IMG/VR virus record: IMGVR_UViG_3300027608_000098 | Location: 1-31,372 of that record | DNA from: a virus | Length of the DNA: 31,372 nucleotides | Strand: one strand, 5' to 3' | In this document: piece after piece, positions 1 to 31,372 of the stretch | Position numbering within the stretch: the first letter of the stretch is position 1 | Layout: every line of letters begins with the position of its first letter | Made by a program: the position numbers and the translations under genes | Notes under the pieces: generated by a model | Databases searched by the model: none | What the model was told of the DNA's origin: nothing | The model's input: only the letters and a program-made list of their open reading frames with translations

Positions 1-7849: not shown

Positions 7850-8331
7850 TCAAATTGTAGGATGTTTGTTGCATCTATTATTTCATTAGGAATTTTGAGA
7901 AATTCAGAATATTTCCACATATTTTTTGTAGAGCATTGAAAACGTTTATGCTTACCGATTTCATGCGGAACCCATAATATAAATTCTTTTTCACGAGTGT
8001 GTTTGGCTAAACCAACACAAAAGTAATAATCAGCAGTTTTAGGTGATTCCTGAGTATTAAATTGCCAATATGGAAGATTGCGAGAGCTATGCAGCATTTC
8101 TACAGAAGCTTTAACATGTATTTTTATAGTTTTGTCAGAATCGGTTATAATTATTCGATCTATAGGCGCAGCTCCTGATGATGATTTGTAATATGATATA
8201 TTATTTTGTGTGCAAAATTTATCAAATTCCAGCTCGCCTAAATCACCTGTAATTTGAGTTGCGTAAAGATCTCCAGTTGTTGAAGAAGTTGTTGTTTCTT
8301 CCTCAACATTAAATAAATTTGCTTGTAGCAT
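7846..8331 (-). CDS. PD-(D/E)XK endonuclease-like protein, AT-rich insertion
   Basis: 161 residues from the ATG at 8331, chosen because it overlaps the stop of the upstream micro-gene (TGATG). Residues 28-75 follow the PD-(D/E)XK layout of group I intron-associated endonucleases: helix GDLGELEFDKF with acidic E33/E35, then PIDRIIITD with D58, then KIHVKAS with K74. The usual E or Q two residues before the Lys is His (H72), so activity is uncertain. The base composition is strikingly AT-rich compared with both neighbours, and codon use is different (many TAT, AAA, AAT), suggesting recent acquisition. It could be a moron with defence or homing function, or a resolvase-like nuclease. The earlier in-frame ATG at 8352 lies inside the upstream micro-gene and is less likely. 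Confidence 0.65.
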   Translation of the reverse strand: MLQANLFNVEEETTTSSTTGDLYATQITGDLGELEFDKFCTQNNISYYKSSSGAAPIDRIIITDSDKTIKIHVKASVEMLHSSRNLPYWQFNTQESPKTADYYFCVGLAKHTREKEFILWVPHEIGKHKRFQCSTKNMWKYSEFLKIPNEIIDATNILQFE

Positions 8332-8459
8332 CACCACTGCCCCATTCCCCACCGCATCCGATTATTTCGGGCGATGATCACTTGTTCTGCGTACTGCTCC
8401 GGCGTGTAAGTGCCGATGACGCGGGCGGAGAACATCGCTAGAATATCCTGCAAGCTCAC
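8331..8459 (-). CDS. 42-residue micro-protein
   Basis: A short frame (VSLQDILAMFSARVIGTYTP and then EQYAEQVIIARNNRMRWGMG) bracketed by two translational overlaps: its GTG start shares GTGA with the upstream HTH gene stop, and its TGA shares an A with the nuclease ATG. These paired overlaps are strong evidence of translation despite its size. It is GC-normal, unlike the nuclease downstream. No family recognised; the sequence is one amphipathic helix with a Trp/Arg/Met tail. Confidence 0.65.
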   Translation of the reverse strand: MSLQDILAMFSARVIGTYTPEQYAEQVIIARNNRMRWGMGQW

Positions 8460-8737
8460 AGCACCGCCTTCGGCAGCGGCCCCGCCAGTTTGTAGACGTA
8501 CTTGTTGCGATCGTATTCCAGCGGATAGCCAAAGAAGTCGCGCAGCAGATCGATGTCCCGCTGAATGGTCTTGTAGCTACATTCGAGCTTAACGCCCAAC
8601 CTGGCACAGCTAGGCAGCGTCAGATCCCGGCGCAGCATGCCAGCAATCACGCCCAGGCGGCGGAACGTCGGCCGAGTATCGCCAAGGCCGGCAGCGCGAA
8701 TGCGCTTAGACGCAAACGTAGCGGCTTTCGTACTCAC
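8456..8737 (-). CDS. Winged-helix protein resembling the HTH part of WYL/YafY regulators
   Basis: 93 residues. Residues about 28-90 (LGVIAGMLRRDLTLPSCARL; CSYKTIQRDIDLLRDFFGYP; LEYDRNKYVYKL) match the N-terminal winged helix of YafY/DeoR-type WYL regulators, in which a recognition helix with TIxRDIxxL is followed by a wing. The WYL ligand-binding domain is absent, so only a DNA-binding unit remains. Start is GTG, overlapping the 3D-protein stop by 4 bases (GTGA). In phages such stand-alone winged helices serve as transcriptional regulators or origin-binding adapters. Its target is unknown. Confidence 0.75.
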   Translation of the reverse strand: MSTKAATFASKRIRAAGLGDTRPTFRRLGVIAGMLRRDLTLPSCARLGVKLECSYKTIQRDIDLLRDFFGYPLEYDRNKYVYKLAGPLPKAVL

Positions 8738-9150
8738 TTAATCACCTCCACCATCGCCACCTTCGGCAAACGCATCGCGTTAAACTGCTTTTCGCTCGCA
8801 GCAAAGACGTCCACCACGGGCAACTTTCCACCGCTCGCCTTCTTGCTCTTAACGGCAGTGCCCGTATCCACGGCCACCCACTCACGCTTTCCGCCCATCA
8901 CGCGAATCTTTGACCACAGCGGAATGATGTCGGGATCGACTGCGCAGTGACGGCCAGCCCGCAGCCTAGTTCCGGTGCTGGATTGATAGCGACTGCTCCA
9001 CTCGTCCTCACCTGGCCAGTAGCCAGTGATCCGCACTTTAATTTTCTTCACGTCGATCTTTTTGGCGATCGGGCGCAAATCGATTAGTGCGTTACTTAGT
9101 TTCGTCGTTGTAAAGCCAAGCAGGGCCAGAATTGATAGCAGCGTCCTCAT
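8734..9150 (-). CDS. 3D-domain (double-psi beta-barrel) protein, putative exported or peptidoglycan-acting
   Basis: 138 residues with a hydrophobic start (TLLSILALLGFTTT) that could be a signal or anchor. Residues 38-120 carry the three Asp residues that name the 3D fold: D72 in AVDPDIIPLWSK, D95 in AVDTGTAV and D114 in VVDVFA. In MltA-like lytic transglycosylases and related cell-wall enzymes these Asp residues form the active site. Isolated 3D proteins in phages may act on peptidoglycan. It lies inside the replication block, away from the endolysin. ATG at 9150 overlaps the upstream micro-gene stop by 4 bases (ATGA). Confidence 0.75.
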   Translation of the reverse strand: MRTLLSILALLGFTTTKLSNALIDLRPIAKKIDVKKIKVRITGYWPGEDEWSSRYQSSTGTRLRAGRHCAVDPDIIPLWSKIRVMGGKREWVAVDTGTAVKSKKASGGKLPVVDVFAASEKQFNAMRLPKVAMVEVIK

Positions 9151-9299
9151 AGCCCTGCCCTTATCCGATCGATCAGATCGTTCTCGCGTCCTTCAGCAGC
9201 CGCCAGCGCGGCCTTCGCCTCCGCCAGTTCACGGGCCAGCGATCGCACGCGGTTCAGTAACTGCTCTTGGGTGGATTGTTCGGGCAGGATCTCAATCAC
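9147..9299 (-). CDS. 50-residue coiled-coil micro-protein
   Basis: The frame from GTG at 9299 (VIEILPEQSTQEQLLNRVRS and then LARELAEAKAALAAAEGREN) predicts a single long coiled coil. Its start lies within the last codons of the nuclease gene (8-base overlap) and its TGA overlaps the next ATG by 4 bases, so it is part of the chain. No family recognised. The heptad-like leucines and alanines suggest dimerisation. Confidence 0.65.
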   Translation of the reverse strand: MIEILPEQSTQEQLLNRVRSLARELAEAKAALAAAEGRENDLIDRIRAGL

Positions 9300-10059
9300 A
9301 GCGCACCTCCCGCGGGTCGTACTTCTTCAGCCAGCGCCATACCTTGCAGATGGACGTGAACGCCTCGAACGCAAAGCAGACCTGCTCTGCCGTGTATTTG
9401 ACTTCTGCCAACTGCCCCGTCACTGGATCGATCAACACGTTGCGACAGGCCATGTGCTCGTCCGTGAAAGCGTACGCATAGGCGCTGAGCTGAAGCAGAT
9501 CAGTCTCATAGCCTGCCGCCTTGCCGTTCTTAAATTTGCGTGTCTTAAAGTCCACCACCTCGATCTCGCCATTGATGTCGCAAATTAGATCCACCCGGCC
9601 TGCGTATCCTTCTGCTTGATTAACCATCACCGATTCACTGGCGTGTACTTTTGTGACGTCTTTATGCCATTCCTTAAGCGATGCAAAGTGAGGCTCGTAT
9701 CCTTTCACAAGCTCACCGGGTTCCTCGCCGTTGATTATGATTTCAGCCAGGGAATGAATCTGCGTGCCTCTAATAGCGGCCGCCTCAACTTCTTTCCTGC
9801 TGTCTAGTACCACCCGCTTGGCAAAATCGCTGTCGGCCTCGCCATCATTCCGTGGTAGCGACAGAGCGGATAGAATCGCCTGCTCCTCCTTCCAATTCAT
9901 CAGCCCCTGCTTGCTGGGGCCAGCCGCTCCGAGGATTGTGGTCACGGACGGATACGCCCCTACCTTTCGGGCGGATCGCAGATCACCGTGGCACGACTCG
10001 CCCGACGCCAGGTAATAGTGCGACGACTCCGTCTTTGCCGTGGCAATAAGCGCAGCCAT
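9292..10059 (-). CDS. RecB/Cas4-like PD-(D/E)XK exonuclease
   Basis: 255 residues from the ATG at 10059 (TAATG coupling with the upstream micro-gene); longer upstream in-frame sequence was rejected. Motifs in order: RGTQIHSLAE (H102), GRVDLI (D157), EVVDFKTRK (D170, K172) and LLQLSAYAYA (Q190, Y194), the H...D...DxK...QxxxY pattern of RecB-type and Cas4-like nucleases. It is probably the exonuclease of phage recombination or replication, acting with the ssDNA-binding protein encoded just upstream (10205-10687). No Cys cluster for an Fe-S centre, which argues against Cas4 proper. Confidence 0.85.
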   Translation of the reverse strand: MAALIATAKTESSHYYLASGESCHGDLRSARKVGAYPSVTTILGAAGPSKQGLMNWKEEQAILSALSLPRNDGEADSDFAKRVVLDSRKEVEAAAIRGTQIHSLAEIIINGEEPGELVKGYEPHFASLKEWHKDVTKVHASESVMVNQAEGYAGRVDLICDINGEIEVVDFKTRKFKNGKAAGYETDLLQLSAYAYAFTDEHMACRNVLIDPVTGQLAEVKYTAEQVCFAFEAFTSICKVWRWLKKYDPREVRCD

Positions 10060-10154
10060 TACTGCCAGTCCTTCAGCAAGCGCATGGTCATAAGAGCCAG
10101 CACGACTGCGGTTGTGGGGAATACGATTTGAACTACTAAAGTTAGGATTTCCAT
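10059..10154 (-). CDS. 31-residue single-span membrane micro-protein
   Basis: Short frame starting ATG at 10154: a hydrophobic stretch (ILTLVVQIVFPTTAVVLALM) followed by a positively charged end (RLLKDWQ), fitting one inner-membrane helix. An AGAAAG purine run lies 9-14 bases upstream. Its TAA overlaps the nuclease ATG (TAATG). A longer frame from 10277 overlaps the ssDNA-binding gene and was rejected. Function unknown; small membrane peptides of this kind can be holin-like or superinfection-exclusion factors. Confidence 0.6.
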   Translation of the reverse strand: MEILTLVVQIVFPTTAVVLALMTMRLLKDWQ

Positions 10155-10169
10155 TTTGGTATTCTTTCT

Positions 10170-10198
10170 GGCCGAGGTGGGGATTGCCCACCCCGGCC
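10170..10198 (-). other. RNA hairpin, 12-bp stem with 5-base loop
   Basis: GGCCGAGGTGGG (10170-10181), loop 10182-10186, CCCACCCCGGCC (10187-10198). The single mismatch on the plus strand (A/C) becomes a G-U wobble in the minus-strand RNA, so the transcript pairs along all 12 positions. It lies 7 bases after the ssDNA-binding gene stop and just before the ribosome site of the next micro-gene. No U-tract follows, so it is more likely an mRNA-stabilising, processing or translation-control hairpin than an intrinsic terminator. Confidence 0.65.
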
Positions 10199-10204
10199 AA
10201 GCGC

Positions 10205-10687
10205 TCAGAACGGCACGGGTGTTCCGTCGGCATCTAACTCGACGACGGCTGGTTTCGGTGCGCCCGGACGATTGCATTTCCGGACGAAGTCTTTGTCGAC
10301 TTTCACTTTGTTCGCTCCGGCAGGCAGTACCGCCTGCACATTCGCGTAGGTTGATCCATCACGCTCCGCATGTGTCACGAGGATCTGGCACGGCTTACCG
10401 ATTAGGGTTTCCAGATCCAGATTCTGCGGTGGCGCCTTTTTGGCGTAGGATTTCAGATCTTTGAACAGAGCTGCCTTCTCATGCAGGCTCAGTCCGTAAC
10501 GCCGGCCGATGGTGAACGGCCGCCCGTCCTCCATCTTCTCAGCGATCTGCCAGACCAACCTGATCTGGTGCTTCTTTCCATACTGCGTTTCCACTACGCC
10601 GAGATCCTCAACGTCGCAGAACACTGCGTCGTGATTCCCTTCCGGGGCTGGCGTATATGTGCCCCCTCTTGATGCTACGATTGGCAT
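10205..10687 (-). CDS. Putative single-stranded DNA-binding protein
   Basis: 160 residues. The arrangement of strands (NHDAVFCDVEDLGVVETQYG; KHQIRLVWQIAEKM; FTIGRRYGLSLHEKAALFKD; KPCQILVTHAERDGSTYANV) resembles phage OB-fold-like proteins often found beside recombination nucleases. Such proteins coat ssDNA and recruit replication and recombination enzymes. It has a short acidic/hydrophobic C-terminus ending DADGTPVPF, as in many SSB-type proteins. ATG at 10687 with AAAGGA 10 bases upstream. Next downstream are a strong RNA hairpin, a micro-gene and the exonuclease. I cannot confirm the family without a structure or profile search. Confidence 0.65.
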   Translation of the reverse strand: MPIVASRGGTYTPAPEGNHDAVFCDVEDLGVVETQYGKKHQIRLVWQIAEKMEDGRPFTIGRRYGLSLHEKAALFKDLKSYAKKAPPQNLDLETLIGKPCQILVTHAERDGSTYANVQAVLPAGANKVKVDKDFVRKCNRPGAPKPAVVELDADGTPVPF

Positions 10688-10740
10688 ACTAGGATTTCCT
10701 TTCTTGGTTTCTTTGTTTTTGTTTCTTGGATTTGCAACGA

Positions 10741-10956
10741 CTACTCATCGTCACAAAAATCGTTATTTCGGTGCGGTTGGTTAAGGTCTTGGAACTCGCG
10801 GTCGGCCAAGTGCCACGCGATCTCATGTTTGCGGGCCAAGTCCTTGGCTTGCGCCAGATCGCCACGGTTCACGGCCTTCACAACTCGCTCGGCTGAGTTG
10901 CGGCAGGCCATGACTTCGATGTTTTCGATTAGGCGAAATTTCGTTAGGTCGGTCAT
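10741..10956 (-). CDS. Hypothetical small helical protein
   Basis: 71 residues, helical and charged (AERVVKAVNRGDLAQAKDLA; HEIAWHLADREFQDLN) with an acidic end (NNDFCDDE). No motif recognised. ATG at 10956 lies 2 bases after the stop of the upstream micro-gene. An approximately 50-base A/G-rich leader (10688-10740) separates it from the ssDNA-binding gene and supplies that gene's ribosome site. Function unknown. Confidence 0.6.
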   Translation of the reverse strand: MTDLTKFRLIENIEVMACRNSAERVVKAVNRGDLAQAKDLARKHEIAWHLADREFQDLNQPHRNNDFCDDE

Positions 10957-10958
10957 AA

Positions 10959-11099
10959 TCAGCCCCGGCGGTTGTTGCCGTAGTAATCCGCGAAACGCTG
11001 TTCCTCATAATCGAAGTCACGCTCCTCTCGCTCGTAAGCCTCGGTTTCGTAGTCAGGCTTTTCGTTGTTAAATTTAATTGGTTCCTTTGGTTCGCTCAT
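10959..11099 (-). CDS. 46-residue acidic micro-protein
   Basis: Frame from ATG at 11099: very charged and tyrosine/glutamate-rich (PDYETEAYEREERDFDYEEQ, then RFADYYGNNRRG). Its start overlaps the stop of the upstream nuclease by 4 bases (ATGA) and it ends 2 bases before the next ATG. Such acidic small proteins sometimes mimic DNA, but nothing here proves that. No family recognised. Confidence 0.55.
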   Translation of the reverse strand: MSEPKEPIKFNNEKPDYETEAYEREERDFDYEEQRFADYYGNNRRG

Positions 11100-11461
11100 T
11101 TTGTTTTCTCCTTCATCGAAAGGCGGAATGACTTGGCAGTCATCGCTACTGCTTCAGCCGTCAGGCACTTGGTTGTGAAACGCCAGATGCGCCAGCCCAG
11201 GTCGGCGGCAGCTCGGTACTTTTCGCAATCTTTGACCATCCCCATCCCACGCCCGTGACGGCCGCCAAACGGTAGGAACGCACCGCCGTCCAGCTCGATC
11301 GCACAGCGGGCGGATTTGCAGGCAAAGTCGAAACGCCATTTGCGGGTGGGGTGGAATGTGTGCTCGGCCACTAGCTCCGGGCCGCCAGCCACAGTCCAAA
11401 GCACGACGAATTTTTTGGCCAATGCGCTCACGATTGCACCCCGCTTTTTTTCAGAAGGCAT
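11096..11461 (-). CDS. Vsr/DUF559-like PD-(D/E)XK endonuclease
   Basis: 121 residues. The core FHPTRKWRFDFACK (D45) and CAIELDGGAF (E56, D58), then CEKYRAAADLGWRIWRFTTK, follows the very-short-patch-repair/DUF559 nuclease pattern, in which a strand-borne Asp and an IE-D-GG strand provide metal ligands and a WRIWRF strand follows. Phage proteins of this kind are often labelled endonuclease or resolvase. Likely cuts branched or mismatched DNA during replication or recombination. ATG at 11461 overlaps the preceding gene by 34 bases. Confidence 0.75.
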   Translation of the reverse strand: MPSEKKRGAIVSALAKKFVVLWTVAGGPELVAEHTFHPTRKWRFDFACKSARCAIELDGGAFLPFGGRHGRGMGMVKDCEKYRAAADLGWRIWRFTTKCLTAEAVAMTAKSFRLSMKEKTK

Positions 11462-11619
11462 TCTAAAATCTCCTCTATGCGGTCTAGGCGATTGCGGAGA
11501 TCGCGATGCTTGGTCTGTAGATCAATCAGAGCAGTCGTCTGCGATAGCTGGGCCGATCCGTAGGACTGGGCAGCACTGATGGGCAATACGCCCTCTTGTT
11601 CTAGGTCACGCACGCTCAC
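11428..11619 (-). CDS. Small coiled-coil protein
   Basis: 63 residues from a GTG at 11619 that overlaps the upstream stop by 4 bases (GTGA). The C-terminal half (LIDLQTKHRDLRNRLDRIEE and then ILECLLKKSG) is a clear coiled coil, with heptad leucines and isoleucines. The 5' part of the longer open frame (to 11760) lies inside the upstream gene and was rejected. Function unknown; coiled-coil micro-proteins next to a small membrane protein may form a membrane-associated pair. Confidence 0.55.
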   Translation of the reverse strand: MSVRDLEQEGVLPISAAQSYGSAQLSQTTALIDLQTKHRDLRNRLDRIEEILECLLKKSGVQS

Positions 11620-11768
11620 AGCAACTCCTTGCGGATAAAATCTACGACCCAGAAAAAGATCACTGCGCCAATAGTCAGGCCGGTGATTCCGCAACCGATC
11701 GCCAGTAGCCAGCCGAGGATTAAGGCCGACACCTGGGCAAGATCCCGCATGACTTCCCAAGAAATCAT
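11616..11768 (-). CDS. Small two-span membrane protein
   Basis: 50 residues from ATG at 11768, chosen because it overlaps the upstream stop by 4 bases (ATGA). Two hydrophobic segments (SALILGWLLAIGCGITG and LTIGAVIFFWVVDF), joined tightly and followed by RKELL, suggest two membrane spans or one hairpin. It is small enough to be a holin-like or membrane-effector protein, but it is far from the endolysin, so a lysis role is uncertain. A cluster with the coiled-coil gene downstream is suggested by overlap. Confidence 0.55.
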   Translation of the reverse strand: MISWEVMRDLAQVSALILGWLLAIGCGITGLTIGAVIFFWVVDFIRKELL

Positions 11769-12028
11769 TTGCTGGCCTCGTGCTGGGCGTGCCACATGCG
11801 GCACACGGCGGGGTTAGGGTGATAAACGAACGCGTCGGGGGTCAAATCGTACCCGCCCCGCGAATTTAAATTAAGTTGTTGGTAGTGAGCCTTTTTAGGC
11901 TCAGTTATTACCGCCGTGTTACCGTTTCGGCATAAGTCGTTATAGTGATAAGGATCGGACGGGGTGGGATTTGAACCCACGGTACAATTACCTGATTCGA
12001 TTTGATTGATTATGATTGGGAGCTTCAT
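11765..12028 (-). CDS. Hypothetical small protein whose 5' half crosses the attP core
   Basis: Open frame from ATG at 12028 (87 residues) whose TGA overlaps the next start by 4 bases, which supports translation of its 3' half (PDAFVYHPNPAVCRMWHAQHE). The N-terminal half reads through the tRNA-like attP segment (11956-11992) and lacks a ribosome site, so the true start may be elsewhere. If the frame is real, integration would cut it between two host ends and replace its 5' region. This could make its expression depend on the integration state. No family recognised. Cys/His/Trp residues near the end could bind metal, but this is speculative. Confidence 0.4.
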   Translation of the reverse strand: MKLPIIINQIESGNCTVGSNPTPSDPYHYNDLCRNGNTAVITEPKKAHYQQLNLNSRGGYDLTPDAFVYHPNPAVCRMWHAQHEASK

Positions 12029-12066
12029 AGTAATTTGTTGCGTTAAACTGACCGAATGTTACCGTT
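11917..12066. repeat. Two TGTTACCGTT direct repeats flanking the attP core (candidate integrase arm sites)
   Basis: TGTTACCGTT occurs at 11917-11926 and again at 12057-12066, one on each side of the tRNA-like core and both close to the integrase start. Tyrosine integrases bind arm-type repeats on either side of the core, so these two are natural candidates. A 5-bp hairpin GAGCC-TTTTTA-GGCTC lies further out at 11887-11902. Only two copies are seen, so chance cannot be excluded. Confidence 0.4.
11956..11992 (-). other. attP core: 3' half of a type II tRNA, probably tRNA-Ser
   Basis: Read on the minus strand, GGTA-ATTG-TACC (11992-11981) forms a long variable arm, GTGGG-TTCAAAT-CCCAC (11980-11964) is a standard T arm, CCCGTCC (11963-11957) would be the 3' acceptor strand, and G at 11956 sits at the discriminator position. 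A long variable arm limits bacterial choices to Ser, Leu and Tyr; G73 points to Ser. The 5' half of the tRNA is missing, so this is not a working gene but the kind of tRNA 3' fragment phages carry to rebuild the host tRNA on integration. The integrase gene begins about 80 bases away. Confidence 0.85.
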
Positions 12067-12072
12067 ATCACC

Positions 12073-13170
12073 ATGGCGTATTCTTATCAGAAACGCGGCA
12101 GCCCTTGGTTCTTTATTCGTTTTAAAGACCCGACTGGAAAATGGCGTAGTAAAAGCACCCGCTATCGAATCGACAATACGCTGCATCGCGCTAAGGCAAC
12201 GGCCGAGGCCGCTCGACTTGGCGTTAATGAAAAGCGAAAAGATTGCGGCCACGATTGGGTTGACGATTTGATTGAAAATCACCCTGTTTCTCCTCTGACA
12301 AAAGTGTATTACAGGAATTGCTGGCGTCATCTTGCGCGATTTATTATCGAAAAGAAAATAACCCTGCAAGCGTTTTCTGCATCTGATTGTGAAATTTATT
12401 TGAAGTGGCGCCAAAGCCTTCCACGCACGTCCGGCGGTAAGGCTGGACGGAACCAAGCCTGCCAAGATCTGAAGATTCTTAAATGGATTCATCGCCAGGG
12501 CAGACTGCTGGGCAGGATGGATTCTGTCGCCCTTCTGGATTACCGAATTAAGAGGGGGCCGATCAGCCGAGTTAAACCCGTCTTTTCGGACAATGAGATT
12601 AAAATCACCCGGAAGGCTCTGGCTGTGGAAGGTGTGCCCGAATGGATGCGAATCAGCTTTGAGATTGCTCTGGCTACTGGCTGCCGTCTGCGTGAGACGC
12701 AGATACCCCTCGACTGCGTAGATCTGAAGAATCGCATCCTTACCTTCCCCTGCCCCAAGGGTGGCACTGGCAAATCCTTCAGCATCCCCATTCCGGCCGC
12801 CATCGAACCCATGCTCGCCAAGATGAAGGCCGAGGGACGCGAGATCACTTGCGAAGTGCCACGCACGCGAGCCTCGCTTTGCTGGCGTCGCCTTCTGGAT
12901 ATATGCGGTCTTAAACGTCACTGCTTCCATTCCCTTCGGGTAACCCGAGTGACGAGACTGCGGCTTTCAGGCTGTTCTCAATCTGTCGCCATGAGGCTCG
13001 TGAATCACTCGTCGACTTTAGTGCACGAGTTGTATCAACGGCACTGTGTGGACGACTTGCGCGATGCAGTGAACTTAGGCCAGTCTGCAGCAGCCTCCAT
13101 TGATCAAAGTCAGAGGGAATTACCTTACCCGCGATCAGCGGGAATCCAGGCAATGCCTGCATTTGCTTGA
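12073..13170 (+). CDS. Tyrosine recombinase, phage integrase
   Basis: 365 residues, one of the few plus-strand genes. N-terminal DNA-binding part (YSYQKRGSPWFFIRFKDPTG), a SAM-like core-binding region (about 60-165), and a catalytic domain with R205 (ATGCRLRETQ), lysines in PCPKGGTGK (229, 234), H286 and R289 (FHSLRV), H312 (VNHSS) and Y321 (HELYQRH). This is the complete R-K-H-R-H-Y set, so activity is expected. It lies immediately after attP and would integrate the phage at a host tRNA-Ser gene. The last 25 residues, beyond the catalytic Tyr region, are read from DNA that also encodes the excisionase-like gene on the opposite strand. Confidence 0.93.
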   Translation: MAYSYQKRGSPWFFIRFKDPTGKWRSKSTRYRIDNTLHRAKATAEAARLGVNEKRKDCGHDWVDDLIENHPVSPLTKVYYRNCWRHLARFIIEKKITLQAFSASDCEIYLKWRQSLPRTSGGKAGRNQACQDLKILKWIHRQGRLLGRMDSVALLDYRIKRGPISRVKPVFSDNEIKITRKALAVEGVPEWMRISFEIALATGCRLRETQIPLDCVDLKNRILTFPCPKGGTGKSFSIPIPAAIEPMLAKMKAEGREITCEVPRTRASLCWRRLLDICGLKRHCFHSLRVTRVTRLRLSGCSQSVAMRLVNHSSTLVHELYQRHCVDDLRDAVNLGQSAAASIDQSQRELPYPRSAGIQAMPAFA

Positions 13171-13276
13171 TTCGCACGTATCCGAACCCGTAAGCAGCGC
13201 CTAGTTGGCGAAGGGAAAGAGCTTGGTTCTCCTGACGGAGTTTCATGGCAGTATCGTGGAGACGCCCCGAGCTCAT
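12911..13276 (-). CDS. Excisionase-like / MerR-type HTH protein, antisense-overlapping the integrase 3' end
   Basis: 121 residues from the only in-frame ATG (13276), 7 bases after the upstream ribbon-helix-helix gene stop. Residues about 10-65 (LRQENQALSLRQLGAAYGFG; YVRIKQMQALPGFPLIAG; KVIPSDFDQWR) follow the excisionase/MerR pattern: a recognition helix, then a Gly-Phe-Pro turn, then a strand leading to an xDxxW end. Excisionases bend attachment-site DNA and steer the integrase to excision. Most of the gene is on the strand opposite the integrase 3' end (12911-13170). Its tail beyond residue about 68 is low-complexity-like and could be an incidental antisense reading, so the real protein may be shorter in functional terms. 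Confidence 0.65.
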   Translation of the reverse strand: MSSGRLHDTAMKLRQENQALSLRQLGAAYGFGYVRIKQMQALPGFPLIAGKVIPSDFDQWRLLQTGLSSLHRASRPHSAVDTTRALKSTSDSRASWRQIENSLKAAVSSLGLPEGNGSSDV

Positions 13277-13283
13277 AGTGTAT

Positions 13284-13445
13284 CTAGCTTTGCTCTCCCG
13301 ATGCTTTGGCAAGCAGTTGAGTGATGAGCTGAGAAAGCGAAATACGACGGGCAGCGGCCAGTTTTTGAGATGCTTTTTTTACCGCAACGGGCAGAACTAT
13401 GTTTGTCTTTTCTGCTTTAAACCCGCTGAGTGGACGTCGTGGCAT
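13284..13445 (-). CDS. Ribbon-helix-helix regulator (Arc/CopG-like)
   Basis: 53 residues: a basic N-terminus (PRRPLSGFKAEK), a beta-strand segment TNIVLPV, and two helices (KKASQKLAAARRISLSQLIT, then QLLAKASGEQS). The strand followed by an xSLSQLITQLL helix is typical of RHH DNA-binding proteins, which work as dimers of dimers. ATG at 13445. It is divergent from a second RHH gene (13551-13694) and lies upstream of the excisionase-like gene in the same direction, so it probably controls excision/lytic entry or represses the divergent promoter. Confidence 0.75.
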   Translation of the reverse strand: MPRRPLSGFKAEKTNIVLPVAVKKASQKLAAARRISLSQLITQLLAKASGEQS

Positions 13446-13472
13446 ACGCCTTTGCTACGCACACACGGCGTA
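13445..13472. promoter_or_regulatory. Operator-like TACGC/GCGTA cluster over the minus-strand RHH gene start
   Basis: TACGC at 13445-13449 and 13456-13460, and the inverted GCGTA at 13468-13472. The last two form TACGC-N7-GCGTA. The same half site builds the palindrome in the divergent promoter 50 bases away (13520-13538), suggesting that one protein binds both. No good -10/-35 pair for the minus-strand gene was recognised. Confidence 0.55.
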
Positions 13473-13515
13473 TTAGCAACACTTTTCTTTTGGGCATTAA
13501 CTTTTCTTTTCATAC

Positions 13516-13543
13516 TTGAATGCGTATTTATTACGCATACAAT
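13516..13543 (+). promoter_or_regulatory. Sigma-70-type promoter with embedded operator palindrome
   Basis: -35 TTGAAT (13516-13521), 16-base spacer, -10 TACAAT (13538-13543). The perfect inverted repeat ATGCGTA-TTTAT-TACGCAT (13520-13538) fills the spacer and touches both elements, an arrangement expected for a repressor site. The ATG of the plus-strand RHH gene follows the -10 by only 7 bases, so transcription would start at or next to the ATG and the mRNA would be leaderless. Confidence 0.8.
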
Positions 13544-13550
13544 CCTACCT

Positions 13551-13694
13551 ATGAAAAAGGTAAAAACCAACCTTACAATTGACCCCAAAGTAAAACGCAA
13601 CGGCGAGCGACTAGCCAAGAAGGGCGGATTAAGTTTATCCGCGTTTATCACCACCCTGCTCGTTAAAGAGCTGGCCAAAGAAAATAAACGCTAA
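13551..13694 (+). CDS. Ribbon-helix-helix regulator (plus strand), probably leaderless
   Basis: 47 residues: KKVKTNLTIDPKVKRNGERL, with strand TNLTID and helices that end in LSLSAFITTLLVKELAKENK. This is a small RHH like Arc/CopG or an antitoxin. ATG at 13551 is 7 bases after the -10 box of its own promoter and has no Shine-Dalgarno. Upstream in-frame sequence (to 13245) has no coding character and was dropped. Together with the opposite RHH gene it forms a two-regulator divergent pair like a lysogeny switch, although no Cro/CI-type HTH repressor is seen. Its stop overlaps that of the convergent winged-helix gene. Confidence 0.75.
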   Translation: MKKVKTNLTIDPKVKRNGERLAKKGGLSLSAFITTLLVKELAKENKR

Positions 13695-13990
13695 GATTTA
13701 GGCGATTTGCCTGTGATCAGCCTGTAGTGCGGTACCTTGCGGCAATGGCCTAGAAACTTTTTCCCGCTTGAATCAACGTGAGGCAATCGGATCACATAAC
13801 TTTTTCTTTCGGCTCTGCCGTCTTTAACCAAGCAGGCTAAAAGTTTGTTGGCGTAATTTGCCGACTTGCCCCACAGCTCGGCTATCTGTTTTTTAGTCAG
13901 CCAGCCGGGTGGCACTACCTCCTGACGATACCCAGCGACATACTCCGTTAGTACAGTCGCCCAATCTGACTTTACACTGGGTAACGCCAC
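13691..13990 (-). CDS. Small winged-helix DNA-binding protein
   Basis: 99 residues from a GTG at 13990, which lies 3 bases after a strong AGGAGG. The core (PPGWLTKKQIAELWGKSANY; ANKLLACLVKDGRAERKSYV) is a winged helix: helix, turn, recognition helix and wing. The C-terminus (HYRLITGKSPKS) is basic. It overlaps the 3' end of the metallophosphoesterase gene by 19 bases. The longer upstream reading (to 14131) lies in that gene and was rejected. Its proximity to the lysogeny region suggests a transcription-control role, perhaps of the lysis/late genes. Confidence 0.65.
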   Translation of the reverse strand: MALPSVKSDWATVLTEYVAGYRQEVVPPGWLTKKQIAELWGKSANYANKLLACLVKDGRAERKSYVIRLPHVDSSGKKFLGHCRKVPHYRLITGKSPKS

Positions 13991-14718
13991 ACGCCTCCTA
14001 CTGGCGAGAGCACGTTGACCGTGCATCCCTGCCCGCCTTCTACGTACTCGCCCCAGGCTATCCCATGCTGCCACCTGGTAACCGACCGCTGGCGCCGGGC
14101 GTAGTGCATGCTGGGAATATCGGCTAGGCAACCGATCGACCAGCCTACGGGTGCGCCAAAACTACGGCCCGCAGTTCGATCTATCCTGTGCAGATGTCCC
14201 ATCACGATAGGCTTTTGAACCATCTCCACATGATCACGCACCGCGCTGGATTCCGAAAACATATAGCCGTGGCCAAATGCTGTGCCTCCTAGAATGCGCC
14301 AGCCTTTCTCAATGTCGTAAGGCACATACTGCGCCTTGAGATCCTTGCACATATTGTAAATCTCCGACTTGGCCGAGGTGCAACAGTGAGCGACGATTGC
14401 GCTAGGCGAGTATTGTAGAGCCGTTAGGCGGTGCTCATGGTTTCCCTCAAAAATGTAGCGTGGCGCCAGTTCTCGAACGAAATTAACTCCTGCATCAAAA
14501 TCCTCACGAATCGACGAACTGCGCTCGGGCGAATCCGGATCTTTCCTAGCGCTGCCCATTAGCCCGGACAGATCCACGAAATCCCCCAAGTGCAGCGTCA
14601 TATCTGGCTGCCACCTTCGCTTCATTTCTAATGCGGCACGGCAGGCGGCCGCGTTCGCCAGGTGTCCGTGGCTACAGCTAACCGCCAGCCAGCGCTTCCA
14701 CTTGCGGATGACTTTCAT
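13972..14718 (-). CDS. Calcineurin-like metallophosphoesterase
   Basis: 248 residues with most metallophosphoesterase motifs: HLGDFVDL (G45-D49), EGNHEHR (92-97), AFGHGYMF (H150) and VMGHLHRID (H175, H177). The first motif, normally D-x-H, reads SCSHGH here, so the usual Asp is replaced by Cys while H17 is kept. One metal ligand may therefore be lost or replaced. Family members cleave phosphate esters or nucleic acids; phage versions are often tied to DNA metabolism or prevention of superinfection. ATG at 14718; it overlaps the MazG-like gene by 4 bases. Confidence 0.85.
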   Translation of the reverse strand: MKVIRKWKRWLAVSCSHGHLANAAACRAALEMKRRWQPDMTLHLGDFVDLSGLMGSARKDPDSPERSSSIREDFDAGVNFVRELAPRYIFEGNHEHRLTALQYSPSAIVAHCCTSAKSEIYNMCKDLKAQYVPYDIEKGWRILGGTAFGHGYMFSESSAVRDHVEMVQKPIVMGHLHRIDRTAGRSFGAPVGWSIGCLADIPSMHYARRQRSVTRWQHGIAWGEYVEGGQGCTVNVLSPVGGVWRYPV

Positions 14719-15041
14719 TTCTTATCGGCGGCCGACGGGAATCCTTCCAGCACGGCCAAGATCTGACGGCAACTCTCACGCGATTGTGCGGCCACCACGC
14801 TCTCATCGCTCGCCCCGATCAGCGCGATCTCGGCTATCACGGAGAGCTGCATTTTAAGGGTGTGCACGTAAGTGCATAGATCGAGCACTTCCTCCCAGGC
14901 ATCCTTCCAGACTGGCCTGCGCCACAAAGCACCACCGTGCTCGTCTTGGCCCCGGCGATATTTAGCGTCTAGATCCTTGGTTAAATCGCGCAGGATCCCC
15001 GCCAGATGCTTCTCGTGTTCGGGCGTCACCGTGAACTCCAC
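14715..15041 (-). CDS. MazG-like / dUTPase-like all-alpha protein
   Basis: 108 residues. The segment KYRRGQDEHGGALWRRPVWK, then DAWEEVLDLCTYVHTLKMQL, has the KYxxGQxEHGG-xLW ... EExLDLxxY pattern of the all-alpha NTP pyrophosphohydrolase (MazG) superfamily, where Glu and Asp bind magnesium. A role in cleaning up non-canonical nucleotides, or lowering (p)ppGpp-related stress as proposed for phage MazG, is plausible. Start is GTG at 15041, within the overlap with the endolysin gene. Full catalytic Glu set (ExxE ... EExxD) is only partly visible, so activity is uncertain. Confidence 0.6.
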   Translation of the reverse strand: MEFTVTPEHEKHLAGILRDLTKDLDAKYRRGQDEHGGALWRRPVWKDAWEEVLDLCTYVHTLKMQLSVIAEIALIGASDESVVAAQSRESCRQILAVLEGFPSAADKK

Positions 15042-15544
15042 GGCCTGTTACTGACTAGGCTTTTGGCCTTTGTCTTTTTGGGGATGTCCTTGACCATTAC
15101 TTGTTCCACGGAGTTGCGTGGAATGTCACGCCAGCTGTTGTATTTAGCCGACTGTAGGTGACCAGTTTCGAAAGAGATTGCGGCCAGCTCAAAGCTCACG
15201 CCGACGTGCTCGCCTAGGCGGAAAGCTGTCTCGTTGTCCCAATCCGCAAACCACAGATCCGCGTTTTTGCCTGACTGCTTTAACGGCACCCAATCAAACG
15301 CGAGGCCGTAGTTGTGATAGCTTTCGCCTGGCTTGGCCTTAGTCACAATTCGGCCGCCAGCCGTTCTGCCTTTTGCATAAAGCGCGGCCTGCTCCTCCAT
15401 GGTGCGACGGCCGCAGTAGATCAGAGGCTCGATACGGCTTGTGACCATTTCGTTCACCCATCCCCTGACCTGTTTTTGGAAACTGGCGTCTAGGGAATCA
15501 ATCGCCCGCAAGGTACGGGAACTAGCTTCCGCGAGGCTGGTCAC
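15026..15544 (-). CDS. Endolysin, M15 family D-Ala-D-Ala/L-Ala-D-Glu peptidase
   Basis: 172 residues with the M15 zinc peptidase signature: SYHNYGLAFDWVP (H77, D84) and ETGHLQ (E126, H129), the His-Asp-His zinc ligands and catalytic Glu as in phage T5 endolysin. It cleaves peptidoglycan peptide bonds at the end of infection. There is no signal peptide, so it needs holin-type help. The GTG start at 15544 overlaps the stop of the lipoprotein gene by 4 bases, and the 3' end overlaps the MazG-like gene by 16 bases. Neighbours are small membrane and lipoproteins, confirming a lysis cassette. Confidence 0.9.
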   Translation of the reverse strand: MTSLAEASSRTLRAIDSLDASFQKQVRGWVNEMVTSRIEPLIYCGRRTMEEQAALYAKGRTAGGRIVTKAKPGESYHNYGLAFDWVPLKQSGKNADLWFADWDNETAFRLGEHVGVSFELAAISFETGHLQSAKYNSWRDIPRNSVEQVMVKDIPKKTKAKSLVSNRPWSSR

Positions 15545-15789
15545 TGCCTCGCTCGCTCTCTTTCAGTTTCTGCCAGGCTATCAGATAGCGCTTTGAGCGA
15601 TTTCGCAAACAGATCTCGGTAAGCCTGTGGGCAGGGCTTGTTTGTTCGCTCGGCCTTGTCCCACTCGTAGATGAAATAGCTGATGCTGTCCGGGCTAGGC
15701 GGCGGGCCGTCCTGCGTTTGCGAGGTTGTCGCACAGGAGCAGAGAGCCAGACTAAGAACTAGTAGGAGGGCGTTTAGTCCACCACGCAT
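15541..15789 (-). CDS. Lipoprotein, candidate outer-membrane spanin subunit
   Basis: 82 residues with a signal peptide MRGGLNALLLVLSLALCSC in which LALC is the lipobox, so the cysteine would be lipidated. A Pro-containing linker (GPPPSPDS) follows, then an acidic/basic helical tail (FAKSLKALSDSLAETERERA). Size and signal agree with Rz1-like outer-membrane spanins, though it is less proline-rich than the classical ones. It overlaps the gene for a small membrane protein (15752-15922) by 38 bases in another frame, the arrangement often seen for spanin pairs. ATG at 15789. Confidence 0.7.
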   Translation of the reverse strand: MRGGLNALLLVLSLALCSCATTSQTQDGPPPSPDSISYFIYEWDKAERTNKPCPQAYRDLFAKSLKALSDSLAETERERARQ

Positions 15790-15922
15790 CGATGTCTCTC
15801 AGTCTTTTACGGCGTTCTAGTTCTATCGCCTCAAAGTTGCGCTGAAGCGGTGATTTGCGTTTTAAGAACCAGAGCACGATCCCGATTATCCCGCCCAACG
15901 CCGTTAGTATGCCGGCGATCAT
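15752..15922 (-). CDS. Small single-span membrane protein, candidate inner-membrane spanin (Rz-like)
   Basis: 56 residues: N-terminal transmembrane helix (GILTALGGIIGIVLWFL) followed by a strongly charged region (KRKSPLQRNFEAIELERRKR). This N-in or N-out single-span layout with a basic/helical tail is that of Rz-like subunits but is shorter than usual (lambda Rz 153 aa). It overlaps the lipoprotein gene out of frame. ATG at 15922; the upstream holin-like gene stops 6 bases earlier. If this pair is the spanin it would complete lysis of a Gram-negative host. Confidence 0.55.
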   Translation of the reverse strand: MIAGILTALGGIIGIVLWFLKRKSPLQRNFEAIELERRKRLRDIDAWWTKRPPTSS

Positions 15923-15928
15923 GGGTGG

Positions 15929-16099
15929 TTATTTGCGACTAAACTTAGACAGAAAATCCACTATGCGACCGAGCGTGCGCTCAGGTTCTTCACCTGGGAT
16001 AAACGCGGCCACGGCGGCAACGGCTGCCAGTAGTGCGGTAAGTGCGCCAAGGGCGCCAAGCCAATCGATTTTAAGTAGTTGGGGGATTAGTTGTTCCAT
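15929..16099 (-). CDS. Holin-like single-span membrane protein
   Basis: 56 residues with one long Ala/Leu/Val hydrophobic stretch (LGALGALTALLAAVAAVAAF), then EEPERTLGR and a short basic tail (LSKFSRK). One transmembrane helix, charged tail and position in the lysis cluster make a holin or holin accessory plausible. ATG at 16099, preceded by AAGGG. A structural alternative (small membrane component of the tail) cannot be excluded. Confidence 0.55.
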   Translation of the reverse strand: MEQLIPQLLKIDWLGALGALTALLAAVAAVAAFIPGEEPERTLGRIVDFLSKFSRK

Positions 16100-16114
16100 G
16101 CCCTTGGCGGGGTG

Positions 16115-16375
16115 TCAAAGGCTGAATCGACGCTTGATCAACTCCCAGACCGTGCTTACTACTGCCCCGGATACTAACGCTACTAGCCACAGCTTCGTCT
16201 TTATCGTGTGGGCGTCGCGCTCCATGTTGGTTAGGCGGCCGTGATACTCGCCTAGGCTGGCTTGCGAGCGTTCTAGCAGATCCAGAATCACCGACTGGCG
16301 GGTCTCGATCCTTGCGATTGATTCACGGACTAAGCTTAACCGCTCTGAAAGTTCAGCGACTTGGTCGGTACTCAT
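16115..16375 (-). CDS. XhlA-like protein: coiled coil with C-terminal membrane helix
   Basis: 86 residues. The first 55 form a coiled coil (ELSERLSLVRESIARIETRQ; RLTNMERDAHTIKTKL) and the last part (WLVALVSGAVVSTVWELI) is a transmembrane helix followed by KRRFSL. This is the layout of XhlA/BhlA hemolysin-like holin accessory proteins found beside phage endolysins. ATG at 16375 overlaps the upstream micro-gene by 4 bases (ATGA). Likely acts in membrane disruption or lysis timing. Confidence 0.65.
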   Translation of the reverse strand: MSTDQVAELSERLSLVRESIARIETRQSVILDLLERSQASLGEYHGRLTNMERDAHTIKTKLWLVALVSGAVVSTVWELIKRRFSL

Positions 16376-16512
16376 AGTCCCTCTGCTCCTTCCGCAATCC
16401 TAACCCATTCTACGCCGTCCTTATCGCGCCAGCGTTCTATAAATCCTTCACTTTCGAGATATCGCAAAGAACTTTCTAGCTCACGCCATTCGGCTGAATC
16501 CGGCGCAGTCAT
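16372..16512 (-). CDS. 46-residue micro-protein, possible small winged helix
   Basis: Frame from ATG at 16512 (TAPDSAEWRELESSLRYLES, then EGFIERWRDKDGVEWVRIAE), one helix pair followed by a beta hairpin-like end, like a minimal winged helix. Its stop overlaps the next start by 4 bases, and its ATG follows directly after the lipoprotein gene stop. A second ATG four bases upstream is out of frame. Function unknown. Confidence 0.55.
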   Translation of the reverse strand: MTAPDSAEWRELESSLRYLESEGFIERWRDKDGVEWVRIAEGAEGL

Positions 16513-16635
16513 TCATTTCACCTGGCCTGCGTCGGTAGCAGCCCCCATCTCCCCGTAATCTGGGAGGGCGTTGTTCTCTGTGTGCTTCTTTGGCGAGCAG
16601 GAGCAGAAGAAGAGGGCGAGGAGGAGGAGGGGCAT
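16513..16635 (-). CDS. 40-residue lipoprotein
   Basis: Signal PLLLLALFFCSCS with a lipobox-like LFFC, then a short hydrophilic tail (SPKKHTENNALPDYGEMGAA). ATG at 16635 lies 1 base after the LamG gene stop and its TGA is adjacent to the next ATG. It is the second small lipoprotein of the region. Small lipoproteins here may be Rz1-like or superinfection-blocking. Function unknown. Confidence 0.6.
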   Translation of the reverse strand: MPLLLLALFFCSCSPKKHTENNALPDYGEMGAATDAGQVK

Positions 16636-16636
16636 T

Positions 16637-17422
16637 TTAGTAGATTGCGTATTTGGAGTTTAGATAACTGGTTACTTGATCGGATTCTAAATCTGTCAAT
16701 GATCTCGAATAAACAATACATTCAGAAATAAACGAATTAAGAAGCGAGGCGTCCACACCAAGAGTGCTTAATATTGTTGCCCCAAGCCTAAAATTATTAA
16801 ATGTCCGATTTAATGTATGCGAAAATGCTGATCCCTCTATTGCATTCAATTTCACGGTTAGGCTTGATCCGCTATGCCTTGCTCTGGCTATATACCAATT
16901 TGGAATGCTTGCTGAAACATTGCTTCTAGCTCCATCACCAGCGTATGACACAATCCCATTAACGCTAGAATTTAGAAGAATTGGAATATAATGCGATGTT
17001 CCATTAAAATCGGACGATCCAGTCGCTTGTTGCGTAAATACCCTTCCAAATGCAATCCTCGGATTATTAAACTGGAAAACGATGAAAACAGTTTGTGCTG
17101 TAAATGTTATTCCAGATATTGCGGCAGTTAAGTATTTACCAGTTGCAAAATTTAATGAGTTAAGGTTGTTTTTTTGTCCTATTGAAAGTGTCGGTGCTGA
17201 TGTCGCCTCAATAAAGTGCCTGCCATTACCACTTTTGTCTTCGAGTCTTTTCACTTCAGAACCATTTGTGGTTACATAATTGCCACCAGTTGTTGAATCA
17301 AAAATAGTATCCCAATCTGACGCATCCCACCATCCGACCAGATTCGCTACTTTGCTTGGATTAAACATCCTGCGGGTCTTTTGATTTACTGGCAACGGAG
17401 CCACTGCCGAATACAAAGGCAT
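16637..17422 (-). CDS. LamG/ConA-lectin-like tail-associated protein
   Basis: 261 residues. Residues 25-80 (NLVGWWDASDWDTIFDSTTG; VKRLEDKSGNGRHF) and the following alternating beta pattern (AQTVFIVFQFN; NWYIARARHSGSSLTVKLNA; RLGATILSTLG) are typical of concanavalin A-like/laminin-G domains found in phage adhesins. The WWDASD start of the domain and ESDQVTSYLNSKYAIY end are common in viral and bacterial surface LamG proteins. It probably binds carbohydrate on the host or decorates the tail. It follows TAGGAG 6 bases upstream of ATG 17422. More AT-rich than the replication genes. Confidence 0.7.
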   Translation of the reverse strand: MPLYSAVAPLPVNQKTRRMFNPSKVANLVGWWDASDWDTIFDSTTGGNYVTTNGSEVKRLEDKSGNGRHFIEATSAPTLSIGQKNNLNSLNFATGKYLTAAISGITFTAQTVFIVFQFNNPRIAFGRVFTQQATGSSDFNGTSHYIPILLNSSVNGIVSYAGDGARSNVSASIPNWYIARARHSGSSLTVKLNAIEGSAFSHTLNRTFNNFRLGATILSTLGVDASLLNSFISECIVYSRSLTDLESDQVTSYLNSKYAIY

Positions 17423-17431
17423 CGCCTACTC

Positions 17432-18538
17432 CTAGCTAACTTGGCAAACGCGTGCCGTGCTACCAGAAGCAGAAAACACGGCTGTGTGTAAAAGCGATAA
17501 CTGTCCCTGCGGGCACTCCCAATAGTCTCCCGCAGATAAGCGAACCTGATAACTGATAGTGGTGCAGGTAGCACCGCTAGAAATGAATAGATTGCCAGGC
17601 CCCTCTGAAAATACCGTCAGCACTTCCCTGCCCGCCACTGCCGAGACAAGTGTGGTGGAGGCCGTGGTGCTTGTAAAATTGCTATTAGTTACAGTCGTGC
17701 CTTGGAGTGGGTAGAATGTGACTACGCTGTTAGAGATAGAGGCCGTGACAGAGCCGATTTGGGCTGTGCCAGCGACTAATGCTGGGAGCGTAGTTAGTGA
17801 TACTGGTTGAGTGGCTTGAAAGAATGTTCCGCTTACTGGAACTGTGCCAGAGATAGATGCGGTGACTGAGCCAATCTGTGCAGTTCCTGCTCCGATGGTG
17901 ACCGTCCCTGCTCCAATCGTCACCACGCCGATTCGGTTTGTGCCAGCGGGAATGGCAGAGCCAATGGTGACTGTGCCAGAAATGTTTAGTGGAGTTCCAG
18001 TAGTGCCATATTCTGTTCCAGCATCATTTATTAAAGAAACACCAATACGATTTCCGTTTCCAAAATTCTCTCCACTTGCACCAATCTGAATTGGAACAAA
18101 TGTATTTCCAAAAGACTCTTTACCAAAAACATTCGCCGTCACCGTGCCATATACTGGGAATGCATTGTTTCCATCAACTGGATCGCCCCCTTGAGTCACC
18201 CTCACATCAAAATTAGCTGAAGAATTTACCGTCACCGTGCCAGAGATGGCGGGGAGTGAGCTGACGGTTACTGAATTACTCGCCACCTGATCGTCGTAAT
18301 AGATGACGAGGGCGGCGGTGGTCGTTAGCCCGGCAGTCGTTGCAACCAGGGTGAGTGCAGTATTTGCGCCGGACGTAAAGGCAGAAGCAGTCACTGAGCT
18401 ATCCGCAAAGTTGTACATGATCCGCCCGCGATCGGCGGCCGTCACTAGCAGTAGCTGATCGCGATCGATGTTCAGCCCGGTAAGCGTCAAGACGTTAGTG
18501 GTGGGCGAATAAGAATAATTAGGCCAGATCTGTTTCAT
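17432..18538 (-). CDS. Repetitive tail-fibre-like structural protein
   Basis: 368 residues, rich in Ser/Thr/Val/Gly. The central part is built of beta repeats such as SGTVTIGSAIPAGTNRIG, GAGTVTIGAGTAQIGSVTAS and repeated IGSVTASIS (twice), a recurrent pattern of trimeric phage fibres and appendages. The N-terminal part (NYSYSPTTNVLTLTGLNIDR) and the C-terminal part (SEGPGNLFISSGATCTTISY; EVLTVF) look like separate folded domains. ATG at 18538 has AAGGAG about 11 bases upstream. It probably forms part of the fibre or baseplate; receptor unknown. Confidence 0.7.
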   Translation of the reverse strand: MKQIWPNYSYSPTTNVLTLTGLNIDRDQLLLVTAADRGRIMYNFADSSVTASAFTSGANTALTLVATTAGLTTTAALVIYYDDQVASNSVTVSSLPAISGTVTVNSSANFDVRVTQGGDPVDGNNAFPVYGTVTANVFGKESFGNTFVPIQIGASGENFGNGNRIGVSLINDAGTEYGTTGTPLNISGTVTIGSAIPAGTNRIGVVTIGAGTVTIGAGTAQIGSVTASISGTVPVSGTFFQATQPVSLTTLPALVAGTAQIGSVTASISNSVVTFYPLQGTTVTNSNFTSTTASTTLVSAVAGREVLTVFSEGPGNLFISSGATCTTISYQVRLSAGDYWECPQGQLSLLHTAVFSASGSTARVCQVS

Positions 18539-18554
18539 TTTCTTGTGCTCCTTG

Positions 18555-18689
18555 TCATCCCAAGGCGATTGCCAGCGCCACGGCCGTGCCAGTGGTCACG
18601 CCACCCGCTCCAGTTCCACCCGTCACAATAGGCGTACCAATGGCAACGCTAATGCTGGCAGGCCCGCAAACTGTGGCTGTGATAGGCAT
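18555..18689 (-). CDS. 44-residue Gly/Thr/Ala-rich micro-protein
   Basis: Frame from ATG at 18689: PITATVCGPASISVAIGTPI, then VTGGTGAGGVTTGTAVALAI. Its start shares its A with the upstream stop (TAATG). Low-complexity and hydrophobic; it could be a short membrane-proximal or structural peptide. Composition matches the fibre genes around it, so it is likely part of that cluster, but no function can be given. Confidence 0.55.
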   Translation of the reverse strand: MPITATVCGPASISVAIGTPIVTGGTGAGGVTTGTAVALAIALG

Positions 18690-19024
18690 TATTCGGTCAC
18701 CTCGCCCGCAATCGTCACGGAACCTTGCAACAAGCGGATTTTAGTGGCTGCACTTGTAGTTAGTAATAAATCCCATTTGCCGCCGCTGATAGGAAGAGCC
18801 GATGCCGTCGCTGCGTTTAATGCCAAGGTAAGGCTGCCAGTCGTGCCAGTGGCAGTAACGGTCGCAAACGTGGCAAGTAGGTTGCCGTTGTAGGTATCGC
18901 GGATCTGCGCGGCTGCGGTTGCGCCAGCAAGCGAATACGTTGCGCCAGTGCCGTCCTTTACGGCCACTTCCAAGGCAAGATCCACGCCTTGTTCAATAGT
19001 AAGATTATAAACGCCTGCGGCCAT
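18689..19024 (-). CDS. Baseplate/tail structural protein, BppU-N/Ig-like
   Basis: 111 residues with alternating beta strands (MAAGVYNLTIEQGVDLALEV, then AVKDGTGATYSLAGATAAAQ, then IRDTYNGNLLATFATVTATG). The first half (a VYNLTIEQG strand followed by a D-x-x-L-E-V strand) is like the N-terminal domain of BppU and related phage baseplate proteins. ATG at 19024, and the stop overlaps the next ATG (TAATG). Probably an adaptor at the tail tip. Confidence 0.6.
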   Translation of the reverse strand: MAAGVYNLTIEQGVDLALEVAVKDGTGATYSLAGATAAAQIRDTYNGNLLATFATVTATGTTGSLTLALNAATASALPISGGKWDLLLTTSAATKIRLLQGSVTIAGEVTE

Positions 19025-19049
19025 ACTTCTGGATGGCGTGTGTCAAAGG

Positions 19050-20510
19050 CTAGTAGCCAATGACGGTAATGCGAAATGTGGCAGCGTTTTGTGTCTTACT
19101 AGAGTTGGTTGCGTTGATTGCATCGACATGTATTTGATCTGTTGCCACTACATGTCCTAAAAATGCAAGACCCTCAGTGAGTTCAGCAGGAAGGCCAAGC
19201 AACACTATGTCGTTCAGCGATGCCCCAGGAACCGATATCGTAATAGAAGTTGAGGAATTATTTGGAACACTTCCAAAGTTTAATGATGTTGTTACGTTGA
19301 TGGTTTCTGTGGATTGAGGCAGCACGCCGTAGGTTGTGGACGAAGCAAATAAGCCAACATTTATTAAGCCTGAAACGACATTGAGACCAGATTGTGGGCT
19401 GGATTTGGAAACAAAATTAGCATCGCTTTCGCTCTTAGTATAATAACTCGCCTGATTTCCTGGGACTGAGCTACCTGCGGTAATAAGATCTTTTCTTAAT
19501 GTAATCGACCCCTGATATATTGTCTTTGGGGTGCCATCCTCGGTAAGTTCAATTTCAATAGTCGGAGTAATTGAATTTTCGGAAGTATCAGCAAAAGCAT
19601 CCTCAACTTCAGCGGTATTGATTGTCAGAGTTGTTTGTTTTAGCGGGGTAAACTGTATTCCGGTAGCGTCTAATGAAAGTGCTGTAACGATATTTGTCAG
19701 GCCGAGTCTGCCCGTGAATGATATAATGTATCCCTGTTTTCCATTATCCTGCACGGAGCAGTTTGCCGTGACAGTGCTAATGCCAGACGAGATTGCTGTC
19801 TGAACTGAAACTGCTGAGGTAAAGAGAGGAATTCCAGTTGTAGCGTTCGCCCCAAAAACCAAGGCGAAAGATCCGCCCCGAACAAGATCCCCAACGGTCA
19901 GCTCATACGTTTCGTTCTGCGTGGTAGATCCATCAGATAGCTTTGTAAGAGCGATCTGTCCTGCTGTTGGAGTTGTTGTAAAAGTATCGGAATAAACGAT
20001 TGGATTGCGAACAAGCTTGACCACTTGTTGCGCCTGCACAGATGCCGCTGGGTTTCTGCGGGTGCTAACGAGTACAGAACTGGTTGGGAATAATGTAAAT
20101 GAGTCCGATCCAAATGACATGGCCGTATTAGGCTGAGTTGCGGTAAGTAAATATGATCCGTAATCACCCGTACCGTACAGAGCAACCGTACTTACATTAT
20201 TAGAAATTGCATTGTATACGGAAATTGCTGTCGCATTAAAGGCAATAGCAGATGACGTCGTCCCGTTAATTGATAGCTTAAATGATCCAGCCGAGGGTTC
20301 TTGCTCGATTGTGCCTATCCCCACTTTAAGACTTGAGCCGGTTGTGGTAATATCATCGTAAGAACCGTTTGCCTGTTTTTGCAAAAGGCGGAGGCGCAAA
20401 GTGTAAGTATCGTTTCTTGTAAGCGTTGGCAATGCGCCGCCCACAACGCTCCCGCCTTCAATAAGCTGGCCAGAGGATGTGTCGATGTATAGATCTAGCG
20501 TAGAGGCCAT
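19050..20510 (-). CDS. Large beta-rich tail protein
   Basis: 486 residues, mostly beta strands. An N-terminal domain (STLDLYIDTSSGQLIEGGSV; LTRNDTYTLRLRLLQKQANG) is followed by further repeated beta patterns (SGSFKLSINGTTSSAIAFNA; NETYELTVGDLVRGGSFALV; EIELTEDGTPKTIYQGSITL). The C-terminus (ITISVPGASLNDIVLLGLPA; HVVATDQIHVDAINATN) ends in a fold common to fibre tips. No helical tape region. Located among fibre genes; a tail-tip or fibre component is likely. Its ATG at 20510 has no clear Shine-Dalgarno, unlike its neighbours. Confidence 0.65.
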   Translation of the reverse strand: MASTLDLYIDTSSGQLIEGGSVVGGALPTLTRNDTYTLRLRLLQKQANGSYDDITTTGSSLKVGIGTIEQEPSAGSFKLSINGTTSSAIAFNATAISVYNAISNNVSTVALYGTGDYGSYLLTATQPNTAMSFGSDSFTLFPTSSVLVSTRRNPAASVQAQQVVKLVRNPIVYSDTFTTTPTAGQIALTKLSDGSTTQNETYELTVGDLVRGGSFALVFGANATTGIPLFTSAVSVQTAISSGISTVTANCSVQDNGKQGYIISFTGRLGLTNIVTALSLDATGIQFTPLKQTTLTINTAEVEDAFADTSENSITPTIEIELTEDGTPKTIYQGSITLRKDLITAGSSVPGNQASYYTKSESDANFVSKSSPQSGLNVVSGLINVGLFASSTTYGVLPQSTETINVTTSLNFGSVPNNSSTSITISVPGASLNDIVLLGLPAELTEGLAFLGHVVATDQIHVDAINATNSSKTQNAATFRITVIGY

Positions 20511-20532
20511 TTAGGATTAGTGGGTGTCAATT

Positions 20533-21501
20533 TTAGCCGATTCCAAAGGCTATGGTGCTAGTTGCGCCGGGATAAATAATATCCGTAAATGTTGAGCCGT
20601 TGTAAATAAAGCCGCGATTTAATCCGCCGACAACTGCATACCCCACGATATTTGAGCCGTCGATCCCAAAAGCTACAGTTCCGCCAGGGGCAGCACCCGG
20701 ATAAACAATGTCTGTAAATGTTGAGCCGTTATAAACAAAGGCACGCTGTAGTCCGGAGATAACTGCCGTGCCAACAATATTTGAGCCGTCGATTCCAAAG
20801 GCATAGGTCGCAGATGCGCCGGGATAAATTATCTCTGTAAATGTAGAGCCGTTGTATAGGAAGCCTTTTTCTGTAAAGCCAACAAGGGTATATCCGACAA
20901 TGTTAAAACCATCGATACCAAAGACTTGGGTGCTGGACGAACTTGGGTAGATTATGTCTATAAAGTTTGAGCCGTCATATAAGAAGCCTTTGGTTATTCC
21001 GCCGATATCTATATATCCCACAATGTTTGAGCCATCGATACCATAGGCTTGGGTGCTGGACGAACTTGGGTAGATTATGTCTGTAAAGGTTGAGCCGTCA
21101 TATAAGAAGCCTTTGGTTATTCCGCCGATATCTATATATCCCACAATGTTTGAGCCATCGATGCCATAGGCGTATGTCTGACTTGCTCCGGGATAAATAA
21201 TATCTGTAAAAATTGATCCGTCGTAAAGGAACCCCCTAGCTATTCCCCCCACAGTTGCGTATCCAACAATCCTGTACGCAGGGCTAATCGGTTGCGGCCG
21301 CGTAGCCCCACCACCTACGGGCTGTAAATAGCTCACCCTGGTTCCGTCATAATGGGGCTCCACGTACATTCCGCTCCCAGCGATTAGCTTATATTGTCGC
21401 AACAGATCGGCGGCATATTCCGTGCGGTTGATAATATCGTTAATAAGATCGACTGTAAGCTTGGTTCCTTCCGCTAGTTTGGATAAGGCTGGACGAATCA
21501 T
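20533..21501 (-). CDS. HAF-type repeat tail protein with six approx. 41-residue repeats
   Basis: 322 residues. Residues 1-75 are a helical/beta adaptor similar to the whole 75-residue protein encoded upstream (21498-21725). Residues 76-322 hold six repeats of about 40-43 residues of type IVGYIDIGGITKGFLYDGST followed by FTDIIYPSSSSTQAYGIDGS, closely matching the HAF repeat (AxGIN...IVGx...AFLYD) of extracellular proteins. Repeats 2 and 3 are nearly identical. Six repeats could close as a six-bladed beta-propeller. Probably a receptor-binding or carbohydrate-facing tail appendage. ATG at 21501 overlaps the previous stop (ATGA). Confidence 0.75.
   Translation of the reverse strand: MIRPALSKLAEGTKLTVDLINDIINRTEYAADLLRQYKLIAGSGMYVEPHYDGTRVSYLQPVGGGATRPQPISPAYRIVGYATVGGIARGFLYDGSIFTDIIYPGASQTYAYGIDGSNIVGYIDIGGITKGFLYDGSTFTDIIYPSSSSTQAYGIDGSNIVGYIDIGGITKGFLYDGSNFIDIIYPSSSSTQVFGIDGFNIVGYTLVGFTEKGFLYNGSTFTEIIYPGASATYAFGIDGSNIVGTAVISGLQRAFVYNGSTFTDIVYPGAAPGGTVAFGIDGSNIVGYAVVGGLNRGFIYNGSTFTDIIYPGATSTIAFGIG
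20925..21170. repeat. Two near-identical 123-bp tandem repeats inside the HAF-repeat gene
   Basis: Unit 1 starts at 20925 and unit 2 at 21048, exactly 123 bases (41 codons) apart. By eye they differ at only about 2 positions over more than 110 bases, while the flanking repeats diverge strongly. Such identity indicates recent duplication or gene conversion and allows repeat-number changes by slippage or recombination without breaking the frame. Confidence 0.85.
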
Positions 21502-21725
21502 TGGGTGACCGCGTTAATAACGGCGCCCTGTGACGTAAAGTTGATTTGAACATTGTTCCCTGGGATTGGCTTTTGTGACTTTGCGATCAATACCAGATCT
21601 TCGATGCGGTTTATTATTGTGTTCAGATAATCGGTTGTAATCGCCACGCCGTCTGGGGTGGGTCGTATTACGCGGAGAGGTTGGGAGCGTGAAGAAAGAA
21701 CTGCGTTTGGAGGATTTTCAGCCAT
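21498..21725 (-). CDS. Small tail adaptor protein, paralogue of the HAF-protein N-terminus
   Basis: 75 residues. Its middle (TTDYLNTIINRIEDLVLIAK) and end (PIPGNNVQINFTSQGAVINA) align with residues about 15-60 of the next protein (TVDLINDIINRTEYAADLLR; YKLIAGSGMYVE), showing the same helix-then-beta layout. The N-terminus (NPPNAVLSSRSQPLRVIRPT) is basic/extended. The two genes overlap by 4 bases. It may form a heteromeric attachment unit with the HAF-repeat protein, or be a remnant of a duplication. Confidence 0.65.
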   Translation of the reverse strand: MAENPPNAVLSSRSQPLRVIRPTPDGVAITTDYLNTIINRIEDLVLIAKSQKPIPGNNVQINFTSQGAVINAVTQ

Positions 21726-21729
21726 GCGA

Positions 21730-22548
21730 TTAGAACGTGTAGTTAAGATTCGAGAACGAATTAACCCTAGTCAGATTGACTGTTCCATCGGTTTGATAAA
21801 AGATATCTGATCCTCGGAAGTATTCTGTAAATTGCTCCTCAATCTGATTGAAAAGCCCACGCCGCTGAAGGCTAATTCCAGTCTGAACGTAGCCAGCATA
21901 AATCCACTCCACACTCGGCGCATAACTTAGTATTCGCGGGCCGATTACATCGCTTGAGTTTTGATTGTATTGCGCCTGATAAGCCAGCACGGCCGCATCC
22001 TGTGCCTCAAAAATTGTTTTTGCTCGGCGATATTCGCGTTGCCTTGGATTTGGCGGCATCGTAGTGCCGTTAATTTGCGTCGGCATTAGCCGCTTTGTTG
22101 GAAGTGTAAGGTTTGTTGTGCCAAGATTAAGGCTGATGTTCCCGCCTTTCAGTGTGTCGAACAGGCTGGCGTCCGTTAGATACTTTACAAGAATTGCAGT
22201 GTCCGCGCCAAATATCCCAACGCCAGGCTGCCCAACAGTTGTGACATAAGCGGGGGGCAGGCCGGTGGCAAAATCCAAGCCGACGTATGTGACTTTTAGA
22301 TTTGCGAGATCCCCGTCAAGCGGATCGACGGCTGTGGTTTCAACTAGCATTCTTGGATACTTTGCGGCAGCGGACGAAAATACGCTGTGTTTTGTGCCGA
22401 CCTCTGGATCCAGTGCCCCAATATCTGCAAGGCGGATCGTGTATTCTTCAATAAGGGTAACAAGGCCGTCGACCGTGTTGGAACGTGTAGCCTTTCGCAA
22501 CACTTTTCCGGCTGCGTTTAGAGTGGTTGATAGGATAACTGCGCTCAT
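21730..22548 (-). CDS. Tail/baseplate structural protein
   Basis: 272 residues. No family recognised with confidence. Features: a structured start (SAVILSTTLNAAGKVLRKAT), a strand-rich middle (DLANLKVTYVGLDFATGLPP; GGNISLNLGTTNLTLPTKRL), a helical section (QREYRRAKTIFEAQDAAVLA; QAQYNQN), and a Ser/Asn end. It lies directly after the tape measure and before the adaptor/HAF pair, the position of distal-tail or baseplate hub components. ATG at 22548. Its stop at 21730 leaves 4 bases to the next start. Confidence 0.6.
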   Translation of the reverse strand: MSAVILSTTLNAAGKVLRKATRSNTVDGLVTLIEEYTIRLADIGALDPEVGTKHSVFSSAAAKYPRMLVETTAVDPLDGDLANLKVTYVGLDFATGLPPAYVTTVGQPGVGIFGADTAILVKYLTDASLFDTLKGGNISLNLGTTNLTLPTKRLMPTQINGTTMPPNPRQREYRRAKTIFEAQDAAVLAYQAQYNQNSSDVIGPRILSYAPSVEWIYAGYVQTGISLQRRGLFNQIEEQFTEYFRGSDIFYQTDGTVNLTRVNSFSNLNYTF

Positions 22549-22549
22549 A

Positions 22550-23965
22550 TTAGTAGGCTGATTTCAATACTGGCACGCCAAGTTTATCGTCAATTTTCTG
22601 AACAATCTGGGCGACCAGTGACTGCATATCCGTGAAACTTTTAATAAGTTCAGTATTTTGCTGCCTCTGTAAATCGCCCTCCGTTTGCGTCAATGCTTGA
22701 ATCTGCTCGTTTGGCCGAAATCCCATTTGACCAGGTTGAGCGCCAACGCCAGAAAGCAGGCTTACGTCGGTCTGTCGTTGTTGCTGCATGCGCTGGGCAT
22801 CGATCTGGCGAACAATTCCGCCCATTCCCATGCGTTCGGCAGATGCCCTGACTTTATCCAGAATCGTTCCAGACGATTCCATCCCACGCATAATCAGCTC
22901 CTTGTTTTTAAGGGCCGTGTCTTTTTCAAGTTCTAGGATCCGCTTCTTTTCGTCCCTGGCATATTCGGCATCTCGCATCATGCGATCGAAAATCGTTTTA
23001 TCCCGGTCGGCTTCAAGTCTTGCAGCTTCCTGAATATCGTAGATTTCCTCGTCGTATAATTGTTTGTCCAATTTCTTTTTTTCATCAGCGGCTGAAGCAA
23101 CGGCGTCTGCGCTTTCCATTAAAGGAGCCGATGCTGATTTGGCTTCTTTTGCTTTAGGTTGCAACGATTCTTTATGCAGTTTTCTTATTTCTTTGCCTAT
23201 CTGATAGGCGCCTTTGATATCGCCAGTAAATGCTGTTTTTAAGGCATAGCCAACCATGCCAATCTCTTCACCAAATTGCTTGAATGACTCGATGACTGGA
23301 TTGATAAAAGCTGCCAACTCTCCAAAGATTATTACAAAGGTATTTTGAAATGTTTTCAGAGAATCCGATGCTTCTGAAAGCTGTGAGATTGTATCGTCCG
23401 ACCACACGCCGATAGCGTTGCCCTGATCAATAATTGCCGTCGATCCTTGGTTTAATACTTTAATTAGATCGGTTTGCGCCTTGCCAAGAAGTTCATTTAC
23501 GATAATGAACTGGCGGCCCTCATTTGCGCCACTTGCAAAGCTGTCGGATATTTTCAACAAAACATCCTCCGGCTTCATTGTTTTCAAATCTTCAATGCTG
23601 ACGCCAACTTCCTCAAAAGTCTTACCGAGCCCAGTATCCCCCGCCAAAGCCTTCTGCTGGGCCAATGATAGTTTGTTCAGCCCAGCAGATACTTGATCGA
23701 TGCCGCTGCCATAAACAGATGCGGCATTCCCAAGCAGCTGCAATTTGCTGGCAGATACGCCGAATTTTTCTGCAATATCCTGCAACTGATCGCCCTTCTC
23801 AATAGCGCTGGAAAAGCCTGCAATAATCTTGTCGAACGCAAAAGCACCGGCCACTAGCCCGCCTGCCTGTTTTGCAAATTTTCTTACCGACGCCTGAGCC
23901 GACATAAGGCCGCGATCAAAGCCCGATGCGTCTAGCGCTAGCTTGGCTGTGGCAACGGCGTCCAT
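22550..23965 (-). CDS. Tail tape measure protein (short)
   Basis: 471 residues with the tape-measure layout: an N-terminal ATAKLALDASGFDRGLMSAQ segment, as in many tape measures, then long helical stretches, Gly/Ala-rich hydrophobic patches (GLVAGAFAFDKI; MVGYALKTAFTGDI) and coiled coils (EEIYDIQEAARLEADRDKTI). At roughly 1.5 angstrom per residue it would set a tail near 70 nm, which is short for a siphovirus; part of the length may be processed away. It is directly downstream of a gene that starts after the tail assembly chaperones. ATG at 23965 overlaps the preceding stop (TAATG). Confidence 0.8.
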   Translation of the reverse strand: MDAVATAKLALDASGFDRGLMSAQASVRKFAKQAGGLVAGAFAFDKIIAGFSSAIEKGDQLQDIAEKFGVSASKLQLLGNAASVYGSGIDQVSAGLNKLSLAQQKALAGDTGLGKTFEEVGVSIEDLKTMKPEDVLLKISDSFASGANEGRQFIIVNELLGKAQTDLIKVLNQGSTAIIDQGNAIGVWSDDTISQLSEASDSLKTFQNTFVIIFGELAAFINPVIESFKQFGEEIGMVGYALKTAFTGDIKGAYQIGKEIRKLHKESLQPKAKEAKSASAPLMESADAVASAADEKKKLDKQLYDEEIYDIQEAARLEADRDKTIFDRMMRDAEYARDEKKRILELEKDTALKNKELIMRGMESSGTILDKVRASAERMGMGGIVRQIDAQRMQQQRQTDVSLLSGVGAQPGQMGFRPNEQIQALTQTEGDLQRQQNTELIKSFTDMQSLVAQIVQKIDDKLGVPVLKSAY

Positions 23966-24765
23966 TACGCGAACCCTGCTTTTTTAGAATTATGTTTCAC
24001 GATTTCAATCACGCTTTTGGCTAATGTCCCTCGCTGGATGTCAAGAGTCTTGCGCAAAGCTGAACGGCCTAAAGCTCGCCCTATCCAGGGGATGCTATTT
24101 GTTAGCTGAACATATTTATTTGTAAGGATTACTGATCCGCTTCCATATTTTGATATAAGTTTTGTAATCCAGTCTTGAATTTTACCCACACCTTTCACGC
24201 CATCAAATCCGCCAAGTTGTGCTGCGCATTCGGCCCAGCCGGCTTTTGCAATTCCTACTTTTCGTTTTGTTTCATTAATATATTTTTGCTGTTGCACTTT
24301 CAAAATAAAACCGCGATTTGCTGCTGTATGGCGCCCTACGTTGCGATCTGCCTCACCCGCCCTTCGCGTTCTTCCGTCACCCTTGTTTCTCATGCTTTGA
24401 TGAAATCGTTTTATGGTTGATGAATTTAGCTCAACATCTTCTTCTTCTAGCCAAACCTTTCCTTCCTTATTAGTAAAACGACGCTTAAAAGATGCCGGAT
24501 CAAATTGTTTCATGCGAATTGCCTCGTTCATCCAGTGCCTGCTTAAAGGCTTTGTAATTAAAGCAATATCGGCAAGAACTGCATTTTCTCCCTTCTTTCT
24601 TGCCTTTGCATTTAGTCCATACGGTTGAGTTGCGTTGGCCAATCTAACAGCCAAAGCTCTGCCGGATTTTCGCAATTCCCTTGCCTGCTCTTCTGCTGTC
24701 AGTTTTTTCCATCCATTAAGAGCTTTAAGCAATTTTCTATTATCTAATACAAGTTTTGCACTCAT
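23965..24765 (-). CDS. Basic tail protein between chaperones and tape measure
   Basis: 266 residues, very basic (KKLTAEEQARELRKSGRALA; RFHQSMRNKGDGRTRRAGEA; KTLDIQRGTLAKSVIEIVKH) and helical. No family recognised. Its place, after the tail-assembly chaperone pair and before the tape measure, suggests a tail-initiator or tape-binding component. ATG at 24765 overlaps the frameshift-extension stop by 4 bases (ATGA), and its own stop overlaps the tape-measure start (TAATG). The Lys/Arg richness could fit DNA or RNA contact; this is speculative. Confidence 0.6.
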   Translation of the reverse strand: MSAKLVLDNRKLLKALNGWKKLTAEEQARELRKSGRALAVRLANATQPYGLNAKARKKGENAVLADIALITKPLSRHWMNEAIRMKQFDPASFKRRFTNKEGKVWLEEEDVELNSSTIKRFHQSMRNKGDGRTRRAGEADRNVGRHTAANRGFILKVQQQKYINETKRKVGIAKAGWAECAAQLGGFDGVKGVGKIQDWITKLISKYGSGSVILTNKYVQLTNSIPWIGRALGRSALRKTLDIQRGTLAKSVIEIVKHNSKKAGFA

Positions 24766-25348
24766 AGTCCTAACGCTTTCTCCATGTCACGAAGATCCGT
24801 GCCCACGATTGAATATGGCCTGCGTAATTTTGCCCCGTTCATATACATAAAGACGTGCTCCGCTTGATGCAGAATTTCCAGAGGGATTTCCCATAAGATT
24901 GTCATCAATGGCCAACCAGTTTCTTTAGCCAGGACGAACACGCTGCAAGCGGTTCCGCCTGGCGTTACCCGTTTCCCGGTGGCTGTGGTACGCCGGATGG
25001 AATGACGTTCACCTTGGCCTTATTCGATTCGTTTAAAATGCTGGCGACTAGCAGGCTTGCCGTATCTCGATCCTCCTCGCCAAGATTCTCCGACCATTCC
25101 ATTAGTTTTTCTCTGAATGCGTCTTGGTTCCAAGCCAGTTTGATGGCGGCTTTTCTATCTTTCGCCAACAAGATGTGCAGGTAAATGAAGGCATAAACAA
25201 AGAAAATCGGGCTATCGTTTTCGTTGCGGATCTGGATCATCAAAAGCCTACTGCCCTCAGTGTATGGCGCCAGCGGCTGATCTTTGAAAAGTTTGTTTGG
25301 CGATATGAATGCCTGATCCAGTTCCTGTAATAAATTATCTTCACTCAT
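24762..25348 (-). CDS. Tail assembly chaperone G-GT fusion made by programmed -1 frameshift
   Basis: A second product of the gene at 24965-25348. At GGGAAAC (24977-24971), in the correct register G GGA AAC, a -1 slip takes the ribosome past the zero-frame stop 24967-24965 into an extension of 69 codons (RVTPGGTACSVFVLAKETGW, ending LRDMEKALGL) that stops at 24764-24762. The fused product would be 195 residues. The extension contains no early stop and joins the next gene by ATGA, as expected for real coding sequence. Comparable to lambda G/GT, where the short form and the fusion load the tape measure and tail tube. Confidence 0.8.
24965..25348 (-). CDS. Tail assembly chaperone, short form (gpG-like)
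   Basis: 127 residues, charged and helical (SEDNLLQELDQAFISPNKLF; GEEDRDTASLLVASILNESN), ending PPGNG. It lies one gene upstream of the tape measure, where siphovirus tail-assembly chaperones are found. Its last codons contain the slippery sequence GGGAAAC, four codons before the stop counted from G GGA AAC. The ATG at 25348 overlaps the upstream stop by 4 bases. See the fusion entry for the second product. Confidence 0.8.
   Translation of the reverse strand: MSEDNLLQELDQAFISPNKLFKDQPLAPYTEGSRLLMIQIRNENDSPIFFVYAFIYLHILLAKDRKAAIKLAWNQDAFREKLMEWSENLGEEDRDTASLLVASILNESNKAKVNVIPSGVPQPPGNG
24971..24977 (-). promoter_or_regulatory. -1 ribosomal slippery heptamer GGGAAAC
   Basis: On the minus strand the codons read CCG GGA AAC GGG TAA, so the heptamer G GGA AAC is exactly X XXY YYZ in frame, 2 codons ahead of the stop. 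After the -1 slip, P- and A-site codons become GGG and AAA. The extension frame is open for 69 codons. Lambda uses the closely similar GGGAAAG at its G/T junction. Confidence 0.85.
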
Positions 25349-25719
25349 AGTTTTTTTAATATCGCTCGTTTCAACTCTGGGCTGGCACGCTCGCTGACTA
25401 GGAGCGTCTGCCCGCCACGCTGAATTGATATAATCGGCTCGGCTCGCTTCATTAAGCCTAGGAGAGTTTCCCTGTTTTCAAGTGCTGCCCGCACATAGCG
25501 AATTGCAGATTCTTCGTCGGATTTCATGTCTGCCCAAGTGCGTTCCATTTCGGCCTTTGCTTCTTCGCCGCCCGATACGGAAAACCAAAAGGTAAACTGA
25601 CGATGGCCATCCTCTTTTACGATGCAAGTAACGGGATCAGATTGCCTTAACTTAGCGCCAAAGGCCGAGGCGGCCGCAGCCACTTTGATATTTGTTGTAC
25701 CCCAAAAGCTATCTATCAT
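25345..25719 (-). CDS. Tail-region protein, unknown
   Basis: 124 residues, mixed alpha/beta. An N-terminal part (SFWGTTNIKVAAAASAFGAK; TCIVKEDGHRQFTFWFSVSG) with beta character is followed by helices (AEMERTWADMKSDEESAIRY) and a basic end. Between the tail tube and the chaperones. ATG at 25719, preceded by GAAATCCTAAAAA. No family recognised; a tail protein that works with the chaperones is likely from position. Confidence 0.6.
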   Translation of the reverse strand: MIDSFWGTTNIKVAAAASAFGAKLRQSDPVTCIVKEDGHRQFTFWFSVSGGEEAKAEMERTWADMKSDEESAIRYVRAALENRETLLGLMKRAEPIISIQRGGQTLLVSERASPELKRAILKKL

Positions 25720-25735
25720 TTTTTAGGATTTCATT

Positions 25736-25753
25736 AGCCCGCCCTTTCGGGCT
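25736..25753 (-). terminator. AGCCCG-AAAGGG-CGGGCT hairpin immediately after the tail-tube stop
   Basis: A perfect 6-bp stem (AGCCCG/CGGGCT) begins on the base after the TAA of the tail tube gene. No U-run follows, so it is not a strong intrinsic terminator. It may partly terminate or protect the 3' end of the abundant tail-tube mRNA while the chaperone genes are read at lower level. Confidence 0.5.
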
Positions 25754-26101
25754 TTAGCTCATGTTGGGGAAGCGAGTCGCGGAAACGTCCACCGTGACGA
25801 ACCCGTCAGAGGCGCGGTTTACAGTCACGCTATCCACAATAATTTTTCCGCCAGTGCTGGCAGCGTTTGCCAAGGTTGTGATGACTGCTCCGGCCGTAGT
25901 GGCGTAGGAGCCTGTGATGGTGGTAGAAAAGGCAAAGGTATCGGTAGGGTTGTACATGGCAGCACCGACTACTTCGCCGCTTTGGTTTCTAACTTCCGCA
26001 CGTTCGACATTCCGGGTTTCTGTGAAAGATTGTACGAGGCCACCCGTTTCAGCAGTGATGCCAAACTGAAGGCCAGAAGTTCCGATTGTTGTGGCTGCCA
26101 T
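25754..26101 (-). CDS. Major tail tube protein candidate
   Basis: 115 residues, all-beta, beginning MAATTIGTSGLQFGITAETG and continuing with LVQSFTETRNVERAEVRNQS and GEVVGAAMYNPTDTFAFSTT. The pattern (TIG.. G...G, RxxERAEVRNQxGEVVG, strand pairs, D-x-F-x-F) resembles short tail-tube or tube-related proteins. A strong hairpin follows directly, as expected for an abundant protein. Next upstream is the tail terminator. The size is small for a full tube protein (often 150-250), so a tube-like or neck protein is an alternative. Confidence 0.6.
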   Translation of the reverse strand: MAATTIGTSGLQFGITAETGGLVQSFTETRNVERAEVRNQSGEVVGAAMYNPTDTFAFSTTITGSYATTAGAVITTLANAASTGGKIIVDSVTVNRASDGFVTVDVSATRFPNMS

Positions 26102-26119
26102 ATTGCCTTAAATTTTGTG

Positions 26120-26566
26120 TCAACTCGCGATCGAATTGGGATATGCGATAACTGCCAGCCTGTAGGTGCGACGCATTGTACGCTCCTCATCGTCAGCCTC
26201 TGCTTCGCTTGACTCCACCTTTGCATTGAAACAGCGAGCAGATCCGATGGCCGTAGTGGCATTTAGACGATTTGCCAGCGGGCTGGAATCATAGAACGCC
26301 TGCAAGATCTTGGAACATTTTTGAGTGTGAGCGTCCACGGTTGTGTCGTCATAAGAATCATCGACAACGATTTCAACTGGAACGCTGAACACGCCAGACC
26401 CCTGAACGGGCTCTTCGGTTCCTAACGTCGCTTTAATGACGATCGAGGGCAGCATGTTCTCCGTCTTATCGTGGGACAAGTGATAGGTCACCCCGGTAAC
26501 GGTTGCAGATAGAAGCTCTTGAAACGCAGCTTCAATTAGACGATCGAGCATGGTGACGGCGGGCAT
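26120..26566 (-). CDS. Tail terminator/completion-like protein
   Basis: 148 residues. N-terminal helix (PAVTMLDRLIEAAFQELLSA), then a strand-rich mid part (TYHLSHDKTENMLPSIVIKA; GVFSVPVEIVVDDSYDDTTV), then a C-terminal strand pair (ERTMRRTYRLAVIAYPNS). This alpha-plus-beta layout fits minor tail proteins that terminate the tube (gpU-type). It has AGGAG 10 bases before ATG 26566. It is the first clearly tail-related gene after the metabolic cassette and precedes the tube gene. Function is assigned by order and fold impression. Confidence 0.6.
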   Translation of the reverse strand: MPAVTMLDRLIEAAFQELLSATVTGVTYHLSHDKTENMLPSIVIKATLGTEEPVQGSGVFSVPVEIVVDDSYDDTTVDAHTQKCSKILQAFYDSSPLANRLNATTAIGSARCFNAKVESSEAEADDEERTMRRTYRLAVIAYPNSIAS

Positions 26567-26583
26567 ATTCTAAACTCCTCTTG

Positions 26584-27198
26584 TCACCAGATCGGGCGAA
26601 TGGACGGATCAAATGTGACCATGGTTTTACATCCAGCGCCACCATGCGGAAAGGTTGGGGTGTAGTGGTATCGCTTGACGCAATCAGGCCAAGTCATCGT
26701 GGCCTTTCCCCTGGCTGCCTTTGGCGTATCCACGGATCGATCGTTATCCTCGACAATAAAGGTGCAGGGTAGATCTGCCCCAGCCACATAGTTCACGGCC
26801 TCATAAAAATGGCCCTCGTCCTCAGCTCCATCGCCCAAGAAGCACCACACCTTTGCCGAGCTTCCCTGCTCTTTTAATGTGTGCGCCACTCCGGCCGCTA
26901 TCCCGCAAGTGCCAGCCAACACGCTTGACGTATAGAAATTGAGCTTACGGTCAAAGACAAACATGGAGCGACCATCTCTAATCATCTGCTCAAGCACGTC
27001 AGGATCTCCGCCAGAGAGCAGATAGTGATAGTGGGATCTGTGGCTTGAGAAGATCCAATCGCCTGGCTTGATGTCTTTGAATATCTCGATGAGCTGATCC
27101 TCGTTTCCACCGCATAGGTGAATCAGATATGGCAGCTTGCCCTGCTCAAATAGCGCCTTAATGCGCAGTTCAAAATCAATCAGATCCTGCTTGTTCAT
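26584..27198 (-). CDS. Shortened thiamine-diphosphate-dependent E1-alpha-like subunit
   Basis: 204 residues. Resembles 2-oxoacid dehydrogenase E1 alpha: WIFSSHRSHYHYLLSGGDPD (about 48-67), then TSSVLAGTCGIAAGVAHTLK, then the TPP-binding motif GDGAEDEGHFYEAVNYVAG (G122-D123-G124) with EDND (N152) 28 residues later. Full E1 alpha chains are about 320-370 aa; this ends soon after the TPP site and lacks the C-terminal phosphorylation-loop/helix region. The partner shortened E1-beta lies two genes upstream with the radical SAM gene between. Together they could decarboxylate or transfer a two-carbon unit in sugar or oxoacid chemistry; substrate unknown. Confidence 0.85.
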   Translation of the reverse strand: MNKQDLIDFELRIKALFEQGKLPYLIHLCGGNEDQLIEIFKDIKPGDWIFSSHRSHYHYLLSGGDPDVLEQMIRDGRSMFVFDRKLNFYTSSVLAGTCGIAAGVAHTLKEQGSSAKVWCFLGDGAEDEGHFYEAVNYVAGADLPCTFIVEDNDRSVDTPKAARGKATMTWPDCVKRYHYTPTFPHGGAGCKTMVTFDPSIRPIW

Positions 27199-28289
27199 AC
27201 AAAGGCATCGTGACTATCGGTGGCCAGCTTTTCAAATAGTGCCACCTTGCCGTGATTTGCGCATTCATGCAGGCAACTGACGCCAGGGTTAAAGTTTTTA
27301 TGCCATGCTCTCGCCTCTTCTCCGAACCATGCTTGGCTAAATGATTGATCCTTCATGGAGGCGATGCGGCCGTGATTGCTGTATGCGGTATTGTGGCATG
27401 CGTAGATATTAAGATCCGCGCCTACCACGCAAACGGCCTGAGCGTAAAGACAGCGATGGAATGGCCGAACGGGCGACTTACTTGGGCTATCCAGATCATA
27501 GGTCGTGTTGATGGTAAAATCTGAATCACAAAAGGATTGGCATTCGGCCAGTTGCTCCCGCACCCTGGTTGCAATCGTGTTGTGATATTCTTTAAAGTTC
27601 TGCACGTAAACGGGCGAGAAGCGGACATTACTTACGCCTGAATCCTTGAGCTGTTTAGCGAACGGAACTAGTCCCTCGTAATTGTAGCGGGTAATAATAA
27701 AGTTAATCCCAAGGTCGCAGCTCTCTGTTTTCGTGTTGGAAAAGTTTTTTATATTCTGCATCACGGAATCAAACGATCTGTCAGGCACATTACGGCTAGA
27801 TGCCATCTGCTCTGCGCTTGTGTAGTCCATGGAAATCCTCACCCACTTTGCCTTGCCCAATACTTCTGCCCTTTCCCCCGCAAGTAGTTGGCCGTTGGTA
27901 ATAATGGATAGATCCAACCCAGACGAAACTGTCTTAGTCATAATCTCGACAATGTCTTTATGCAGCAAAGGCTCTCCGCCACCGCTGAAGGTGACGGCCT
28001 TTGTTCCTATGTTTGAAAGATCCTCTATTAGTTCTAGTGCCTTATCTCGTGGCATCACGTCCCTCTCGTTCATGCTGGTGTGCATGCCAGCCTGCAGGTG
28101 CAAGTCAGGCCGATCCTTTGGCCGAGTTGTGCCGTCAGAATAGACGCAGAAACGGCAGGCGTGGTTACAGATATTCGTCGGCTTAATCCGCACGTATATG
28201 GGTGCGGTGATAATATCGTCGCGAAAGCTGGCGATCTTATCCGGGAACGAAAAGATTTTAAGATCACTGTACTTGTTCTGTTTCACCAT
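27195..28289 (-). CDS. Radical SAM protein with SPASM-like C-terminus
   Basis: 364 residues. Radical SAM motif CNHACRFC (C41, C45, C48) binds the [4Fe-4S] cluster that splits S-adenosylmethionine. GGGEPLL (about 105) is the usual SAM-binding motif, followed by the TIM-barrel pattern (KWVRISMDYT; INFIITRYNYEGLVPFAKQL). C-terminal cysteines (RCLYAQAVC; NIYACHN; SCLHECANHGK) can bind one or more auxiliary Fe-S clusters (SPASM or twitch type). It sits between the two TPP subunits, overlapping E1-alpha by 4 bases and E1-beta by 7. It may epimerise, dehydrogenate or modify a sugar, peptide or nucleotide; the substrate is not evident. Confidence 0.93.
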   Translation of the reverse strand: MVKQNKYSDLKIFSFPDKIASFRDDIITAPIYVRIKPTNICNHACRFCVYSDGTTRPKDRPDLHLQAGMHTSMNERDVMPRDKALELIEDLSNIGTKAVTFSGGGEPLLHKDIVEIMTKTVSSGLDLSIITNGQLLAGERAEVLGKAKWVRISMDYTSAEQMASSRNVPDRSFDSVMQNIKNFSNTKTESCDLGINFIITRYNYEGLVPFAKQLKDSGVSNVRFSPVYVQNFKEYHNTIATRVREQLAECQSFCDSDFTINTTYDLDSPSKSPVRPFHRCLYAQAVCVVGADLNIYACHNTAYSNHGRIASMKDQSFSQAWFGEEARAWHKNFNPGVSCLHECANHGKVALFEKLATDSHDAFV

Positions 28290-28801
28290 TCATCCTTTCG
28301 CTCGACCAGCATGGTGGATGTCCCAGCGATCAGCCTTTGCAATGCGTTTTGATATTCGCTCACTACGCTCTCCTTCTTTAGTTCGACGATTGGGAAATCG
28401 ATCATCTTCCTAAGAGCTTCGGTGAAGTCCTGCGTATGGGTTGGCCCCGTGTAGAGCGGTTTGCTTTTATTGCCTATGACTACCCGCAAGATGGCGGCAG
28501 GCTTGAATTGATTGCAGCTAATATGCTGGGCTGCGCCCAGGTGATTCACGATGGCGTCCAGTGCGTTGAGAATAAAATCCATCCGCTCAATAAAGACGAC
28601 GGGCTTCAGCCCGGCTAAACTCAGGCCCGTGGCTAGTCCTACCATCAGATTTTCAGCGACAGGCGTTTCAATCAGTTGTGAATCCGAAACATTATTGAGC
28701 GTGCCTGCCGCCCGGCCGCCTATCTTTACCCCGTAGCCTATAAACCTGACGGCCGGATCGGCCGCCAATAAATCCATCGCCTGAGTCAGCTCCTTCTTCA
28801 C
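28283..28801 (-). CDS. Shortened E1-beta-like (transketolase pyrimidine-binding) subunit
   Basis: 172 residues with the pyrimidine-binding domain of E1 beta/transketolase: IETPVAENLMVGLATGLSLA has the catalytic Glu (E50) that activates the TPP aminopyrimidine, followed by GLKPVVFIERMDFILNALDA and AIVNHLGAA. The C-terminal domain present in full E1 beta chains (about 320-340 aa) is absent. GTG start at 28801 overlaps the GT9-like gene stop by 4 bases. The alpha-like subunit would supply the diphosphate site, so an active alpha-beta dimer is feasible. Confidence 0.85.
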   Translation of the reverse strand: MKKELTQAMDLLAADPAVRFIGYGVKIGGRAAGTLNNVSDSQLIETPVAENLMVGLATGLSLAGLKPVVFIERMDFILNALDAIVNHLGAAQHISCNQFKPAAILRVVIGNKSKPLYTGPTHTQDFTEALRKMIDFPIVELKKESVVSEYQNALQRLIAGTSTMLVERKDEW

Positions 28802-29562
28802 AGTAAGCCTTCTTCTTCAAGAATGTGCAGGGCGTGAAATGCGCTCCTAGCCATCTGGCCGCGTTCGGTAAATATGACTGTCTCGGTATCTGCACACAGC
28901 AAGTGGAAGGCGTTTTTGTTGTGAACGTTTAGGCACGGCCAGCTCGGCCCGGTGGATGTTCCGATGACGGCTTTAGCCTTTGCAGCCGTCGCCCCTATCC
29001 AAGTCACATTCTTGCCATCAAATGCCGGGCATAATCCAGTATCGACTGTGCTGATTACCCGATGGCCCTTGCTAACTAGTTTAGATACTAGGTTGCGAAA
29101 ATCGTCGGGGTTAAAGTTTGTAAATTGACCAGACAGCCCTGGCGAATTTATCACGACAATATCGCAGTCTGGCGCCATCGGAATAAAGGAATCTAGGGCT
29201 GGATAGTCAAAAAGGAGGTCATCGACTTTCCGGATCGGATTCTTTACGCACATCCTGCTGGCCAGTTCCTCGAACCAACATAGATGAAATTTGGCGAAGT
29301 TTAATTTGTCGGGATGACGCTCCCAATATCCGCCTGCATTACGCCAAGAATCAATACTATCGGCTGGCGCCTCGCTGATTGGTCGAATGCGTAGCCGTAA
29401 AGACATGTCGCTCCGCAAGGCATCAATCTCCTCAAACTTGCACAGCTCTGGATTGTGATAGTGCGTGATCTCAATATCTGGATTTTGCAGGCATAGCCTA
29501 CGTAGAAAGTTTAACTGCACCAGGTTGTCGCCCAAACGCAGTGCGTTGTGGGTGTGAATCAC
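28798..29562 (-). CDS. GT9-like (heptosyltransferase-type) glycosyltransferase
   Basis: 254 residues. THNALRLGDNLVQLNFLRRL (residues 4-23) is similar to the start of heptosyltransferase-type GT-B enzymes. Then CDIVVINSPGLSGQFTNFNP (133-152), and TAAKAKAVIGTSTGPSWPCL (192-211) matches the GT9 C-terminal donor-binding signature (xGxDTGPSHLA-like). It is shorter than typical heptosyltransferases (about 320-350). GTG at 29562 overlaps the GT2 gene stop by 4 bases. A glycosyl donor made or altered by neighbours would be transferred to an unknown acceptor. Confidence 0.75.
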   Translation of the reverse strand: MIHTHNALRLGDNLVQLNFLRRLCLQNPDIEITHYHNPELCKFEEIDALRSDMSLRLRIRPISEAPADSIDSWRNAGGYWERHPDKLNFAKFHLCWFEELASRMCVKNPIRKVDDLLFDYPALDSFIPMAPDCDIVVINSPGLSGQFTNFNPDDFRNLVSKLVSKGHRVISTVDTGLCPAFDGKNVTWIGATAAKAKAVIGTSTGPSWPCLNVHNKNAFHLLCADTETVIFTERGQMARSAFHALHILEEEGLL

Positions 29563-31244
29563 GGATTCCGCTCCTTGAATATCTTTTCGCCAAGCTCGTA
29601 GTTCTCCTTGGCGTTGTGGCGTTTAAATTCCGCATCCTGCGCCGCGCCGGTGAAGAGCGGATTATTGTGAGTGAATACGATATCCTTAGCGGGAATGATC
29701 ACACCGTCGTATGCGGCTCTTTTAGAAAATTCGTTATCCGAGAATATGCCGGAGCAAGCGTCATATTCGGCGGCAAACATTGCGCCTTGATCTTGCAGTC
29801 GTGCTTTTGTGAGGATTGCCATGCACAACAGATCGTCTTTGCGGTGGCCGTCGGAAATCGCCAGTACCTTGGGCTTGCTGGTATCGCCAATCCTGTCGCT
29901 GATTATCTTGTCCCAATGTAGCGGAGGGTCCCAATCGTCGGAGCCTTGAATGATAATTTCACCACGGGCTACTTCGGCCGCCCTGTTCCAAGCAGCAATA
30001 CATCCGCCCTTACCTTTAACGATTCCCCAATTTTTCAGCATGTCCGCTTTTGGGTCGTCATCGTCGACTGAGTAGATCCACTCGACTGACGCTGGATCTG
30101 CCGCCTTTTTCATCCACAAGATGCGGGCGTTGATCGCTTCCTGTGGGCGGCCTCGGGTGGCGTGGCAAACGGTAATCTTTACGGGCTTCTGCGCCCGCCA
30201 CATGTTCTCAATCTTTTCTGCCTCGGCCGTATCGCCCACGGCTTTGCAGGCCGCGAGGTATAGATCAATGCACTCAAAGTCGTACACGGTGCGCTGGGCG
30301 TTCCAGATCTTTACGCCCGGATCGGGCTGAACCATTGCCGATTTTAGCAAGTGATAAGCCTGCAACCAGGCACCCACGCTGGCCTCTTCCCTGGCTAAAT
30401 AGTAAATCGCTTCCCTGCGCCCAGGGTTCATCTGATGTGCCTTTTGGTATAAACCAATTCTGACCGTGCGATCTTGCGTAGCTGTCGCTTGATTGCAGGC
30501 AGCCTCGTAAGCCAGCGTGGCCTCTTGCCCCGGCCAGATGGCCGCAACGTGTGACCACGGTTCTGATTCTGTCCTGCGATTACCTAGGAAAAGTTCCTGC
30601 TGGTAGTAGTACGCATACTTGCCTGCCTCGCTTAACTGACCCTGAAGAATGCGCAGATTCCGATCGGCGCTACCCGCCTTGTAACCACCGGGGTGATGCT
30701 CCACCCATACCGTCTGCTCGCCCACAGATTCCAGCCCAGCATTAGGCAACAGCGCCTCATGTACGGCATAGTTCCACCTGCCAGACCATACGCCATCTAT
30801 ACGCCGCACCATGCGCTCACGTACTGGCCTTAATTTGGCGTTTATAACGTCATAGACGCCTGCATAGATGCCGAGCTTGGGATTCTGCTCAAACGCTTCC
30901 ACGCCCCTTTTAAGAGCGTTTTTAAGGTCTTTATGTGGCAAGTCATCGCAATCCACCCATACCGCATAGTCGCCAGTACAGGCATCCAATGCGGTATTGC
31001 GGGCGGCGGCAAAGTTGTCGACGTGGGGCCAGCTCGCCCCTGCCGGTGCGTTTTTATATTCAACTATCTTAGCGCCTGACTTTTCGGCAATCGCCCGCGT
31101 GCCATCGTCAGGCCGAGCGCCCTGGGCCATGCAAATTACCAGCTCATCGCAGTATGGTAAAAATGCAGTTACAAAGCGCTGCATGAATTGCGCCTCGTGC
31201 CCGGCGATTGCGTAAATGGAGATTTTAGGATTTCGAGTGGCCAC
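29559..31244 (-). CDS. Two-domain GT2-type glycosyltransferase with helical-repeat linker
   Basis: 561 residues. Domain 1 (1-200) is a GT2-type GT-A: ISIYAIAGHEAQFMQRFVTA, HVDNFAAARNTALDACTGDY and WVDCDDLPH (D98, D100, D101, the DxD metal site). Residues about 205-350 look like TPR-type helices (YEAACNQATATQDRTVRIGL; AWLQAYHLLKSAMVQPDPGV). Domain 2 (about 353-561) resembles a second GT-A-type unit: ITVCHATRGRPQEAINARIL, WIYSVDDDDPKADML and IIQGSDDWDPPLHWDKIIS. Start GTG at 31244, 2 bases after the upstream gene stop. It may add two sugars, or one domain may be non-catalytic. Confidence 0.85.
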   Translation of the reverse strand: MATRNPKISIYAIAGHEAQFMQRFVTAFLPYCDELVICMAQGARPDDGTRAIAEKSGAKIVEYKNAPAGASWPHVDNFAAARNTALDACTGDYAVWVDCDDLPHKDLKNALKRGVEAFEQNPKLGIYAGVYDVINAKLRPVRERMVRRIDGVWSGRWNYAVHEALLPNAGLESVGEQTVWVEHHPGGYKAGSADRNLRILQGQLSEAGKYAYYYQQELFLGNRRTESEPWSHVAAIWPGQEATLAYEAACNQATATQDRTVRIGLYQKAHQMNPGRREAIYYLAREEASVGAWLQAYHLLKSAMVQPDPGVKIWNAQRTVYDFECIDLYLAACKAVGDTAEAEKIENMWRAQKPVKITVCHATRGRPQEAINARILWMKKAADPASVEWIYSVDDDDPKADMLKNWGIVKGKGGCIAAWNRAAEVARGEIIIQGSDDWDPPLHWDKIISDRIGDTSKPKVLAISDGHRKDDLLCMAILTKARLQDQGAMFAAEYDACSGIFSDNEFSKRAAYDGVIIPAKDIVFTHNNPLFTGAAQDAEFKRHNAKENYELGEKIFKERNP

Positions 31245-31246
31245 GG

Positions 31247-31372
31247 TTAAATCTCTCGCAAACCGAGCACGTAACTACCGATAGAAGTATCAATCGACGC
31301 CACCCGATAGCTAACCGAGTTAGCCAGCAAGATAGATCCGATTGTGGGAGCTGTGGCTAAGTTCGCCACGTC
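31247..31372 (-). CDS. Head-tail joining protein fragment (5' part outside window)
   Basis: Last 41 residues of a gene whose start lies beyond the right edge (DVANLATAPTIGSILLANSV, then SYRVASIDTSIGSYVLGLRE). The strand pattern (a NSVSYRVASID hairpin followed by GSYVLGLRE) is of the type ending head-completion/head-tail joining proteins of lambda FII-like or similar families. It ends 2 bases before the GT2 start. Assignment is by pattern and by position just before tail genes. Confidence 0.55.
   Translation of the reverse strand, partial: DVANLATAPTIGSILLANSVSYRVASIDTSIGSYVLGLREI

Follow-up and report, generated by a model that had tools for sequence, protein, structure and literature searches.

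A short gene near the tail tape measure gene of a virus recorded in IMG/VR very probably ends in a programmed −1 ribosomal frameshift like that of lambda G/GT, which would make tail-assembly chaperones. The source DNA is a virus record of 31,372 bases, and the whole stretch (the window) was analysed. Slippage in vivo, frameshift efficiency and chaperone function are matters that we infer. The elements of the site are as follows.

24965..25348, minus strand: G-like tail assembly chaperone gene, zero frame, 127 aa, ATG to TAA, kept in 50 loci of the close group
24971..24977, minus strand: slippery heptamer GGGAAAC, read G GGA AAC, with a predicted tandem −1 slip to GGG AAA; in-register heptamer in 80 of 80 relatives
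24762..24971, minus strand: T-like extension, −1 frame, 69 codons plus TGA; base 24971 would be read twice
24928..24963, minus strand: hairpin, probable frameshift stimulator, outer stem GCCAGG/CCUGGC, starting 7 nt after the heptamer

Architecture of the frameshift site

The zero-frame ORF ends in CCA CCG GGA AAC GGG TAA and its protein in P-P-G-N-G-stop. The heptamer (G_GGA_AAC, positions 24977–24971) is in register with this frame and is followed by the single codon GGG and then TAA, and such an X XXY YYZ heptamer close to the zero-frame end is a hallmark of G/GT-type frameshifts. From the junction, the −1 frame continues from R127 to L195 and ends at the TGA at 24764–24762, which overlaps the ATG at 24765. 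In the window, ATG, GTG and TTG are absent from this frame between its upstream stop and the eighth codon of the extension. The extension is thus an open, protein-conserved −1 frame with no start of its own, a second hallmark of this type of frameshift. The original prediction had described the in-register heptamer, the junction at Asn126-Arg127, the reading frame open to a TGA overlapping the next ATG and the lack of a good start at the junction. Its coordinates, strand, register, lengths and junction residues were all correct.

In the mechanism that we propose, the majority of ribosomes would translate the 127-aa G protein and terminate. A minority would meet the hairpin with their P and A sites on GGA AAC, where the pairing in both sites would slip back one base together. 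The slipped ribosomes would then read the 69-codon −1 frame and produce a 195-aa G-T fusion connected via a Pro/Gly-rich linker. In G/GT systems, the fusion amounts to a few percent of G. If lambda is a guide, the tape measure protein would be coated by many copies of G and few of G-T, which would bring tail-tube subunits to it.

Conservation of the heptamer and extension

The original prediction had proposed comparing the conservation of the extension with that of the zero frame. The extension is conserved and even easier to trace: searches of IMG/VR returned 80 or more relatives with T as the query and 27 with G. All 26 close relatives (75–100% identical in G; the contig of locus L015 ends inside the −1 frame) have GGGAAAC separated from the stop by a single codon, and their −1 frame stays open over the same 69 codons. 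Furthermore, every one of the 80 T relatives has an in-register XXXYYYZ heptamer 0–1 codons before the zero-frame stop and a stop-free extension. The letters of the heptamer vary (GGGAAAC in 44, CCCAAAC in 23, GGGAAAG in 12 and CCCAAAA in 1), as do the residues encoded there, and residues are conserved from the slip site onward. A number of these contigs are closely similar, so that the 80 loci count for fewer than 80 independent events; the four letter states are spread over clearly diverged lineages. Relatives in metagenome-assembled genomes (MAGs) and genomes carry CCCAAAC, GGGAAAC, AAAAAAG and AAAAAAC. Two of the loci, L074 and L116, belong to one record (IMGVR_UViG_3300032268_000444). Both ends of its contig fall in the GT gene, and the record therefore probably represents a genome, circular or with terminal redundancy, that was opened within this gene.

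Heptamers in register within the last 12 codons are scarce in the window (3 of 36 minus-strand genes). The two other than G have A7 runs, and their −1 frame is simply the next gene. One of these A7 runs marks the 3′ end of the gene upstream of G:

25345..25719, minus strand: 124-aa gene, overlapping the chaperone start (ATGA), with a 3′ A7 run

This run was considered as a second slippery site fusing the 124-aa protein to G and was rejected as a chance occurrence because it is interrupted in many relatives (AAAGAAA, AACAAA, AGCAGG). It is a useful negative control against the G/T heptamer, which is kept in 80 of 80 relatives. As a positive control, the same test recovered the known GGGAAAG of lambda. 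A Shine-Dalgarno-type stimulator was not evident upstream of the heptamer when the 25 nt shown for the window were inspected by eye.

Codon-level selection and a conserved hairpin

We examined nucleotide variation in 24 sequences of the close group, all distinct and equally long. Before the junction, the variable positions show the codon pattern of frame 0, and after it that of the −1 frame, where, counted in the −1 frame, variable third positions amount to 52/64 and variable second positions to 12/64. Judged from these patterns, the extension is under codon-level protein selection, and purifying selection acts in both frames. After correction for the encoded residues, synonymous variation falls to 0.45 of the expected value at the slip codons and to 0.34 over the next 16 codons, compared with ~1.05–1.1 elsewhere in both coding parts. 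None of 20000 permutations gave a dip as low over the site and hairpin.

The hairpin of the window has a predicted energy of −23.1 kcal/mol (z −3.2). Representatives of all lineages (28 in total) have a mean z of −2.85, with 26 below −1, and their main stem usually starts 6–8 nt after the heptamer; the predicted strong hairpin is missing in L067 and in the Haloferula locus L137. In an ungapped stack of 29 distinct sequences, 195 of 203 outer-stem cells are paired, compared with maxima of 189 in 2000 shuffles and 103 in slid stacks, a count favoured by the inclusion of only those sequences whose predicted hairpin has this register. One outer-stem pair exchanges G-C, C-G and A-U, a compensatory change. 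RNA structures ~5–9 nt downstream are common, if not universal, in G/GT frameshifts, and the structure and spacing found here match that range. The hairpin, which the original prediction had not mentioned, would stimulate frameshifting, and its canonical spacing provides independent support for the frameshift reading. The swapping of heptamers beneath a hairpin kept in place is clean evolutionary evidence that selection acts on the nucleotide signal and not on the peptide.

Alternative explanations

The close overlap of the two ORFs is also what one would see if the extension were an independent gene that had a start codon and was translationally coupled to termination of G; indeed, the annotators of the Akkermansia phage Moulinsart called the T half separately, placing its start 30 nt beyond the stop codon of G. 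However, no ATG, GTG or TTG lies upstream of the conserved RVTPGG in the window and most representatives, and the residues are conserved from the slip site on. A separate gene, which also leaves the conserved heptamer and the silent-site constraint unexplained, is very unlikely. The slip could instead be transcriptional, with the polymerase rather than the ribosome slipping, as the A6 runs of some distant members (AAAAAAC, AAAAAAG) might allow. Yet most members, including the window, have only three-base runs (GGGAAA, CCCAAA), too short for polymerase slippage, and the hairpin sits at ribosomal spacing, making this an extremely improbable source of the frame change.

A sequencing error or decayed gene has nothing in its favour beyond the metagenomic origin of the DNA. 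Eighty loci assembled from many samples share the architecture, as do MAGs, an isolate genome and the phage record of an induced prophage. Purifying selection in both frames is also at odds with decay, and the conservation data already refute this explanation, whose probability we consider negligible. The programmed ribosomal frameshift, proposed originally as a G/GT-type fusion, is supported by a heptamer kept with changed letters, a conserved extension and a conserved hairpin.

Protein family and comparison with known systems

Searches of Pfam and PHROGs returned no relevant family match for G, T or their relatives, and the same was true of NCBIfam, searched with G only. G also had no relevant match among PDB sequences. 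Structure models were built separately for the two parts, as no single one of the six reading frames yields the full fusion. The G model (pLDDT 85, helical) had no significant fold match in PDB or in the viral collection BFVD, and the T model (pLDDT 76) had none in PDB. Residues 111–127 of G fall below pLDDT 50, and the junction linker is rich in proline and glycine; in the models, such a low-confidence junction is as expected for two domains on a tether. Aligning the family profiles to lambda gpG and gpT with hhalign gave no significant result. For T, the best-aligned stretch, SFALKLAREMGRPD against CSVFVLAKETGWPL, falls at the matching place just past the junction, and homology could not be called from it. 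The putative name ‘tail chaperone’ is based on the position before the tape measure gene and on the architecture. The mechanism is well known in kind, and the protein family appears to be undescribed, without a match in Pfam and PHROGs (and NCBIfam for G). By its architecture, the G/GT pair probably works like the known pairs, with no homology to named families detected.

In lambda, as in most long-tailed phages, the tape measure gene is preceded by a G ORF that carries a −1 T extension; there, gpG forms a coat on the tape measure protein, and gpGT binds the tail-tube protein through its T part (PMC5009743). The window shares with lambda a short G ORF ending near an XXXYYYZ heptamer and a −1 fusion to T ahead of the tape measure gene. 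However, lambda has GGGAAAG instead of GGGAAAC, five codons to the stop instead of one and a T part of 144 instead of 69 aa. The window also has a stronger predicted hairpin, one gene between T and the tape measure, and no detectable sequence homology to lambda. In E. coli, A_AAG generally outperforms A_AAC as a −1 site (PMC5009743), a point against the frameshift reading. An intervening gene is also known from HK97 gp13/gp14, whose record annotates a −1 fusion and places a small gene ahead of the tape measure, and from gp18/gp19 of Burkholderia phage KL1, which has GGGAAAC right before the stop (PMC3483164). Both infect hosts of other phyla, and the window proteins lack a family match. G_GGA_AAC also serves the same product pair in Caulobacter phage CcrColossus (PMC3556154) and in the archaeal virus HCTV-1 (PMC5009743), which have other hosts and are likened to the window by the site alone.

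Genome context

The following genes, all on the minus strand, flank the chaperone locus.

23965..24765, minus strand: 266-aa gene between T and the tape measure gene, its ATG overlapping the TGA that ends T; in synteny across most loci of the close group
22550..23965, minus strand: gene for the 471-aa tail tape measure protein (matches to PHROG tape-measure families, best E 2.7e-15)
26584-29562, minus strand: cassette between structural genes, with TPP-dependent E1-like alpha, radical SAM/SPASM, transketolase-like beta and a 254-aa protein
29559-31244, minus strand: glycosyltransferase-like gene, 561 aa, after the cassette

The tape measure gene lies two genes downstream of the chaperone gene, with one gene between them and synteny in 40–50 loci, a position typical of tail-assembly chaperones. 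Tail length usually follows a rule of 0.15 nm per tape measure residue, by which the short tape measure protein (471 aa) predicts a tail of ~70 nm.

The 266-aa gene after the T stop occurs in two versions (~65–100% or ~30% identical) among nearly identical neighbours (loci L055, L057, L059–L069 and L072, and window positions 23965–24765). For example, L055 and the window are 100% identical in G and T and 99% in the tape measure, but 31% in the 266-aa protein. This suggests that the 266-aa gene is a sharply exchanged single gene. The E1-like alpha, radical SAM/SPASM and transketolase-like beta genes recur beside tail genes in 20–24 related loci. From its gene content, the cassette is possibly an auxiliary metabolic or glycan-modification module.

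Hosts and named relatives

Verrucomicrobiota were the source of every relative in the bacterial genome collection: two MAGs (Chthoniobacter and Pedosphaera) and one Haloferula isolate. The T profile was found in 12 of the 387 Verrucomicrobiota genomes searched. The phage collection gave no match to the window protein and one weak match to a typical distant T, in Akkermansia phage Moulinsart. Given these relatives in Verrucomicrobiota genomes and in Moulinsart, the host of the window phage is probably a freshwater Verrucomicrobiota-type bacterium.

Moulinsart, described as a prophage induced in A. muciniphila YL44 (PMC10197239), is the closest named phage (WAK79076/WAK79077; locus L153, ON453896.1 11087–11332). 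Its T is 38% identical to the typical distant T (E 6e-3), and its G is too diverged for BLAST. Like the window, it has an in-register heptamer, A_AAA_AAC, followed directly by a stop (AAA AAC TAG) and a tape measure gene downstream; unlike the window, it has three genes between T and the tape measure. In the record, each half is a hypothetical protein of its own. The in-register AAAAAAC with TAG indicates that the Moulinsart GT gene holds a putative, unannotated frameshift.

A wider proposal, which we regard as speculative and rather doubtful, is that Verrucomicrobiota phages have a large family of tail chaperones of their own. The shift would depend mainly on tRNA-Asn re-pairing at A_AAC together with a hairpin of fixed size and spacing, reflecting a ribosome or tRNA preference of the host unlike that of E. 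coli. Automatic annotation splits the GT gene and overlooks the fusion, as in Moulinsart. With the frameshift site, tail-assembly chaperones can be named reliably in Verrucomicrobiota phages, where tail genes are mostly labelled ‘hypothetical’.

Follow-up and report, generated by a model that had tools for sequence, protein, structure and literature searches.

The window, a stretch of viral DNA of 31,372 nucleotides, carries near one end five open reading frames, all present on the minus strand and overlapping successively by 4, 4, 7 and 4 bases, much as the first-pass annotation had described. In the direction of reading these encode a two-domain GT2-type glycosyltransferase of 561 residues (29559..31244), a GT9-like protein of putative family and 254 residues (G9; 28798..29562), the predicted pyrimidine-binding (Pyr) subunit of a minimal TPP enzyme ('E1-beta', hereafter B; 172 residues, 28283..28801), a radical SAM enzyme of 364 residues (R; 27195..28289) and the predicted diphosphate-binding (PP) subunit of the same TPP enzyme ('E1-alpha', hereafter A; 204 residues, 26584..27198). 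Upstream, at 31247..31372 on the same strand, lies the 3' end of a gene cut by the contig end. It matches a 99-residue ORF of a related phage (L228), next to a major head protein gene (PHROG 283) that this ORF follows, and in complete relatives the 99-residue gene likewise follows the major head gene. On the other side tail genes run onward from 26566, first a structural gene putatively for tail completion (26120..26566, minus strand) and then, to judge by position and sequence character, a putative major tail protein (25754..26101, minus strand); a PHROG match was found for neither. With a head-linked gene on one side and tail genes on the other, the placement in the late operon that had been proposed is borne out.

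The same five genes occur in the same order in dozens of related contigs, and a neighbourhood comparison shows that many phages have the set, arranged in at least four ways, so that it is not unique to this contig. The cassette genes are under strong purifying selection (dN/dS 0.02-0.11) and their catalytic motifs are conserved in relatives, as expected of functional enzymes acting together. Given this recurrence, selection and motif retention, the arrangement is not due to chance, and neither an oddity of one contig nor an assembly artefact or set of decaying genes can account for it.

The cassette belongs to a family of freshwater phages, and the five-gene set is not the only module found at this locus but can be exchanged for several others. 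In 78 relatives with complete slots the GT2 gene forms the constant upstream border and the putative tail completion gene adjoins the other end, and between GT2 and the tail genes there are about eight alternative modules; three slots (two of high GC) that lacked B or A in the ORF calls were counted as E1-type since the genes were found by tblastn. The whole middle module has been exchanged between nearly identical phages.

The proteins flanking the radical SAM enzyme had been read as E1-alpha and E1-beta, and the matches behind those names are real. The PP subunit matches Pfam E1_dh (4e-17, profile positions 6-174 of 300) and the first half of PHROG 34187 (242 bits), and the Pyr subunit matches Transket_pyr (3e-7) and corresponds to the second half of the same PHROG. 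The former has a GDG...EDN TPP/Mg-binding motif (26743..26835, minus strand) whose GDG is retained by 104 of 105 distinct relatives. The ETPVAE motif of the latter (28652..28669, minus strand) lines up with E1-beta structures and is kept as ETP[VLI]AE in 95 of 109; the glutamate of such a motif activates TPP in E1-beta and transketolase enzymes. The subunits are, however, far shorter than full-length pyruvate dehydrogenase (PDH) E1, and no Pfam match to the Transketolase_C domain carried by PDH E1-beta was seen in the Pyr subunit. A GDG...N PP domain, a Pyr domain with the catalytic glutamate and the shared fold together place the pair, as judged from sequence, in the transketolase/E1/DXS superfamily. 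An AF2 model of a fused homologue (L058; pLDDT 86) agrees, with Foldseek matches to transketolase (1e-12), DXS (2.5e-12) and E1-beta (2e-11). A and B are fused in 18 of 40 phage lineages, and on the tree the fusion arose once; the two window proteins almost certainly make up one minimal TPP enzyme, of which A is the PP half and B the Pyr half. Unlike transketolase itself, with which they have superfamily and fold in common, they lack the C-terminal domain and are closer to PDH E1 in sequence.

Indeed, the best named profile matches of both A and B are PDH E1 subunits, as would be expected if the phage encoded an E1 that diverts host carbon independently of the glycosyltransferases. That explanation is very improbable, and we reject it: the scores of 42-84 lie far under the curated cut-offs of 321-454, the C-terminal domain is absent, no E2 or E3 partners were recognised in those genes of the window and of the relatives' cassettes that were examined, and the genes are linked instead to radical SAM, zinc alcohol dehydrogenase (Zn-ADH, Z) or sugar genes.

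The enzyme encoded between the two halves had been called radical SAM-SPASM-like. The first part of this name holds, with a Pfam Radical_SAM match of 3e-19, a CX3CX2C [4Fe-4S]/SAM motif (C41, C45, C48; 28146..28169, minus strand) that is invariant in the alignment and kept in 75 of 76 distinct relatives, a GGGEP sequence, which contains the GGE motif, in all 76, and a TIM-type barrel in the AF2 model (pLDDT 78, pTM 0.82). The SPASM match is weak (0.019) and the C-terminal domain is twitch-like. Its four cysteines, C280-X17-C298-X40-C339-X3-C343 (27261..27452, minus strand), are invariant in the alignment, and 74 of 76 distinct relatives show this spacing; they would be expected to ligate a single auxiliary cluster. 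The closest folds to the model are DesII, SuiB and BlsE, with BtrN at rank 45, and the structural alignments are of 13-19% identity. BtrN, anSME, PqqE, DesII and BlsE all share with the window enzyme the combination of radical SAM core and C-terminal auxiliary-cluster domain. DesII and BlsE act on nucleotide- or nucleoside-linked sugars (PMC3715490), and BtrN is a radical SAM dehydrogenase, oxidising an alcohol, with four cysteine ligands to its auxiliary cluster (PMC9012708). Assignment to the BtrN group is a partial fit, the four cysteines agreeing but sequence identity and fold rank being low and the auxiliary-cysteine end of the model being of low confidence. Epimerisation, decarboxylation and elimination are further reactions carried out by radical SAM enzymes with such a shape.

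Two natural exchanges bear on what these enzymes do. Among the 40 phage lineages with the TPP enzyme, radical SAM is found in 12 and Zn-ADH in 24, four have neither and none has both, a mutual exclusion (Fisher p = 3e-7) that has involved at least four switches on the tree. The exchange can be positionally exact: in the gene order GT2-G9-Pyr-X-PP, X is radical SAM in the window and Zn-ADH in three other phages (L258, L268 and L269). There is a parallel in 2-deoxystreptamine synthesis, where Zn-ADH (NeoA/KanK) and radical SAM (BtrN) enzymes correspond. Genes that swap positions need not catalyse the same step; we consider it fairly probable that the radical SAM protein is an alcohol oxidase performing the step carried out by Zn-ADH in sister cassettes.

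The second exchange concerns the TPP enzyme. In four sister phages (L360, L371, L384 and L395) A and B are replaced by a minimal split Transketolase_N and Transket_pyr pair (213 + 151 residues) accompanied by a methyltransferase, and the GT9-like gene and the radical SAM gene (95-98% at the amino acid level) are retained. A and B have thus been lost together although the radical SAM gene lies between them. The cellular orthologues of the radical SAM enzyme (336-362 bits) echo this, since in at least 8 of 11 such loci split transketolase genes fall in the same 14-kb stretch, usually with a 220-residue methyltransferase. The latter has an orthologue (264 bits) in a cyanobacterial operon that bears Zn-ADH (413 bits against the phage profile) together with an E1-like enzyme, an HldE-like kinase, a SIS-domain isomerase of GmhA type, a nucleotidyltransferase and epimerases. 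That the A/B pair works in the same pathway as the radical SAM protein is very likely. Its mode of action probably resembles that of transketolase more than that of pyruvate dehydrogenase, and non-oxidative transfer of a two-carbon unit is its likely reaction.

The unit would be a ketol or an acetyl group, and the nearness of A and B to PDH E1 in sequence would make pyruvate a suitable donor. A ketosugar made by radical SAM or Zn-ADH could then receive a pyruvate-derived acetyl branch from the TPP pair, to be reduced to a hydroxyethyl branch in the style of yersiniose or avilamycin. There are precedents for such C-C bond building on ketosugars, proposed or shown: for the two-component enzymes AviB1/AviB2 (avilamycin) and Pau11/Pau12 (paulomycin), from pathways to branched octoses, the proposal is that pyruvate donates an acetyl branch placed at C4, and YerE depends on TPP (PMC4753412). 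The AviB and Pau proteins are comparable with the window pair by description only, and YerE is a single flavoprotein, in contrast to the minimal PP + Pyr form with a radical SAM partner seen in this phage. An SDR gene, a possible reductase, adjoins most fused cassettes that have Zn-ADH, but the window cassette has none. Since the split transketolase takes the same slot and also accompanies the cellular radical SAM orthologues, ketol transfer is favoured over acetyl, and we regard the pyruvate route as rather unlikely.

The GT2 assignment is secure for the N-terminal domain, which matches Pfam Glycos_transf_2 (4.9e-11) and has a DxD-type motif. PHROG 13126 covers residues 6-343 and PHROG 14945 residues 356-556, the latter supporting the second domain that had been suggested, and there is a weak PDB match to GmaR (E 0.0025). 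The GT9 label fares less well: the 254-residue protein and 14 homologues gave no Pfam, NCBIfam or PDB profile match, hhalign was negative, and an N-terminal LGDN...FLR motif is the one hint of that family. The gene does travel with the TPP pair in several phage lineages, in the orders G9-B-R-A, G9-B-Z-A and A-G9-B-R. A role as heptosyltransferase, for which profiles offer no support, is left as a candidate. It would belong to a heptose supply route in which the TPP enzyme makes sedoheptulose-7-phosphate for GmhA, and GmhA-like, HldE/HddA-like kinase and nucleotidyltransferase genes are indeed located next to the TPP genes both in cells and in cyanophages. Hosts, however, normally produce sedoheptulose-7-phosphate themselves, and the radical SAM or Zn-ADH step would be left without a role; with GT9 membership also unsupported, this is improbable.

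The two exchanges and the transketolase neighbours in cells point instead to oxidation of a sugar alcohol by radical SAM coupled with TPP-dependent transfer of a two-carbon ketol or acyl unit. That a sugar is the substrate can be proposed with good confidence, in keeping with the glycan role first suggested, and we lean slightly towards the cassette being a short sugar-remodelling pathway in the phage late operon. The radical SAM enzyme would carry out a two-electron oxidation of an activated sugar at a hydroxyl, producing a ketone or aldehyde; the TPP enzyme, for which the split transketolase can substitute, would add to this carbonyl, or take from it, a two-carbon unit (a ketose-derived ketol or a pyruvate-derived acetyl), yielding a branched, lengthened or otherwise rebuilt sugar; and the GT9-like and GT2 proteins would link this sugar to a protein or to a glycan of the envelope. 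There are no nucleotide-sugar synthesis genes in the window's cassette, so that the host has to supply the precursor.

The target of decoration would, somewhat more probably than otherwise, be the virion. The cassette is flanked by head and tail genes and its expression is probably late, and modules have been exchanged between nearly identical phages; both make virion decoration likelier than modification of the host envelope. In the latter case the infecting phage would place the sugar on host LPS or some other surface glycan and so block superinfection or renewed adsorption to debris. Cousins of the A/B pair in cells do occur in surface-glycan clusters of nucleotide-heptose type, one of them beside flagellin, and in the cyanophages P-TIM68 and S-SM2 the fused enzyme sits among sugar-nucleotide, epimerase and capsule-type genes; by analogy, the module diversity at a single locus recalls serotype-converting loci. 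The probable late expression counts against this, as does the lack of any O-antigen polymerase, flippase or membrane-bound acyltransferase in the window's cassette, and host modification has a less than even, though appreciable, chance of being correct. If the virion is the target, selection would favour diversity of the cassette modules. The locus may, tentatively, be a glycan 'serotype' switch for a virion-decorating sugar, with swappable radical SAM/Zn-ADH and E1-/transketolase-like parts and recombination at gene borders. As part of this reading, which we hold with the same reserve, the pathway would be largely virus-borne and the radical SAM oxidase would be oxygen-sensitive and exchanged with Zn-ADH.

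Mycobacteriophage virions are reported to be glycosylated in a way that changes their recognition by antibodies (Freeman et al. 2023, cited in PMC10568470), the available part of that account reporting neither a rebuilt sugar made by the phage nor a radical SAM/TPP module. No described system with this exact gene set, and nothing relevant on a phage system with these enzymes, was found in the literature searched, in line with the first-pass annotation. If the proposed pathway is correct, phages carry a sugar chemistry not described in that literature, and the natural swaps indicate which enzyme does which step, making function testable by replacement. A glycan-module exchange locus in the late operon would also render testable the idea that phages vary their surface sugars as bacteria vary O-antigens.

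A probable role would likewise emerge for PHROG 34187, which represents the fused form of both subunits and is annotated as of unknown function. This TPP family is common in phages, its carriers including cyanophages, huge phages and freshwater phages, and rare in cells. The members in P-TIM68 and S-SM2, annotated 'transketolase central region-containing protein', are single fused chains beside Zn-ADH and sugar-nucleotide genes, whereas in the window the same family is represented by two genes flanking a radical SAM gene. At least five true members from cellular genomes are present among the 80 loci listed, a lower bound that indicates rarity rather than absence; all are in small contigs of metagenome-assembled or single-cell genomes, and these five may themselves be viral. 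A bacterial source for the family was rejected on these grounds. In about 1,490 sampled genomes there were no further close members, and the cousins that the scan did yield were more distant, scoring 170-181 bits or, for a few, about 100 bits.

The complete, linear IMG/VR record of 31,372 bases carries five cassette genes in the order GT2, GT9-like (G9 hereafter), Pyr, radical SAM, PP. All lie on the minus strand, overlap by 4, 4, 7 and 4 bases and, as the first-pass annotation had it, sit between head and tail genes: on the left, upstream, they are bordered by the 3' part of a 99-aa gene, which in complete relatives follows the major head gene (PHROG 283), and downstream come a 148-aa gene and then the tail genes. 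Pfam matches in the cassette are E1_dh, Transket_pyr, Radical_SAM and Glycos_transf_2, while profile searches gave no GT9 support for G9, leaving that earlier label without backing. The suggestion that functional enzymes are encoded fared better: dN/dS is 0.02-0.11 for all five genes wherever dS is unsaturated, similar to or below that of neighbouring structural genes, and the cassette's function is, on these estimates, evidently under selection.

The genes originally described as E1-alpha and E1-beta do match E1_dh and Transket_pyr as TPP enzyme subunits, but both are minimal: Transketolase_C is missing from the Pyr subunit, and the E1_dh match of the PP subunit covers just the first 174 of 300 positions. 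The two halves of PHROG 34187, a 405-aa phage family of unknown function, together match the two subunits. Scans of viral contigs yielded more than 100 loci of the TPP family which, with loci from cellular genome records counted in, cluster into 40 lineages at 85% PP-subunit identity. Across these loci the cassette genes recur in several orders: GT2-G9-Pyr-radical SAM-PP in the window and its allies, Pyr-radical SAM-PP in huge phages (470 and 735 kb), and elsewhere PP-Pyr-radical SAM, PP-G9-Pyr-radical SAM or a fused PP-Pyr. In the huge-phage loci L002 and L263 a C-methyltransferase-family gene (Methyltransf_14) stands on each side, two in all. A scan of 84,980 cellular genomes gave five true members among 80 listed loci, all on 6-23 kb contigs of MAGs or single-cell genomes; the remaining checked loci among the matches listed were mostly AceE-type enzymes, and about 1,490 sampled genomes held no additional close member. 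One cellular PP cousin (L308/L309; genome G553, 646200-646802) has GEM instead of the GDG motif, and its Mg/TPP site may be different or altered.

Beside the TPP enzyme, 24 of the 40 lineages have a zinc alcohol dehydrogenase (Zn-ADH), 12 a radical SAM gene, none both and four neither (Fisher p = 3e-7 for exclusion, the lineages not being fully independent). The tree requires at least four switches between the two, with modest branch support. Three loci (L258, L268 and L269) are arranged GT2-G9-Pyr-[Zn-ADH]-PP, which puts the dehydrogenase in the exact place of the window's radical SAM gene; the major head protein of L258 and L268 belongs to another family, PHROG 1005. Among the four lineages with neither, L084 ends at a contig edge and the other three (L134, L135 and L138) carry radical SAM genes that have diverged. 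The latter three, short contigs in archaeal or bacterial MAGs with the TPP pair and one or two such genes, may be viral and binned with cells.

A second swap is seen within the window's own phage family, where we compared 78 complete slots, each bounded by GT2 and the 148-aa structural gene. G9-Pyr-radical SAM-PP fills 46, three of them with one gene absent from ORF calls and recovered by tblastn. Four others read G9-[Transketolase_N, 213 aa]-[Transket_pyr, 151 aa]-[methyltransferase]-radical SAM: here both E1-like genes are absent, although in E1-type slots the radical SAM gene parts them, and the slot encodes a split transketolase of minimal size. G9 and the radical SAM gene of these slots share 90-92% nucleotide identity with those of an E1-type relative, L378. 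The remaining 28 slots contain genes of methyltransferase, GT47, nucleotide-sugar-transferase-like or DUF5672 type, and most also encode a second protein with the LGD motif. Between L359 and the window's twin contig, L358, both flanks are 92-98% identical and the slot content is wholly different; the site is therefore one of cassette exchange at gene borders. Over the slots L359-L425 of this one family, at least eight alternative glycan-type modules are swapped in this way between near-identical genomes. One slot encodes a 616-aa protein with a GT47 exostosin and a weak radical SAM match (8e-4; L379:2442-4292, + strand). An LGD-motif family of about 221 aa (m4; L361:6333-6998 and 24 relatives), typical of methyltransferase-type modules, has no Pfam match and is perhaps a second unrecognised GT-B family.

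The late position, the constant GT2 and the module exchange between near-identical phages suggest virion decoration, with selection for variety. The main rival is that the host envelope is modified instead. Virion glycans of mycobacteriophages change antibody recognition (Freeman et al. 2023, as cited in PMC10568470).

Motifs of the radical SAM protein are CX3CX2C and GGGEP, and near its C-terminus are four invariant cysteines, as expected for one predicted auxiliary cluster. A homologue in L256 (5142-7265, + strand) carries an intein, about 340 aa long (CLVAGTRV...VVHN/C), whose insertion point is precisely the third cysteine of CX3CX2C. Inteins are often located at conserved active sites. 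The nearest folds are DesII, SuiB and BlsE; BtrN ranks lower, so the fold leaves the reaction unsettled. BtrN, a radical SAM enzyme which carries out a two-electron alcohol oxidation, binds its auxiliary cluster through four Cys (PMC9012708).

We propose that the radical SAM enzyme would oxidize an alcohol, mainly because Zn-ADH replaces it, and that the TPP enzyme would transfer two carbons, mainly because transketolase replaces the PP/Pyr pair; the order of the two steps we infer. The TPP pair may also transfer acetyl from pyruvate, the sequences being nearer PDH E1 and the same reaction having been proposed for AviB1/AviB2 and Pau11/Pau12 (PMC4753412). Phage-borne glycan modification in general is already known; what is new, as variants, is the set of chemistries, the pair of swaps that look isofunctional, and the slot for exchange. 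The first-pass annotation knew of no system with this gene set, and likewise none with this enzyme combination was found in the literature searched, with few subscription papers within reach.

Both swaps are mirrored in cells, in apparent surface-glycan clusters, judging by gene neighbourhoods. Radical SAM orthologues turned up in 30 genomes when 249 of one phylum were sampled. Of 11 neighbourhoods read, at least eight encode both the N-terminal and the C-terminal subunit of a split transketolase within the same 14 kb; a 220-aa methyltransferase usually accompanies them, and an HldE-like kinase/cytidylyltransferase is present in three of the 11. An orthologue of that methyltransferase lies in a cyanobacterial operon holding a Zn-ADH (413 bits to the phage profile), an E1-like TPP enzyme, an HldE-like kinase, a SIS-domain isomerase, a nucleotidyltransferase, epimerases and an SDR. 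Minimal cousins of the PP/Pyr pair (about 200 and 178 aa) occur in clusters whose gene names are read from sequence save where a Pfam match is given: HddA-like kinase, nucleotidyltransferase and epimerase, at times joined by GmhA-like and DegT genes; one genome has flagellin a few genes away.
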